DNA of 64,000 nt from an uncultured Alphaproteobacteria bacterium. Its GTDB lineage: Bacteria; Pseudomonadota; Alphaproteobacteria; Rhodospirillales; Rhodospirillaceae. A model generated the notes under the pieces. The model was given only the letters and a program-made list of their open reading frames with translations, was not told the origin of the DNA and searched no databases. Of this stretch, positions 1 to 64,000 are shown piece after piece. The stretch is taken from NCBI GenBank assembly GCA_902575965.1, contig CACGTM010000002.1, forward strand, positions 1-64,000. The letters run 5' to 3'. Within the stretch, counting starts at the first letter, position 1. Each line of letters begins with the position of its first letter. The position numbers and the translations under genes are program-made.

Positions 1-192
1 AGATTTAAATCTTCAGTTGGAGTTAATGGTTTAATAATTACCAAACTTGATGGATCCTCAAAAGGAGGAAGTTTAATTGGAATTACCGATAAGTTCCATC
101 TACCTATTCATTATGTTGGTATAGGTGAAAAAATAGATCAAATAGAACCTTTTAATGCTAAAGAGTTCTCAAATAGCCTTTTAGAAATTTGA
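1..192 (+). CDS. ftsY: FtsY, signal recognition particle receptor (3' end only)
   Basis: Only the last 63 codons are present; the gene enters from the left edge in frame 1 and stops at TGA 190-192. The translation contains the SRP-GTPase G4 motif TKLDGSSKGG and the C-terminal signature YVGIGEKIDQIEPFNAKEF, as in FtsY NG domains. FtsY docks ribosome-SRP complexes at the inner membrane and, with Ffh, delivers nascent membrane proteins to SecYEG. It converges on the NUDIX gene with a 5 bp gap. SRP54 (Ffh) has a similar G4 motif, but the PFNAxEF ending is FtsY-like. Confidence 0.9.
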   Translation, partial: RFKSSVGVNGLIITKLDGSSKGGSLIGITDKFHLPIHYVGIGEKIDQIEPFNAKEFSNSLLEI

Positions 193-197
193 TATAG

Positions 198-743
198 CTA
201 ATTTTCCCAGAAAAAAGATGGAGGTTCTTTTTTAGGTGGGAAAGAGTTTCTTTTAGCTGTTTCGTTAAAATCATTCAGAGCCCATACAACGCTTGGGAAA
301 GCTATTTCTTCCCATGGTATTTCTTTAAAACTGAAAAGTTTTGCATCAAGGCTTTCATAACCAGGGCTTAGGCTTTGAGATAGCATTTTAGCTCTAAAAA
401 CAATGTAAATTTGGGAGATCCTAGTTATGTTATATATCCCCAAGATACAATCAATTTGAACTCTCGCATTAGCTTCTTCCCAAGTTTCTCTTACTGCTCC
501 TTCTTCAATAGTTTCTCCCGTTTCTAAAAAACCTGCTGGTATTGTCCAATAACCTTTTTGAGGTTGTATGGCTCTCTTAACAAGTAATATTTTGTCCTCC
601 CAGGTAGAGACAGCCCCTACTACAACTTTTGGATTTAAGTAATTAACAAAACCACATTTTAAACAAACATCCCTCTCTCTATCATCGCCCTCAGGTACCT
701 GCCTTACAAATGTATGACAATTTTTTAGCTTGCTGTGATCCAT
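198..743 (-). CDS. NUDIX hydrolase with N-terminal zinc ribbon
   Basis: A 181-residue NUDIX hydrolase. A zinc-ribbon half site, CLKC, lies at residues 27-30, with Cys9/His10 upstream as possible further ligands. The NUDIX box spans about 71-93: G71-x5-E77-x7-R85-E86-x2-E89-E90, so the metal-binding REx2EE core is intact; the usual Gly after EEx is Asn. Proteins of this type hydrolyse nucleoside diphosphates linked to another moiety; the zinc ribbon resembles that of NADH-pyrophosphatase relatives, but the length fits the shorter ADP-ribose-type NUDIX proteins. The substrate cannot be read from sequence. The start is ATG at 743; the gene lies 70 bp downstream of secA on the same strand. Confidence 0.85.
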   Translation of the reverse strand: MDHSKLKNCHTFVRQVPEGDDRERDVCLKCGFVNYLNPKVVVGAVSTWEDKILLVKRAIQPQKGYWTIPAGFLETGETIEEGAVRETWEEANARVQIDCILGIYNITRISQIYIVFRAKMLSQSLSPGYESLDAKLFSFKEIPWEEIAFPSVVWALNDFNETAKRNSFPPKKEPPSFFWEN

Positions 744-813
744 TAGTATAACCCTTAAGTGGACTGTAAATTATTCTATTAGAACAATTTATTATATTAC
801 ATTAACAACATAC

Positions 814-3531
814 CTAAGATTCTCCTGACTTTCCATGACACCTTTTAAATTTCTTTCCTGAGCCGCAGGGACAAATTTCATTTCTAGAAACCTTACCCCA
901 TGTTGATGAATCATTTGGATCTCGGTTATTTGGCAATATCCTGGGCATTGACCTTTGAAGTTTTACCTGATCGACCCTTTTTTGTCTTTCAACATCATTT
1001 GATATGAACTTTGAACTTTGAAGGCCCGTAGGCTTTAATTGATCTTCTGATGGCTCATTTCGAACTTCTACCCTTGAAAGTATCTCCGTTACACGTCCCC
1101 TTAAAGACCCAAGCATCTCCTGAAACATAACAAAAGATTCTTTTTGATACTCCAACAAGGGTTGTTTTTGAGCATATGCCCTTAGATTAATAGAGCCTCT
1201 AAGAAAATCTAATTGCTGTAAATGATCCCTCCAACCATTATCAATCATCTGAAGCACAAGACTTTTCTCAACTTTTTTCATTATTTCAGGACCTACATTA
1301 TTCCTTTTTTCCTCCATTTTATCATCAGATAATTTGCAAAGCCTTTCATACACTTCTTGATTAGCTATACCCTCTTCAGAAAACCAATCAGAAAATGAAA
1401 TATCTAAGCCTAGCATACGTAAACTTTCCTCATGAAGTAACTTAGAGTCCCATTCTTGGTGCATAGCTTTTGCAGGCATTGAAGAGGAAACCAAATCATC
1501 AATTGTTTCCTTTCTCATATCAACAATAAGATCAGAGATATCTTCCGAGGACATAACATCTTTTCGTTGATCAAAAATAACTTTCCTTTGGTCGTTCATA
1601 ACATCATCATACTGCAAAAGATTTTTTCTTATATCAAAGTTTCTTGCTTCAACTTTTTCCTGCGCCTTTTCAATAGCTTTATTAATCCAGGGGTGAATAA
1701 TTGCCTCTCCATGTTCCAAGCCAAGGCGCTTAAGCATACCATCCATTCTATCCGATCCAAATATTCTCATAAGGTCATCCTGTAGCGAAAGAAAGAATCT
1801 TGAAGAACCAGGGTCTCCTTGCCTACCAGAACGTCCCCTTAGCTGGTTATCAATTCTTCTGCTTTCATGTCTTTCAGTCCCTATGACAAAAAGGCCACCT
1901 GCCTCTATTGCCGTTTCCTTATCAACTTTAACTTTTAGAGCAATTTTCTCGCGTTCTTGCTGGGATAAGACTCTACCCTTATTTTTCTCCTCATTCTCAA
2001 TTAATATTTCAACATTACCCCCAAGTTGAATATCTGTTCCGCGCCCAGCCATATTAGTTGCAATAGTTACTGCACCAGGAACACCTGCTTGGGCTATGAT
2101 ACTCGCTTCTTTTTCATGATACTTTGCATTTAAAACCTCAGTTTTAACTTTTAATTTTTTCTTAAGAAGTTTTGCAAGTTTCTCTGATTTTTCAATAGAG
2201 ACAGTTCCAACTAAAACCGGTTGATTCTTACTGTTACATTCCTCGATCAACTCAACAATGGCCTCGTTTTTTTCATCTTCAGTTCTATAAACCTCATCAT
2301 TAGCATCAATACGTACTTGTGGGAGATTGGATGGAACTGAAACGACCTCTAAAGCATAAATCTGTGCAAATTCTTCTGCCTCAGTCATTGCAGTTCCAGT
2401 CATACCAGCTAATTTAGGGTACATTCTAAAATAATTTTGATAAGTTATGCTTGCTAAAGTTTGATTCTCGTTTTGAACTGGTACATTTTCTTTTGCTTCT
2501 ATTGCTTGATGTAACCCCTCAGACAGTCTCCTCCCTTCCATAACTCTTCCCGTAAACTCATCAATTAAATGAACTCTTTTATCTTTAACAAGATAGTGAA
2601 CGTCATATTGAAATAAATGGTGAGCTCTAAGACCTTGATTTACATGGTGAATAAGAGAAATATTTTGCAGGTCATAAAGTTGTCCATCATTAAGAATCCC
2701 CTCCTTAAAAAGTAAACTTTCAGCATGCTCAGACCCTTCGTCTGTTAGTGCAACTGAACGAGCTTTCTCATCTATCTCATAGTCATCTTTATTAAGCATA
2801 GGAATTATCTTATCTACTTGATTATACAAGTCAGTCTTATCCTGTGATGGCCCTGAGATAATCAGAGGAGTTCTAGCTTCGTCGACTAAAATTGAGTCTA
2901 CCTCATCAACAATTGCAAAAGAAAAGGGTCTTTGCACCATATCGTCAATCGTAAACTTCATGTTGTCTCTTAAGTAATCAAAACCATATTCATTATTTGT
3001 TCCATAAGTAACATCGCATCTATACGCATCTTTTCTATCTTGGTCAGACATGCCACCTTGAATACAGCCAACTGATAAGCCCAAAAAACTGTATATTTGC
3101 CCCATCCATTCAGCATCACGATTTGCCAAATAGTCATTAACAGTAATTACATGTACACCATTTCCTGTAAGTGCATTCAAATACACCGGAAGAGTTGCAA
3201 CCAAGGTCTTTCCCTCTCCAGTACCCATTTCTGCAATTTGCCCCCTATGAAGTATTACGCCCCCCATGAGCTGAACATCATAATGTCGCTGGCCAAGAGT
3301 ACGCTTCGATACCTCTCTTACGGTAGCAAAAGCATCGACAAGGACAGTGTCCAATGTTTCTCCATTAGATACTCTTGTTTTTAAATCTGATGTTCGAGAC
3401 TGTAATGATGAGTTATCAAGCTTCTCAAGGTCTCTTTCCAGCTTGTTTACTTCATCAATAAGTGGGCGTAATTTTTTTATTATTTTATCATTACTGGTTC
3501 CAAATAATGTTTTGGAAAGGGCGCCTAGCAT
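814..3531 (-). CDS. secA: SecA, preprotein translocase ATPase
   Basis: Full-length SecA (905 aa), the motor that pushes unfolded preproteins through SecYEG. Visible features: Walker A GTGEGKT at residues 103-109, the DEAD-type Walker B region [20 protein letters not shown], helicase motif [10 protein letters not shown], the RGRSGRQGD motif, and a C-terminal SEC-C zinc site ([13 protein letters not shown], about residues 887-899) that in other species contacts SecB and ribosomes. The start is ATG 3531, divergent from argJ across a 125 bp gap that must hold both promoters. Length and domain order are normal for alphaproteobacterial SecA. Confidence 0.98.
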
Positions 3532-3656
3532 GGTTACCTCAAATTGTGTTATTAAACTCTAAATAAAACTTTTTTTGGGCTCAAAATAACCCAATTTAAT
3601 TCATAATATTACGTTAAAGGTAATATATATGAAATTTAATATGAATCGAGGGCTTA

Positions 3657-4889
3657 ATGCAAAAAGACTCACATATAAAAAAATTTAAAAGCTTTCCTAA
3701 ACTTCCAAAAATTAATGGCTTTAGGTTATCTTCTTGTAATGCAAACATAAGATATGAGGGACGTCATGATCTCATGCTTGCTGAGTTTATTTCTGGCACT
3801 TCAGTTGGAGGTATTATGACCAGTTCACAGGTTATTGGAGCGCCCGTGAAATGGAATAAAAAAATAATTTCACATGGCAAAGCCCGAGCATTGGTTGTTA
3901 ATTCTGGAATTGCAAATGTATTTACAGGAAAAGATGGTGATTTAGCTGTACTTAGAACTGCTAATAAAGTCTCAGAAGAACTAAATTGTAATTTAGATGA
4001 GGTTTTTATAGCGTCGACCGGCACAATTGGAGAATATTTAGATGATAGTAAAATTACCAATAAAATAGGTTGGCTTTTATCTAACCTAAAAAAAGATAAT
4101 TGGGAAAATGCTGCAAATTCTATTCTAACAACTGATACTTTTCCAAAAGGTACTTCACAGTCTTGCCAAATTGACGGAACTGACGTTCAAATTGCGGGTA
4201 TTGCAAAAGGATCAGGAATGATTGCGCCAGATATGGCTACAATGCTAGCCTTCATAATAACCGATGCAAATTTATCATCTAACTTAATACAAGAATTAAT
4301 AAAAAATGGTAATGAAAAAAGTTTTGGATGCATTACTGTTGATAGCGACACTTCAACTTCAGATACCCTTTTAATGTTCTCAACAAATCAAGCAAATCAC
4401 GAGAGAGTTTTTGATATAAATGACCCCAGATTAAAAGACTTTGCCTTAGCCCTCGATCAGGTCTTGATTGATTTAGCAAAAAAAATTGTAATAGACGGAG
4501 AGGGGGCAAAAAAATTTATTCAAATTAATACCAGAGGGGCTGTAAGCAATAGCTCTGCAAAAAAAATAGGGCTTAGCATAGCAAACTCTCCTCTTGTAAA
4601 GACAGCAATAGCAGGAGAAGATGCTAATTGGGGAAGGGTTGTGATGGCAATTGGAAAATCAGGAGAAAAAGTAGATGCTGGACAAATTAGTGTTTCATTT
4701 GGGAGTTTCCAACTAGCCTCAAAAGGAGAGAAAGTAAAAAAGATTGATGAGGTCAAAATAGCAGAGTATTTAAAAGGCGAGTTCATAGAAATATTTGTAA
4801 GTGTTGGAAATAACGATGGAGAATCTACAGTTTGGACCTGTGATCTCACTCGCGAATATATAGCAATTAATGCAGACTATAGAACATAA
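3657..4889 (+). CDS. argJ: ArgJ, bifunctional ornithine acetyltransferase / N-acetylglutamate synthase
   Basis: ArgJ of 410 aa, which moves the acetyl group from N-acetylornithine to glutamate (cyclic arginine pathway) and may also make N-acetylglutamate from acetyl-CoA. The autoproteolysis site lies in KGSGMIAPDMATMLAF, with Thr195 as the new N-terminal nucleophile of the beta chain; the oxyanion motif STGTIGE is at about 120-126. The start is ATG 3657, divergent from secA. It heads a run argJ - mutT - cinA-like with overlapping ends, so these are probably co-transcribed. ArgG, another arginine-pathway enzyme, is far away at 52.9 kb. Confidence 0.96.
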   Translation: MQKDSHIKKFKSFPKLPKINGFRLSSCNANIRYEGRHDLMLAEFISGTSVGGIMTSSQVIGAPVKWNKKIISHGKARALVVNSGIANVFTGKDGDLAVLRTANKVSEELNCNLDEVFIASTGTIGEYLDDSKITNKIGWLLSNLKKDNWENAANSILTTDTFPKGTSQSCQIDGTDVQIAGIAKGSGMIAPDMATMLAFIITDANLSSNLIQELIKNGNEKSFGCITVDSDTSTSDTLLMFSTNQANHERVFDINDPRLKDFALALDQVLIDLAKKIVIDGEGAKKFIQINTRGAVSNSSAKKIGLSIANSPLVKTAIAGEDANWGRVVMAIGKSGEKVDAGQISVSFGSFQLASKGEKVKKIDEVKIAEYLKGEFIEIFVSVGNNDGESTVWTCDLTREYIAINADYRT

Positions 4890-5316
4890 CATGTTGTTAG
4901 TAGTTGCAGGTGTAATTATAAATAATAATAATAAAGTCTTAATAAGTAAAAGACCGGAAGGTAAACATCTAAGTAACTTATGGGAATTTCCCGGAGGGAA
5001 AATAAAAAAAGGTGAAACTCCAGAGAAAGCCCTAGAAAGAGAGCTAAAAGAAGAACTTGATATTTCCATTAATACAGACAAGTTAAAACCAATTACATTT
5101 GCATCCCACTCTTACAAAGAATTTCACCTACTGATGCCCCTTTTCTTATGTGAGCAATGGGGTGGCAATGTTAAGCCAATGGAAAATCAAGAAATTAGGT
5201 GGATAGAACCCGAGGCAATTATAAATTACCCAATGCCTCCTGCAGATAAGCCTCTAATTAAAAACCTAATAAATTGGTTGGAATACAATTATTCAATATT
5301 AAAAAAGGCAAGATGA
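4870..5316 (+). CDS. mutT: MutT-type 8-oxo-dGTP diphosphatase
   Basis: A small NUDIX enzyme of 148 aa. The NUDIX box begins at G43 and contains E49 and the REx2EE core (R57-E62). The preceding NLWEFPGGK is the MutT signature, typical of enzymes that remove oxidised dGTP from the nucleotide pool. The ATG at 4870 overlaps the argJ end by 20 bp. A second ATG at 4891, just after the argJ stop, gives a protein starting MLLVVAGVI, which matches the usual MutT N-terminus as well or better; neither has a clear ribosome-binding site. It shares an ATGA overlap with the next gene, suggesting translational coupling. Confidence 0.9.
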   Translation: MQTIEHNMLLVVAGVIINNNNKVLISKRPEGKHLSNLWEFPGGKIKKGETPEKALERELKEELDISINTDKLKPITFASHSYKEFHLLMPLFLCEQWGGNVKPMENQEIRWIEPEAIINYPMPPADKPLIKNLINWLEYNYSILKKAR

Positions 5317-6071
5317 AAATGAATAGAAATCTATCTGCTGCATTAATAGTAATTGGAAATGAGATTCTATCTGGTAGAACACAGGATTTAAATATAAAGT
5401 TTTTAGGTGGAGAACTTGGTAAAATAGGTATTTTCTTGAATGAGGTAAGAATAATTGCAGATAACGAAAATAAAATAATAAAAACTGTTCAAGAATTAAA
5501 AGATCGCCACAATTATGTTTTCACAACAGGAGGCATTGGGCCCACACATGATGACATCACTTCACTTTCAGTTGCCAAAGCATTTGGTGCTGAATTAGAA
5601 CTGCATGAACCATCAGCAAAAAAGATGAGAGAGCACTACGGCAGTAATTTAAACGAAGCTAGACTAAAAATGGCGCATATTCCATCAGGAGCTTCCCCAA
5701 TAGAAACAAAAATTACTTCTGCCCCTGGTTTTAAAATTGAAAATGTATTTGTTCTTGCAGGGGTTCCTATGATTGCAAAAGCAATGTTTGATGCTTTATT
5801 GCCAGAACTCTCAGTTGGGCCACCAATAATATCACGGTATATTGAAGCATTACTTGGGGAAGGAGATATCGCAAATCAACTTGAAAAAATACAAAATAAA
5901 TTTCCGGATACTGATATTGGCAGTTATCCTTTTTTTCGAAAAGGCGAGATTGGTTTGAGTGTAGTAGCAAAAGGCACTAATCCTGAAAAGATTAATAATA
6001 TTATTTATGAAGTAGAAAAGATAATTAAATCAAAAAACCGTAAGTACAAAATTGACGATGATGTTATTTAA
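5313..6071 (+). CDS. Molybdopterin-binding-domain protein, CinA/MoaB-like
   Basis: About 252 aa. Contains the molybdopterin-binding fold signatures VIGNEILSGRTQDLN near the N-terminus and TTGGIGPTHDD further on, the core of the COG1058 family. The nicotinamide-nucleotide amidase domain of full CinA is absent, so this is the short form common in alphaproteobacteria, annotated as competence/damage-inducible protein A; its substrate is uncertain. The ATG at 5313 overlaps the mutT stop as ATGA. A longer reading from 5274 would overlap mutT by 43 bp and adds residues the family lacks, so the shorter start is preferred. Confidence 0.85.
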   Translation: MKMNRNLSAALIVIGNEILSGRTQDLNIKFLGGELGKIGIFLNEVRIIADNENKIIKTVQELKDRHNYVFTTGGIGPTHDDITSLSVAKAFGAELELHEPSAKKMREHYGSNLNEARLKMAHIPSGASPIETKITSAPGFKIENVFVLAGVPMIAKAMFDALLPELSVGPPIISRYIEALLGEGDIANQLEKIQNKFPDTDIGSYPFFRKGEIGLSVVAKGTNPEKINNIIYEVEKIIKSKNRKYKIDDDVI

Positions 6072-6141
6072 AGGATACAATAACTGATAACGCAACTAAA
6101 ATGTTGAAAAAACTAAGATAAATGTTTAGGAAAGAAAATAT

Positions 6142-6228
6142 GCCCTCCTGGCGGAATTGGTAGACGCAACGGACTTAAAATCCGTTGTCCGAAAGGGCGT
6201 GCCGGTTCAAGTCCGGCGGAGGGCACCA
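6142..6228 (+). tRNA. tRNA-Leu (UAA)
   Basis: Class II tRNA cloverleaf of 87 nt. The acceptor GCCCTCC (6142-6148) pairs with GGAGGGC (6218-6224), followed by discriminator A and an encoded CCA. The anticodon stem ACGGA/TCCGT holds the loop CTTAAAA with anticodon TAA, the variable arm is long, as in tRNA-Leu, and the T-loop GTTCAAG is present. It lies downstream of the cinA-like gene; a TTGAAA at 6104-6109 could be part of its own promoter, but no good -10 follows. Confidence 0.97.
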
Positions 6229-6315
6229 ATTAAGTATAAATCTTAAAACCGACCAATATTCTCTAGAAAAATATTACTACTCAATAAAAGAATTTTATTA
6301 AACTGGATAATTTAG

Positions 6316-6807
6316 ATGAATAAAATAATTACAATTTTACTAGCCATGGTATTCATGATTAGCTGTGAGAGAGCAAAACCTGAAAATTCTTACCTAAACA
6401 TACAGAAACTAGAAGATGATTCACTTAATTTTGTTTACCCGCCGAATGAAAATATGAGAAGACTTGCAGAATTTACATGTCATATGAGTGTATTGTTATT
6501 TCAAAAAGAAACTATCGAAGCTATTAAACAAAGTGATAAGTGGAGACTCTTTTCCCTTGAAGCAGGAAAAAGTAATTTTCAAAATCTAATAAAATTAAGT
6601 ATTTTAGAAGAAAAAATAATTTGGCCAAACTTAAATATTCAAACCCCATTAGGAGAAAACAATAAAATAATTTTCCCAGAAACTCTCTCATCAAAGGAAG
6701 TTAAATACGACCGGCTTTTTTTGAAACGATCCGGCAAAAAAATTGAAATTCTACTTAATGATGATAGAGCAACATGCCTCTATCCCGTAGATACTTTCAG
6801 GCCTTGA
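6316..6807 (+). CDS. Hypothetical lipoprotein
   Basis: I do not recognise this 163 aa protein. Its N-terminus has a Lys followed by a hydrophobic stretch ending MVFMISC, a plausible though imperfect lipobox with Cys at about residue 17, so it is probably a lipid-anchored envelope protein. The mature part is mixed-charge with no repeats or known catalytic motif; there are further Cys residues (in EFTCHM and ATCLYP) that could form a disulfide. The start is ATG 6316, between tRNA-Leu and the convergent hsp20 gene, with no functional partner nearby. Confidence 0.65.
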   Translation: MNKIITILLAMVFMISCERAKPENSYLNIQKLEDDSLNFVYPPNENMRRLAEFTCHMSVLLFQKETIEAIKQSDKWRLFSLEAGKSNFQNLIKLSILEEKIIWPNLNIQTPLGENNKIIFPETLSSKEVKYDRLFLKRSGKKIEILLNDDRATCLYPVDTFRP

Positions 6808-6827
6808 TGGCTCTAATTAATGAATAT

Positions 6828-6881
6828 ATGGCGCCCTTGTTTACCAAAAACAGATTTAAAGATATTAAACAAAGGCACCAT
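6828..6881 (-). repeat. Long inverted repeat (stem-loop) 3' of the small heat-shock gene
   Basis: Arms 6828-6843 and 6866-6881 are 16 nt long and match at 14 of 16 positions. Read as minus-strand RNA, both mismatches become G-U wobbles, so the whole 16 bp stem can form in an hsp20 read-through transcript, with a 22 nt loop. On the plus strand the same positions are C-A mismatches. It sits 17 nt beyond the hsp20 stop; there is no U tract directly after it, so it is not a classical intrinsic terminator. Possible roles are 3'-end protection or factor-assisted termination. Confidence 0.6.
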
Positions 6882-6897
6882 TTATGATACTCAACAA

Positions 6898-7347
6898 TTA
6901 GGCAGCTTTATTAGTAATTTTATGTTCTTGCAAAATCTTTATTGTCTTTGGTTGAAGTGCTTGAGGTATTTCACGTTTCAGAGAGATTTCCAAAAGACCG
7001 TTATGCATGTTAGCTCTAACAACCTCCATAAAATCAGCTAGTTGGAAAGATCTCTTAAAGCCTCGTCTAGATATTCCTCGATAAATAAATTTATTTACAT
7101 CTGATTCTTTTTTCTTAATTGATTTAATAGTTAAAGTATTATTTTCTAATGTAACATCTAGTTCTTCTATTGAAAAACCTGCAAGAGCAAAAATTATCCT
7201 ATATTCATTTTCGCTATCTTTGATAATGTTATGTGGTGGGTAAGTTAATCCTAAATCAGCATGACTAGAAGCGCCCTCTAAAATAGAATTTATTCTGTCA
7301 AAACCAACAGAAGTGCGAAATAATGTATTTAAATTAATATTTTGCAT
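6898..7347 (-). CDS. Small heat-shock protein (Hsp20/IbpA family)
   Basis: A 149 aa alpha-crystallin-domain chaperone. The N-terminus FDRINSILEG resembles IbpA/HspA proteins, the alpha-crystallin domain covers roughly residues 40-135, and the conserved C-terminal strand appears as ANMHNGLLEISLKRE. The C-terminal I-x-I type motif may be TIKIL. Such proteins hold unfolding proteins for DnaK/ClpB. The start ATG at 7347 is preceded by a very strong AGGAGG. The leader carries a promoter of heat-shock type and a structured UTR (separate entries), so control is probably both transcriptional and by RNA melting. Confidence 0.93.
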   Translation of the reverse strand: MQNINLNTLFRTSVGFDRINSILEGASSHADLGLTYPPHNIIKDSENEYRIIFALAGFSIEELDVTLENNTLTIKSIKKKESDVNKFIYRGISRRGFKRSFQLADFMEVVRANMHNGLLEISLKREIPQALQPKTIKILQEHKITNKAA

Positions 7348-7440
7348 AATATCCTCCTAAAGCGATATTTAGTTAATAAAATTTCCTGTGAGCTTCAAAG
7401 CCTCACAAAATCGTAGCATAAAGCCCTGACGGCGCTTTAC
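7348..7440 (-). promoter_or_regulatory. Candidate ROSE-type RNA thermometer in the hsp20 5' UTR
   Basis: Read on the minus strand the leader folds into three hairpins. First: TAAAGC/GCTTTA with an inner CC/GG (7419-7439). Second: GTGA-(G)-GCT/AGC-TCAC, loop TTGA (7388-7406). Third: AUAUC/GAUAU (7349-7368), in which UCGCU faces the Shine-Dalgarno AGGA, allowing the U-A, C-G, G-G, U-A arrangement described for ROSE elements (motif U[U/C]GCU). The likely transcription start lies just before the first hairpin. The arrangement is seen directly; temperature response is inferred from the ROSE family. Confidence 0.7.
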
Positions 7441-7448
7441 ATCACTTG

Positions 7449-7476
7449 ATATAGTTAAAGTTTTAGCTATTTCAAC
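7449..7476 (-). promoter_or_regulatory. Candidate heat-shock (RpoH-like) promoter of hsp20
   Basis: On the minus strand: GTTG (7473-7476), an 18 nt spacer, then CTATAT (7449-7454). The alphaproteobacterial sigma-32 consensus is close to CTTG-N17/18-C(C/T)(T)AT, and the htpG promoter in this window has the same N18 spacing. The -35 half also reads TTGAAA, so a housekeeping promoter cannot be excluded. Predicted start of transcription is near 7441, just ahead of the structured leader. Confidence 0.5.
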
Positions 7477-7504
7477 TGATTAAATGATTAAATAATTAAT
7501 TTTC

Positions 7505-8479
7505 TTATTTAAAAGGCTGGGGCTTCATTTCCCTAGCGTAAACCTCATAGCTGGAAACGTTTGGAACTTTCCATTCAGTAGGAGCTTTAAAATAATCTGG
7601 GAAATTGTCTTTGGTATAAGCGTATATGTGCGGTGGCAGACTCTCTACCCCTTCACTCATTTTCCTAGTTATAGTTTTGTAGAAGAGATGCCCGCTTCTT
7701 TGTCCCATTAGCATCCACGGGAGCCATGGAGCAATTCTTTGCCATGAGCCAGTTACTTGTATTGATGTTTTCTCAGGATCAGTCAATTCTGATATTTTTG
7801 TATGTAATTGGATAGCCTCCATAACCTGGGTAATTGTGCCATGAGACTCTCTAGGCCACTTTTCTGGAAGTAATGTAGCTGGTACGGTTGTGTTAACACC
7901 AAAGTCTACTACTGCATTGTCTCCAATTAGCAACCATGGAAAAATAAAATCCTTAGTAACTTTTTTTGGCCCTATCATAAATGAATATGTAGGAGCCCAT
8001 ACTGAATTTACTGCATCATTATGTACGGGTACAACTCGCACCTTTTCATCAATAATAGGATTATGCCATTCCTCTAAAATCTCACCTGATTTTAAATCGG
8101 TATAATAAGCTACTTCTTTATGAAATTTCTGCCATTTGTAGTTACCTATTTGGTGAGTTCTAGTAACCCCAAATCCTTCATATCCAAACAAAGGTTCAAG
8201 TTTTGTATCTTGTCCCAAATAAGCAAGGACATCCCCTTTGAAGTAACCTAAGGTTTCAACTTCGGGTCGAGTGTCAGCCATTAGTTTACAAAATGCCAGT
8301 GTATTATGGGTTGGATCATTTGGGTCAAAAGCACCTGAGAAACCCAAATCCGTATTATAATTTTCAATCTTGTTTTTGACACTTGAAAAACTTTTTTGAG
8401 AAGCCAAGACAACCCCAAGCGAAGCACCAAGAAGACTTCTTCGATTTAACAGATACTTATCAATTGAAGAAATGATCAT
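7505..8479 (-). CDS. DUF1838 family protein, exported by Tat
   Basis: A 324 aa protein with a Tat-type leader (NRRSLLGASLG at about residues 12-22, then a hydrophobic stretch). The body matches my memory of the DUF1838 family: LFGYEGFGVTR, YTDLKSGEILEEW, a W-rich block RIAPWLPWMLMG followed by HLFYKT, and a C-terminal PDYFKAPTEW. The family has no settled biochemical function and is common in marine and sphingomonad-like bacteria. It stands alone, divergent from the TRAP permease genes with a 156 bp gap that could hold a shared operator. The start is ATG 8479. Confidence 0.8.
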   Translation of the reverse strand: MIISSIDKYLLNRRSLLGASLGVVLASQKSFSSVKNKIENYNTDLGFSGAFDPNDPTHNTLAFCKLMADTRPEVETLGYFKGDVLAYLGQDTKLEPLFGYEGFGVTRTHQIGNYKWQKFHKEVAYYTDLKSGEILEEWHNPIIDEKVRVVPVHNDAVNSVWAPTYSFMIGPKKVTKDFIFPWLLIGDNAVVDFGVNTTVPATLLPEKWPRESHGTITQVMEAIQLHTKISELTDPEKTSIQVTGSWQRIAPWLPWMLMGQRSGHLFYKTITRKMSEGVESLPPHIYAYTKDNFPDYFKAPTEWKVPNVSSYEVYAREMKPQPFK

Positions 8480-8506
8480 CTAATACACCTAACCTATTGT
8501 TTCACT

Positions 8507-8524
8507 TAGCACTTGAAAATGCTA
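8507..8524. promoter_or_regulatory. Short inverted repeat between DUF1838 gene and dctQ
   Basis: TAGCA...TGCTA, 5 bp arms around an 8 nt centre, located in the 156 bp divergent gap, 27 bp from the DUF1838 start codon. Its position fits an operator for either gene. It is short enough to be chance, and no regulator gene lies next to it. Confidence 0.25.
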
Positions 8525-8635
8525 TATCATATTAGACTAAAGTATGGTCTTGTCATCATAATTTTTTAAAATAAATATGAAGTTAAGTAAATTAACGGCA
8601 ATCTAAAGTTAATTTGATTTGGTAAGTAATTTAAA

Positions 8636-9202
8636 ATGACGAATATCTTATTACCGATAATAAAAAAAATTACAGAACAAATAGATTTGTTTAATAGTAA
8701 AATAGGGACCTTGATATCATGGTTAACTCTTGGATGTGTAATCAACTGTTTTGTAGTTGTAATATTGAGATATGTATTTTCCATTGGCTTTCCATGGATG
8801 CAAGAACTGTATGTATGGCAACATTCAATAATTTTTCTTGGGGGCGCGGGGTTTACATTTTTACATAATAGTCATGTTAATGTTGATATTATTTATTCCA
8901 AATTTAAACTAAAAACTAAATGTTACATTGATATTTTAGGTACTTTGTTTTTCCTTTTCCCTTGGGTCATTATTATTGCATATTCCTCCTCTTCCTTTAT
9001 TAGCTCCTCATGGAGAATCTATGAACCTTCCTCTCAAACGAATGGAATGCCCGGGCTTTTCTTACTTAAGTCAATGATTTGGTTTTTTTGTTTAATTATC
9101 TTCCTTCAAGGCTTGTCACTGATTTGTAAAAGAGTTTTAGTGTTATTTAATTTTTCAGAAAAAGATTTAAACAATCACCCTTTGTATAGTTCGGAAGATT
9201 AA
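8636..9202 (+). CDS. TRAP transporter small permease (DctQ/TakQ-like)
   Basis: A 188 aa membrane protein with four predicted transmembrane stretches and the DctQ signature RYVFSIGFPWMQELYVW followed by GAGFTFLHNSHVNVDI. DctQ partners with the large permease DctM and a periplasmic binding protein to import organic anions using the sodium gradient. The stop codon overlaps the dctM start by one base (TAATG), so the two are translationally coupled. The start is ATG 8636. The subfamily resembles the mannitol/chloroaromatic or 2-oxo acid (Tak) group. Confidence 0.92.
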   Translation: MTNILLPIIKKITEQIDLFNSKIGTLISWLTLGCVINCFVVVILRYVFSIGFPWMQELYVWQHSIIFLGGAGFTFLHNSHVNVDIIYSKFKLKTKCYIDILGTLFFLFPWVIIIAYSSSSFISSSWRIYEPSSQTNGMPGLFLLKSMIWFFCLIIFLQGLSLICKRVLVLFNFSEKDLNNHPLYSSED

Positions 9203-10734
9203 TGATAGGACCAACAATTGCCCTACTAATGTTTCCTGCTGCAATAGTCTCTGTTTTAATCGGATACCCAGTTGCGTTTACTCTTGCAGGTATTTCACTA
9301 ATCTTTGCATGTATCGGTTATTTTCTTGGCGTCTTTGATCCATCGCTTTTATCTGCACTTCCGGTTAGATATTTCGGAATAATGACAAATGAAGTGCTTG
9401 TAGCTGTTCCACTTTTTGTATTTATGGGGGTAATGCTCGAAAGATCAAAAATATCTGAGGAACTCCTCACAACCATGAGTGAATTACTTGGAGGTATAAG
9501 AGGAGGATTAGGTATCTCAGTTATAATTGTAGGTGCGCTGATTGCTGCTTCAACTGGTATCGTTGGGGCTACAGTTGTTACCATGGGCTTGTTAAGTCTT
9601 CCTGTCATGACAAAAGCTGGTTATAGCCCAAGCTTATCCTCCGGAACAATTTGTGCTTCAGGCACACTAGGACAAATAATACCTCCTTCAACAGTATTAA
9701 TATTCATGGCTGAAATACTTCAAGGCGCAAATCAAAAGGCCCAGTTGGAGATGGGTAATTTTTCACCTGAACCACTATCAGTTGGACAGCTATTTGCAGG
9801 AGCAATGATACCTGGGCTAATTTTAGTGGGACTTTACATTGCTTGGGTAATTTCCATTGCAATAATTAAACCAGAAACATGCCCACCTCTTAAACTATCA
9901 AGTCGGCAGAAAAATGAGTTACCCAAAAAAGTCGTTTTTGCTCTATTCCCTCCCTTACTGCTAATAGTTTTAGTTTTAGGATCTATACTAACAGGCTTAG
10001 CAACACCAACAGAATCGGCCTCCGTTGGAGCAATTGGCGCAATACTTTTAGCTGGGATTAAAAACAAGCTCACACTAGAGAATCTCAGAGAAGTTATGAG
10101 GTCCACACTATTAATCAACTCAATGGTATTTATTATTTTACTGGGCGCTTCTGTATTTAGTCTTGTATTTAGAGGACTTAATGGTGAAGACTTAGTTTAT
10201 GAGCTATTATCAAATGTCCCAGGAGGCAAAGAAGGGGCGTTACTTGTAGTTATGCTAACAGTTTTCTTCCTCGGATTTTTTCTTGATACATTTGAGATAA
10301 TTTTTATAACCGTTCCTATTGCTGCACCTGTTCTAATTAGGCTTGGGATAGACCCAATTTACCTCGGTGTCTTAATTGGGATGAATCTACAAACAAGTTT
10401 TCTAACCCCACCTTTTGGGTTCTCTTTGTTTTATCTTCGTGGGGTAGCTAATAAACTTTTGAAAACAGCAGAAATATATAAAGGAGTCCTTCCTTTTGTA
10501 GCACTCCAGATATTAGGAATTATTATCGTCTTTAATTTTCCATCAATTGCAACATGGTTGCCGGATATTTTATTTGGGAACAACTTAGAAATTAATTCAC
10601 TTAACCTAACCGAAGATATAAATATTAATAATAATGATGAAATTGGAGCCTTAGATAACTTTAGAAGTTTATTCAACTCCAACAATGATAGGTTGGTTTT
10701 TCCCTTAGATAAATTTAAAAATATTTTTGATTAA
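9202..10734 (+). CDS. TRAP transporter large permease (DctM/TakM-like)
   Basis: A 510 aa protein with about 12 hydrophobic segments, the transport subunit of a TRAP system. Family motifs: GYPVAFTLAG near the N-terminus, GASTG-like IAASTGIVGATVVTMGLLSLP, CASGTLGQIIPPSTVLI and the later GLATPTESASVGAIGA, then LQTSFLTPPFGFSLFYLRG. It is longer than typical DctM (about 430 aa) partly because of a polar C-terminal tail of roughly 60 residues rich in Asn and Asp. It converges on the binding-protein gene with 12 bp between stops and no recognisable terminator. Confidence 0.95.
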   Translation: MIGPTIALLMFPAAIVSVLIGYPVAFTLAGISLIFACIGYFLGVFDPSLLSALPVRYFGIMTNEVLVAVPLFVFMGVMLERSKISEELLTTMSELLGGIRGGLGISVIIVGALIAASTGIVGATVVTMGLLSLPVMTKAGYSPSLSSGTICASGTLGQIIPPSTVLIFMAEILQGANQKAQLEMGNFSPEPLSVGQLFAGAMIPGLILVGLYIAWVISIAIIKPETCPPLKLSSRQKNELPKKVVFALFPPLLLIVLVLGSILTGLATPTESASVGAIGAILLAGIKNKLTLENLREVMRSTLLINSMVFIILLGASVFSLVFRGLNGEDLVYELLSNVPGGKEGALLVVMLTVFFLGFFLDTFEIIFITVPIAAPVLIRLGIDPIYLGVLIGMNLQTSFLTPPFGFSLFYLRGVANKLLKTAEIYKGVLPFVALQILGIIIVFNFPSIATWLPDILFGNNLEINSLNLTEDININNNDEIGALDNFRSLFNSNNDRLVFPLDKFKNIFD

Positions 10735-10746
10735 ATATTTTTCTAC

Positions 10747-11853
10747 TCATATTTTTAATTTAAAGTCAAAAGGCAATCGCCTTGCATTTAGATACGCCTG
10801 TTCACTAATTCGCGTCCAAGGTATAACCTCTTTTCTAAATTTTAAAAAATCCTGAACAATTTCCCTTACAATATAAGACCCATTTTCATATACCTCGTTA
10901 AGAACTTCATTAGCAGCCTTACCACATTCCAAAAGTATTTCCTCTGGGAGGGCCATCACTTTTACTCCATGCTTTTCCACTAATGTTTTTAAAGCAGGTC
11001 CTGATCGTGCATTATACTCAGCAAGCATATCATGATTTGTAGCCTCTGCGACCGTCTTAATTAAAGAGCGTAAATCATTATCCAAACTCTGCCATGCTTT
11101 TTCATTTACTGTTAACTGCAGTGCTGCGCCTGGCTCATGATACCCATATGAGTAGTAATATTTACAAACCTGATAGAAGCCCAAGGACAAATCATTATAG
11201 GGGCCAACCCATTCAGCACCATCAATCGTTCCAGACTGTAAGGCAGTGAACAATTCCCCTCCTGGAAGAATAACTGGTACTGCACCTAATTTCTTCAGTA
11301 TCTTCCCTTGATTACCTGGAGCCCTAAACTTTAGCCCCTTAAAGTCCTCAAGGGATTTAATTTCCTTTCGGAACCAGCCAAGCATTTGTGTACCAGTATT
11401 ACCGGCTAAAAAACCTCTAATCCCAAATGGCTTATAAAGTTCATCCCACAATTTTTGTCCATTGCCATATTTTACCCATGCTTGGATTTCATTTGCCGTT
11501 AGGCCCCATGGGAATGAGGTGAAAAATGCACTTCCTTCAGTCTTACCAAGATGATAGTAGGATGCATCATGCCCCATTTGCGCAGTTCCATCAGCAACCG
11601 CATCAAAAACTCCTAAAGCAGGCACCAGCTCTCCAGCAGAGTAAACCTTAATAATTAGCCTTCCTCCAGATAATTTTGTAATTGTTTCAGCTAATCTCTC
11701 AGCTCCAGTTCCAAGGCCAGGAAGTCCTTTTGGCCAACTTGTGACCATTCTCCATTCATATCTGTTTTTAGCAATAGCGGGAAACGATGCACCTATAACT
11801 GGAACTACACCTGCTGTTTTTAGCGATTTCTTTAGAAATGATCTTCTTTTCAT
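10747..11853 (-). CDS. TRAP transporter solute-binding protein (DctP/TakP-like), Tat-exported
   Basis: A 368 aa periplasmic binding protein with a Tat leader (RRSFLKKSLKTAG at residues 3-15). It resembles the COG4663 branch that includes Rhodobacter TakP (2-oxo acids): WRMVTSWPKGLPGLGTGAERLA at the mature N-terminus (read in two parts), GNTGTQMLGWFRKE, and the ligand-binding Arg in GLKFRAPGNQGKIL. The block SGTIDGAEWVGPYND is typical. It lies opposite to and convergent with dctQM, and 22 bp downstream of metC on the same strand, so it is expressed separately from its permease, possibly with metC. The precise substrate is not readable. Confidence 0.93.
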   Translation of the reverse strand: MKRRSFLKKSLKTAGVVPVIGASFPAIAKNRYEWRMVTSWPKGLPGLGTGAERLAETITKLSGGRLIIKVYSAGELVPALGVFDAVADGTAQMGHDASYYHLGKTEGSAFFTSFPWGLTANEIQAWVKYGNGQKLWDELYKPFGIRGFLAGNTGTQMLGWFRKEIKSLEDFKGLKFRAPGNQGKILKKLGAVPVILPGGELFTALQSGTIDGAEWVGPYNDLSLGFYQVCKYYYSYGYHEPGAALQLTVNEKAWQSLDNDLRSLIKTVAEATNHDMLAEYNARSGPALKTLVEKHGVKVMALPEEILLECGKAANEVLNEVYENGSYIVREIVQDFLKFRKEVIPWTRISEQAYLNARRLPFDFKLKI

Positions 11854-11875
11854 AATTCATTCTTTATTAAATGGC

Positions 11876-13108
11876 CTAAGATTTATGGAGTCTTTTAAAA
11901 CCTGCCTCTAAGTCATTAATTAAATCTTCTGGGTCCTCAAGGCCAACATGTATTCTAATGCCAGGTTCGTTGAATTTCCAGTTTGTTGCAGTTCTTGACT
12001 TTGATGGATAGGAAGCACAAATCAAACTTTCATAACCTCCCCAAGAAAAACCAAGAGAAAAATATTTCATTCCATTTATCATCCTATTAACTGCATTTTC
12101 TTTTACATTTTTTAAAGCGAAAGACATCAAGCCCCCTGCACCTAAAAAATCTCTTTTCCAGATTTTATTTCCTGGATCATCTTTTAATGGGGGGTAAAAA
12201 ACTTTCTCAATCTCCTCTCGAGATGAAAGCCACTCTGCTATTATGAGTGCATTTTCTTGATGTTTTTGCATTCTAACACTAAGTGTCCTTAATCCTCTTG
12301 TTGCCAAGTAAACGTCATCTGGAGAAGCAGAAACACCAAGTAATTGTCTTGTGTGCCAAAGTTTTGGGAAATGTTTTTCCACAGAAGTTATACTTCCCAA
12401 CATTACATCAGAATGCCCAACCACATACTTGGTACATGACCCGATAGATAGATCCACTCCATGCATCAAAGGTTTATAATAGAGGGGAGAAGCCCATGTA
12501 TTATCAATCATCGTTACAATTTCTTGATTCTTATTAGATTTTATAGCCTTGCAGATACCTGGAACATCTTGAATTTCAAAAGTATGTGAGCCTGGACTTT
12601 CCATAAAAACGACTTTTGTAGATGATCTAATGAGCTCAGATATTTTCTCACCAATTAATGGATCATAATAAGTTGTTTCAATGCCATATTTCCTCAGAAC
12701 CTTGTCGCAAAAATGACGCGTTGGCTCATAGACAGTGTCAGTTACAAGTAAGTGATCACCTTTTTTCAAAAATGAAAATAATGAAGTTGTTACAGCGGCT
12801 AAACCAGATGATGTAAGCACTGTGTCATAACCATTTTCTAATTCAGTCAGTGCTCTCTCAAGAGACCATGATGTAGGGTTTCCTTTTCTACCGTAGAAAG
12901 GAACCTTTTTGAACACTCCAGGAGAATCAGAGGATTTTCCGTAAGCGTCCTCAAAAGCTTTTTCAACCTCATCTGTATCTTTAAACAGTATCGTTGAGGC
13001 TCTATAAACTGGAGTATTTACAGTCCGGTGAATAGAAACATCTTCTTTACCAGAATGAACAACTTTGGTGCTATCTCTTGAAGGTTTATTTACTTTTGAG
13101 CTGTTCAT
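11876..13108 (-). CDS. metC: Cystathionine beta-lyase
   Basis: A 410 aa PLP enzyme of the Cys/Met metabolism family, of the alphaproteobacterial cystathionine beta-lyase type. The N-terminal THxG-like motif reads VVHSGKED, the active-site Lys is in SCTKYVVGHSDVMLGS, and the Tyr/Arg phosphate site is in FYGRKGNPT. It splits cystathionine to homocysteine, pyruvate and ammonia for methionine synthesis; cystathionine gamma-synthase or gamma-lyase activity is the main alternative. AGGA sits almost against the ATG at 13108. dctP follows 22 bp downstream on the same strand. Confidence 0.88.
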   Translation of the reverse strand: MNSSKVNKPSRDSTKVVHSGKEDVSIHRTVNTPVYRASTILFKDTDEVEKAFEDAYGKSSDSPGVFKKVPFYGRKGNPTSWSLERALTELENGYDTVLTSSGLAAVTTSLFSFLKKGDHLLVTDTVYEPTRHFCDKVLRKYGIETTYYDPLIGEKISELIRSSTKVVFMESPGSHTFEIQDVPGICKAIKSNKNQEIVTMIDNTWASPLYYKPLMHGVDLSIGSCTKYVVGHSDVMLGSITSVEKHFPKLWHTRQLLGVSASPDDVYLATRGLRTLSVRMQKHQENALIIAEWLSSREEIEKVFYPPLKDDPGNKIWKRDFLGAGGLMSFALKNVKENAVNRMINGMKYFSLGFSWGGYESLICASYPSKSRTATNWKFNEPGIRIHVGLEDPEDLINDLEAGFKRLHKS

Positions 13109-13538
13109 TTCCTAGGCATTAAAAAAATTACAAACCATTATGTTCTATTCTAAAGTAAGCCTTTATTCAATTTTTATAATTATTAAAATTTTAGTGTCGA
13201 ATCATGATTCGAATTGTAATATTTCTAATTTTAAACACCGCTTGAATACAATACGTTTCGCGATAATATTCTTAAATATCTGTTAAATAGTAACTGCTGC
13301 AAAAAGTTATATAAGAATTATACATAGTTTTGTTGCATTTTTATCACAGGCTATGTTGTTCTTGTAAATTGTTTGCTAAATGGTTTTTAATAAGGTTTTT
13401 TCCCACTCAATTTTCAATTAGTTTAGTCATTAGACTAGGGTAATAGTTCCCAAAGTCTAACTATAACTATACTTAAAATTTACAATAAAAAATTATAGAG
13501 TCTTATCAACTTATTATAATTTTAAAAGAGGGGGTTTC
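13109..13538. other. 430 bp divergent regulatory gap between metC and the TonB receptor
   Basis: No open reading frame or RNA gene is evident. It holds a 16 bp perfect palindrome (13197-13212), an imperfect palindrome at 13419-13437 (TAGTTTAGTCATTAGACTA), a TATTATAAT-like -10 candidate near 13511-13519, and a strong AGAGGGGG ribosome-binding site (about 13526-13533) for the receptor gene. The length is unusual for this compact genome and suggests regulated expression of the receptor. Confidence 0.6.
13197..13212. promoter_or_regulatory. Perfect 16 bp palindrome, candidate operator
   Basis: TCGAATCATGATTCGA is identical to its reverse complement over all 16 bases. It lies 89 bp upstream of the metC start and 327 bp upstream of the TonB receptor start. 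The shape and size suit a dimeric helix-turn-helix regulator; I cannot assign one. It is closer to metC, so metC control is the simpler reading. Confidence 0.5.
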
Positions 13539-16073
13539 ATGAAAACCAGGTTAAATATATTAAAATTTTTTACAGCCACCTTTGTGGCTTTAATCGCAAT
13601 ACCTCTATCATCAATTGCGCAAATTTCACTCGAGGAGATTGTTGTTACTGCTCGTAAAAGATCAGAGAGTCTTCTTGAGATACCCGTAGCTATTACAGCT
13701 TTTAGCTCAGCACAAATGGAAGCTATTGGTGCTCCAAACCTTGTAGACCTTGCTAAGTTCACTCCTGGTCTTCAGTTTAATGAGCAAGCAGTTTCAGAAC
13801 CAGGACGGGTATACACTGCTATAAGATTTCGTGGGTTAGGCTCAGAAATTAAAGAACCCTTTGGTCAAATTGGTTCTGCTTTTCTTGATGGAATTTATAT
13901 GCCTGGTGGTGTTTCAAGTTTAGGTAACGAGAACTTTGAGAGAATTGAGGTTGTTAAAGGTCCTTCATCAGCTTGGCTGGGAAGATCAACATTTGCAGGA
14001 GCTGTTAACTTCATTACAAAAACACCAAATCTCAATGAGTTCAAAGGAAGAATTTCATCAAAATTAGGTGAAGACGGACTTTATGATATGACATTTGGTC
14101 ATGAAGGGCCTCTAGTAGAAGATAAAGTTGCTTATCGAGTATTTGTCAGGGGTTATGGAACTGACGGTCAATATTCAAGCTCTGACGGAAACAGGCTTGG
14201 TGAACAACGTACAGATACTGCAATGCTTACACTCTACTCGGAGCCAACAGAGTCTCTGTCAATTAAAGTTCATGGAATTTATACTGAAGATAAAGACAGT
14301 GGCCCAGCTCAAGCATTCATGAGTGGTCCTCTAGGATTAAGAGGTAACAACACAACAAATGTTACAAATTGTCTAGCTACTAGAACTGCAGGTCAAACCA
14401 GAGCAAACGGTCAACCACTAACAGACTTTATTTGTGGTGAAATTCCAAAAAGATTAGATCTTGTAGACTCAAGTACATCTATTTCATCAGATCTTATAAG
14501 ATTCTGGAATGAAATTGTTCCTCCATTTCCTGGTGCACCATACATAGATATGGTTGGGTTAAGAAGAGAGCAAACAAGACTATCTTTTGACTTAAACTAT
14601 GATCTTAATGCAACTGGTTTCTTTGAAGGTTCAAGCATTTCTGTACTTGCTGGATACGGTAAAGAAAACTCAGTTTTTATTCGTGATTTTGACTTAACTC
14701 CTGTAGACAACTGGCTTTCTAGAGATCCATCTCAAAACAAAGTTAAACAGTTTGAAGTTAGAATTAATTCTGGTGAAGACCAAGATTTAAACTGGATGTT
14801 AGGTGCAAGTATTTTTGATGGATCCTTCCAAGCTACATTCCAAGGCGGTGAAGTTGCTGTTGGTCACGACGGAGGACTAGCTGCAGTAATTCCTGCATTT
14901 GATATGGATAACTTCCTAGGAAACCCTGTTGATGGTATTTGTCCTTGTGCATTTCCTCCACTTACAATTGGACCAGAAACTGGTGGTTTAACCAAAGGTA
15001 TATTTGGAACTATAGGGTATCAAATTTCAGAAGAATTTTCATTTGACTTTGAATGGCGGTATCAAGAAGATGAAATTACTGTGCTTCTTCCTGGTGCAAC
15101 AGACCTCAGTGGCTTTCCAGCTCCAGTTCAAGCATTTGGAACAGGTAATGGAGGGGAATTGGGTCAGAAGTTTAATAAATTTCTTCCTCGTGTAACCCTA
15201 CAGTATCAGCCAAATGATGTATCTAACTATTGGGCAACTTTCTCTCGGGGTAACACACCTGGTTACTTTAACGGAGATATCGTAAACAGGGTGGCAAGTG
15301 ATATTGCGCTAATTCAAGCTCAAGTCGCAACCTCTGTGTTCGTTGAGGAAGAGCAACTTGATAACTATGAAATTGGTTGGAAACAACAATTAATGGATAA
15401 TCGCGTTAATTTCTCATTGGTTGCTTATTACATGGAATGGAAAAATCAGAAAACTAGAACAGGCGCAACAATTGATCGTCCTGATGGTTCTCAGATTGCT
15501 GCCAACCTAACAATAAGTGGATTCAGCACTGAATTCAAAGGAATTGAATTTGAAGGTTCTGCCGCAGCTACAGAAAATCTCACAATTGACTGGGGTTTAA
15601 ACTGGGCAGACGCAGAATTTAAGAACTTGGAGTGCGGATTTACAGATGACTATCAGCCACCTAATGCTCAAGGTCAACTAATCTGTACTGGAAACAGACC
15701 TGTTCAATTCCCAGAATGGAGCGGTTCACTTGCAGGAACATATGTTGGTGAAATCAATGATGTTTGGAATTACTTTGTTCGTTGGGATGTGTCATACACA
15801 GGTAAAAGATATGCTGATGAAGCAAATTTTGCTTATGTAGGAGACCAATGGTTATCAAGCCTTAGAGTTGGGTTTACAGATGAAGACCTTCGCGTTGAAG
15901 CTTTTGTAACCAACCTATTTAATGATAAAACATGGACTTCTGGTGGAAGATGGACTGACTTTTCTGCTGATCGTGGAGGGCTGTTCCCATTTGAATTTAC
16001 AGCTCAACAAGGTATTGCTTTAGGTGCACCAACTCTTCGTCAAGTAGGTGTGCGTGCGTCCTATAACTTCTAG
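13539..16073 (+). CDS. TonB-dependent outer-membrane receptor
   Basis: An 844 aa outer-membrane receptor. A Sec signal peptide ends about residue 28 (LSSIAQ), followed by the TonB-box region LEEIVVTARKR, the plug domain (SLLEIPVAITAFS to KGPSSAWLGRSTFAGAVNFITK), then a long barrel ending in aromatic Phe after RASYNF, as outer-membrane proteins do. It resembles the sphingomonad/marine receptors of the FecA-CirA class with unknown ligands; there is no heme or ferric-citrate signature. Internal Cys pairs (CPCA at about 467-470, and others) are unusual for a barrel. It is closed by a strong terminator and followed by an orphan binding protein gene. Confidence 0.93.
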   Translation: MKTRLNILKFFTATFVALIAIPLSSIAQISLEEIVVTARKRSESLLEIPVAITAFSSAQMEAIGAPNLVDLAKFTPGLQFNEQAVSEPGRVYTAIRFRGLGSEIKEPFGQIGSAFLDGIYMPGGVSSLGNENFERIEVVKGPSSAWLGRSTFAGAVNFITKTPNLNEFKGRISSKLGEDGLYDMTFGHEGPLVEDKVAYRVFVRGYGTDGQYSSSDGNRLGEQRTDTAMLTLYSEPTESLSIKVHGIYTEDKDSGPAQAFMSGPLGLRGNNTTNVTNCLATRTAGQTRANGQPLTDFICGEIPKRLDLVDSSTSISSDLIRFWNEIVPPFPGAPYIDMVGLRREQTRLSFDLNYDLNATGFFEGSSISVLAGYGKENSVFIRDFDLTPVDNWLSRDPSQNKVKQFEVRINSGEDQDLNWMLGASIFDGSFQATFQGGEVAVGHDGGLAAVIPAFDMDNFLGNPVDGICPCAFPPLTIGPETGGLTKGIFGTIGYQISEEFSFDFEWRYQEDEITVLLPGATDLSGFPAPVQAFGTGNGGELGQKFNKFLPRVTLQYQPNDVSNYWATFSRGNTPGYFNGDIVNRVASDIALIQAQVATSVFVEEEQLDNYEIGWKQQLMDNRVNFSLVAYYMEWKNQKTRTGATIDRPDGSQIAANLTISGFSTEFKGIEFEGSAAATENLTIDWGLNWADAEFKNLECGFTDDYQPPNAQGQLICTGNRPVQFPEWSGSLAGTYVGEINDVWNYFVRWDVSYTGKRYADEANFAYVGDQWLSSLRVGFTDEDLRVEAFVTNLFNDKTWTSGGRWTDFSADRGGLFPFEFTAQQGIALGAPTLRQVGVRASYNF

Positions 16074-16100
16074 TAAATATATAATAGAATCATAAACTAT

Positions 16101-16131
16101 ATGCCCCGGTTTATAACCGGGGCATTTTTTT
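16101..16131 (+). terminator. Rho-independent terminator after the TonB receptor gene
   Basis: ATGCCCCGGTT and AACCGGGGCAT form a perfect 11 bp GC-rich stem around a TAT loop, followed by a run of seven T. It lies 27 bp beyond the receptor stop codon. Confidence 0.95.
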
Positions 16132-16146
16132 AAGAAATTGCTATTT

Positions 16147-17643
16147 ATGCGATTTACACTAAAAACTATATTATTTTTTTTTCTTATAATTAAAAACGCA
16201 TTTTGCGAGAATCAGATCATTAGAATTGGAACTACTGCTGTTGCTCCAAGTTTAGGCAACCCCTACAAGTATACTGGTCACCCTCACTTATATACTTTTT
16301 CGGCTACCTTTGATGGCTTAACACGTTTTGATGAGGAAGGAAAATTAAACCCATGGTTAGCCATTAGTTGGGAAAATAAAACACCCCTTACGTGGGAAAT
16401 AACATTAAGAAATAATGTCTTTTTTTCTAGTGGTCGCTCTTTTAATTCGGATGCTGTTATTGCTGTGATTAAATATCTTCTAAGTGCAGAAGGAGTCACA
16501 GAACCAGTTGCAACACAATTCTCATTTATCCGCGATGCCGAAAAAGTTGATGATTATAAACTTCGAATTCATACTCATATGCCATCACCATTTCTACCTA
16601 GGACACTTCCTCTTCTTCATATAGTTGACCCTAATCAATGGGAAACTTTAGGTCCATTGGGCTTCTCACGTATGCCAATAGGAACTGGACCATTTCAACC
16701 AGTAAAATATTTAAATAATAAAATAATCCTCAAAGCATTTAAAGGTTCATGGCGTAAACCAAAAGTTGAAAGCATTGAAATTATAGCTGTACCCGATGCA
16801 TATACACGCACATTGGGACTTATCTCAGATCAATTGGATATTGCTTTAAGTATTGGCCCGGATGAAATTAGATTCATAGAGAACTCAGGTGGTTTGGGCG
16901 TTGCCTGGCTATCAGCAGATTTATGGTCAATTAATTTTCATCATAATAAAGGCACACCAATAGATAATTTATACGTTAGAGAAGCACTAAACCTTGCAAT
17001 TAATAGAGAAGAACTTATTAATGGCCTGTTAAATGGTGTTCCTGATATACCCTCTCAACCCGCGCCCAGAAACGCCTATGGATTTAACGAAAAACTTAAA
17101 CCTATCAAATATGATCCAGAGAGGGCTAAAATCTTGCTAGCAAATGCTGGTTTTCCAAATGGCTTTTCCTTTGTACTGGAGGGTGCAATTGGAGTTGGGG
17201 CTAATGACGCTGCAATGTACCAAAAGGTTGCGCAAGATCTCTCAGCTATTGGTGTTGAAATGAAGATTCAATCAATACCTGTGAGCCAATTGATTAGAAA
17301 TGTGATTGAAGGAGGTTGGGAAGGAGATGCTTTTGGTCTTAATTACACTTCACTGCCCACACTAGATGTTCTGAAATCAATGAGAAATCATTCATGTTTA
17401 TGGCCTAAAGCTTGGTACTGCAACGAGAAAATTATGCCTTATATTAATGAGGCCAGAGTAACATTTGATAAAAAAAAGAGTCTCGATCTGAGACATAAAA
17501 TTATGAAATTCTACCGTAACCAGTGGGTTTCTATTTTTCTATATCAGGCAGTGAGGTTTGCTGGCATTAAGCAAAACTTAAAAGGATTTTCTGAAATTCA
17601 TAATTTTATACCGTATGAGGACATGTACTTCATTAAGCAATAA
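16147..17643 (+). CDS. ABC transporter extracellular solute-binding protein, family 5
   Basis: A 498 aa periplasmic protein of the SBP_bac_5 (oligopeptide/nickel/glutathione) type. A hydrophobic signal peptide ends near NAFCENQ. Family features: the FDGLTRFDEEGKLNPWLA block, TWEITLRNNVFFSSGRSFNSDAV, GTGPF at the lobe junction, VREALNLAINREEL, and the C-terminal IFLYQAVRFAG. No permease or ATPase genes are nearby, so the cognate transporter is elsewhere or it works with the upstream TonB receptor. I place the start at ATG 16147; a TTG at 16138 lies just beyond the terminator T-run. The ligand is unknown. Confidence 0.88.
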   Translation: MRFTLKTILFFFLIIKNAFCENQIIRIGTTAVAPSLGNPYKYTGHPHLYTFSATFDGLTRFDEEGKLNPWLAISWENKTPLTWEITLRNNVFFSSGRSFNSDAVIAVIKYLLSAEGVTEPVATQFSFIRDAEKVDDYKLRIHTHMPSPFLPRTLPLLHIVDPNQWETLGPLGFSRMPIGTGPFQPVKYLNNKIILKAFKGSWRKPKVESIEIIAVPDAYTRTLGLISDQLDIALSIGPDEIRFIENSGGLGVAWLSADLWSINFHHNKGTPIDNLYVREALNLAINREELINGLLNGVPDIPSQPAPRNAYGFNEKLKPIKYDPERAKILLANAGFPNGFSFVLEGAIGVGANDAAMYQKVAQDLSAIGVEMKIQSIPVSQLIRNVIEGGWEGDAFGLNYTSLPTLDVLKSMRNHSCLWPKAWYCNEKIMPYINEARVTFDKKKSLDLRHKIMKFYRNQWVSIFLYQAVRFAGIKQNLKGFSEIHNFIPYEDMYFIKQ

Positions 17644-17652
17644 TGATTGAAA

Positions 17653-18237
17653 TTATATAAGTGGGTTACCAAAATTATCAAGTAATCCTTTTTTCTTCAG
17701 CATTGAAAAAGTTGATATGAAAAGGTCCGATGTAAATTTTCTTTCAGCCAACTCAAGCCAATTCTGTTCAACGAATGACTCTCTAGCATTTAAGCCAAAG
17801 TGTACTTCCCATGCTATCCCAAGAAGTGAGGCACAACATTCCTCTAGTTCAATGAGGTTATTATCAATACATTTCATTTTATTTGCTACACGTGAATAAC
17901 CGGTTTCAGGACTTGCGCCAAGACCAAAATCTGGCAGTCGTCTCCTTGACGGTGACGCCAGTTGCCAATGAGCTATATCATGAAGTACAACAGAAGTGTC
18001 TGTATCAACTGCCATAACTCTACCATCCCAACTAAAGTAAGATGAAGGAGCAATCATACAAGTTTTAATTCCTAATTTGTGAGCAAGAAGTATCGCATCA
18101 TCCAACCGATTATGCTTGTATGAATCTATGTCAAATTCTTTTGAATTTATCTCGATAACTTTGCGAAAAAAAAAATAGGCCTCTTTATTTTCTGAGATAT
18201 TTTTTTTTAATTGGTATAAGCCTCTGTCGTTAACCAT
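17653..18237 (-). CDS. Hypothetical protein with EpmC-like HDxxHW metal motif
   Basis: A 194 aa protein that I cannot assign firmly. The centre reads VVLHDIAHWQLASPSRRRLPDFG, given here as two pieces: HDIAHW with two candidate metal-binding His, then RRRLPDFG; about 40 residues later comes an acidic run NLIELEECCASLLG. This layout resembles, from memory, the EF-P hydroxylase EpmC (YfcM), where HEISHW, a paired Arg and DFG are followed by an acidic helix. Overall identity beyond that is low. EpmA and EpmB are not in this window. It ends near the orphan SBP gene and lies just downstream of carD on the same strand. Confidence 0.55.
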   Translation of the reverse strand: MVNDRGLYQLKKNISENKEAYFFFRKVIEINSKEFDIDSYKHNRLDDAILLAHKLGIKTCMIAPSSYFSWDGRVMAVDTDTSVVLHDIAHWQLASPSRRRLPDFGLGASPETGYSRVANKMKCIDNNLIELEECCASLLGIAWEVHFGLNARESFVEQNWLELAERKFTSDLFISTFSMLKKKGLLDNFGNPLI

Positions 18238-18251
18238 TAAAAAATTATGTA

Positions 18252-18785
18252 TTATGTGCCTAAGAGCTTTTCTAACTTAGCTGCAGCCGTTTCTGGCCTG
18301 ATTTTTTCTACTGCAGCCATTTCGTTAACAAGCCTCTCAAGTGCTTGCTCATAAATCTGTCTCTCTGAATAGGACTGTTCTGGCTGACTGTCCCCTCTGT
18401 AAAGATCTCTAACTACTTCAGCAATTGAGATAGGGTCACCTGAATTGATTTTAGCTTCATATTCCTGAGCTCTTCGACTCCACATGGTTCTTTTAACCTT
18501 AGCTCTACCTTGAAGGGTAGTGATTGCCTGATCTATAACTTTTCTAGTAGATAGCTTTCTTAAGCCAGAATTAATTACTTTATTAACTGGAACACGAAGA
18601 ATCATTCTGTCACGTTCGAATCGAACAACAAAAAGTTCAATTTCCTCACCTCCAATTCTTTGTGCTTCAACATCAATCACTTGACCTACTCCATGAGTAG
18701 GGTAGACAACAAAATCACCAGATGTAAAAAAAGCGTCCTTACTATCATTAGGCTTACTAGTTTTCTTTATATTCTTTTCAACCAT
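18252..18785 (-). CDS. carD: CarD family transcriptional regulator
   Basis: A 177 aa CarD/CdnL-type protein. The N-terminal Tudor-like RNAP-interaction domain is seen in FTSGDFVVYPTHGVGQV, followed by the helical DNA-binding region with MWSRRAQEYE and the conserved C-terminal EALERLVNE-like AVEKI. CarD binds RNA polymerase beta and stabilises open complexes. I use ATG 18785, which has GGGAG five bases upstream; an in-frame ATG at 18800 lacks a ribosome-binding site. Its pairing with fdxA is common in alphaproteobacteria. Confidence 0.93.
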   Translation of the reverse strand: MVEKNIKKTSKPNDSKDAFFTSGDFVVYPTHGVGQVIDVEAQRIGGEEIELFVVRFERDRMILRVPVNKVINSGLRKLSTRKVIDQAITTLQGRAKVKRTMWSRRAQEYEAKINSGDPISIAEVVRDLYRGDSQPEQSYSERQIYEQALERLVNEMAAVEKIRPETAAAKLEKLLGT

Positions 18786-19037
18786 AAATACTCCCAACAT
18801 AAGGAAAAATTAAAAAATGACCGTATAAAAGTAAAAAACGATGTTTATATAGGTGCTCAATATCAATTCAAAACACAAACAAATTACTTAACCCCAAAAG
18901 ATCTTTTTTAGTTGGGAAAAATTAAGATTCATTAAATTTGATGGTTCAGACTAGTAGAATTTCAAAACATGACTATTATAACATTTTTTCAGCATAAAAT
19001 ATACAACAAAGGAAAAATAAAAATACACAAAAATAAA
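18786..19037 (-). promoter_or_regulatory. carD leader region with candidate -10 element
   Basis: This 252 bp gap separates fdxA from carD. A perfect TATAAT (minus strand) lies at 18975-18980, with no convincing -35, and a second TATATAA-like element lies about 60-70 bp before carD. A palindrome AAAAGATCTTTT is at 18895-18906, flanked by CCCC and GGG that could pair loosely. I see no open reading frame. carD probably has its own promoter here. Confidence 0.35.
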
Positions 19038-19370
19038 TTAGATTGACTCCCCTGGTTTTTCACTAAATAAATCTTTTTTATTTTCCTTCCCATTCCAGGA
19101 TTCGCTATCCGCTGGTGGTTCTCCTTTTATTGTAATATTTGGCCAAAGACCAGAGTATTTTGCATTCACTTCAATCCAGTGTAATTCGCTATCAGAATCG
19201 GGAAAAATGGCTTCTGCAGGGCATTCAGGCTCACACACGCCACAATCTATGCACTCATCAGGGTGAATTACAAGCATATTCTCCCCCTCATAAAAACAAT
19301 CTACAGGACAAACCTCGACGCAATCCATAAATTTACATTTGATGCAATTTTCACTAACTATGTATGGCAT
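19038..19370 (-). CDS. fdxA: Seven-iron ferredoxin FdxA
   Basis: A 110 aa ferredoxin with the start [22 protein letters not shown] (split: [18 protein letters not shown]) and the second cluster set [12 protein letters not shown]. This pattern is that of ferredoxins with one [3Fe-4S] and one [4Fe-4S] cluster, followed by the usual alphaproteobacterial C-terminal extension with the W-rich PNIT region. It is a small cytosolic electron carrier. It lies upstream of carD and downstream of the TerB-like gene on the same strand, 32 bp after it. Confidence 0.95.
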
Positions 19371-19402
19371 TTAATCTCTCTCAAATTGTATCTATGATGA
19401 TA

Positions 19403-19867
19403 TCAATCTATATCTAAGCCAAGATGACTTATAGCATTTTTTCTTGCAGTACCACAATCAATGTCGTCTATATATAATAATCCACTTGCTCTTCTAATTA
19501 AGCTTGCCTCAAAGTCATCGAGTTTCCCATCTGCGTAAGTAATTTCCCACATCATTTGTATGATTTCTAGACGCTCTTGGTATTCCATACTATCTCTGAG
19601 AGTCTTTGAGAAACCATATAATTGTGATGATTTTTTAACGACTTGTTCTGTTTCTTCAATTAAGTCTTCAATTAATTCATCATTAAAAGAGAATAAATCA
19701 TATAGTACTGACTTTATGTGCTTTTTCTCAATATCAGAGAATTCTCCATCTGCCATGGCGGCTTCAATTAACAGAGATGAAACTGCTTTTTCTAATACAA
19801 GTTTATTAGGGGAGCTATCAAGGATTTCATTTGGTTTTGAAAAAATATTTTTTAAATTTCCTAACAT
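19403..19867 (-). CDS. TerB-like protein (COG4103)
   Basis: A 154 aa all-helical protein of the TerB fold. Two acidic repeats are typical: LLIEAAMADGEFSDIEKKHI and, about 75 residues later, WEITYADGKLDDFEASLI, each resembling a metal-binding ADGxxxxxE loop. The COG4103 group is widespread in alphaproteobacteria, and its link to tellurite resistance is only by domain name; its function is unknown. It lies between the S4/helicase pair and fdxA, all on the minus strand, possibly co-transcribed with fdxA (32 bp gap). Confidence 0.8.
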   Translation of the reverse strand: MLGNLKNIFSKPNEILDSSPNKLVLEKAVSSLLIEAAMADGEFSDIEKKHIKSVLYDLFSFNDELIEDLIEETEQVVKKSSQLYGFSKTLRDSMEYQERLEIIQMMWEITYADGKLDDFEASLIRRASGLLYIDDIDCGTARKNAISHLGLDID

Positions 19868-19980
19868 TTTATTCCATAATTAAGTTTAATCAATTACAAA
19901 TACAATAAATCGATAATCAGTAAATTAATTGTAGTATTGTTTATACATACTTTTAATTAATATTGAATTTTATTTTCCTT

Positions 19981-20280
19981 TTAAAAGTAAGAATAAGTTT
20001 TTCTAATTAACCCCTTTAATGGAAAATTAGACTGATACATCTTTTCGGCCTCTTTTGCAGAAAGCCTTCTCTTGGCTAAAGATAAAACCTTAATTACAAA
20101 AGTTTTACCAAGATAGTTTATTGTTATAGAGTCACCAATCCTTACAGATTTATTTGGCTTATTTACTAAAACAGAATTAATTTTTATGCAACCCTGCTGA
20201 CACAAACTTTGCGCAAAAGATCTTGTCTTGCAAATTCTAGAAAACCAAATCCACTTATCTAACCTTAATGCACCATTCAT
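19981..20280 (-). CDS. S4-domain RNA-binding protein (HslR/Hsp15-like)
   Basis: A 99 aa protein that is mostly an S4 RNA-binding domain: RLDKWIWFSRICKTRSFAQSLC followed by GCIKINSVLVNKPNKSVRIGD. This is the HslR (Hsp15) type, which in E. coli binds stalled 50S subunits carrying peptidyl-tRNA. Its ATG overlaps the stop of the helicase gene as ATGA, so the two are coupled; this pairing is usual in alphaproteobacteria. The second half is Lys/Arg-rich (LAKRRLSAKEAE). Confidence 0.9.
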   Translation of the reverse strand: MNGALRLDKWIWFSRICKTRSFAQSLCQQGCIKINSVLVNKPNKSVRIGDSITINYLGKTFVIKVLSLAKRRLSAKEAEKMYQSNFPLKGLIRKTYSYF

Positions 20281-22769
20281 AAATTGAGCAATCCCTTTAG
20301 CTTATAAAATGCCTTATCGCTATTGGGGGTAATAATTTCGGGATTTATTTTTATTTTCTTGCTTCTTCTTATCTTAGGGTCGATAGAAATCAAACCGTCA
20401 TTGATTCTTATATTTACACCTAAACCTTTTAGAATGTATATACCTTGTTCCATACCAACACCTAAAAGCGATAACTTTTCATTCAATAGTTTATATTCCT
20501 TAGAGCGTAAAATATTTCTTAATTCCTTTAAAAAACGTTCAACCATGTCTACACGATATGCAAAGTCATTTACTACCCAATAACCACATGCGTAATAAAA
20601 CTTATTACTTACTCCTTCCTCAATACTAAAAGACACTCTTCCCGAGGGAGGTAATTTAGTTTTGATTGGACTAGAATTAAAAACTTTCCAAAGGATTGCC
20701 CTCATTTTAATTTGATCACTTTTGAGTAGTTGAGGCATATAAATAAATTTCGTACCCAATCTAATTTTCATTGAAGCTAGGATTTTCCTATCATTTTTAT
20801 TTAAACAAGGTAATTGCGAAAGAGTCTCTTCATTACTGAATGAACCGGCATTCTCTAATAACTGAAATACAATCCCTCTAACTAAACCAGAACAATCAAA
20901 ATTCTGAAGGCTAATCAAGGGTGATAAAATATTTTTAATTAGTACATTGATCCACCTACTTATATAATCATAAATTTTTTTCTTAATTTTTTTATTACAT
21001 AGTTCATCACATAGTATTATTATGACAGGCTCCAATATGCTTGGCCCACTTGACAGTCTTGCAATTTTTTCCTTATTCCATAGTATATTTCCGCAATCAT
21101 CTAAACCAAGGAATTCATAACCGCTCGAAATTATTTTATTAATTCTGCTTTCAAGCTCATAGGAAAGAACATTGTTAGATACACTTCGTATAATTTTATT
21201 TGACTTTTGGTAAGTATTATCTGGAGTAAATGATAATCCTATTATACTTCCAATAGAATGACCGTCGACAATTAACTTGCTTTCATCATTTATCCTCGTA
21301 TTTATAATCTCATTCTTCTTTAATTTCTTTGAAAAACTTGCAGTTCTTCGGTCTATAAATTTTTGTGTTAACTTTTCATTAAGAATATCAGATAATTTAT
21401 CTTCAATTTGTTTTGTTTTTTCTTGCCAATACTTTTCTGATTCAACCCAACCGGTTCTATTTGCCAAATAAGTCCAAATTCTTATAGCAGCAATTTTATC
21501 CATTAAGAGGTGAATATCTCCATTTATTTTTTCAAGTTTTGATACATGAATTTTTATCCAATCCTCCGAAAGTATTTTTTTTTCACCCGTTAGTTGTTTA
21601 AAGACATTTACTAAGAATGCAGCGTGAACCTCCGGTAAGAGCTTTCTAAAATCAGGAACTTGAGCAATATCCCATAATAGACGAATGTCCTCTTCAGATC
21701 TTAACCCTTTAGTAATCTCAAAATTTTTCTGCAGAATCTCAAGTATTACCTGATCGTCTGCCGGAGGTGATTTCATAAATTCTAACTTTGGTGATGGCTT
21801 TTTTAGACTCCTTATTAAATTATTAATAGAGGTGAAATTAAGTTCATTATTTCTCCAATAAACTCTATCTACATTTTTAAACTCATGTGATTCAATTGAT
21901 CTTATTACCTCTTCAGGAATTTCTTCAACTCCTGTCAATGTACCAAAAGTTCCGTTTTTTTTATTTCTTCCAGCACGCCCTGCAATTTGTGCAAGCTCAA
22001 GAGAGCTTAGTTTTCTTCTTCTTCTTCCATCAAATTTTGTCAAAGAAGCAAATGCTAGGTGGTCGACATCCATGTTAAGGCCCATACCAATGGCATCTGT
22101 GGCAACTATATAATCAACCTCTCCAGAATGATATAGGTCAACCTGAGAATTTCTTGTCCTTGGGCTCAACGCCCCAAGGACTAAGGCAGCTCCTCCTTGC
22201 GACCTTCTTAATACATCCGCAATTTCATATACTTCTTCCCTTGAAAAAGTTACAATTGCGGTTCTCGGTGGAAGGTTTGTTAGTTTTTTTATTCCTGAAT
22301 ATTTTAGTGAAGATAAACGTTTCAAATTACTAATTTTTATATCGGGTATTGTTTTTGTTATTAAAGGCCTCATATTCTCAGAGCCGAGGAGCATCGTCTC
22401 AGATTGCCCCCTACTAGATAAAATCCTTTCGGTAAAAATATGGCCTCTTTCCCTATCTGCGGACAACTGAATCTCATCAATAGCAATAAAATCAACTTTT
22501 TTGTCTATTGGCATACTCTCTGTTGTGCAAATATAGTAGCTCGCTTTTGGGGGAATAATTTTTTCCTCTCCAGTAATGAGAGCAACATTATCAACGCCCT
22601 TCTTTGAAACTGCCTTTTCGTAATTCTCCCTAGCAAGTAAACGGAGAGGGAAACCAATGATTCCAGAACCAAAACTTAGCATCTTTTGCATAGCAAAAAA
22701 AGTCTTACCTGTATTCGTTGGTCCAAGGAGCGCCTTAATCTTAGAATTTTGAGTCAAAGTCATTAACAT
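20277..22769 (-). CDS. Suv3-like DExH RNA helicase
   Basis: An 830 aa superfamily 2 helicase. Walker A is GPTNTGKT (residues 16-23), motif II is DEIQ in FIAIDEIQLSADRERGHIF, motif III-like LLGSENM, and motifs V/VI appear in ATDAIGMGLNMDVDH and QIAGRAGR. This set is diagnostic of the Suv3 family (mitochondrial degradosome helicase), whose bacterial relatives are found in alphaproteobacteria. The C-terminal half is divergent and rich in Lys and Ile. It probably unwinds structured RNA for exonucleolytic decay. The downstream S4 protein overlaps by 4 bp, pointing to a joint job in RNA or ribosome quality control. Confidence 0.9.
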   Translation of the reverse strand: MLMTLTQNSKIKALLGPTNTGKTFFAMQKMLSFGSGIIGFPLRLLARENYEKAVSKKGVDNVALITGEEKIIPPKASYYICTTESMPIDKKVDFIAIDEIQLSADRERGHIFTERILSSRGQSETMLLGSENMRPLITKTIPDIKISNLKRLSSLKYSGIKKLTNLPPRTAIVTFSREEVYEIADVLRRSQGGAALVLGALSPRTRNSQVDLYHSGEVDYIVATDAIGMGLNMDVDHLAFASLTKFDGRRRRKLSSLELAQIAGRAGRNKKNGTFGTLTGVEEIPEEVIRSIESHEFKNVDRVYWRNNELNFTSINNLIRSLKKPSPKLEFMKSPPADDQVILEILQKNFEITKGLRSEEDIRLLWDIAQVPDFRKLLPEVHAAFLVNVFKQLTGEKKILSEDWIKIHVSKLEKINGDIHLLMDKIAAIRIWTYLANRTGWVESEKYWQEKTKQIEDKLSDILNEKLTQKFIDRRTASFSKKLKKNEIINTRINDESKLIVDGHSIGSIIGLSFTPDNTYQKSNKIIRSVSNNVLSYELESRINKIISSGYEFLGLDDCGNILWNKEKIARLSSGPSILEPVIIILCDELCNKKIKKKIYDYISRWINVLIKNILSPLISLQNFDCSGLVRGIVFQLLENAGSFSNEETLSQLPCLNKNDRKILASMKIRLGTKFIYMPQLLKSDQIKMRAILWKVFNSSPIKTKLPPSGRVSFSIEEGVSNKFYYACGYWVVNDFAYRVDMVERFLKELRNILRSKEYKLLNEKLSLLGVGMEQGIYILKGLGVNIRINDGLISIDPKIRRSKKIKINPEIITPNSDKAFYKLKGLLNL

Positions 22770-22849
22770 TACTCTTAAGAAATTTTATATAATTTATACC
22801 CAATCTTTCGCTAATGTGAGTCATTTTGTTAAAAATTTTAAAAAAACCT

Positions 22850-22880
22850 CTTGCCTAATGGTTAATTAAAACCGATATAT
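22850..22880 (+). promoter_or_regulatory. Candidate RpoH-type promoter of htpG
   Basis: CTTGCC (from 22850), then CCGATATAT at 22872-22880, with 18 nt between CTTG and CCGATAT. It resembles the alphaproteobacterial sigma-32 consensus and shares spacing with the hsp20 promoter here. A predicted start near 22887 leaves a leader of about 30 nt before the AGGGGA ribosome-binding site. Confidence 0.6.
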
Positions 22881-22918
22881 CTTATAAATAAACAAAATAA
22901 TATCAGGGGAAATTAAAA

Positions 22919-24787
22919 ATGTCTGAGGAAAAATTATCGTTCCAGGCCGAGGTGTCTCAATTATTGGATATAGTGGTAAATTCGCTTTATTCAGAAAAAG
23001 AAATTTTTCTAAGAGAGTTAATTTCTAATGCTTCTGATTCATGTGATAAACTTAGATATCTCTGTTTAACTGAAAAAGCCCTTTCCTCTGAAGATAGTGA
23101 AAATCTCTCTATCAATATTTCGTTAGACGAGGACAACAAAAAAATCTCCATTATTGATAACGGTCTTGGTATGAGTAAAGATGATCTTATCAATAATCTG
23201 GGCACAATAGCCAAATCCGGAACAAAAGATTTCATGAAATCTCTAACAGGTAATAAGACAAAAGATGTTTCACTAATTGGACAGTTTGGCGTTGGCTTTT
23301 ATTCTGCATTCATGGTTGCTAAGAAAGTTGAAGTCTTTACAAAAAAAGCTGGAGAAGATGAATCTTGGCATTGGGTATCCGATGGTAAAGGCACCTTTAA
23401 AATTACTAACATAAAAGATGTTAATAGAGGTGCAAAAATTGTTCTACATTTGAGAGCTGATGCTAAAGAATTTTTAGAAATACCAAGAATCAAAAATATT
23501 GTAAAAACATATTCAGATCATATATCAATACCAGTAAATTTAGAAATAAAAGATGAGAAAGGTCAGCTAACAAAAGAAACAATCAATTCTGCATCTGCTT
23601 TATGGACGAGGCCAAAAAATGAGATTACCAATGAACAGTATTCCGAGTTTTACAAACATATATCACACGGATTTGATGAGCCATGGCATACTCTTCATTT
23701 TAGAGCAGAAGGTTCAATAGAATATACTGGTTTAATGTTTATCCCTACGAACAGGCCATTTGATCTATTTCAACCAGAAAGAAAAAGTAAAGTAAATCTT
23801 TATGTAAACAGAGTATTCATTGCAAATGACCTTGAGGGCCTTCTTCCTTCATATTTAAGATTTATGCGTGGGGTAATAGACTCGCCAGATCTACCTTTAA
23901 ATATTAGTAGAGAAATGTTGCAGGATAATCCGCAGTTAAGAAAAATAAAAAAAGGACTAACATCAAAGATTTTAAGAGAGTTAAAAGATCGAATAAAAGA
24001 TAGTGAAAAATACAATACATTCTGGACTGCATTTGGTGCAGTTCTGAAGGAGGGCATTTACGAAGACTTTGAGAAAAAAAATGAGATATTGGACTTATGT
24101 ATTTTTACAACTCTAAATAATAGCTCACCGATAACACTTAATCAGTATATTAATAATTTAGCTAATGCACAAAAGTCAATCTACTACTTAACTGGTGAAA
24201 ATGTTGATATACTCAAAACGTCACCACAACTTGAAATCTTCAAAAATAAAAATGTAGATGTAATACTTCTCACAGACCCGGTAGATGAATTTTGGATTAG
24301 CACAACTGAGAAATATAAAGATTATCCATTTAAATCAGTAATGGTTACGGATGACGAAATAGAAAAAATAGATGCTAAAGATGAAACAGAAAAAAAGATT
24401 AAGAATGAAGACAAAACAGGAGATGTAGATATCAAAGAACTTATCTCAACCATAAAAGAAGCATTAGGTAATGAAGTAAAAGAAGTGAAAGCCTCATCAC
24501 GTTTAGTTGGAAGTCCAGTCTGTCTAGTAGGGGAGGAAGGTGGAATGAGTCTACATATGGAAAGGATGATGAAACAACAAGGTCAAAATCTCGATAGCCC
24601 AAGGGTTTTAGAAATTAATCCGAAACATACACTTATAAAAAAATTATCGAAACAAAATAAGGAACTAATTACAGAGATTTCTCTTTTACTTTTAGATCAG
24701 GCAAGAATCATAGAAGGTGAGGCAATACCAGATAGAGCTAATTTTGCCGAAAGAATGTCAAAGTCATTGGAGAGGTCAATAGATTAA
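22919..24787 (+). CDS. htpG: HtpG, Hsp90-type chaperone
   Basis: A 622 aa bacterial Hsp90. The N-terminal GHKL ATPase motifs are LRELISNASDSCDKLR, DNGLGMSKDDL and GQFGVGFYSAFMV. The middle domain has the catalytic Arg region NLPLNISREMLQ, and the C-terminal dimerisation domain is complete. It is a cytosolic ATP-dependent chaperone. AGGGGA precedes the ATG by 8-9 nt, and a heat-shock-type promoter is upstream. It is divergent from the helicase gene and convergent with acnA, with 5 bp between the stops. Confidence 0.98.
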   Translation: MSEEKLSFQAEVSQLLDIVVNSLYSEKEIFLRELISNASDSCDKLRYLCLTEKALSSEDSENLSINISLDEDNKKISIIDNGLGMSKDDLINNLGTIAKSGTKDFMKSLTGNKTKDVSLIGQFGVGFYSAFMVAKKVEVFTKKAGEDESWHWVSDGKGTFKITNIKDVNRGAKIVLHLRADAKEFLEIPRIKNIVKTYSDHISIPVNLEIKDEKGQLTKETINSASALWTRPKNEITNEQYSEFYKHISHGFDEPWHTLHFRAEGSIEYTGLMFIPTNRPFDLFQPERKSKVNLYVNRVFIANDLEGLLPSYLRFMRGVIDSPDLPLNISREMLQDNPQLRKIKKGLTSKILRELKDRIKDSEKYNTFWTAFGAVLKEGIYEDFEKKNEILDLCIFTTLNNSSPITLNQYINNLANAQKSIYYLTGENVDILKTSPQLEIFKNKNVDVILLTDPVDEFWISTTEKYKDYPFKSVMVTDDEIEKIDAKDETEKKIKNEDKTGDVDIKELISTIKEALGNEVKEVKASSRLVGSPVCLVGEEGGMSLHMERMMKQQGQNLDSPRVLEINPKHTLIKKLSKQNKELITEISLLLLDQARIIEGEAIPDRANFAERMSKSLERSID

Positions 24788-24792
24788 GACAC

Positions 24793-27501
24793 CTAATCTG
24801 CTAATTTTCTTAACACATAATGAAGGACTCCACCATTTCTGAAATAATCCATCTCCCCATCCGTATCAATTCTGCATTTAGCAAGAAAGCTTGACCTTGA
24901 GCCGTCAGACCTTTTTATACCAACACTAACTTTTGATCTTGGGCTTAATTTACTCAAACCTAACACTTCAACCTTTTCGGTACCATCCAAGCCTAAGGTT
25001 TTTCTACTTACTTTTTCCTCAAATTCCAAGGGGAGAACACCCATACCAATTAGATTAGATCTATGAATTCTCTCAAAGCTTTCGGCAATAACCACTCTTA
25101 TGCCCAGAAGATTTGTTCCCTTAGCCGCCCAGTCTCTTGAGGACCCTGTACCGTATTCCTTGCCAGCAAAGATAACTAAAGGTACGTTCCTCTGCTTATA
25201 GTCCATTGCAGCATCATATATTGGCATAACTGTTGCGCCAGGATATAGCTTTGTAATACCTCCTTCAGTGCCTGGAACCATTTCATTTCTTAATCTTATA
25301 TTGGCAAACGTACCTCTCATCATTACTTCATGATTTCCTCTTCTCGAGCCGTAGGAATTAAAATCAATTTCATCAACCCCATTATCAATTAAATATTTTC
25401 CAGCGGGGCTATCTGATTTAATTGCTCCTGCAGGTGAAATATGGTCAGTGGTAACAGAGTCCCCTAATATAGCTAAAACTCTTGCATCCCTTATATCATC
25501 GATAGGTTTGGGTTCCTTTGTAATATTATCAAAATAAGGCGGTCTTCTTACATATGTAGAGTCACCTTGCCAATCATATGTTTCACTTTCTGAAACTTTT
25601 ACGTTTTGCCATTCAGTAGGCCCTAAAAATACATCTGAATATCTTTTCTCAAACATTTCCTGAGTAAGATAATTATTTATACAATTGTTTATTTCTTCGT
25701 CACCTGGCCAAATATCCTTTAAGTAAACATCCTTACCCCTGGAGTCTTTACCCAGTGAGCCGTTTGTTATATCAATGTTCATAGTTCCTGCAATGGCATA
25801 AGCAACAACCAGTGGGGGGCTTGCTAAATAATTTGCCTTAATATCTGGGCTTATTCTACCCTCAAAGTTTCTATTTCCAGACAAAACGGAAACAGCAACT
25901 AAATCTGATTGATTTATACTTTTAGAAATATTTAAATCTAATGGCCCTGAGTTACCTATACAGGTTGTGCATCCATACCCTACAACATAAAAACCTAAAC
26001 CCTGTAAGTCCTTGAGAAGCCCAGCTGCTTCAAGATAATCACTAACCACCTGAGACCCAGGAGCCAAGGTTGTTTTAACCCATGGTTTTCTGGATAGTCC
26101 TTTTTCTAGTGCTTTTCTAGCCAGTAAACCTGCCGCAAATAAGACAGAAGGATTAGACGTATTTGTGCATGAAGTAATAGCAGCTATTACAACATCTCCA
26201 TCAGATAATTGATCTTTAGCTTCTGGGCCTGCTAAGTCACTAACTGGTGAGCTTTTAAGTTTGTTCCTCCCAAAGGTTTCTCTTAACTCTTTGGCAAAGG
26301 CCTCCTTTGATTTTGATAAAACAACGCGATCCTGTGGCCTTTTTGGACCGGCAATAGATGTTTCTACCTCACTAAGGTCTAGCTCAAGCTGATCAGTAAA
26401 AATAGGATCTTCCGTGATATCCTCTCTCCACATTCCCTGCCTTTTTGCATACTCCTCAACCAATAAAACTCTCTTTTTGTCTCTCCCGGTAAAGTCTAGA
26501 TATCTGCAGGTTTCAGAGTCTATGGGAAAAAACCCACAAGTAGCACCGTATTCCGGAGCCATATTTGCAATTGTCGCTCTATCTGTTAATGAAAGCTTCG
26601 ACAATCCGGGACCAAAAAATTCTACAAACTTCCCGACAACACCTTTTGCCCGGAGCATCTCTGTAATCTTCAAAACAAGATCAGTAGCTGTTGTCCCAGG
26701 AGTTAATTTTCCTTGAATTTTAAAGCCAATCACTTCTGGGACTAACATTGATAATGGTTGCCCGAGCATCGCGGCTTCTGCCTCAATTCCACCTACACCC
26801 CAACCAAGAACTGCTAGTCCGTTAACCATGGTTGTATGACTGTCGGTTCCTACTAAAGTATCTGGATAAACAACTTTTCTTCCGTTAGAGTCATTCCTCC
26901 ATACCACCTGTGCTAAATGCTCTACATTCACTTGATGACAGATTCCAGTCCCTGGGGGCACAACTCTAAAGTTTGAGAAACCTTTTTGACCCCATCTAAG
27001 AAACTCATATCTCTCAGCATTTCTTTGAAACTCAAACTGAATATTTTTTTTCATAGAGTCTTTAGAACCATATTTGTCTGCAGTGACGGAGTGATCAATA
27101 ACAAGCTCAACTGGAGATAATGGATTAATTTTTTGTGGATCACCACCTAGAGATTTCATTGCTTCTCTCATCGCTGCTAGATCAACAACAGCAGGAACAC
27201 CTGTAAAATCTTGCATTAAGACTCTTGCAGGCCTATACATAATTTCTTGATTTGATTTTCCATCACTCAACCAGCTAGACAAAGATAAAATGTGGTCTAA
27301 TGTGACTGACTCCCCGTCCTGAAATCTTAATAAGTTCTCCAAAATAACTTTAAGAGAAAATGGAAGTCTCGAAAAAGAAGTTTCTGTAGCTTCTTCAATA
27401 GCCTTAATACTATAGTAATCATATTCCTCATCAAAAATCTTTATGTGTCTCTTTGTATCTATTATATTTTTTGCAGAATCTTTCACAAAACTAGCCCTCA
27501 T
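24793..27501 (-). CDS. acnA: Aconitate hydratase A
   Basis: A 902 aa monomeric aconitase, interconverting citrate and isocitrate in the TCA cycle. The three [4Fe-4S] ligands are in ITSCTNTSNPSV and GYGCTTCIGNSGP; the substrate-binding VGTDSHTTMVNGL and the C-terminal swivel domain motif GKEYGTGSSRDWAAKG are clear. The length matches AcnA/IRP1-type enzymes. It starts at ATG 27501, 43 bp from the divergent ccmA; in alphaproteobacteria acnA is often found next to ccmA. Confidence 0.98.
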   Translation of the reverse strand: MRASFVKDSAKNIIDTKRHIKIFDEEYDYYSIKAIEEATETSFSRLPFSLKVILENLLRFQDGESVTLDHILSLSSWLSDGKSNQEIMYRPARVLMQDFTGVPAVVDLAAMREAMKSLGGDPQKINPLSPVELVIDHSVTADKYGSKDSMKKNIQFEFQRNAERYEFLRWGQKGFSNFRVVPPGTGICHQVNVEHLAQVVWRNDSNGRKVVYPDTLVGTDSHTTMVNGLAVLGWGVGGIEAEAAMLGQPLSMLVPEVIGFKIQGKLTPGTTATDLVLKITEMLRAKGVVGKFVEFFGPGLSKLSLTDRATIANMAPEYGATCGFFPIDSETCRYLDFTGRDKKRVLLVEEYAKRQGMWREDITEDPIFTDQLELDLSEVETSIAGPKRPQDRVVLSKSKEAFAKELRETFGRNKLKSSPVSDLAGPEAKDQLSDGDVVIAAITSCTNTSNPSVLFAAGLLARKALEKGLSRKPWVKTTLAPGSQVVSDYLEAAGLLKDLQGLGFYVVGYGCTTCIGNSGPLDLNISKSINQSDLVAVSVLSGNRNFEGRISPDIKANYLASPPLVVAYAIAGTMNIDITNGSLGKDSRGKDVYLKDIWPGDEEINNCINNYLTQEMFEKRYSDVFLGPTEWQNVKVSESETYDWQGDSTYVRRPPYFDNITKEPKPIDDIRDARVLAILGDSVTTDHISPAGAIKSDSPAGKYLIDNGVDEIDFNSYGSRRGNHEVMMRGTFANIRLRNEMVPGTEGGITKLYPGATVMPIYDAAMDYKQRNVPLVIFAGKEYGTGSSRDWAAKGTNLLGIRVVIAESFERIHRSNLIGMGVLPLEFEEKVSRKTLGLDGTEKVEVLGLSKLSPRSKVSVGIKRSDGSRSSFLAKCRIDTDGEMDYFRNGGVLHYVLRKLAD

Positions 27502-27544
27502 ATGAAAGGTTAAATTATAGCGTAATTTAGTTTATTATATATAT

Positions 27545-28186
27545 ATGTCTATTCAACAACCATCAGTAAGTAAATTAATTGTATCAAATTTATCTACCAG
27601 TCGCGGTGGAAAAATGATTTTTGATAAATTGAGCTTTTCCTTGGCGCCTGGAGAGATATTGCTTGTAAAAGGAGAAAATGGGAGCGGTAAATCAACACTG
27701 CTCTCTAATTTAGCTAACATTCTCCCCCCAACATCTGGCAAAATTTGTCTTGAGACAAGAAAAACTCAGAAAGTCCGATATATTGGACACAAACTAGCAA
27801 TTAAAACCACCTTAACTGTGAGGCAGAACTTATCCTTCTGGTGTAAATTATACAATGCAAATAATAAATTTTTTGAAAAAAGTGTAAAAGACTTTTCTCT
27901 ATCACACTTTCTTGATTTCCAAATAAATAAACTTTCAGCAGGATTAATAAAGAGAGTATCCCTAGCAAGGCTTTTAATTGGAGAATCATTGCTTTGGATA
28001 CTTGATGAACCCTATATAAATATGGATAAAAAAAATATTGAACTTTTAAATAAGGTAATAGAAATAAATCTAAATAAAGGCATCATGGTTGTTATTGCTT
28101 CGCATCAGCCAATTCAAATAGATTCTCATAAAAGCCTCGATTTAGCATTTTCACCTCCATATCTTTCAAACTCACAAGAAGATTAG
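27545..28186 (+). CDS. ccmA: CcmA, heme exporter ATP-binding protein
   Basis: A 213 aa ABC ATPase. Walker A is KGENGSGKSTLL, the signature is LSAGLIKRVSLARLL and Walker B is LLWILDEPY. With CcmB and CcmC it forms the complex that releases holo-CcmE during cytochrome c maturation. It is the first of a tightly packed run ccmABCDEFGHI; the ccmB start follows its stop by one base. No clear ribosome-binding site is visible ahead of ATG 27545, where the sequence is an AT repeat. Confidence 0.95.
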   Translation: MSIQQPSVSKLIVSNLSTSRGGKMIFDKLSFSLAPGEILLVKGENGSGKSTLLSNLANILPPTSGKICLETRKTQKVRYIGHKLAIKTTLTVRQNLSFWCKLYNANNKFFEKSVKDFSLSHFLDFQINKLSAGLIKRVSLARLLIGESLLWILDEPYINMDKKNIELLNKVIEINLNKGIMVVIASHQPIQIDSHKSLDLAFSPPYLSNSQED

Positions 28187-28187
28187 A

Positions 28188-28853
28188 ATGTTTCTATTCG
28201 AATTGTTAAAAAATGAAATAAAAATTTCTTCATTAAATAGGGGGGATAGTTTATTTGTAGCAATATTTTTTCTGGTAACTATTAGTCTTTTTCCGCTTGG
28301 CGTTGGGCCAGATACAATTACATTGTCTAGGATAGCACCAGGTATCATTTGGATTATGGCGCTTTTAACCTCAATAGTTTCTCTCGACCGCTTATTGTCA
28401 GATGATTTAGACGATGGAACAACTGAGATGTTAGTCTCATCAAATATTGATTACACGATTATAGCGCTAACAAAAATAATTACACATTGGTTAACTACAG
28501 GTCTTCCAGTGATACTTATGGCACCACTTCTCGGACTAGCATTGCAAATGCAAGGTTCTAGCATAGGCACTCTGATAATTTCTCTTTTTTGCGGAACTCC
28601 AACCTTAAGCTTAATTGGAACATTTGGCTCTGCTTTAACTCTAAATGCAAAACATCGAGGAATCTTAATACCATTATTAGTTTTACCTTTAAATATCCCT
28701 ATATTAATTTTTGGCAGCAGCTGTGTGACTCTAGATAATATTAACTTTGACCCAAATGGTTCATTTTTAGTTATGATAGGAATATTACTCATTGCTATTA
28801 CCCTTTGTCCTTTAGCGATTTCAATTTTACTAAAAATGTCCATAGAAAAATAA
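28188..28853 (+). CDS. ccmB: CcmB, heme exporter membrane protein
   Basis: A 221 aa integral membrane protein with six hydrophobic segments. Family signatures: FLVTISLFPLGVGPD near residue 30, the WIMALLTSIVSLDRLLSDD motif, and a cytosolic DDLDDGTTEML. CcmB is the permease partner of CcmA in System I cytochrome c biogenesis. The start directly follows ccmA; a 53 bp gap leads to ccmC. Confidence 0.95.
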   Translation: MFLFELLKNEIKISSLNRGDSLFVAIFFLVTISLFPLGVGPDTITLSRIAPGIIWIMALLTSIVSLDRLLSDDLDDGTTEMLVSSNIDYTIIALTKIITHWLTTGLPVILMAPLLGLALQMQGSSIGTLIISLFCGTPTLSLIGTFGSALTLNAKHRGILIPLLVLPLNIPILIFGSSCVTLDNINFDPNGSFLVMIGILLIAITLCPLAISILLKMSIEK

Positions 28854-28906
28854 AAGAACATGATTATCTTATTGAAAACCAAACAATAAAAGCTTAAGCA
28901 TTAATT

Positions 28907-29632
28907 ATGCATTTTATGGCCAACCCCAATATATTCTCTAAAATAATGGAAGCCCTAATACCTTGGGTAATCGTTATTTTTGTTTTTTCAGGGACATTAG
29001 GCCTTATTTTTGCTCTATTTATCTCACCACCTGATTACCAACAGGGAGACTCCGTCAGGATCATGTATGTTCATGTCCCTTCTGCGTGGATGGCTCTTTT
29101 TTCATATTTAATGATAGCGCTAGGAAGTTTATCATTTTTGATTTGGAGACACCCAGTCGGTAGCTTAATAGCAAAGGCATCTGCCCCAGTAGGGGCAATT
29201 TTTACAATTTTATGTTTAGTCACAGGTATGATCTGGGGAAAACCAATGTGGGGTACGTATTGGGTATGGGATGCTCGACTAACTTCTATGCTTATTCTAC
29301 TTTTTCTCTTTATTGGTTATATGCTTATTGGAAATGCATTTGAAAACCAAAACCATGGTAACAAGGTTGCCTCAATTTTTGCCTTAGCAGGGTCTATTAA
29401 TTTACCAATAATAAAATTCTCTGTAGATTGGTGGAACACATTACATCAGCCATCGATATTCTCAATGAAGGGAATATCAGTAAGCAATGAAATGTTAACG
29501 CCACTATTTCTTATGGCAATTTGCTTCCAATCATACTATTTATTAATACTATTTATGAATATTAAGAAACAAATAGCTATTATCAAAATAAATAACCATA
29601 TAATTCTTAGTATTTCAAAAAAAGAGAAATAA
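28907..29632 (+). CDS. ccmC: CcmC, heme handling protein of cytochrome c maturation
   Basis: A 241 aa membrane protein with six segments. The tryptophan-rich signature WGTYWVWDARLTSMLILLF and the flanking His residues (in VHVPSAWMAL and WWNTLHQPSIF) form the heme-handling site that loads heme on CcmE. ATG 28907 and 28916 are both possible starts; neither has a strong ribosome-binding site, and the second gives MANPNIF. Confidence 0.96.
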   Translation: MHFMANPNIFSKIMEALIPWVIVIFVFSGTLGLIFALFISPPDYQQGDSVRIMYVHVPSAWMALFSYLMIALGSLSFLIWRHPVGSLIAKASAPVGAIFTILCLVTGMIWGKPMWGTYWVWDARLTSMLILLFLFIGYMLIGNAFENQNHGNKVASIFALAGSINLPIIKFSVDWWNTLHQPSIFSMKGISVSNEMLTPLFLMAICFQSYYLLILFMNIKKQIAIIKINNHIILSISKKEK

Positions 29633-29646
29633 ATCAGAGGTGAAGT

Positions 29647-29823
29647 ATTACTAATCTAACAGAAAATATTAATCGTTTTTTCAACTTTGATAATTATGCT
29701 GGTTCAATATTTTCCTCATATTTCCTAGTCTTAGGATCTCTTTTAATTTTTTTTGTGATTTCACGAAAACTTATGTTAAAGAACAAAAATAAACTAAATA
29801 GATTAATTAATAAGGAAAAGTAA
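29647..29823 (+). CDS. ccmD: CcmD, small membrane protein (ATT start likely)
   Basis: A 58-codon reading frame between ccmC and ccmE. The translation contains FFNFDNYAGSIFSSYFLVL followed by a hydrophobic stretch and the basic ISRKLMLKNKNK, the layout of CcmD, which stabilises the CcmABC-CcmE complex. No ATG, GTG or TTG is available upstream of the conserved part in this frame. A well-formed GAGGTGA ends three bases before ATT 29647, so ATT probably starts translation. The frame stops at TAA 29821. Confidence 0.8.
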   Translation: MTNLTENINRFFNFDNYAGSIFSSYFLVLGSLLIFFVISRKLMLKNKNKLNRLINKEK

Positions 29824-29879
29824 TTGTTTTACCATTTTCCAAATGAGGTAACTCTTGGGAGTATTTAAGGATTAGGTAA

Positions 29880-30329
29880 TTGAAGAAAAAAACTATTCGA
29901 CTTTACTATTTTTTAGTTGGTTTTGTTGCTTTAGTGCTGGGCGCCTCACTAATATTGAATGCTTTTGAAGATGGTATAGTATTTTTTTACTCCCCCACAG
30001 ATCTAAAATTCAAGAAAATTGACAGTAATCAAAAAATAAGAATAGGTGGTTTAGTTAAGCTAGGAACACTTACTCAAAACAATGAATTATTTTCTTTCAA
30101 AGTCACGGACAACGAAGAAAATATCGATGTAAGATTTACTGGAATATTACCTGACTTATTTCGCGAGGGACAAGGAGTTGTGGCAGAAGGGTACCTAATA
30201 AAACCTGGAGAGTTTAATGCCATTGAAATTCTTGCAAAGCATGATGAAAACTACATGCCAAGAGAGGTTGCTGATGCAATTAAAGCCTCAGGTGAGTGGA
30301 GGGGAGATACTGAAAGTGATAAACAATGA
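29880..30329 (+). CDS. ccmE: CcmE, periplasmic heme chaperone
   Basis: A 149 aa heme chaperone. An N-terminal anchor is followed by the beta-barrel with FFYSPTDL, the RIGGLVKLGT motif, and the heme-binding His in ILAKHDENYMP. The start is TTG 29880, which gives MKKKTIRLYYFLVGF, the usual basic-then-hydrophobic N-terminus; there is no closer ATG. Its stop overlaps the ccmF start by 4 bp. Confidence 0.95.
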   Translation: MKKKTIRLYYFLVGFVALVLGASLILNAFEDGIVFFYSPTDLKFKKIDSNQKIRIGGLVKLGTLTQNNELFSFKVTDNEENIDVRFTGILPDLFREGQGVVAEGYLIKPGEFNAIEILAKHDENYMPREVADAIKASGEWRGDTESDKQ

Positions 30330-32311
30330 TACCTGAGATTGGCTTTTTTACATTGTCTCTTTCGCTTGGGGTAGCTTTAATCCAATCTGTCATGCCATTG
30401 ATTGGACTAAAAAAAAATAATCTGACACTTATGTCATTAGCAGACAATGCAGCTATTATGCAAGTTCTATTACTTAGTATATCTTTTGCAACATTAATAC
30501 ACTCTTTCATCAGTTCTGACTTTTCTGTAATTAATGTCTATCAAAACTCACATACTACTAAACCTCTTATATATAAGATTACCGGTGTATGGGGTAATCA
30601 TGAAGGATCTTTATTACTATGGGTGTTAATACTGGCAATTTTTGGAGGCGCGGTTGTATTATTTGGAAATAACTTATCGAAAAGAATAAAAGCGGCCGCA
30701 TTATCTGTTCAAGGAATGATAGGTTTAGGCTTTATTGCATTTATAATTTTTACCTCTAATCCTTTTGAAAGACTAAATCCTGTACCTTTAGATGGAAAAG
30801 GACTTAATCCATTACTTCAAGACCCAGGTTTGGCTATACATCCACCAATGTTATATCTTGGGTATGTTGGTTTTTCTATGGCTTTTTCTTTCGCAATTGC
30901 AGCTTTGATTGAAGGAAAAGTTGATTCTTTGTGGGCAAGGTGGGTTAGGCCGTGGACTTTAGCCGCTTGGACTTTTCTTACCGTAGGCATCGGGCTAGGT
31001 TCTTGGTGGGCATACTATGAGCTTGGATGGGGAGGGTGGTGGTATTGGGACCCAGTTGAAAACGCATCCTTTATTCCATGGCTAACTGGTACTGCATTAA
31101 TCCACTCCCTTGTAGTCTTAGAAAAACGTGATAGCTTAAAAAGCTGGACAATACTCCTAGCAATCGTCACCTTTTCCCTAAGCCTGCTAGGAACGTTTCT
31201 TGTTAGGTCCGGTGTTTTAACTTCTGTGCATGCATTTGCAAGTGATCCTTCTAGAGGTATTTTTATACTTATTCTATTACTTATTACAGTCGGAGGATCT
31301 TTAACTTTATACGCAATAAAAGCACCCAAACTTGACCAAAGTGGAGTTTTTTCTCCTATATCTAGAGAAAGCAGTCTTCTAATTAATAATATTTTTCTTG
31401 CCACATCCGCATCTACTGTTCTTATTGGTACGCTTTATCCTTTGGTTGCAGAGTCAATTGGAATTGGAAAAATTTCAGTAGGACCACCATATTTTAATAT
31501 GGTCTTCATCCCAATTTTTATTCCACTTATTATACTGATGGGTATAGGCCCTTATCTGCCTTGGAGAAAAGCTAAGATTATCAATATATATTTAAACCTT
31601 AAAGTTGTTGTATTACTAACTATAATTTCATTTGTGTTATTCTTCTCGTTTTCAAATTATAAGCTTAACGATTTGGCAGGGTGTGCAGGAATTACACTAT
31701 CTGCATGGGTAATTTTTTCAATCAGTAATGATTTTATAAATAAAATAAAATTATTTAAGAACCCAATTCAAGATTGTCTAAATCGGGCAAGAAATTTAAG
31801 AAGATCCGCTTATGGTATGATGTTTGCTCATATTGGTGTGGGCTTGTTAATTATTGGAATTTCGGGATCAAGTGCATGGAAACAAGAACTTATAGTAAGC
31901 CTTAAGCCTGGAGAAGAGATCAGGATTGCAGGAAACAGAATAATTTTCAAAGAAATAAACTTTCTTAACGCATCAAACTATCAATCCCTAATGGGGGAAT
32001 TTTATCTCGTAGAAAAGCAGGTTCTCATGAAGCCGGAAAGAAGAATTTATAACCAGCCCGAGCAATTAACAACCGAAGCAGCTATTCATAGCAATCTATG
32101 GTCTGATATATATTTGGTTATCGGCGATGGACCAAATAATGAAGGAGCATATACAGTTAGGGCATTTTTTGAACCGTTTATTCCATTCTTGTGGTACGGA
32201 GTCCTTATAATGGGGACAGGTGGTATATTATCCCTTACAGATAGAAGTGTAAAAGTTACACCAAAAAGGTCCAGAAATAATAAGGCAGTTCCTAAAGCAG
32301 GTAGTATATGA
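30326..32311 (+). CDS. ccmF: CcmF, heme lyase subunit
   Basis: A 661 aa protein with about 14-15 hydrophobic segments. The heme-binding WWD signature appears as GGWWYWDPVENASFIPWL, with the flanking HEGS motif (VWGNHEGSLLLW) and His in IHPPMLYLGY. CcmF with CcmH/I attaches heme to apocytochrome c at the periplasmic face. It overlaps ccmE and ccmG by ATGA on both sides, so the block is translationally coupled. Confidence 0.98.
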   Translation: MIPEIGFFTLSLSLGVALIQSVMPLIGLKKNNLTLMSLADNAAIMQVLLLSISFATLIHSFISSDFSVINVYQNSHTTKPLIYKITGVWGNHEGSLLLWVLILAIFGGAVVLFGNNLSKRIKAAALSVQGMIGLGFIAFIIFTSNPFERLNPVPLDGKGLNPLLQDPGLAIHPPMLYLGYVGFSMAFSFAIAALIEGKVDSLWARWVRPWTLAAWTFLTVGIGLGSWWAYYELGWGGWWYWDPVENASFIPWLTGTALIHSLVVLEKRDSLKSWTILLAIVTFSLSLLGTFLVRSGVLTSVHAFASDPSRGIFILILLLITVGGSLTLYAIKAPKLDQSGVFSPISRESSLLINNIFLATSASTVLIGTLYPLVAESIGIGKISVGPPYFNMVFIPIFIPLIILMGIGPYLPWRKAKIINIYLNLKVVVLLTIISFVLFFSFSNYKLNDLAGCAGITLSAWVIFSISNDFINKIKLFKNPIQDCLNRARNLRRSAYGMMFAHIGVGLLIIGISGSSAWKQELIVSLKPGEEIRIAGNRIIFKEINFLNASNYQSLMGEFYLVEKQVLMKPERRIYNQPEQLTTEAAIHSNLWSDIYLVIGDGPNNEGAYTVRAFFEPFIPFLWYGVLIMGTGGILSLTDRSVKVTPKRSRNNKAVPKAGSI

Positions 32312-32874
32312 ATGAGAAAAATAGTTCTTATTGGTATAAAAGATGGACGCTAATTCCCCTAATCTTTGTATTAGTCCTAATAGGTGTCTTTGCAAAAAGA
32401 TTAGTAGATATTGATAATAACAAACCAGCATCATATATCCCTACAGTGCTTCTTAATACCCTTATTCCAGAGATAAATCTAGATCCATTGCCAAACAGAG
32501 GTAAAGGTTTAAACAGTGAACATCTTAGGAAAAAACTAATACTTCTCAATTTCTGGGGGTCATGGTGTGGGGCTTGCCTTATTGAACATGAACTATTAAT
32601 GGAAATTAAGAGAAAAAATATAATCCCAATCCATGGAATAGCATGGCGTGATAAACCAAATGAAAGTATTAATTGGCTAAAAAAATATGGAGATCCATAT
32701 TCATTGGTTGGTCAAGACCCCGAAAGTAAAGCTGCGATAGCATTTGGAGTTACTGGTGCACCTGAAACATTCATGATAAATGAAAATGGAATTATAATTT
32801 ACAAACATACTGGACCCATTACAGAAAAAGTCTGGTTGAATGATTTTCTTCCTCTAATACGAGAATATAAATAA
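32308..32874 (+). CDS. ccmG: CcmG/DsbE, thiol:disulfide oxidoreductase
   Basis: A 188 aa membrane-anchored thioredoxin-fold protein. One N-terminal transmembrane stretch, then the active site FWGSWCGACLIEH and the cis-Pro region FGVTGAPETFMI. It reduces apocytochrome c or CcmH cysteines in the periplasm. It overlaps ccmF by 4 bp; ccmH follows after 2 bp. Confidence 0.96.
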   Translation: MNEKNSSYWYKRWTLIPLIFVLVLIGVFAKRLVDIDNNKPASYIPTVLLNTLIPEINLDPLPNRGKGLNSEHLRKKLILLNFWGSWCGACLIEHELLMEIKRKNIIPIHGIAWRDKPNESINWLKKYGDPYSLVGQDPESKAAIAFGVTGAPETFMINENGIIIYKHTGPITEKVWLNDFLPLIREYK

Positions 32875-32876
32875 AT

Positions 32877-33344
32877 ATGGCTTCACTTACTAAGTTACTT
32901 ACACCTTTATTTTTTATTTTTTTTGTAATCTCTCATAAAGATGCACTTTCAGTGGAGCCAGAAGAAATGCTTAAAGACCCCCAATTAGAAGAAAGAGCTA
33001 GAAAAATTAGCAAACTTCTGAGATGTGTTGTGTGTCAGAATGAATCAATTGATGACTCAAGTGCTGTAATTGCCAGTGACATGAGAAAAATGGTTAGGCG
33101 TAAACTAATAGAAGGTCAATCAGATAATCAAATTATTTCTTATATGAAACAGCGCTATGGTGATTTTGTTTTACTTAAGCCTCAATTTTCTCTAAATAAT
33201 CTTTTTTTGTGGTTCAGTCCTTTTCTAATACTGATTATAGGTATAGGAATATTTTTTAAAAACAAATTTGTTGATAATTTTGAAATATCAAAACCATTAT
33301 CTGAAGATGAATTAGTAAAGCTAGAGAAAATAAACGAAAAGTAA
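32877..33344 (+). CDS. ccmH: CcmH, cytochrome c maturation thioredoxin-like subunit
   Basis: A 155 aa protein with a signal peptide, the conserved LRCVVCQNESIDDS motif holding the redox pair CxxC, the RKLIEGQSDNQI helix, YGDFVLLKPQ, and a C-terminal membrane anchor. It holds apocytochrome c thiols ready for heme attachment. Only the N-terminal CcmH module is present; the TPR part is encoded by the next gene. Confidence 0.96.
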   Translation: MASLTKLLTPLFFIFFVISHKDALSVEPEEMLKDPQLEERARKISKLLRCVVCQNESIDDSSAVIASDMRKMVRRKLIEGQSDNQIISYMKQRYGDFVLLKPQFSLNNLFLWFSPFLILIIGIGIFFKNKFVDNFEISKPLSEDELVKLEKINEK

Positions 33345-33350
33345 TTTGGT

Positions 33351-34784
33351 ATGATTTGGGTTATATTATCTTTCATAAGTATCATTACTATTATTATTAT
33401 ATTGTGGCCAATGGTTACTAATAGAAATTTGGATAGTAATGAAGAATTAATTGCAAAAAACTTTTACAACAAGCAGATTGAAGACTTAGAAAGAGATATT
33501 GACTCTAATCTAATAAGTCAAGAGGAAGCTGAGGATATAAAAATTGAAATTAATAGACGTCTGCTAAAATCCTTTAACTCAGAAAATATAGTTCAGGAAA
33601 TAAATAAACCGCAGACACTTATGTGGTCCTCGATAATAATTACCTTAGGTATTCCGTTTCTAACATTAACAATATACATGAACCTTGGATCACCAGAGTT
33701 TAAAACTTCTGATTCAAGAGAAAGCAATATACCCATAAACGATCATCCCGAAGAAAAAAATGTTAATAATTTAATTTCAACATTATCAAAGCGTCTAGAA
33801 TTAGACCAAAATGATATAGAAGGTTGGCTCTTGTTAGCCAGAACTTATAGGGAAATAAATAATATTGAGAATTCACTAGATGTCTATAGAAAAGCAATTT
33901 CTTTCAACCCAAATACGCTTCCACTCCTTGCTGAATACGGAGAGGCACTTGTGGTAGCAAACAATGGATTTGTAGGTATGGATGCGCAAACACTCTTTTA
34001 TAACATTTTGCGTAAAGATATGAACAATGCTCGTGCAAGATTTTATGTTGGATTATCATTTAGTCAGAATGGTGATCCCAAACAAGCGATTGCTATTTGG
34101 AGGGACTTAACTAAAGACGCCCCCCCTTCTGCACCCTGGCTTAGTATTGTCAGACAAGAAATGAGTAGAGTTGCCTCTGAAGAAGGAATAATGCCCATGA
34201 GTATTACTCCAACCCATCCGCTCACAAATAATTTTCAAGAAAATAAAAAAACAGAAGAATCTACCGAAAATTCGGTTCCAAAACCTGATGAAGAAAATTA
34301 CTTACCCGATGTAAGTAGTATTGCAAATAATTTTTCAGAAGATAACTTAAAGATGATTCAAGAAATGGTAGGAGGGCTTGAGGCTAGACTAGAATTTGGT
34401 GAGGAGAATTACGAAGGCTGGCTTCAGTTAGGTCGCTCATATATTGTACTAAAAAATAATGAGAAGGCAATTAATGCATTTGAGAATGCATCTCGGTTTA
34501 TGCCAAACGAAATTTTTCCATTAGTGCAAATAGCTAACCTGTTAATTAGGGGACTTGGTTCAGGAGATAAGGTTCCTGAAAAATTAGAAGAAATAAATAT
34601 GAAAATTTTAAGTATTAATGGACAGAACCCTGATGGTCTATTTATTGCTGGGTTAATTGCAGAAAAAAAAGGTGACTACCAAAAAGCACTAATTTATTGG
34701 GAAAACCTTTTAAAGGTCTTACCAGAAGATGATAGTGCTATACAATCAATCAAAAAACGTATCTTAGCGTTAAAAAAGGATTAG
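33351..34784 (+). CDS. ccmI: CcmI/CycH, TPR apocytochrome c chaperone
   Basis: A 477 aa protein with two N-terminal transmembrane stretches (about residues 1-20 and 93-110) and an intervening basic/leucine-zipper-like loop (NKQIEDLERDIDSNLIS), then TPR repeats (NDIEGWLLLARTYREI and YEGWLQLGRSYIVLKNNEKA). CcmI captures the C-terminus of apocytochrome c and passes it to CcmF/H. It is the last ccm gene before sco1, 4 bp upstream of it. Confidence 0.93.
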   Translation: MIWVILSFISIITIIIILWPMVTNRNLDSNEELIAKNFYNKQIEDLERDIDSNLISQEEAEDIKIEINRRLLKSFNSENIVQEINKPQTLMWSSIIITLGIPFLTLTIYMNLGSPEFKTSDSRESNIPINDHPEEKNVNNLISTLSKRLELDQNDIEGWLLLARTYREINNIENSLDVYRKAISFNPNTLPLLAEYGEALVVANNGFVGMDAQTLFYNILRKDMNNARARFYVGLSFSQNGDPKQAIAIWRDLTKDAPPSAPWLSIVRQEMSRVASEEGIMPMSITPTHPLTNNFQENKKTEESTENSVPKPDEENYLPDVSSIANNFSEDNLKMIQEMVGGLEARLEFGEENYEGWLQLGRSYIVLKNNEKAINAFENASRFMPNEIFPLVQIANLLIRGLGSGDKVPEKLEEINMKILSINGQNPDGLFIAGLIAEKKGDYQKALIYWENLLKVLPEDDSAIQSIKKRILALKKD

Positions 34785-34788
34785 ATAT

Positions 34789-35388
34789 TTGTTTAAAAAG
34801 ATTTTTAAATTAGTAACACCCAAGAGATTAGCCATAGCACTTATTTTTATCATAATAGTATACACCGGAAGTATTGGTTTTAAACAAAAGATAAATGTAG
34901 ATAATAATAAACCATTTGGTGGAAGCTTTGAATTAATTGATCATAACGGAAGTAGAATTACTGATGATTTTCTAAAGGGTAGCTTTACCTTAGTCTACTT
35001 TGGCTTCACCTACTGCACAGACATATGTCCTATAACTTTAGATATAATAGTCGAAGCAATTGACTCACTTCCAAATAAAAGTAAGGAGATGATTAAAGTA
35101 CTTTTTGTAACCCTGGACCCTCTTAGAGATGACTCAGAAACACTTGGTTCATACCTACTAAATTACCAACCATTCGTTACTGGAGCGACGGGTTCACCTA
35201 AAGAAGTTAAGGATGCTGCTGATAAATTTCTAGTGATTTATGAAAAGATTGATTTAGGAAATAATGATTACTCCATTGGTCACTCAGGTTATATATACCT
35301 AATGGATAAAAATGGTAATTACATTGATCATTTTAATTATGATATAAGCATTAAAGAACTTTATAAAAAATTGAATTCAATAATTTAA
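34789..35388 (+). CDS. SCO1/SenC-type copper chaperone
   Basis: A 199 aa membrane-anchored protein with a thioredoxin fold. The copper site is CTDIC in YFGFTYCTDICPITL, with the distal His in IGHSGYIYLMD. SCO proteins metallate the CuA centre of cytochrome c oxidase. The start is TTG 34789, with AAGGA eight bases upstream inside the ccmI end. Its place right after ccmI joins heme and copper assembly for the respiratory chain. Confidence 0.93.
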   Translation: MFKKIFKLVTPKRLAIALIFIIIVYTGSIGFKQKINVDNNKPFGGSFELIDHNGSRITDDFLKGSFTLVYFGFTYCTDICPITLDIIVEAIDSLPNKSKEMIKVLFVTLDPLRDDSETLGSYLLNYQPFVTGATGSPKEVKDAADKFLVIYEKIDLGNNDYSIGHSGYIYLMDKNGNYIDHFNYDISIKELYKKLNSII

Positions 35389-35406
35389 ATTTTATAGTTG
35401 TATAAT

Positions 35407-35844
35407 ATGACCAAATTTTGGAAAAAAAACTTTCACGAAATGACAGAAGAAGAATGGGAAAGCTTATGCGATCGATGCGGGAAATGCTGCTTGGTAAAAT
35501 TACAGGATGTAGATACTGATGAAATAATTTACACTTCAATTGCTTGTCAGCAATTTGACAATAACCTTTGTGAATGTAAAAATTATAAAACTAGAAAACT
35601 TCTTGTTCCTGATTGTGTAAAAATTACTCCTGATAATGTTAATGACCTACCTTGGTTACCGCCGACCTGTTCATATCTTTTGTTAGCAAATAATAAAGAC
35701 CTTCCTGAATGGCATCATCTATTAACAGGGAACACTGATGAAATGCATAGATTAAAAAAATCAATAAAGAATAAAGTGAACTATGCTGAAAAAGATACAG
35801 ATTATCAAGATTATATAATTGAAGACAAGTGGCATGAGATCTAG
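35407..35844 (+). CDS. YcgN family protein (UPF0260), cysteine cluster
   Basis: A 145 aa protein of UPF0260. Features: FWKKNFHEMTEEEWESLCD, then the CxxCgkCC-like DRCGKCCLVKLQDVDT, and later Cys in CQQFD, LCECKNYKTR and PDCVKI, eight cysteines in total that could hold a metal cluster. E. coli YcgN is uncharacterised. ATG 35407 is used; a TTG at 35398 is a less likely alternative. It lies 18 bp after sco1 and converges on pbp1a with a single base between stops. Confidence 0.9.
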   Translation: MTKFWKKNFHEMTEEEWESLCDRCGKCCLVKLQDVDTDEIIYTSIACQQFDNNLCECKNYKTRKLLVPDCVKITPDNVNDLPWLPPTCSYLLLANNKDLPEWHHLLTGNTDEMHRLKKSIKNKVNYAEKDTDYQDYIIEDKWHEI

Positions 35845-35845
35845 C

Positions 35846-37711
35846 TTAATTATTTTTCCCTTTACCCAAAATACGCTTTATAAAGTTTGAAAAGCCATTA
35901 ACTTTATCCTTTTTATCCCCCTCTAGCAGATCTTTCAAAGGATAAGGTTTATGTGCTCTAAGCATGACATCCTTCCATATTTTTGCAGGAACTGTACCCC
36001 CTGTGACGCCCTTCATGCCACTACCATCATCATTACCAACCCATACTCCCGATATAAAGTCAGATGAGTAACCAACAAACCATGCGTCCCGAAAGTTTTG
36101 GCTGGTTCCCGTCTTGGCAGCAACAGGCCTATCAATCCTAGCGAACCTTCCTGTTCCATCTATAACCGTCCTTTTTAGCATCTTATTAATTGACTTTAAG
36201 TGCGGAGCCAAAATAATAGAACCAAGGCCACTCCCCTCTCTCTTATAGATAATTTTTCTATTAGTATTTATTATTTCTTTTATACCGTAAGGGATAATTG
36301 CGTTACCTCCATTTGCAAAGGGTACATATGCACTTGTAAGCTCTAATAAACTTACTTCGGATGTTCCCAGTGCTAAACTAAGATCTTTCGTAAGGGGGGA
36401 TGTAATACCAAATCTCCTTGCTACTTCTATAATTGAATCAATTCCAACCTCACCAGCAACTCTAACTGCAACTGTGTTAATTGATTGGGATAACGCCTCT
36501 TCTAAAGTAACGGTACCCTTATAGTTATTAGAGAAATTTCTTGGTTTCCACCCATCTATATTTATTGGCTTATCTTCGACAATATCATTTGACAGCATAC
36601 CCGCTTCTAACGCTGATAAGTATACAAAGGGCTTAAAGGCTGAACCTGGCTGTCTCTTAGCATTAACAGCTCTGTTAAATTGACTCTTTGAATAGTCCCT
36701 TCCCCCAATCATTACTTTAACTGCACCGTCTCTAGACAAAACAATTAAAGCGGCCTGGTTTAATTTAAATTGACTTTTTAACACATTAGTTTTTTCTCGA
36801 ATAATTTTCTCACTATACAACTGTAAATTTTTATCTATTGTAGTAACAACTGTAAGGTCTTGATTTATTACTCCTAATGTATTTTGAAGTTGTTCGACAA
36901 TCCAATCTGTAAAGTATTTTCCAATATCCTCATCTCTCTCAAAAGATATTATTTCGGTATCACGCTCGATCACCTGAAGGTCTTTTTTAGATATATAGCC
37001 TGCGTCAACCATTGACATAAGAACTGTCTCAGTCCTCTTGCGAGCTGCATTAATATTTGTCTTTGGGTTGTATTTCGAAGGAGCTTTTACCAAACCTGCC
37101 AACATTGCTGATTGATATATTGATAATTTTTCTACAGGAATATCAAAATATTCTTTTGATGCTGAATCAACTCCGTAGGTACCCGAACCCAGGTAAACCC
37201 TATTTAAGTATAAGGATAATATCTGATCCTTTGTAAAATTTCTCTCTAGCCATATAGCCAGAAGAGCTTCTCTAATTTTTCTTGAAAAAGTTCTCTCAGA
37301 CGTTAAGAATAAATTTTTTGCAAGTTGTTGTGTTATAGTACTCCCACCCTGAACAATATATCCAGCTTTAAAATTTACATAGAATGCTCGTATCAGGGAT
37401 TTAAAGTCAATTCCAGGGTGAGAATAAAACCTTCTATCTTCTATTGCAAGAATTGCGGCATGTAGAGAAGATGGAAGATTACCTACTCCAACAAATTTTC
37501 CATATGGCGAACCTATTTCTCTAATCTTATTATATTCTGAATCTAAAATAGTTATTGTTGGTTTTCTTTTTGTTGATTCAACAGAAAAGTCAATCTCTGG
37601 CAGGGTATAGTAAAAATAAAAAATTACACCTATGATTAAAAGAAACACCCATATAAATATCGATAAAAGATTTGAAAAAAAATACCACGTTTTAAACTTA
37701 GGCTTCTTCAT
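35846..37711 (-). CDS. Class A penicillin-binding protein (PBP1a type)
   Basis: A 621 aa bifunctional peptidoglycan synthase. One N-terminal membrane anchor; the glycosyltransferase domain has EDRRFYSHPGID with the catalytic Glu and GGSTITQQLAKNLFL; the transpeptidase domain has the active-site SAFK in RQPGSAFKPFVYL, SQS-type SIN in LSQSINTVAVR, and KTGTS. It is shorter than E. coli PBP1a (850 aa) and lacks its inserted domains, like several alphaproteobacterial enzymes. It lies 44 bp downstream of gyrB on the same strand. Confidence 0.93.
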   Translation of the reverse strand: MKKPKFKTWYFFSNLLSIFIWVFLLIIGVIFYFYYTLPEIDFSVESTKRKPTITILDSEYNKIREIGSPYGKFVGVGNLPSSLHAAILAIEDRRFYSHPGIDFKSLIRAFYVNFKAGYIVQGGSTITQQLAKNLFLTSERTFSRKIREALLAIWLERNFTKDQILSLYLNRVYLGSGTYGVDSASKEYFDIPVEKLSIYQSAMLAGLVKAPSKYNPKTNINAARKRTETVLMSMVDAGYISKKDLQVIERDTEIISFERDEDIGKYFTDWIVEQLQNTLGVINQDLTVVTTIDKNLQLYSEKIIREKTNVLKSQFKLNQAALIVLSRDGAVKVMIGGRDYSKSQFNRAVNAKRQPGSAFKPFVYLSALEAGMLSNDIVEDKPINIDGWKPRNFSNNYKGTVTLEEALSQSINTVAVRVAGEVGIDSIIEVARRFGITSPLTKDLSLALGTSEVSLLELTSAYVPFANGGNAIIPYGIKEIINTNRKIIYKREGSGLGSIILAPHLKSINKMLKRTVIDGTGRFARIDRPVAAKTGTSQNFRDAWFVGYSSDFISGVWVGNDDGSGMKGVTGGTVPAKIWKDVMLRAHKPYPLKDLLEGDKKDKVNGFSNFIKRILGKGKNN

Positions 37712-37755
37712 TAAAATTTATTTTTTCAAATTATTTTCTTTAAGGGTTTTAATTT

Positions 37756-40236
<2,481 letters not shown>

Positions 40237-40267
40237 TTAACTTGATTCTCTCACAAATCAAATAAAC

Positions 40268-41458
40268 TTAGGATAATGATAAAGATATCATAGATTTGTC
40301 GACAGTGAAATATTGCACTTTATCTCCGAGACTAGAAAAGATATTTTTATCAGTACCTGTTATCCAAACTTGAGTATTTGTCTGAAAGAGACGATCGAAT
40401 AAAAAACTTCTTCTTCCCTCATCTAAGTGAGCCACTACTTCATCAAGTAGAAGTATTCTGGTAATATTTTTTTTAAATGGCAACAATGAAAGATTCGCTA
40501 GTATTATCGAGACTAATAGAGCCTTTTGTTCTCCAGTAGAACATTCAGAAGCTACCCTCCCATTATCTTTCATTACTACCTTGAGGTCCGAACGATTCGG
40601 CCCCTCCGTGCTAGATAAATCGCCTCTTTTGGAGACATTTAGCCTTTTTTCCTCAAGATTCTCTCGAAATAACTCTTCTGCCTCTATTGCGGGCCTATCA
40701 GCGAGAAGAGTGTCTATTTCCCCAACCATTGATAAAGTTGGTATTGGAAAAGGGCCTTGATACTCGCAAATAGATTTATTCATCCGGTTTAAAAAGTCTA
40801 TTCTTGCTGCAGATATAGATACCCCATATCTACAAAGAACATCTTCAAGAGCTTCATGCCACTTCTCATCATACATTCCATCTCGAAAAAGCTTCATCCT
40901 TTGCCTGTTTGCTCGATCAAAAGCAGCACATCTTCCGGCATGGCCAGGGTCTATAACAGACACCATCCTGTCAAGAAACTTTCTTCTATCTGATGGTGAT
41001 TCTATAAATAGATTGTCCATCTGAGGTGTTAGCCAAAGCACGCTTATATGCTCTGCAAAATAGCTTAAAGAAATACCTCCTCGACCATTTATATTTGCCT
41101 TTCTTTTTTCATTAGAGAGCGGGTCATAACTTGTTCCCAAATTAGTTATTTCATTACCATATTTAAGGCTAGCAGCTACCGCCCATGAATCTCCATGTTC
41201 TTCATCCACATCTCTTGAACCAATTTCAGAAAGCTTTGAATTTCTTAAGCCTGACCCCCTAGCTAATAAGGAGATGGCTTCAAGTATATTTGTTTTTCCT
41301 GCACCATTATCACCAGTTATAACTAAAGACCTTGAGTCAAGAACAAGCCTTAGCTCTTTGTAATTTCTAAAATTAGTGAGTGTTAATTTAACAATACCGT
41401 TTGGTTGTTTTACTTTTTCATGAAATTTTTTAATTTTAGAATTCTCTCGATGGATCAA
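40268..41458 (-). CDS. recF: RecF, DNA replication and repair protein
   Basis: A 396 aa SMC-like ATPase. Walker A is GDNGAGKTNILEAI, the ABC signature is STGEQKALLVSI, and Walker B is ILLLDEVVAHLDEGRR. RecF loads RecA at gaps with RecO/R. The start appears to be TTG 41458, overlapping the dnaN TGA; no ATG lies before the conserved KLTLTNFRNY. The first codons carry a 17 bp sequence repeated exactly near the dnaA start. Confidence 0.95.
   Translation of the reverse strand: MIHRENSKIKKFHEKVKQPNGIVKLTLTNFRNYKELRLVLDSRSLVITGDNGAGKTNILEAISLLARGSGLRNSKLSEIGSRDVDEEHGDSWAVAASLKYGNEITNLGTSYDPLSNEKRKANINGRGGISLSYFAEHISVLWLTPQMDNLFIESPSDRRKFLDRMVSVIDPGHAGRCAAFDRANRQRMKLFRDGMYDEKWHEALEDVLCRYGVSISAARIDFLNRMNKSICEYQGPFPIPTLSMVGEIDTLLADRPAIEAEELFRENLEEKRLNVSKRGDLSSTEGPNRSDLKVVMKDNGRVASECSTGEQKALLVSIILANLSLLPFKKNITRILLLDEVVAHLDEGRRSFLFDRLFQTNTQVWITGTDKNIFSSLGDKVQYFTVDKSMISLSLS
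41435..41451. repeat. 17 bp direct repeat, copy in recF start region
   Basis: TTTAGAATTCTCTCGAT (plus strand) occurs here and again, identically and in the same orientation, at 44019-44035. In both genes it encodes RENSK in frame, at codons 4-8 of recF and 3-7 of dnaA. Confidence 0.7.
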
Positions 41459-42567
41459 ACTCTCATTGGCATTAAAACGTAGGTAGAACTCCCATCTGAG
41501 GAGTCGTTTACTATTGTGGGTGCATCGGGTCCAGACATATTAAACCTGACTGCTTCACCTTCAATTTGGTGCATGATATCAAGTAAATATCGTGAGTTAA
41601 ATCCTATTTCAAAAGATTCAGAATCATAACTTGCCTCAAGCTCCTCAGACGCACTCCCGTTTTCTGGGCTTGAGGCTGATAATACAACTAAACTTTTACC
41701 AAAATTTAATTTTATAGATCTGGATTTTTCTGCACTTATTGCAGAAACCCTATCGACGGCATTTGAAAATGCCTTAGCATCTACTTCAAGGAGCTTATTA
41801 TTTTCCGTAGGTATCACCCTATCGTATTCAGGAAATTCACCGTCAATTAACTTTGACGTCAGAAGAATACTTTCCATAGAAAAACGTATTTTAGTATCAG
41901 AAAGCTCAATCTTCAATTCACCAGAAAATTCATCTATAAGTTTTCTTAGTTCAGAAACTGCTTTTCTAGGAATAATTATACCAGGCATATTATGTGCACC
42001 CTCTGGAAGAGCCATTTCAGAAAGTGCAAGTCGATGACCATCCGTTGCAACAACTCTTAGAACTTCAGCGCCCTCATGGTTTAGAGAATGTAAATAAATT
42101 CCATTTAAGTAATATCTAGTTTCCTCGGTAGAAATAGCAAATCTTGTCTTATCAATTAAAGATGAAAGATCTGACGATGATATCACAAAGGTATTTACAA
42201 AATCTCCTGGGGTTAGAGAAGGAAAATCATCTGGGGGTAGGCAAGAAAGCTTGAAAGAGGATCTTCCAGAGTTAAGACGAAGCTGGTTATCATCAAAAAT
42301 CATCTCTACCTGAGCACCCTCAGGAAGTTTTCTAACTATATCGTAAAGGGTATGAGCTGAGGCTGTTACATTCCCATCCTGAAGAACATTTGCCGATGTT
42401 TGTTCAACCACCTCGATATCCATATCAGTTGCACTTAATTTGATATGATCAATCGATGCATCAATTCTTACATTTGACAAAATTGGAATTGTGGTTCTTC
42501 TCTCAACTACACTTTGAACGTGATTGAGTGACTTTAATAAATTTGCTCTATCAATGATAAGATTCAT
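41455..42567 (-). CDS. dnaN: DNA polymerase III beta clamp
   Basis: A 370 aa sliding clamp with three repeated domains. Typical motifs: MNLIIDRANLLKSLNHVQSVVERR at the N-terminus (split: ANLLKSLNHVQ, VVERRTTIPILSN), ATDMDIEV, ATDGHRLA in domain 2, GEFPEYDRVIP, and the C-terminal YVLMPMRV that ends the clamp. It tethers polymerase III to DNA. It lies 92 bp after dnaA and overlaps recF. Confidence 0.98.
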   Translation of the reverse strand: MNLIIDRANLLKSLNHVQSVVERRTTIPILSNVRIDASIDHIKLSATDMDIEVVEQTSANVLQDGNVTASAHTLYDIVRKLPEGAQVEMIFDDNQLRLNSGRSSFKLSCLPPDDFPSLTPGDFVNTFVISSSDLSSLIDKTRFAISTEETRYYLNGIYLHSLNHEGAEVLRVVATDGHRLALSEMALPEGAHNMPGIIIPRKAVSELRKLIDEFSGELKIELSDTKIRFSMESILLTSKLIDGEFPEYDRVIPTENNKLLEVDAKAFSNAVDRVSAISAEKSRSIKLNFGKSLVVLSASSPENGSASEELEASYDSESFEIGFNSRYLLDIMHQIEGEAVRFNMSGPDAPTIVNDSSDGSSTYVLMPMRV

Positions 42568-42659
42568 AAAAAATACAACTCATTAAATATTATCCAGCTA
42601 TTCTAGCATATTAAAATTTTACAAATAAGCAATAAGTTAAAGAATAAAGATTTTAATAA

Positions 42660-44039
42660 TTAACTCTCTAGCATTCTTGTTAATAATTCAACGTCTTCTG
42701 AAAAACTAACATCCGCCTTCATAAGCTCCTCTACCTTCCTGACTGCATGGATTACAGTTGTATGATCCCTGCCGCCAAAAGCCCTCCCTATCTCGGGAAG
42801 AGATCTGGATGTAAGCTGTTTGGCCAAATACATGGCAATTTGTCTCGGTCGAGCAACGGTTCTTGCCCGCCTTGCAGAACTCATGTCTGATAATCTTATC
42901 TGGAAATGATCTGCAACTTGCTTCTGAATTGACTCTATTGTGAGGCGCCTTTCATGGGATTTTAACAAGTCATGCAAAAGAGAATGAGCAAGCTCAAGTG
43001 TAATATCACCCCCAACTAACTGAACATTAGCAGTTAATCTTGTTAAAGCACCCTCAAGCTCTCGCACATTTGAAGTAATTCTATGAGCTAAAAATTCTTT
43101 AACCTTTCTTGGGACCTTGACACCTAAATTTTCAGCTTTTGCATCCAAAATACCCAAACGTAATTCAAAAGTTGTTGGATGAAGGTCTGCAACTAGACCT
43201 GAAGATAGCCTTGACCTTAATCTGCCTCCAATTTCTTCAAGGTCGGAAGGAGACTTATCGGCAGATATTACAATTTGTCTTCCTTGGTCAACCAACGCAT
43301 TAAATGTATGAAAAAATTCTTCCTGCGTAGAATCTTTTCCAGAAATAAACTGAACATCGTCTATCATCAAAACATCCGCGGATCTGAACTGTTCCTTAAA
43401 GGAAACAGTATCTTTATTTCTTAAAGCTCTTATAAAGCTATACATAAATTTTTCTGCAGAGAGATAAACTACTCTTCTATTTGGAGATCTTAATTTTATC
43501 CTCCAAGCGATTGCATGCATAAGATGTGTCTTACCTAAACCAACCCCACCATACAAAAAAAGAGGATTGAAACTTACCTTATCAGAGTCTGCTACTCGTT
43601 GAGCTGCTGCGTAGGCAAATTCATTTGGTTTGCCAACAACAAATTCCTCAAATGTATATCTTTTATCAAGGGGAGCAGATAATGCATCCTGAATACTTAC
43701 TTGTTTGCCACTAAATTGTTGATCATAATTTGACTCTCTGTTTTTTGAAGTTAAGTCACGATCACCTAATTTATTTGCATCAACATCAATTCTTACACGC
43801 CTTACCTTAGGGTTTTCTCCAGCCCACAAGGTTCTAATTCTCTCAGCATAATGTGTTAAAACCCAATCACGCATAAACCTAGTCGGGACACTCAATCTTA
43901 CTGACTCATTGTCTAAGCTATCAAAGGCTATTGGTCTTACCCAACTCTTGTATGCTGAGTCACCAAACTCCCTTTTTAATCTAAGTTTGACCCTATCCCA
44001 CTCTCTCATTCCTGGAGGTTTAGAATTCTCTCGATCCAC
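42660..44039 (-). CDS. dnaA: DnaA, chromosomal replication initiator
   Basis: A 459 aa initiator. Domain I holds WDRVKLRLKREFGDSAYKSWV; domain III has Walker A GGVGLGKTHLMHAI and Walker B VLMIDDVQFISGK; domain IV has the DnaA-box-binding signature GRDHTTVIHAVRK. The start is GTG 44039. It opens the minus-strand block dnaA-dnaN-recF-gyrB; upstream is a 394 bp A+T-rich gap, a candidate origin. Confidence 0.98.
   Translation of the reverse strand: MDRENSKPPGMREWDRVKLRLKREFGDSAYKSWVRPIAFDSLDNESVRLSVPTRFMRDWVLTHYAERIRTLWAGENPKVRRVRIDVDANKLGDRDLTSKNRESNYDQQFSGKQVSIQDALSAPLDKRYTFEEFVVGKPNEFAYAAAQRVADSDKVSFNPLFLYGGVGLGKTHLMHAIAWRIKLRSPNRRVVYLSAEKFMYSFIRALRNKDTVSFKEQFRSADVLMIDDVQFISGKDSTQEEFFHTFNALVDQGRQIVISADKSPSDLEEIGGRLRSRLSSGLVADLHPTTFELRLGILDAKAENLGVKVPRKVKEFLAHRITSNVRELEGALTRLTANVQLVGGDITLELAHSLLHDLLKSHERRLTIESIQKQVADHFQIRLSDMSSARRARTVARPRQIAMYLAKQLTSRSLPEIGRAFGGRDHTTVIHAVRKVEELMKADVSFSEDVELLTRMLES
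44019..44035. repeat. 17 bp direct repeat, copy in dnaA start region
   Basis: Second exact copy of TTTAGAATTCTCTCGAT (first at 41435-41451). It contains the 8 bp palindrome AGAATTCT and lies directly after the GTG start of dnaA. See the recF copy for the shared reading frame. Confidence 0.7.
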
Positions 44040-44433
44040 TTTATTCCCTTAGCCCAAAAGATTTAATAAAAATCAAAACTAAACAGTTCTAAAAACTAAT
44101 ATTATGAGTAAAATTAAAAACCCTTAAAAAATAATATTTATTTAGAAATCTATTGAGAATAGATGATTATTAAAATTGTAATTAAAAAAGCATTCCTGAA
44201 TGCACACTTTATCCTTACAAAAATTAAAGACAAGTTGAAAGTTAGCTTGACTCTTTTATTCAGAAATACAAGGGCACGAGTCTTTGAATGGAAATGAGTG
44301 GTTTTTTTATATATTTTTTTTAGATATACTTTTAAAATAAGGACTTAACAAAATTGAAAAAAAAATGTCAGTAATAAAAATTATTTTAAGAAAAAAAAAT
44401 CTTTTCATCAAACAAACAAAAAATAGTCAAAAA
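44040..44433. other. A+T-rich gap upstream of dnaA, candidate replication origin
   Basis: There is no gene in this 394 bp stretch between dnaA and rpsT, only A/T-rich runs. One 8-of-9 match to the DnaA box TTATNCACA occurs (TTATTCAGA, 44256-44264) and one weaker 7-of-9 (TTATCCTTA, 44209-44217). Two inverted repeats are visible: TCTATT-GAG-AATAGA (44149-44163) and GCATTC-CT-GAATGC (44190-44203). It also must carry the dnaA promoter. Genes to the left run mostly minus and to the right, from ubiE, mostly plus, as around an origin. Proof of origin function is lacking, and many alphaproteobacteria use an origin near hemE instead. Confidence 0.4.
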
Positions 44434-44700
44434 TTATACTGAAATAGATTTAATTCTGGCATTTAGCCTTGAGATTTTTCGTGATGCTGTGTTGGAATGA
44501 AAAATACCCCGAGTCTTTCCCTTCATAATCTCAGGCATTGCCTCCCTAAAGGCCTTATTTGCTGCCTCTAAGTCCTTAGAATCGATAGCAGCATCAACTT
44601 TCTTAACAATCGTCTTGATTCGATTAAGGCGAGAGTGATTTATGTGAAATCTTTTCTGATTTCGACGGATTCGTTTTTTCGCTGAATTGTGATTAGCCAT
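44434..44700 (-). CDS. rpsT: 30S ribosomal protein S20
   Basis: An 88 aa S20, starting [17 protein letters not shown], with the usual Lys/Arg-rich helices and ending in [10 protein letters not shown]20 binds 16S rRNA during small-subunit assembly. The start is ATG 44700, with GGAA upstream; a reading from 44766 would add 22 residues absent from the family. Its place next to dnaA is conserved in alphaproteobacteria. Confidence 0.97.
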
Positions 44701-44798
44701 CTTATTTCCAAAATTATTATAATTTCTAGGTTTTGGCGTTATAGTTAAGCAAATTAACTTCGTCAAGAGGTTACGGATAAACTTCAGATGATAGAAAG

Positions 44799-45575
44799 TT
44801 ACCTGTTTTTGAAGTTTGGCTGTCTTTTTTCAATAAATGCAGACATTCCCTCCTTTTGGTCTTCTAAAGCAAAAGTTGAATGAAACATTCTTCTCTCAAA
44901 AAGTAAGCCCTCTTCCAAGCTAGACTCGTAAGACCTATTTACAGTCTCTTTCGCCAATAAAATTGCTGGGAGGGACATTTGAGAAATTTTATCAGCTACT
45001 TTCGTAGCCTCTTCAATAAGTTTATCAAGTGGCACTACCCTCGAAACCAGCCCTGTTGCTTCCGCCTCAGAAGCATCCATTGTTCTCCCTGTGAGTATCA
45101 TTTCCATCGCCTTAGATTTTCCAATAATACGTGTCAACCTCTGTGTGCCACCAGAGCCAGGGATTATACCGAGAGTAATTTCTGGTTGGCCAAATTTTGC
45201 ATTTTCTGCAGCTATAATGATATCACACATCATAGCGACCTCACATCCTCCACCTAGAGCATAACCCGCTACTGCTGCAATTTTTGGTTTTCTTGATGTC
45301 GTAATTTTTTCCCACCCCTCAGTAATAAAATCTTCCAGATAGCATTCTACAAAAGATTTTTTAGACATTTCTTTAATGTCAGCCCCAGCAGCAAAAGCCC
45401 TATCATTTCCAGTTATTATTACAACTTTTATGGAACTATCATTATCAAACGATGTTAAAGCATCTCCAAGGTCTTGGATTAAACCAGCTGATAGGGCATT
45501 AAGAGCTTTTTGCCTGTTTAAAGTTATAAAGCCTACATGATTTTTTGCTTCAACTAATATATTTTCATATGCCAT
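44799..45575 (-). CDS. Enoyl-CoA hydratase
   Basis: A 258 aa crotonase-fold enzyme. The oxyanion-hole motif [11 protein letters not shown], the second hole [15 protein letters not shown], and both catalytic Glu residues in [20 protein letters not shown] are present, so hydratase activity is likely, acting on trans-2-enoyl-CoA in fatty acid or amino acid breakdown. It lies between rpsT and the mutM-linked exported protein gene, its usual alphaproteobacterial neighbourhood. Confidence 0.93.
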
Positions 45576-45599
45576 ATGTTTTTCCTGAATGATTTAAAT

Positions 45600-46010
45600 T
45601 TATTGATTAATTTTATCTAAATTTTGAGAAGGGCGGACTGAAAAATAAACACCCAACTCTCCGTCTTTTAAATCCTCAATTTCTACTCTTAAATACTCAC
45701 CATCTCTAAAAAACTTTAATCTATCCAATTCCTTCCAACCCAACTCACGTAAGGTCTCACTGTAAAAATTAGTAACTTCATCCTCTTTAATTTTTCCCTT
45801 GGCAAAGGCATGAATAATACGGCCGTAGGGGGTATCAAACAGAAAACACTTTTCATCAACCTGAGCAAGCTTATTCATCAGAGGAATGTTTTGAAAACCG
45901 TATACATTGATTTCATCAGATAATATATGCTCGGGATGAAATAAGGATAAATGAAAAGTAAAAACGAAAATAATATATCTAAAATATATTATCTTTGACA
46001 GATCGGACAA
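45600..46010 (-). CDS. Small predicted exported protein overlapping mutM
   Basis: I do not recognise a named family. Starting at TTG 46010 gives 136 aa with a short basic N-terminus and a hydrophobic stretch (IIYFRYIIFVFTFHLSL), probably a signal peptide, then a domain with TPYGRIIHAFAKGKIKEDEV, FYSETLRELGWKE and FRDGEYLRVEIED. The layout suggests a small periplasmic alpha/beta domain, and similar proteins beside mutM occur in alphaproteobacteria as far as I recall. It overlaps the mutM end by 22 bp. A reading from 46109 is open but overlaps mutM by 120 bp and hides the signal peptide. Confidence 0.65.
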   Translation of the reverse strand: MSDLSKIIYFRYIIFVFTFHLSLFHPEHILSDEINVYGFQNIPLMNKLAQVDEKCFLFDTPYGRIIHAFAKGKIKEDEVTNFYSETLRELGWKELDRLKFFRDGEYLRVEIEDLKDGELGVYFSVRPSQNLDKINQ

Positions 46011-46819
46011 AAAAAGGTTGAACGACCAGATTGAACTATCTTTTTTATCACTATATTCTTCTGATGATTGCATAAACATGGCTCTCCTTCTCGACCATAT
46101 ACTTGCCATTTCATTGCAAAGTAACCCAATTTACCGTCAGGGTGAACAAAATCCCTTATAGTTGAGCCACCCGCCTCTATTGCCTCAGTTAAAACTAACT
46201 TTATAGAATTTACAAGCTTTGATAATAACTTGTATGAAATTGCACTTGATTCTCTCTTGGGAGATATCCCAGCTCTAAAAAGAGCCTCACATGCATATAT
46301 ATTTCCTATCCCTGAAACAACTTTTTGATCTAATAAAGCTAATTTTATTGCAATTTTTTTGTTTTTTAATTTTGACCGGAGCAAATCTGGAGTAAATTTA
46401 TCAGACAGTGGCTCCAGCCCTATATTCCTAAAAAACTCTCTATATTCCAATTCATCTGATTTTAATATCGTAACCAAACCGAAACGTCTTGGATCATTTA
46501 ATATAATTTTTTGATATCTAGAAAAACTAATAATAAAGTGATCATGTAACTTTGGCTCATAATGTCTATCAGCAATAATAATTCTTCCTGACATTCCTAA
46601 GTGAATAACTAAAACATAACCATTTGAAAGGTTTATACATATATACTTGCCTCTCCTAGTGACACTTCTTACTCTAGTTCCATGCATATTTTTTGACAAA
46701 TCTGCAGGAAAAGGTATACGTAGTCCACTTCTTCGAGTTGTAACATTTGTAATCTTTTTTCTGATTAAAACTTTTGCAAGGCCTCTACATGTAATTTCGA
46801 CCTCAGGCAGTTCAGGCAT
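45989..46819 (-). CDS. mutM: Formamidopyrimidine-DNA glycosylase
   Basis: A 276 aa Fpg/MutM. The N-terminal PELPEVE with catalytic Pro, the conserved Lys region, GSTIRDFVHPDGKLGYF (H2TH linked) and the C-terminal zinc finger CLCNHQ...FFCPICQR are complete. It excises 8-oxoguanine and ring-opened purines. It is divergent from ubiE and overlaps a small exported-protein gene downstream. With the MutT-type enzyme at 4.9 kb it makes two arms of oxidised-guanine defence. Confidence 0.97.
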   Translation of the reverse strand: MPELPEVEITCRGLAKVLIRKKITNVTTRRSGLRIPFPADLSKNMHGTRVRSVTRRGKYICINLSNGYVLVIHLGMSGRIIIADRHYEPKLHDHFIISFSRYQKIILNDPRRFGLVTILKSDELEYREFFRNIGLEPLSDKFTPDLLRSKLKNKKIAIKLALLDQKVVSGIGNIYACEALFRAGISPKRESSAISYKLLSKLVNSIKLVLTEAIEAGGSTIRDFVHPDGKLGYFAMKWQVYGREGEPCLCNHQKNIVIKKIVQSGRSTFFCPICQR

Positions 46820-46924
46820 ACGCGCTCTTCTTTATTCTGTATAAGAGATACATTTTGAAATTAAGAATGATTAGATGCAAGACTTAAGTTATTATAAGTT
46901 AATTATAATGTTTTAGGAAATACT

Positions 46925-47671
46925 ATGCAGAATTTTGGTTTCCAAGAAGTTAGTGACTCTGAAAAGGAAGGGTTAGTTCGTAATGTATTTAATTCAGTAA
47001 ATAACAATTATGATGTTATGAATGATTTAATGAGTTTTGGAATACATAGAATATGGAAAGACATGATGGTTGAATGGTTGGCTCCTCGACCGACATGGAA
47101 AATTATTGACGTTGCTGGTGGGACTGGCGATATAGCCCTTAAAATAAAGCGTAATTTAGGGAATCATATTAATTCAAATGGAATAATCACTGTCTGCGAT
47201 ATAAATGAATCCATGGTTAACAGCGGAAGAAGTAAAGCTATAAATAAGGGAGTTCTTAATGAAATAAAATGGACTGTAGGAAATGCTGAGAATCTTCCAT
47301 TTACAGACATGGAGTTCGATGCTTACACAATTGCATTTGGGTTGAGAAACGTTACAAATATCTCCTTAGCGCTTCAAGAAGCAAAAAGAGTACTAAAACC
47401 AGGTGGTAGGTTCTTATGCCTAGAGTTTAGCAAACTATTATCGCCAACCCTTGATAAATTTTATCAGTTTTATTCATTTTCAATGCTTCCGAGACTCGGA
47501 AAGATTATTACAGGGGATAGAGAGGCCTATAAATACCTTGCAGAGAGCATTAAACTATTTCCTGACCAAAATGAAGTTTGTAACCTTATGGAGCAAAATG
47601 GCTTTAAAAATATAAAATATAGAAACTTATCAAATGGGATAGTAGCCATTCACTCTGGCTGGAAATATTAA
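46925..47671 (+). CDS. ubiE: UbiE, ubiquinone biosynthesis C-methyltransferase
   Basis: A 248 aa class I SAM-dependent methyltransferase. Motifs: YDVMNDLMSFGIHRIWKD, the SAM-binding VAGGTGDIALKI, ITVCDINESM, AENLPFTDMEFDAYTIAFGLRNV and LKPGGRFLCLEFSK. It methylates the benzoquinol ring in ubiquinone (and menaquinone) synthesis. It starts the plus-strand run ubiE-ubiB-coaBC-dut; ubiB is 23 bp downstream. Confidence 0.97.
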   Translation: MQNFGFQEVSDSEKEGLVRNVFNSVNNNYDVMNDLMSFGIHRIWKDMMVEWLAPRPTWKIIDVAGGTGDIALKIKRNLGNHINSNGIITVCDINESMVNSGRSKAINKGVLNEIKWTVGNAENLPFTDMEFDAYTIAFGLRNVTNISLALQEAKRVLKPGGRFLCLEFSKLLSPTLDKFYQFYSFSMLPRLGKIITGDREAYKYLAESIKLFPDQNEVCNLMEQNGFKNIKYRNLSNGIVAIHSGWKY

Positions 47672-47694
47672 GCAAGAAACTATTAGGCACACCT

Positions 47695-49122
47695 ATGGTT
47701 AAAACTATTAAAAATATATTTAGGATTTTAAGAATATTTATTATTCTTGCCAGATTCGACTCATTGACGACCTTTAAGGATAGTTTTTTTGTAAAATTTT
47801 TATCGAAAATTATTCTAATTACTTCATTACAAAATCATAAAATAGCTAATAAAAGACCTGGGGAAAGATTAGCCCTGGCATTAATATCAATGGGCCCATC
47901 TTTTATCAAATTAGGCCAAGCCCTCTCAACTAGGCCGGATATTATAGGAAATAATATCTCAAAAGATCTTATAAAACTGCAAGACAAACTTCCTCCCTTT
48001 TGCTTTAAAGACGTTACGAAAATATTAGAAGAAGATCTAGAAGGCGGTATTAAGAAAAATTTTAAAGAAATTGATCCTGAACCAGTCGCAGCAGCATCAA
48101 TTGCACAAGTTCATTTTGCAATAACAACAGAAAATACCCCTGTAGCAGTTAAGATCTTAAGACCTGAAATTCGGGATGATTTCAAAAAAGATATTGAATT
48201 ATTTCATTGGCTTGCAAGGGTAATAGAAAAAAACTATCCCGAATTGAGAAGATTAAAACCAATTGAGGCAATAGAATCATTTGAGAAGACATCACAATTG
48301 GAAATGGATTTAAGCTTAGAAGCAGCCGCTGCAGATGAGTTAAGGGAGAACCACCTTAATGAAAAAAAATTCAAAATACCACAAGTTGATTGGCAAAGAA
48401 CTTCTTCACGCGTTCTAACACTAGAGAAAGTTGGAGGTGTAAATATAAATGACATTGAATCTTTAAAAGAGAACAATTTAAACCCCAAGGATATTGTAAA
48501 AAATGCTGCAGAAGTTTTCTTCAAAATGGTCTTTGAGCATGGTTTTTTTCACGCTGATATGCATCCAGGTAATTTATTCATAGATAAAAAGGGTACCCTT
48601 ATTGTTGTAGATTTTGGGATAATGGGAAGACTTGATAAAAAAACCAGAAGATTTCTTGGTGAAATATTGCTCGGGTTTATTTCACGTAATTACAGAAGAG
48701 TGGCTGAGGTCCATATTGAAGCAGGCTACGTCCCTGATAAGCAAGATGTAGACTCTTTTGCTCAGGCCTGTAGATCAATAACAGAGCCAATTTTAGGGAA
48801 AACTCTTGAAAAAATTTCGATTGCGAATTTGCTGGAACAACTCTTCAGGGTTAGTGCTACTTTTGAGATGGAGATGCAACCTCAACTTCTACTCCTTCAA
48901 AAGAGTATGCTATTAGTCGAAGGAGCGGGAAGAATGCTTGCACCAAATGTAAATATGTGGGAACTAGCTCGGCCTTTGATTGAAGAGTGGATACTAAACG
49001 AATTAAGGCCTGACAAAAGAATCCAGAAAAAACTTATTGAAGTTAGAAATACTCTAGAAAGGCTTCCTGAACTAATGGATAACGTAGAAATTCTGGCAAA
49101 GAATATTAACAAAAAGACTTAA
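47695..49122 (+). CDS. ubiB: UbiB, ubiquinone biosynthesis atypical kinase
   Basis: A 475 aa ADCK/UbiB protein. The KxGQ motif reads FIKLGQALSTRPDI, the A-rich nucleotide loop is AAASIAQVHFA, the metal/catalytic region is HADMHPGNLFI and VVDFGIMGR. It helps ubiquinone synthesis as an ATPase rather than a classical kinase. It is shorter than the 546 aa E. coli UbiB and ends in a polar tail (VEILAKNINKKT) with no C-terminal membrane pair; no further hydrophobic frame follows in the 134 bp gap. Confidence 0.95.
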   Translation: MVKTIKNIFRILRIFIILARFDSLTTFKDSFFVKFLSKIILITSLQNHKIANKRPGERLALALISMGPSFIKLGQALSTRPDIIGNNISKDLIKLQDKLPPFCFKDVTKILEEDLEGGIKKNFKEIDPEPVAAASIAQVHFAITTENTPVAVKILRPEIRDDFKKDIELFHWLARVIEKNYPELRRLKPIEAIESFEKTSQLEMDLSLEAAAADELRENHLNEKKFKIPQVDWQRTSSRVLTLEKVGGVNINDIESLKENNLNPKDIVKNAAEVFFKMVFEHGFFHADMHPGNLFIDKKGTLIVVDFGIMGRLDKKTRRFLGEILLGFISRNYRRVAEVHIEAGYVPDKQDVDSFAQACRSITEPILGKTLEKISIANLLEQLFRVSATFEMEMQPQLLLLQKSMLLVEGAGRMLAPNVNMWELARPLIEEWILNELRPDKRIQKKLIEVRNTLERLPELMDNVEILAKNINKKT

Positions 49123-49256
49123 ATAAATAATTCCTTGAAATAACACTTCCTAATGGATTAAATCACTATAATCCAGCATTGTGTTTCTCAGCCCTAGTAA
49201 ATTACCTTTTTTTTTTGTAAAATTATAACTTAAGCTTTAATTTAAATAATGGAAAA

Positions 49257-50471
49257 ATGCTAGCTAATAAAAATGTTCTACTCATTGTCAGCGGTGGCAT
49301 TGCTGCAGAAAAAATACCAGAACTAATCTCTAAACTTACAAGTCGTGGCTGTAAGATTAGATGCATATTGACTAATTCTGGAAGTAAATTCATTTCCACT
49401 GATGAACTTACAAAACTAACTAGGCAACCTACTTACCAAGAAATGTTTTTTAAAAACAAAAATGATAAAATGGAACATATATACTTAAGCAGAGAAGCGG
49501 ATTTAATCCTAGTTGCTCCTGCAACAGCAAACATAATTGCCAAGATCGCAAATGGAATAGCTGATGATCTTGCAAGTACAACTCTTTTAGCTAATGATAA
49601 ACCTATTTTCATAGCCCCCTCCATGAATGTTATGATGTGGAGAAACCATGCAACGCAGGTCAATATAAAGAAAATCTTAGAGCAAAGGGTTATTCCTATA
49701 GGTCCTGAAAGTGGACTATTAGCCTGTGGTGAGATAGGTGAGGGACGAATGAGTGAACCAGAAACAATTGTCAAATATATTGAAAACTATTTCCAAAAAT
49801 CTTCTGATTTAAAGTCTTTATCTGGTCATAAGATAATTGTTACTAGCGGGCCAACTCAAGAACCAATAGACCCCGTAAGGTTTATTAGCAATAGGTCATC
49901 TGGAAAGCAAGGGTACTTAATTGCTCATACTTTGTCTAAATTTGGGGCTGAAGTAGTATTAATTAGTGGACCAACAAGTGAGACCTATCCTAAAGATATT
50001 AAAATAATAAAAGTTGAAACAGCAGAAGAAATGCTTGAAGCAAGTATTTCCGAGTTGCCATCAAGTGTTTTTATCTCTGTCGCTGCTGTTTCTGACTGGC
50101 GAGTAGAGTCAGTCCCACTCAATAAAATTAAGAAAAATAAAATGAACGAGATAAATCTAACTTTAACAAGAAATCCAGATATTCTCTCTTGTGTTTCTAA
50201 AGCCGGATCACTAAGACCCAATTTGGTTATAGGGTTTTCTGCAGAAACAGAGAATGTAATAAAAAACTCTAAAATAAAGCTTGAAGAAAAAGGATGTGAC
50301 TGGATAGTAGCTAATGACGTTTCCGACGGCTTTGGTCATAACACCAACCAGGTTCATATTATCACTAAAAATAACATTGATGCCTGGCCAAAATTAGAGA
50401 AGTCCGAAGTAGCTCTAAAACTATCTCAACTTATAGATAATTTTTTGGAGAAACAGAATAATGCAACCTAG
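49257..50471 (+). CDS. coaBC: CoaBC, phosphopantothenoylcysteine synthase/decarboxylase
   Basis: A 404 aa bifunctional coenzyme A biosynthesis enzyme. The N-terminal flavin-dependent decarboxylase has LLIVSGGIAAEKIPEL, ATANIIAKIANGIADDL and the APSMNVMMW motif; the C-terminal synthase has TSGPTQEPIDPVRFISNRSSGKQG (two parts) and later ILSC-VIGFSAETE. The start is ATG 49257. Its end overlaps the dut start by 11 bp, a link kept in many proteobacteria. Confidence 0.95.
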   Translation: MLANKNVLLIVSGGIAAEKIPELISKLTSRGCKIRCILTNSGSKFISTDELTKLTRQPTYQEMFFKNKNDKMEHIYLSREADLILVAPATANIIAKIANGIADDLASTTLLANDKPIFIAPSMNVMMWRNHATQVNIKKILEQRVIPIGPESGLLACGEIGEGRMSEPETIVKYIENYFQKSSDLKSLSGHKIIVTSGPTQEPIDPVRFISNRSSGKQGYLIAHTLSKFGAEVVLISGPTSETYPKDIKIIKVETAEEMLEASISELPSSVFISVAAVSDWRVESVPLNKIKKNKMNEINLTLTRNPDILSCVSKAGSLRPNLVIGFSAETENVIKNSKIKLEEKGCDWIVANDVSDGFGHNTNQVHIITKNNIDAWPKLEKSEVALKLSQLIDNFLEKQNNAT

Positions 50472-50928
50472 TGTTGATGAAATATTAGTTAAAATTAAAG
50501 TCCTTAAGAATGGCGATGGCTTGCCCATTCCTGAGTACCAAACTAAAGATTCAGCTGGAATGGATTTACATTCAGCTATTATTGAAAACCTTGAAATAAA
50601 ACCTAGTGCCAAAGAAATAGTACCTACAGGAATAGCTTTAGCTATACCTCCAGGTTATGAAGCACAAATAAGGCCAAGATCAGGACTTGCTGCAAAGCAT
50701 AGTATTACCGTTCTAAATACACCTGGGACTATTGACTCTGATTATAGAGGGGAAATAAAAGTCATAATAATAAATCATGGAAGAGAAAAATATATAGTAA
50801 AACGAGGTGATAGAATTGCGCAAATTGTCTTTGCTCCAATAGCTAGAGCCAGGATTAAATCTGTTTCAGAATTATCCGAAACTACAAGAGGTGAGTGTGG
50901 GCTTGGCTCTACTGGAATAGAGAAATAA
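50461..50928 (+). CDS. dut: Deoxyuridine 5'-triphosphate nucleotidohydrolase
   Basis: A 155 aa trimeric dUTPase with the five motifs: AGMDLHSA, PRSGLA, NTPGTIDSDYRGE, GDRIAQIVF and the C-terminal ECGLGSTG (usually GGFGSTG). It hydrolyses dUTP to dUMP, keeping uracil out of DNA and feeding thymidylate synthesis. It overlaps coaBC upstream and shares one base with the moeB/thiF start (TAATG). Confidence 0.96.
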   Translation: MQPSVDEILVKIKVLKNGDGLPIPEYQTKDSAGMDLHSAIIENLEIKPSAKEIVPTGIALAIPPGYEAQIRPRSGLAAKHSITVLNTPGTIDSDYRGEIKVIIINHGREKYIVKRGDRIAQIVFAPIARARIKSVSELSETTRGECGLGSTGIEK

Positions 50929-51722
50929 TGACATTACAAATAAGTAAAGAACTAAATGAAGAAAAATTAGAGAGATATTCTCGACATATTAAACTTAAAG
51001 AAATTGGTGTTTCTGGTCAAAAAAAACTTGAAGCAGCAAAAGTATTAGTTGTAGGGGCTGGAGGATTGGGCTCCCCCGTGCTTCAATACTTAAGTGCAGC
51101 AGGTATAGGTAAGATAGGCATTATTGATAATGATAAAGTTGAGCTTTCTAATCTCCAAAGACAAATATTATATCAAACCAATGATGTAGGTAAGAGAAAG
51201 GTCGAGGTAGCATATAATTTTTCTAAATCCATTAACCCTAATGTGAAAATATTTTCTTACCCATATCGTTTAGAAAAAAACAATATAAGAGAGCTAATTA
51301 AAGAATACGACTTTATCGCTGATGGAAGTGATAATTTTGAAACAAGGTTCATAATTAATGACATATGTTTTTTTGAAAAAAAAACACTTGTTTCAGCAGC
51401 TGTTACTCAGTTTGACGGTCACATCTCCACATTTAAATCACAAGTAGGTGGACCTTGTTACAGGTGTCTTCATCCTTCACAAAAAGATGAGGACATTTGG
51501 AATTGTGAAAATATGGGAATACTGGGCTCACTTGCAGGAACTTTAGGGTCTCTTCAAGCAAGTGAAATAATTAAGGAAATTCTTGGCATTGGAAGAAGCT
51601 TAAGCGGTTGGCTACTAATTTATGATGGCTTAGATGCAACCTTTAGGGAAGTTAGGTTATTGCCTGACCCAGAATGCCCCTTGTGCTCTAATCATGCTTC
51701 AATTAAAAACTATTTTATATAA
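50928..51722 (+). CDS. MoeB/ThiF-type adenylyltransferase (E1-like)
   Basis: A 264 aa E1-like enzyme. ATP-binding GAGGLGSPVLQYLSAAGIG, IDNDKVELSNLQRQ, the substrate loop DGSDNFETRFIIND, and zinc-binding CYRC and CPLC pairs are present. It adenylates the C-terminus of a sulfur-carrier protein (MoaD for molybdopterin or ThiS for thiamine); the two roles cannot be told apart from sequence. Its ATG lies at 50928; a longer reading from 50895 would run into dut and is rejected. It has no rhodanese domain. Confidence 0.92.
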   Translation: MTLQISKELNEEKLERYSRHIKLKEIGVSGQKKLEAAKVLVVGAGGLGSPVLQYLSAAGIGKIGIIDNDKVELSNLQRQILYQTNDVGKRKVEVAYNFSKSINPNVKIFSYPYRLEKNNIRELIKEYDFIADGSDNFETRFIINDICFFEKKTLVSAAVTQFDGHISTFKSQVGGPCYRCLHPSQKDEDIWNCENMGILGSLAGTLGSLQASEIIKEILGIGRSLSGWLLIYDGLDATFREVRLLPDPECPLCSNHASIKNYFI

Positions 51723-51743
51723 AACAAGATTTTAATAATTTTA

Positions 51744-52863
51744 ATGAACATATCAACTTCTACCCAATCTCAAGAAACTAAAGTTTGCAAACCAAGTCTG
51801 ATTGGTTTCAGCAGAAAAGACCTTTCAGATATTGCGGTGGATATGGGACAAGAACCCTTTAAAGGCCTCCAGCTCTTCAAGTGGATTTATGATAAGGGCT
51901 CAAGAGACTTTGATTCTATGACAGATTTACCTCAGGGTTTTCGAAATAAGCTCATTACAGCATATTCTTTGAAAAGACCAACAATCAAGAATGAATATAT
52001 TTCCGAGGATGGTACATGCAAATGGCTGACCTCATTTGAAGACGGACAACAAGCTGAGACAGTAATGATACCAGAAGGTGATAGAATAACTTTATGTATT
52101 TCCTCACAAGTTGGATGCACCTTAACATGTAAATTTTGTTATACGGGAACACAGAGATTAGTAAGAAACTTATCAGCTGGAGAAATAGTTGGACAAGTAT
52201 TAGTTGCAAAAGAGCAAATCAATAACTGTGTATATAAGAATCTTAAAGAAAAAAAAATGATTTCAAATATTGTTTTTATGGGTATGGGCGAGCCTCTCTA
52301 TAATTTTGATAATATAAAAAAATCAGTAGAAATTATTAAAGACAAAAATGGAATTGCTTTTAGTCATAAGAAAATTACCTTATCAACCTCAGGTATTATA
52401 CCGCAAATAAAAAAATGCGGAGAAGAAATTGGCCTAAACCTAGCAATATCTCTTCATTCGCCTGAAGACGCTATAAGAACACAAATTATGCCTATAAATA
52501 AAAAATATCCTATTAAAGAATTAATTAAAGCATGTAAGATATATACTCAGGTTTCAAATACAAAATTAGTCACTTTTGAGTACGTAATGCTTAAGAACCT
52601 AAATGATAGCGATGAAGATGCAAAAAAAACTTGTAAAATTAGTTAAAGGTGTAGAATGTAAGTTTAATCTTATACCTTTTAATGGTTGGCCCAATTCAAC
52701 ATTCCAGTGTTCATCAAATAAAAGAATCCTGAGATTTCAAAAAATTCTACAGGATTCTGGTTTAAATTGCTTTATAAGAACGCCTAGAGGTCTAGATATA
52801 TTGGCCGCGTGCGGTCAGCTAAAAACACCTAGCGTAATATCAAAACATAGGAAAAATTCATGA
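51744..52863 (+). pseudogene. rlmN: RlmN, 23S rRNA/tRNA adenine-C2 methyltransferase, frame broken
   Basis: A radical SAM methyltransferase with CTLTCKFCYTG (CxxxCxxC cluster site), and the C-terminal LAACGQL with the catalytic Cys. The reading frame breaks at the A8 run 52622-52629: with seven A the protein continues EDAKKLVKLVKG through RTPRGLDILAACGQL to the stop at 52863, giving 372 aa, normal for RlmN. With eight A it stops at 52646. The total of 1120 bp is one more than a multiple of three, agreeing with one extra base. A sequencing error or slippage at the run is as likely as true loss. The end overlaps argG by 4 bp. Confidence 0.9.
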
Positions 52864-54065
52864 GTAAAGAAAAAATTGTCCTTGCCTATTCTGGAGGTTT
52901 AGACACATCCATTATACTTAAATGGTTACAAAAAGAAAAAAATTATGACGTAATAACTTTTACAGCTGACATTGGGCAAGCCGACGAAATTAGTCCGGCA
53001 AAAGAAAAAGCTATTTCTATGGGCGCTAAAGAAATATTTATTGAAGATTTAAGAGAAGAATTCACACAAAACTATATATTCCCTATGTTCAGAGCAAATG
53101 CTCTATACGAAGGTGTTTATATGCTTGGAACTGCAATAGCCAGGCCCTTAATAGGAAAAAGATTAGTAGAAATTGCTCATGAAACAAATGCAACTACTAT
53201 AGCCCATGGAGCAACTGGAAAAGGAAACGATCAAGTAAGATTTGAGCTTGCAGCCTATGCCCTTGACCCTAATATAAAAGTTGTAGCTCCTTGGCGAGAA
53301 TGGGAACTTAATTCTAGAACAAAACTTATTAAATACGCTGAGGAGAACCAGGTTCCGTTTCCAAAAGATAAAAAGGGGGAGCAGCCGTATTCAATGGATG
53401 CCAATTTGTTACATATTTCTTATGAAGGAAAGGCCCTTGAGGACCCTTGGATAGAGCCTGATGAAGATATGTTCAGATGGACAAAGTCTCCGCAGAAAGC
53501 TCCAGATAGCCCCGAATATATTACTATTGAATTTAACAGAGGTGACCCCATCGCAATTAATAACGAAAAACTCTCACCAGGAAAAATTCTTGAAAAGCTG
53601 AATCAACTAGGTGTCAAACATGGAATAGGTAGAATAGACATTGTTGAAAATAGATATGTTGGAATGAAATCAAGGGGAGTATACGAGACTCCAGGTGGGA
53701 CTATTTTACTTCAAGCAAGAAGAGCAATAGAAAGTATTACAATTGATAGAGAAGTGGCTCATCTTAAAGATGAATTGATGCCAAAATATGCAGAATTAGT
53801 TTACAATGGATATTGGTTTGCACCTGAAAGAGAGATCCTTCAAACTGCAATTGACTCAACACAGGCCAATGTAAATGGAGTGACAAGATTAAAGTTATAT
53901 AAAGGAAATACAATCGTAACTGGGAGAAAATCTCCTACTAGTTTGTATAGTAATGAACATGTTACCTTTGAGGAAGATTTTGTTTATAACCAATTTGATG
54001 CTGAAGGGTTTATAAAATTAAATGCTTTACGTTTAAAAATTGGAAAAAATTTTATAAAAAAATAG
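52860..54065 (+). CDS. argG: Argininosuccinate synthase
   Basis: A 401 aa ATP-dependent ligase of the arginine pathway, joining citrulline and aspartate. The PP-loop is [15 protein letters not shown]; further motifs are [25 protein letters not shown] and [12 protein letters not shown]. It starts at an ATG overlapping the end of rlmN. The neighbouring enoyl-CoA hydratase on its right begins 9 bp later. Confidence 0.98.
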
Positions 54066-54074
54066 GGAATGCAT

Positions 54075-54833
54075 ATGTCTCATGATGTTATCAAGGAATC
54101 GAATGATCGTGTAGTTACAATTACTATATCCAGGCCAAAAAAAAAGAATGCATTAACTCTAAATATGTATACTAAATTAACAGAATTCATTAATGATGCG
54201 TGTTCATCTTCTGAAGTAAGAGTCATCCATTTAAGAGGTTCAGGTGACAGCTTTACTGCTGGGAATGATTTAAATGACTTTATGCAAAACCCTCCAAATG
54301 ATGAAAACAGTCCTGTATTTCAATTTATGAAGTCTCTTTTATCAGCCGAAAAACCTATAGTTGCGGAGGTGAATGGATTGGCAATTGGAATTGGGACAAC
54401 TCTTCTTTTGCATTGCGATCTTGTTTATTCATCAGTAAATGCGCGATTTCAACTCCCTTTTATAAATTTAGGACTTGTTCCAGAATTTGCTTCCAGCCTT
54501 ATGCTTCCTCTTCTATCAGGATACCAAAGAGCAGCTGAGATATTAATGATCGGAGATCAATTTGATGCTAAAACTGCAAAGGAGATAGGATTAATAAATA
54601 ATTATTTTCCTCCAGATAAGCTATCTAACGAAGTTAATGAAGTAATTGAAAGTTTAGCATCAAAGCCTCCGATAGCGCTTAGAGAAACAAAAAGGCTTAT
54701 GAAATCAAATAATGCCCTTATAAGTAAAGTAATTGAAAGTGAAGGAAAAGTTTTTAGAAACCAATTACTCGGCCCCGAGGTTAAAGAAGCAATTACAGCA
54801 TTCTTTGAGAAAAGAAAACCAAAATTTAATTAG
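54075..54833 (+). CDS. Enoyl-CoA hydratase/isomerase family protein
   Basis: A 252 aa crotonase-superfamily protein. The first oxyanion loop reads SFTAGNDLNDF and the second GLAIGIGTTLLLHCD; the residues that act as catalytic Glu in hydratases are replaced (LPFINLGLVPEFASSLML has one Glu at a shifted place), so an isomerase or another activity is possible. ATG 54075 has GGGA six bases ahead; ATG 54069 lies against it. It converges on folD (5 bp between stops). Confidence 0.88.
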   Translation: MSHDVIKESNDRVVTITISRPKKKNALTLNMYTKLTEFINDACSSSEVRVIHLRGSGDSFTAGNDLNDFMQNPPNDENSPVFQFMKSLLSAEKPIVAEVNGLAIGIGTTLLLHCDLVYSSVNARFQLPFINLGLVPEFASSLMLPLLSGYQRAAEILMIGDQFDAKTAKEIGLINNYFPPDKLSNEVNEVIESLASKPPIALRETKRLMKSNNALISKVIESEGKVFRNQLLGPEVKEAITAFFEKRKPKFN

Positions 54834-54838
54834 AATTT

Positions 54839-55753
54839 TTACATATTTAATTTTGTATGCAACTCGTTCCAAGGGAATGGAGGGATTGTATTTTGAATTT
54901 GAGTTGCAACAAGTGTATTGAACATTAGACACGCTATTGTCATGGGTCCGACGCCTCCTGGAACAGGAGTTATTGCCTTAACTACACTATAAACACTATC
55001 AAAATTTACATCACCAGTGATTTTGTAGCTCCCGTCTTCTAAATTTACTCTATTAATACCTACATCAATTATAATAGAATTTTTATTTACCCATGAAGAA
55101 TCAACCATTTCAGGCCTGCCCGCGGCAACGACTATTAAATCTGCTTTTTTACAGTACTCTTTTATATTTTTAGTTCTGGAATGGGTCATTGTCACTGTAG
55201 AGTTTTCCAAAAGTAAAATTTGCCCCATTGGCTTACCAAACAACAAGGATCTACCTATAACCACAGCATTTATACCCGATAATTCTCTTAATCTGCTCTT
55301 AATTAAAATATAAGAACCTAGAGGAGTACAGGGAACTAGCCTGGGTGTTCCTGAAACAAGTCTACCAGCATTAAAAGGAGTAAGAGCATCAACATCCTTG
55401 TCTGGATTGATTTTTGAAAGTAGAGAGGATGTATCCAGGTGGTCTGGGAGAGGAAGTTGAAGTAGGATTCCATTAATCAGAGAATCATTATTTAATTTTT
55501 CGATAAGGGATTCAAGATCTTTTTGAGAAGTATTTGAGGGCAAATAATAATCAGAAATTCCAATACCCAACTTCTGTGCTGTTTTAGATTTACTTTTGAC
55601 ATATACTTTACTGGCAGGATTATCACCAACGAGAATTACTGCAAGGTTTGGAATAATTTTACCCTGATCTAATAAATTTATAACCTCAGACCTTATCCAA
55701 TCCTTAAGAGTTGAAGAGATTAGTTTACCATCAATTTTTTTGTTATTGGTCAT
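54839..55753 (-). CDS. folD: FolD, methylenetetrahydrofolate dehydrogenase/cyclohydrolase
   Basis: A 304 aa bifunctional folate enzyme interconverting 5,10-methylene- and 10-formyl-THF with NADP. Catalytic Lys in SKVYVKSKSKTAQKLG, the ILLQLPLPDHLD motif, DVDALTPFNAGRL, NADP-binding VIGRSLLFGKPMGQILL and the C-terminal ITPVPGGVGPMTIACLM are present. It overlaps the yggT stop by 4 bp, as one transcription unit. Confidence 0.97.
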   Translation of the reverse strand: MTNNKKIDGKLISSTLKDWIRSEVINLLDQGKIIPNLAVILVGDNPASKVYVKSKSKTAQKLGIGISDYYLPSNTSQKDLESLIEKLNNDSLINGILLQLPLPDHLDTSSLLSKINPDKDVDALTPFNAGRLVSGTPRLVPCTPLGSYILIKSRLRELSGINAVVIGRSLLFGKPMGQILLLENSTVTMTHSRTKNIKEYCKKADLIVVAAGRPEMVDSSWVNKNSIIIDVGINRVNLEDGSYKITGDVNFDSVYSVVKAITPVPGGVGPMTIACLMFNTLVATQIQNTIPPFPWNELHTKLNM

Positions 55754-56052
55754 GTCGTACTAAGCCAGACAATAAACATGTCCAAGTACATCTGAACTAG
55801 ATATAAGGTTAGTAAGAGAATAATCGGAGAAAGGTCAATATTCCCAAACACCGGGATAAACTTTCTTATTCTATAGTATAATGGCTCTGTCATCTGATTA
55901 AGTGAATTATAAATAAGATAGACAAACTGATTATAACTATTAAGAACTCCAAAATTTACTAGCCAGCTTAAAATAACAGAAAAAATAATTATATAAGAAT
56001 ATAAATTTATAATAATTTGAAAAACTTTAATGATTGGTATCAAAAGTGACAT
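55750..56052 (-). CDS. YggT family membrane protein
   Basis: A 100 aa protein with two hydrophobic hairpins typical of YggT (IIKVFQIIINLYSYIIIFSVILSWL at the start, in two stretches; then PLYYRIRKFIPVFGNIDLSPIILLL). The family is linked by context to cell shape, division or osmotic stress, without a firm role. It lies directly before folD with an ATGA overlap and divergent from the MFS gene. Confidence 0.85.
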   Translation of the reverse strand: MSLLIPIIKVFQIIINLYSYIIIFSVILSWLVNFGVLNSYNQFVYLIYNSLNQMTEPLYYRIRKFIPVFGNIDLSPIILLLTLYLVQMYLDMFIVWLSTT

Positions 56053-56132
56053 TATAAAATATCCAAATACATATTGATAAGATATACTTATTTGAGTAAC
56101 ACAATTAAAATAATTTATATACTCAAATTTTC

Positions 56133-57371
56133 ATGCAAACTTACATATTTAATTTTTCATCTATACAAGAAGCTTTCTCAGTAAGGAATTTTTTTATATA
56201 TACAGTTGGCAATGCCACATCTCTCATTGGTATGTGGGCTCAGAGACTATCTGTTGGCTGGTTAATTTGGGATCTGACAGAATCAGCGGCATGGTTAGGA
56301 GCCATTGCAATGGCAGAGTTCCTTCCTATACTTTTTTTGACACCTTTTGGTGGAGTAATTGCTGACAGGTACAATAGACTATCAATCGCTAAAATTGCTC
56401 AGATAGTAGTTTGTTTAATATCATTAGTATTGTGCATATTAACCTTCTTGAACCAAATCACCCCCTTCATTCTTATTCTTATCATGCTGATTGCAGGAAC
56501 TACAAATGCCCTAAACCAAGCATCAAGAGTTTCTCTTGTAGTAAATATGGTCTCAAGAAAACTTATGACACCAGCCATTGCAATTAATTCTGTGATTTTT
56601 AACCTCGCAAGAATAGTTGGCCCTGCAATAGGTGGCCTGCTTATATCAACCACTAGTGTCTCTTGGGCTTTTTTATTTAGTACCATTACTTTCATTATAT
56701 TATTGTTTGCCCTAAATATGATTCTAATGCCCAAGGAAACTAATAAAGAGGGGAATAATCAATTTCAGATTAATGATTTATATAAAGGAATTACTTTCAT
56801 AACTAATAATAATTCAGTTTTCATTATAGTTTTAATAACAGGAGTAAACTCTATATTAGCAAGACCAATAATTGAATTACTCCCTGGCTTCAGTGATACA
56901 GTATTCAATTCTGGACCACAGGGTTTAGCAATACTAACATCTTCTATGGGAATTGGTGCTATTATCTCATCTATATGGTTAGCCCAAAGAGGAACCCTTA
57001 ATGGTCTATCTAATATTGTCTTCATTGGCGTTCTTATTAATAGTATTGCTATCATTTTATTCTCTCTCAGCGCAGATTTATTTACCGGAGCAATATTATT
57101 GGGTATATCAGGCTTCACTCAAGCTTGTACCGGGACAGGCACCCAAACCTTAATTCAATCCTTTGTACCTGATAGTTTAAGAGGAAGAGTCATGAGTGTT
57201 TGGTTGGTTATTGGGAGAGGGGGGCCCGCATTTGGTGCATTAATCATTGGTATTGTTGCAGAGTTCATAGGCTTTCCACTTCCAATAATGGCGGGAGGAT
57301 TCTTGACTGCCTTAGTGCTAATTAAATATCTATCATATAAGAATTCAGTAGCACTTGCTTTGGAAACATAG
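56133..57371 (+). CDS. MFS transporter (MFS_3/EntS-like)
   Basis: A 412 aa transporter with 11-12 transmembrane segments, starting FFIYTVGNATSLIGMWAQRLSVGWLIWD (two parts), with the loop DRYNRLSIAKI in the first half and IVGPAIGGLLIS; the second half carries SLRGRVMSVWLVIGRGGPAFG. The group resembles enterobactin exporter EntS and macrolide exporters. The substrate is unknown. It converges on the TauD-like gene with 12 bp between stops, so any tie to the polysaccharide operon is only by position. Confidence 0.88.
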   Translation: MQTYIFNFSSIQEAFSVRNFFIYTVGNATSLIGMWAQRLSVGWLIWDLTESAAWLGAIAMAEFLPILFLTPFGGVIADRYNRLSIAKIAQIVVCLISLVLCILTFLNQITPFILILIMLIAGTTNALNQASRVSLVVNMVSRKLMTPAIAINSVIFNLARIVGPAIGGLLISTTSVSWAFLFSTITFIILLFALNMILMPKETNKEGNNQFQINDLYKGITFITNNNSVFIIVLITGVNSILARPIIELLPGFSDTVFNSGPQGLAILTSSMGIGAIISSIWLAQRGTLNGLSNIVFIGVLINSIAIILFSLSADLFTGAILLGISGFTQACTGTGTQTLIQSFVPDSLRGRVMSVWLVIGRGGPAFGALIIGIVAEFIGFPLPIMAGGFLTALVLIKYLSYKNSVALALET

Positions 57372-57383
57372 CCTAAATCAAAA

Positions 57384-58233
57384 CTAATATGAAGAAACAG
57401 TAGTTCTATACATGTGCCTGACATACATGTCATTAAAAGGTGTCGCACGATGCATTAGGCAACGATTGTCCCAAAAGACTAAGTCATTTCTTTTCCACTT
57501 ATACCTGTAAATAACTGAGGGATGTGTTGCGCAAGAAAAAAGATAGTTAAGAAGAATATGTCCCGCATTAGACTCATGATCTATTATATGATTTGTAAAA
57601 CCTGGATTAGCATAAAGGCATTTTTTATTTGTTTCAGGATGTCTAATTATTAATGGGTGCTCGGTTACCACAAGCTTACTCTTTTGTTTTTCAGTCAGTG
57701 GTATTCTTTTGCTATCTTTTCTTTTTTGTAACTTATCATAGTTAAAACTATGAGCAGCTTTAAGGTTTTCTAAAAAAGATATGATATTTTTATTTATAAG
57801 ATTCAGTGCAAGGTACTGATTGGCAAATAATGTATCACCTCCAATAGGTGGAGTTTCAATACAATAAAGAAGGGACCCCATTGGAGGTGTTTTTCCATAG
57901 CTTACATCAGAATGCCAATATCGACCTGCATCCTCTATACCTAGTGCTTCTCCAAAATGATTTTTTTTTATTTGAAACAACAAGAACCTCTGGAAAATTT
58001 TCTAATAAATATTGCTTAAGAATATGCTTTTCAAGGACACCCCAATTCTTTGAAAATTCAACAAGATTATTTGGCTCCAACTTCTGATCACGAAAGACAA
58101 GAAAGCAATTATCAAGAAGAGCATTATTTAAGACACTGAACTCTGTTTTACTAACTTTAATTTTACAATCAAAATTTATTACTTCTGCTCCGCATGGTGC
58201 ATCAAAAGGGTTAATTTCAAAAGAATTATTCAT
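57384..58233 (-). pseudogene. TauD/TfdA-type 2-oxoglutarate oxygenase, frame broken
   Basis: An Fe(II)/2-oxoglutarate dioxygenase of the taurine dioxygenase family. The iron-binding HxD is in RYWHSDVSYG, the distal His in CLMHRATPF and the 2-oxoglutarate Arg in RHMYRTTVSSY. The frame breaks at a run of nine T (plus strand 57961-57969); with eight, VVSNKKNHFGEALG reads through for 282 aa (849 nt after removing one base). Both halves are otherwise intact. It is the last gene of the amidino-sugar operon, 25 nt after the serine-acetyltransferase-like gene. The substrate is unknown. Confidence 0.85.
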
Positions 58234-58258
58234 TTTATTAGCAATCCTTCAGGTGTTG

Positions 58259-58947
58259 TTAATTATTAAAAATATCTTTAACTACACTTCTTTTTGTATG
58301 CTTTAATACTAAGTTAGGGTGTTGTCCAAAAACTAAAGAGTCTTTTTGTATATTCTCTGAAATGATTACAGTTCCCAAAGAAATAAAACAATTATCTGAT
58401 ACAATAGTTTTACCAATAACTTTACTACCACTAAACATAACCACACCTTTTCCAAAGGATGGCGCATTACAATTTAAATCTGAACCAACTGATACATTAT
58501 GATATGCGCAGAAGTAGTCATTATAATGTGCCCGACCCAAAACTGTGCCAACAGGATGAACTAATAAGAAAATGTCAGGCATTTTAACTTCATAAAAGAT
58601 ATCAACACTATGAAGCGACTTATTCAAGGCATAGATTTTTTCTGCTAAGTACTGAGGTCCATTTTCATTAAAATAGTATTACATAGAAAATATAGAAAAA
58701 TAGCGTGTTGGTCGGTATTGAGATGGGAATATTTATATTGTCCGTTACTATAAAATCCTTTAATACGAAGATGGACAAAACACCACCTAAGCCTCTCAAG
58801 TGCCTTTCCTACATAAGGCTTTAAAACATTATGATCTATTTGGTACTTATCTGGAAAGAGATAATTCAACTGAGATGAAATATACAAAGCAAGATCTTCT
58901 TCAGCTAAAGATGTTGTAAAGATTTCCTTATTAATTATTTTTGACAT
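58259..58947 (-). pseudogene. Serine acetyltransferase-like hexapeptide protein, frame broken
   Basis: A left-handed beta-helix acetyltransferase like those next to surface-polysaccharide genes. The first part ends with FLYFLCNTI and the second continues with NENGPQYLAEKIYALNKSLHSVDIFYEV (two parts), then IFLLVHPVGTVLGRAHYNDYF and hexapeptide turns. The frame breaks near 58670-58673, in a short A4 run: one added base makes a 229 aa protein (690 nt). It resembles serine O-acetyltransferase but may acetylate a sugar. It starts 14 nt after the HisF-like gene and is followed by the oxygenase gene. Confidence 0.8.
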
Positions 58948-58961
58948 ATTTTATCTCTGAA

Positions 58962-59738
58962 TTAGTTCCTGCTATTCTTACTTGCCCTGACATTAACACC
59001 ATTGGAATATAAATGAGAACGTAATTTAATTGGGCTATGGTCCGTAAATAAAAATAAAGAAGATATTGCTAGTGCAGATGCCCCTGCATTAAGGGCATCA
59101 ACACAATGCTGGATTCCCCCACATCCACCAGAAATGACCAGAGGAATATCAAGTTTACTATCAAGTTCCTTTATCATTTTTAAATCATAACCATTCATAT
59201 TACCATCACGCTCTATTGAGGTGAGTAATACTTCTCCACAGAAGGAATCTTGCATTTTCAAAGCCCAGTCTATTGGGTTATGCTTAGTCCTATCTCTGCC
59301 GCCATTAATAAAAACTCTATGAACACCATCCTTAATCTGCGCATAATCAATAGATATAGTTATGCACTGATCTCCAAATGTTTTAGCTGCCTCGTTAACA
59401 AAATTTGGATTAATAACTGCTTGAGAGTTAATGACGATTTTGTCAGCACCTGCTCGTAATAATAAGTTAATATCCTCTAAACTTTTTATACCTCCGCCAA
59501 CTGTTAAAGGCATGAATACTTCTTCACTTATTGTTTTGATAATTTCAAGTACCTTACTCTTTGATTCATCACTTGGCACGATATCGAGAATAATAAACTC
59601 ATCCGCTCCGTAATCATTATAAATTTTAGCAGTCGATACCGGGTTTCCTGCCATTCTTTTATCGTTAAAGAAGCTCTTATACTTAACAAGACTTCCATTA
59701 TTTAATAAAAATTTTGGGATGATACGTTTTTTTAACAT
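58962..59738 (-). CDS. HisF-like cyclase subunit for amidino-sugar synthesis
   Basis: A 258 aa TIM barrel, HisF family. The N-terminus reads MLKKRIIPKFLLNNGSLVK, lacking the PCLDV Asp that acts as general acid-base in histidine HisF, while the second Asp (ITISIDYAQ) remains; GGGIKSLEDI and SGGCGGIQHC are the phosphate sites. This pattern fits the WbuZ/PseA-linked paralogue that channels ammonia to a sugar amidotransferase. ATG 59738 is used; a TTG at 59756 would overlap the HisH gene. It is the third gene of the operon, 5 nt after hisH. Confidence 0.88.
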   Translation of the reverse strand: MLKKRIIPKFLLNNGSLVKYKSFFNDKRMAGNPVSTAKIYNDYGADEFIILDIVPSDESKSKVLEIIKTISEEVFMPLTVGGGIKSLEDINLLLRAGADKIVINSQAVINPNFVNEAAKTFGDQCITISIDYAQIKDGVHRVFINGGRDRTKHNPIDWALKMQDSFCGEVLLTSIERDGNMNGYDLKMIKELDSKLDIPLVISGGCGGIQHCVDALNAGASALAISSLFLFTDHSPIKLRSHLYSNGVNVRASKNSRN

Positions 59739-59743
59739 TAAAT

Positions 59744-60370
59744 CTAAGGGGCCCAATTAACAAAGTTTTTTAACAGTTCGATACCTGCATCTTGACTCTT
59801 TTCTGGATGAAATTGTGTTGCAATTATGTTGTCCCATGCAATACCTGCAGTGAAATTTATTCCGTAATTACAAGATGCAAGTATCTTTTCACTCTCATTA
59901 ATTTGCATAAAGAAACTATGTACAAAATAAAACACAAGCATTTCGTCACTAAAACCTCTAAAAATAGGGTGCTTAGAACAAAGATTAATTTGGTTCCAAC
60001 CCATATGAGGTATTTTTAAGCATTCTGGTCCTTTTTCTAATTTTGTTACTTTGGCATCAACCCAGCCTAAGCCCTTATGCTCGCCATGTTCAAATCCAAC
60101 AGATGAAAGAACCTGCATCCCTACACAAACTCCTAAGAATGGCTTGCCTCTTTTTATAACTTGCTCATTAAGAACTTCGTCCAACCCGTATGCTCTTATA
60201 GAACTCATTGCATCTCCATAAGCACCAACACCAGGAAGGATAATATGGGAACAATTATTAATTTCTGCATGATCTTTGGTAACAACAGAGTCAACACCAA
60301 TATAATCTAGAGCATTATAGACTGATCTAACATTTCCTTTTCCGTAATCAATGATTGATACAGACTTCAT
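59744..60370 (-). CDS. HisH-like glutamine amidotransferase
   Basis: A 208 aa class I glutaminase. Catalytic Cys in GVCVGMQVLSS, His in ATQFHPEKSQ and Glu two residues on; NxGN-type start IIDYGKGNVRSVYNALDYIG. Paired with the HisF-like barrel it releases ammonia from glutamine. The start is ATG 60370 (MKSVSIIDYG); a reading from 60439 runs into the previous gene. It is the second gene of the operon, 11 nt after the amidotransferase. Histidine HisH is the alternative, unlikely beside the sugar gene. Confidence 0.9.
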   Translation of the reverse strand: MKSVSIIDYGKGNVRSVYNALDYIGVDSVVTKDHAEINNCSHIILPGVGAYGDAMSSIRAYGLDEVLNEQVIKRGKPFLGVCVGMQVLSSVGFEHGEHKGLGWVDAKVTKLEKGPECLKIPHMGWNQINLCSKHPIFRGFSDEMLVFYFVHSFFMQINESEKILASCNYGINFTAGIAWDNIIATQFHPEKSQDAGIELLKNFVNWAP

Positions 60371-60381
60371 AATTAAATCAA

Positions 60382-61554
60382 CTACCCACCAATTTTTGTT
60401 GATGGACGGTGGGGCCAAGGGACTTTTGTACGATCCCACTTGTCCATATCTGGCATTTTTTTACTGTCTTCAATATTGTTTGGCTGAAATCTGTGAGGAT
60501 CAACTTGATGCTCCATAGCAATCTCAAGAAATTCTTCCTCAGTTAAATGAAGATACTCTAAAAAAATATCTAGTGAAACAGGTCTTTTCCCATCATATTT
60601 TTTTTCTAATTCTTCTCCATTTTCACGAGTCATACGCCCGTTTCTGATTTCAATATTAGCAAGATGATTTGTCCTACCAAATCCCCTTTTTATAAACTTT
60701 AAATAATCTCGAACACCCTGCATATGGCATTCTATTTTTTCATAATCAAACTCAGGCGGAATACCTTCAACTTGCTCTCCCTCCCAACCTAGCTCATCCT
60801 TTATTATGTTAACTTGCTTCCTAGTATCCCACTTAATATAATTACCCAAACAAACTGACCTGCACCCAAGTGCTCTTAGTTCTTTTCTTGGCGGGTAAGA
60901 GAATGGATATAAGTCTCTTTTACTAACACGACCATTTAGAAATTCATACATGTCATCTGAGGTCATGCCCAGGTTCATTGCCCTATTAAACCTTTTTTCA
61001 TCCACCTCCTCCATTTCTTCATAAGTGTAGAAGCTTTGGTACTCAGCTAGACTCTCTCCCCAAAATAGTAGTGGTGTTGAATATCTAAGAGCGACTTGCA
61101 TTGTATGCGCATATATTCCTGTATGACAATGCCAACAAAAGTCTCCTCTCCTTTTTAGGCTTTCAAGCATTAACTCTCTAACAACGTGCCATGAAGGTGT
61201 AAATTGAACTACGTCCACGCCAAGCAATTTAAACGTTCTTTTATTATTTTTTTCTAACGTTGGCCTATAAAAACCATGATCAAATCTAACTACAAGAGGC
61301 TTTAATTTAAGCTCTCTGACAATGTACCACAATTGATATGTTGAGTCCTTTCCGCCAGAGAATGGGACTATACAATCATATAACCCTTTATCCTTATAAA
61401 GCATTACCAGTTCATCTAGCTGACGACGTCTATCAACCCAATCTACTTTCTCTTCCTTATATTCAATTTGTTTACAAACTGAACATGTGCCTTGTGAGTC
61501 GAATGTTGTCGCCTCTGCAGTTTCTGGTAAAAGGCAATTTGAACAGGATCTCAT
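60382..61554 (-). CDS. N-acetyl sugar amidotransferase (WbuX/PseA type)
   Basis: A 390 aa PP-loop ATPase. The N-terminus holds zinc-type pairs CSNC and CSVC, then the ATP loop PFSGGKDSTYQLW, a WHCHTG motif and FWGESLAEYQS. This family converts an N-acetyl to an acetamidino group on sugars such as pseudaminic acid, legionaminic acid or 2-acetamido-2-deoxy sugars, using ammonia from the HisH/HisF pair next door. The start is ATG 61554. It leads a five-gene minus-strand operon. The exact sugar is not readable. Confidence 0.9.
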   Translation of the reverse strand: MRSCSNCLLPETAEATTFDSQGTCSVCKQIEYKEEKVDWVDRRRQLDELVMLYKDKGLYDCIVPFSGGKDSTYQLWYIVRELKLKPLVVRFDHGFYRPTLEKNNKRTFKLLGVDVVQFTPSWHVVRELMLESLKRRGDFCWHCHTGIYAHTMQVALRYSTPLLFWGESLAEYQSFYTYEEMEEVDEKRFNRAMNLGMTSDDMYEFLNGRVSKRDLYPFSYPPRKELRALGCRSVCLGNYIKWDTRKQVNIIKDELGWEGEQVEGIPPEFDYEKIECHMQGVRDYLKFIKRGFGRTNHLANIEIRNGRMTRENGEELEKKYDGKRPVSLDIFLEYLHLTEEEFLEIAMEHQVDPHRFQPNNIEDSKKMPDMDKWDRTKVPWPHRPSTKIGG

Positions 61555-61703
61555 AAATCATACCTTGCTAAATAATCTTAAACTCAATAATTTATTTTAT
61601 CACGTTTACCCTGATTTATCGATAATTCACTTTTTTTATTTGGATATGTTATTATTTTATAATCTACGATATTTTTTTATAATTAATTGCAAAGGTTGAG
61701 AAA
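61555..61703. other. Divergent gap between the amidino-sugar operon and the glycosyltransferase gene
   Basis: 149 bp of very A+T-rich sequence between two outward-facing genes; it must hold both promoters. I see no strong hairpin, palindrome or obvious -35/-10 pair. AAAGG before the TTG at 61704 could be the weak ribosome-binding site. Confidence 0.35.
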
Positions 61704-62684
61704 TTGCAAGGATCTTTACCAAATATTTCTATAATAATACCTCTATATAATGAAGAAGAAAATATTGAGCCTCTAATAAATGAACTTTCTAGTGCGTTGC
61801 GTGATATTTGTACACCGAAAAAACAAAGTTACGAAGTTATACTAATTAATGACGGATCTAGTGACAATACTTCTGAAAAACTTCAAACCCTGTGTCCTAA
61901 TGAAGATAGTTGGAAAACCATAAATTTCTCAAAGAACAGAGGTCAGACACAGGCCATTATGGCCGGAATTGACCATTCCTGTGGTGAAATAATTGTTCCG
62001 ATGGATGGTGATCTTCAAAATGACCCAAATGACATAAAAATCCTTTTAGATGCAATAGATGAAGGCTATGAAGTTGCATCAGGATGGAGAAAAAATAGGA
62101 AAGATGTTTTTTGGACAAAGGTACTCCCTTCTAGAATAGCGAACTGGCTCATTTCATGGATTTCTGGCGTAAAACTAAAAGACTATGGTTGCACTCTCAA
62201 AGCCTATAAAAAAAGCGTTCTTGGAGGATTTCGTCTTTATGGTGAAATGCATCGTTTTGTTCCAATCTATGCAGACTGGCAAGGTGCAAGGATCAAGGAA
62301 GTTGAGGTAAACCATCGGCCACGTATAAATGGAAAGTCTAATTATGGCCTTAGAAGAATTTTTAAGGTTTTATTAGACCTACTAGTTGTAAAATTCCTTA
62401 CCCAATATGATGGCAAACCAATTTATATGTTTGGAATAGCCGGTTTTAGTTTTTTTACTATTTCTTTTTTTGCAGGTGTATGGGCAGTATATCTGAAATT
62501 TTTTGATAACACGCCATTTATTTCGACACCCCTTCCTTTACTATTTACATTAGGTTTTATAACTGGGGTTATTTGTATCTTGATGGGACTCCTTGCTGAA
62601 GTTCTGATTAGAATCTACTATGAATCTTTAAATAAAAAACAGTACATAATAGATGATGAGCATAAAAAGAAAGGTGCCTTATGA
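61704..62684 (+). CDS. Polyprenyl-phosphate glycosyltransferase (GT2, ArnC/GtrB-like)
   Basis: A 326 aa glycosyltransferase. GT2 start PNISIIIPLYNEEENIEPL, the DXD-like metal site in VPMDGDLQNDP, the INDGSSDNTSE motif and a conserved RNRG-like FSKNRGQTQAIMAGID. Two C-terminal transmembrane segments (about 235-260 and 270-300) anchor it, as in enzymes that move a sugar onto undecaprenyl phosphate at the inner membrane. No ATG is available near the N-terminus; TTG 61704 fits best. It is divergent from the amidino-sugar operon and upstream of the asnB-like gene. Confidence 0.9.
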   Translation: MQGSLPNISIIIPLYNEEENIEPLINELSSALRDICTPKKQSYEVILINDGSSDNTSEKLQTLCPNEDSWKTINFSKNRGQTQAIMAGIDHSCGEIIVPMDGDLQNDPNDIKILLDAIDEGYEVASGWRKNRKDVFWTKVLPSRIANWLISWISGVKLKDYGCTLKAYKKSVLGGFRLYGEMHRFVPIYADWQGARIKEVEVNHRPRINGKSNYGLRRIFKVLLDLLVVKFLTQYDGKPIYMFGIAGFSFFTISFFAGVWAVYLKFFDNTPFISTPLPLLFTLGFITGVICILMGLLAEVLIRIYYESLNKKQYIIDDEHKKKGAL

Positions 62685-62715
62685 AACTAACTTCAAATAT
62701 TTCTGAAATATAGAT

Positions 62716-64000
62716 ATGTGTGGCTTAACAGGGTTTATTGGCTCTGGTGATGAAAAAGTTCTTCAGCACATGACTGGGCTATTAACACACAGAGGGCCTG
62801 ATAGCTCTGGTTACTACATTGATGATGTAAATAAAATATTCATTGGACATCGTCGTCTAGAGGTTATTGATGTTTTAAACGGTTCTCAACCTATGCTAGA
62901 CGAAAAAAAAGATATTTGTGTAGTTTATAATGGTGAAATTTATAATCATAAAAAATTAAGAAAAGAACTAGAGTCTTTTGGACATAGATTTAAAACAAGT
63001 CATTCAGATACAGAAGTAATTCTTCATGGCTGGAAGCACTGGGGTAAGAGAATTTTAGAAAAAATTGATGGCATGTTTTCCATAGCTATATATGATAAGA
63101 AGCAGCAAACCTTTTTTTTAGCCAGGGATAGGTTTGGTGAAAAGCCATTGTATTATTCTAAAAAAAGAAACACACTTGCATTTAGCTCAGAAATTAAACC
63201 ATTGCTTGAACATCCTGAATATAAACAGGCATCCTTTTCATCAATTGCATTACAAAAGTATTTTGCGCATGGATTCTTTCCTTCTCCTCATACTCCTTTT
63301 TCTGAGGTATATAAACTTCCGCCTGGCCATCTTCTAAAAGTTGATTTAAGAGACTTGTCCATTGAGCTAAGTCATTATTGGAAATTTGAAATATGCTACG
63401 ACAATGATAAGGATTTCAAAGAAAATGATTTAATAGAAGAGTTAGAAGCACTTCTGTTTAGGTCTGTATCTGATCGCTTAGAGTCTGATGTACCCCTAGG
63501 ATTATTTCTCTCAGGCGGGATTGACTCGAGTTCTATTCTTGCATGTGCCTCTTTAAAATCAAGCGAGAAAAAAATAAAGACGTTCTCAATTGGCTTTTTA
63601 GATAAAAGCTATGATGAAACTAAATATGCTATTCAAGTTGCAGAACATTTTCAAACAGATCATAAAATTAAATATTGCGATATTAATTACCAAAGAAACG
63701 AAATCATTGATCTTTTATCAAACCTTGACGAACCAATAGGCGACCCTTCTATTTACCCTACATATCAACTTTGTAAACTTGCAAAGGAAGAGACAACTGT
63801 AGTTCTCTCTGGTGATGGAGGGGACGAACTATTTGCAGGCTATGATCCATTTAAAGTCTTAAGATATGCTGAAATTTATAACAGAATAGTGCCAAATGTC
63901 TTACATGCTGGGATACAAAAATTTACTAATTTATTGCCTATTTCAGACAAAAATATGAGTTTAGACTTTATTTTGAGAAGAGGTTTTAGAAGCCTAAAAA
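62716..64000 (+). CDS. asnB: Asparagine synthetase-type amidotransferase (3' end outside the window)
   Basis: An open frame from ATG 62716 to the right edge, at least 428 codons. It starts MCGLTGFIG with the N-terminal nucleophile Cys2 of the glutaminase domain, then HRGPDSSGYY, YNGEIYNHK, and the synthetase PP-loop LFLSGGIDSSSILA and SGDGGDELFAGY. Such AsnB-type enzymes in polysaccharide regions may amidate uronic acids, besides making asparagine. It lies 31 bp after the glycosyltransferase, probably co-transcribed. A 10-codon frame between them is not a gene. Confidence 0.92.
   Translation, partial: MCGLTGFIGSGDEKVLQHMTGLLTHRGPDSSGYYIDDVNKIFIGHRRLEVIDVLNGSQPMLDEKKDICVVYNGEIYNHKKLRKELESFGHRFKTSHSDTEVILHGWKHWGKRILEKIDGMFSIAIYDKKQQTFFLARDRFGEKPLYYSKKRNTLAFSSEIKPLLEHPEYKQASFSSIALQKYFAHGFFPSPHTPFSEVYKLPPGHLLKVDLRDLSIELSHYWKFEICYDNDKDFKENDLIEELEALLFRSVSDRLESDVPLGLFLSGGIDSSSILACASLKSSEKKIKTFSIGFLDKSYDETKYAIQVAEHFQTDHKIKYCDINYQRNEIIDLLSNLDEPIGDPSIYPTYQLCKLAKEETTVVLSGDGGDELFAGYDPFKVLRYAEIYNRIVPNVLHAGIQKFTNLLPISDKNMSLDFILRRGFRSLK

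Follow-up and report, generated by a model that had tools for sequence, protein, structure and literature searches.

Published ROSE elements share a U(U/C)GCU motif, a bulged G, two to four hairpins and a position ahead of a small heat-shock gene (PMC3669281, PMC11342760), and their structures show both the bulged G and a syn G-G pair (PMC11342760). The type represented in Rfam (RF00435, after Bradyrhizobium japonicum hspA) spans 94 positions and comprises three hairpins: the first carries a bulged G beside CC/GG, and the last contains the motif, a bulged G and the Shine-Dalgarno sequence in a stem that extends beyond the start codon. The short ROSE-like elements of Pseudomonas ibpA comprise two hairpins in 61-62 nt; their core is flanked by G-C pairs, and their start codon is unpaired (PMC3669281). 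ROSE-like thermometers of ABC-transporter genes present a bulged G, established by crystal structure, and a U.G wobble right after the motif (PMC11342760). Finally, E. coli IbpA acts on its 5' UTR via residue Arg93 to repress its own translation (PMC10474464).

We analyzed a window of 64,000 nt, the whole stretch of DNA considered here, from the draft genome of an uncultured alphaproteobacterium (1.37 Mb, 58% complete, 35% GC) whose closest named relatives by protein are Rhodospirillaceae and Azospirillum. The window contains an hsp20 gene (Table 1) whose product matches the NCBIfam IbpA model with an E-value of 8e-36, which is under the equivalog cut-off of that model. With its start presumed near 7441 and the ATG at 7347, the leader of this gene is ~94 nt long, and the three-hairpin element within it measures 93 nt. 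In hairpin 3, AAUAUC pairs with GAUAUU and UCGCU faces AGGA (7355-7352), resulting in six pairs, a bulged G and three further pairs; nearest-neighbour folding predicts the bulged G to be G7363. The promoter-like boxes, the leader and the hairpins had been described in an earlier note, and its letters and coordinates were all correct when the sequence was read again.

Table 1. Coordinates of the features at the hsp20 locus, as positions in the window.
Feature	Positions	Strand	Basis
hsp20 gene, IbpA-type small heat-shock protein, 149 aa	6898..7347	minus	Pfam HSP20, E 1.1e-18
Hairpin 3 (ROSE hairpin), AAUAUC (bulged G) CUU UAG GAG GAUAUU	7348..7369	minus	Predicted fold, covariation, covariance model
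Shine-Dalgarno AGGAGG, inside hairpin 3	7353..7358	minus	Sequence; 5 nt ahead of ATG
ROSE motif UCGCU	7361..7365	minus	U(U/C)GCU conserved among orthologue leaders
Hairpin 2, UUUUGUGAG (bulged G) CU UUGA AG CUCACAGGA	7384..7410	minus	Predicted fold
Hairpin 1, GUAAAGC (bulged G) CC GUCA GG GCUUUAU	7418..7440	minus	Predicted fold, covariation, Rfam ROSE consensus
Promoter-like GTTGAA-N16-CTATAT (GTTG 7476-7473, 18 nt, CTATAT 7454-7449)	7449..7476	minus	Sequence

The published features of the class are present in this leader, which is why we assign it to ROSE: the motif is imperfectly paired with the Shine-Dalgarno in the 3'-proximal hairpin, a bulged G is predicted at G7363 in the motif helix, three hairpins occupy ~94 nt (two to four hairpins and 60 to >100 nt in the class) and an HSP20/IbpA-like ORF starts at 7347. 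The leader resembles RF00435 in its three hairpins, in the bulged G beside CC/GG of hairpin 1, in the composition of its 3' hairpin, in its length and in the small heat-shock gene downstream. It differs in being AT-rich and below Rfam detection, and in a last stem that stops ahead of the start codon. The short 3' hairpin with U(U/C)GCU and an unpaired start codon are also found in the Pseudomonas ibpA elements, although these possess fewer hairpins, a shorter overall length and G-C pairs around the core. The ABC-transporter thermometers share the bulged G and the wobble after the motif (U7360.G7356 in the window) but control different genes and have a different upstream architecture. Judged by sequence comparison, the hsp20 leader is confirmed as an ordinary ROSE-type thermometer of a known kind in an AT-rich alphaproteobacterial host.

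Two neighboring features were also recorded. The gene directly upstream of the leader (window 7505-8479, minus strand) encodes a DUF1838 protein (E 1.2e-44). Directly 3' of hsp20 lies a long inverted repeat of 16 pairs (window 6825-6885, minus strand; fold z -5.6), which is conserved in the same-genus genome and has no T run; it may terminate transcription in both directions between convergent genes, or else stabilize the mRNA end.

We compared the leader with those of hsp20 orthologues from ~60 related genomes and 80 named genomes. Of 136 orthologue leaders, 133 carry the motif U(U/C)GCU directly ahead of the start codon, whereas simple arithmetic gives a chance expectation of ~7% for a 40-nt window. 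The stem was evaluated on 121 distinct hairpins with a partner rule set in advance: the four pairs outside the motif all exceeded what shuffling gave, and a fifth and sixth pair were at shuffle level. In an alignment of 46 distinct order-level hairpins that left out the genus of the window, 97.6% of the cells of the last stem were paired, two-sided changes occurred in five of the nine pairs and the bulged-G column of the motif helix was invariant. Covariation in this stem reached 0.411, against 0.266 after shuffling (0/500 shuffles as high), and was at most 0.19 when the alignment was slid. The leader is homologous to the ROSE leaders of its orthologues.

The upstream part of the leader is also shared. 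A hairpin 1 of the same type, with a bulged-G GCC..GG and seven outer pairs, was present in 41 of the 68 leaders examined, against 0.3% of shuffles, and its covariation was stronger than that of the last stem (0.649 vs 0.277 shuffled, 0/500, 28 distinct hairpins). Hairpin 1 of the window corresponds to the first hairpin of the Rfam ROSE consensus and is separated from that of the same-genus genome by two compensated pairs. Hairpin 2 is variable between relatives, and the same-genus genome presents a shorter form (UGAG G CU..AG CUCA).

Rfam gives a different picture of the same leaders. The earlier note proposed a search with the Rfam ROSE covariance model, and the window went unmatched: no match to ROSE, ROSE_2 or ROSE_3 appeared there, even when the thresholds were loosened, and the scans yielded only chance matches. 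The leader falls short of the 45-bit gathering cut-off of RF00435, which is a detection threshold rather than a defining biological feature. The same cut-off passes over 20 orthologue loci, including those of Rhizobium and Mesorhizobium; below it, many relatives score ~22-37 bits with Rfam ROSE at these same leaders. ROSE_2 gave weak matches in relatives, one of them at an hsp20 leader. The Rfam cut-off fails to detect most of the tested orthologous leaders. We used a covariance model of the last hairpin (R1), trained without the genus of the window. On the window's genome, this model recovered the leader at 27.9 bits (E 9.3e-4), and the E-value in the same-genus genome was 0.003. A bare pattern search of the same genome was too unspecific (25 matches), and the covariance model narrowed these to two real sites. 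The leader of the second hsp20 gene of the genome, an internal control, lacks the ROSE motif, so that the thermometer is carried by just one of the two small heat-shock genes. In the genus, this second hsp20 (L002 and L058, G000:C3:67108; L057, G001) has a conserved leader end, AAGAGGUUAUUUAUG, without the motif.

These comparisons uphold the proposal that a ROSE-type element precedes hsp20 with UCGCU opposite the Shine-Dalgarno; the conservation of UCGCU in close relatives, on which the earlier note had staked this proposal, was looked for and is present. They do not support its description of the element as reduced, with a final stem that is very short. The length of the final stem covaries across alpha- and gammaproteobacteria and is therefore the usual one; the window's stem is shorter only relative to the Rfam consensus. 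An identical 20-nt core, AUAUCGCUUUAGGAGGAUAU, occurs in GC-richer surroundings in close relatives (L011, L075 and, from Rhodospirillaceae MAG ANT-94, L082). The presence of hairpins 1 and 2 and a length of 93 nt against 94 Rfam positions likewise speak against a reduced element.

Folding energy by itself is weak evidence for a thermometer. The predicted fold of the whole leader had a z-score of -1.2 (25/200 shuffles as good), and that of hairpin 3 alone -2.2 (6/200; -4.3 kcal/mol). Simulated exposure of the Shine-Dalgarno was 0.39 at 5 C, climbed only to 0.54 at 50 C and was not below that of shuffled leaders; the energies used do not include the non-canonical pairs of ROSE. Removing the bulged G in the simulation tightened the hairpin and destroying the motif opened it, in agreement with published mutants (PMC11342760). 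Neither whole-leader z-scores nor simulated opening separates the leader from shuffles, and both were rejected as discriminating statistics.

Taken alone, the folding z-scores and the 25 genomic matches of the short pattern would permit a chance hairpin around an ordinary Shine-Dalgarno. The conservation of the motif, the compensatory changes in the last stem and hairpin 1 and the independent match of model R1 show that the leader is more than chance, and the covariation already refutes this explanation, to which we assign next to no probability. There is a small chance that the element is a relic or a plain damper, which would lower hsp20 translation at all temperatures after heat sensing was lost within the range of the organism. 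The weak, AT-rich hairpin 3 and its shallow predicted opening with temperature speak for this reading. However, the motif, the bulged G and the stem are letter-identical across distant relatives while other parts of the leader drifted to 35% GC, and the two compensated changes between both members of the genus are not expected of a relic, which would lose motif, bulged G and stem.

It is also conceivable that the main role of the conserved leader is to be bound by Hsp20; the protein would then repress its own synthesis until titrated by aggregates, with melting as a secondary effect. The autoregulation of E. coli IbpA provides a precedent, and the corresponding Arg95 is invariant in an alignment of 14 proteins. 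Nevertheless, three near-complete relatives without any HSP20-family gene keep ROSE-like hairpins, at rpoH, so the element can persist without Hsp20; in E. coli, melting and IbpA feedback coexist. To a primary role as landing site we likewise assign a small probability. We conclude that the hsp20 leader (~7441-7348, minus strand) is very probably a ROSE-type thermometer, closed at growth temperature and melting on warming.

Studied ROSE elements suggest how this thermometer most likely works. At growth temperature, the 3' hairpin would pair UCGCU with AGGA around the bulged G and block ribosomes from loading; on warming, this weak helix would melt and the small chaperone would be made. Correct folding of the 3' hairpin is most likely aided by hairpins 1 and 2. 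Binding of Hsp20 to its own leader may add a further layer: Arg95 and Tyr36 of the window's protein match Arg93 and Tyr34 of E. coli IbpA, and such feedback is possible because these residues, needed in E. coli, are kept.

At the place of the promoter-like boxes, the same-genus relative presents ATTGAA-N15-CTTATA, and several relatives have CTTGA..-CTTAT/CCTAT. A strict RpoH-like pattern of the alphaproteobacterial heat-shock type (CTTG(A)-spacer-C.TAT) fits 19 of 56 relatives' leaders against 1.4% of shuffles. The promoter of the window, with GTTGAA and CTATAT only, does not fit it, and a sigma-70 scan found no promoter on the minus strand of the window. The promoter match is weak, and the putative promoter may be of the heat-shock (RpoH) type or sigma-70-like.

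The second match of model R1 in the window's genome was equally good (28.1 bits; CAUAUUGCUUAAGGAGAAUAUUG, L167:1501-1531, minus strand, G000:C24:1599-1629). This hairpin precedes rpoH (TIGR02392, above cut-off) by 157 nt and stands ahead of a 47-codon ORF overlapping the rpoH start as AUGAAUAG, an overlap that suggests coupled translation. Using a model built without any rpoH leader and counting matches up to ~250 nt upstream of rpoH, we found a ROSE hairpin in 18 of 40 genomes including that of the window (17 of 39 relatives). These hairpins are located 130-220 nt upstream, mostly ahead of an upstream ORF of 12-47 codons. The bulged-G hairpin 1 was also detected in 11 of 22 motif-bearing rpoH leaders (0.1% of shuffles), which suggests that the rpoH elements are copies of the hsp20 element.

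Three layouts were observed at rpoH: nine genomes have ROSE-hsp20-rpoH operons, most of the others have the order ROSE-short ORF-rpoH, and in G012 (L218:417-435) a ROSE-like hairpin stands directly on the rpoH start, with similar but weaker hairpins at that place in G010 (L215) and G028 (L214). The last three are the near-complete genomes that possess no HSP20-family gene. We considered that the short ORFs might be shrunken hsp20 genes and dropped this idea: in the RpoH tree, the copies from hsp20 operons form their own clade apart from the others, and the short ORFs ahead of rpoH show no codon-position bias. The missing bias suggests that the translation of these ORFs, and not their peptide, probably matters. 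Overall, a second ROSE-type thermometer homologous to that of hsp20 probably controls rpoH in the window's genome and its family, mostly from a position ahead of the upstream ORF. Separately, a strong match of 36.8 bits (AUAUCGCUUUAUCGGAGGAUAUCGACAUG, L223, minus strand, G032:C5:34132-34164) precedes an ORF (MSNTQTRETIHRMIGASV...), which is possibly a third class of ROSE-controlled gene.

In E. coli, rpoH is governed by a different thermosensor. In B. japonicum, the rpoH1 gene is clustered with small heat-shock genes, as the title of a 1996 paper also says. We found no published account of ROSE directly on rpoH in a search that covered subscription journals thinly, and a 2014 review describes ROSE as "always associated" with small heat-shock genes (PMC4166951).

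Our results add an uncultured, low-GC alphaproteobacterium to the hosts of a well-known thermometer. The rpoH copies are less ordinary than the hsp20 element and would matter more. If they are true thermometers, ROSE would govern the heat-shock response both from its source and at one chaperone, and it becomes testable whether alphaproteobacteria time their whole heat-shock response through the melting of RNA.
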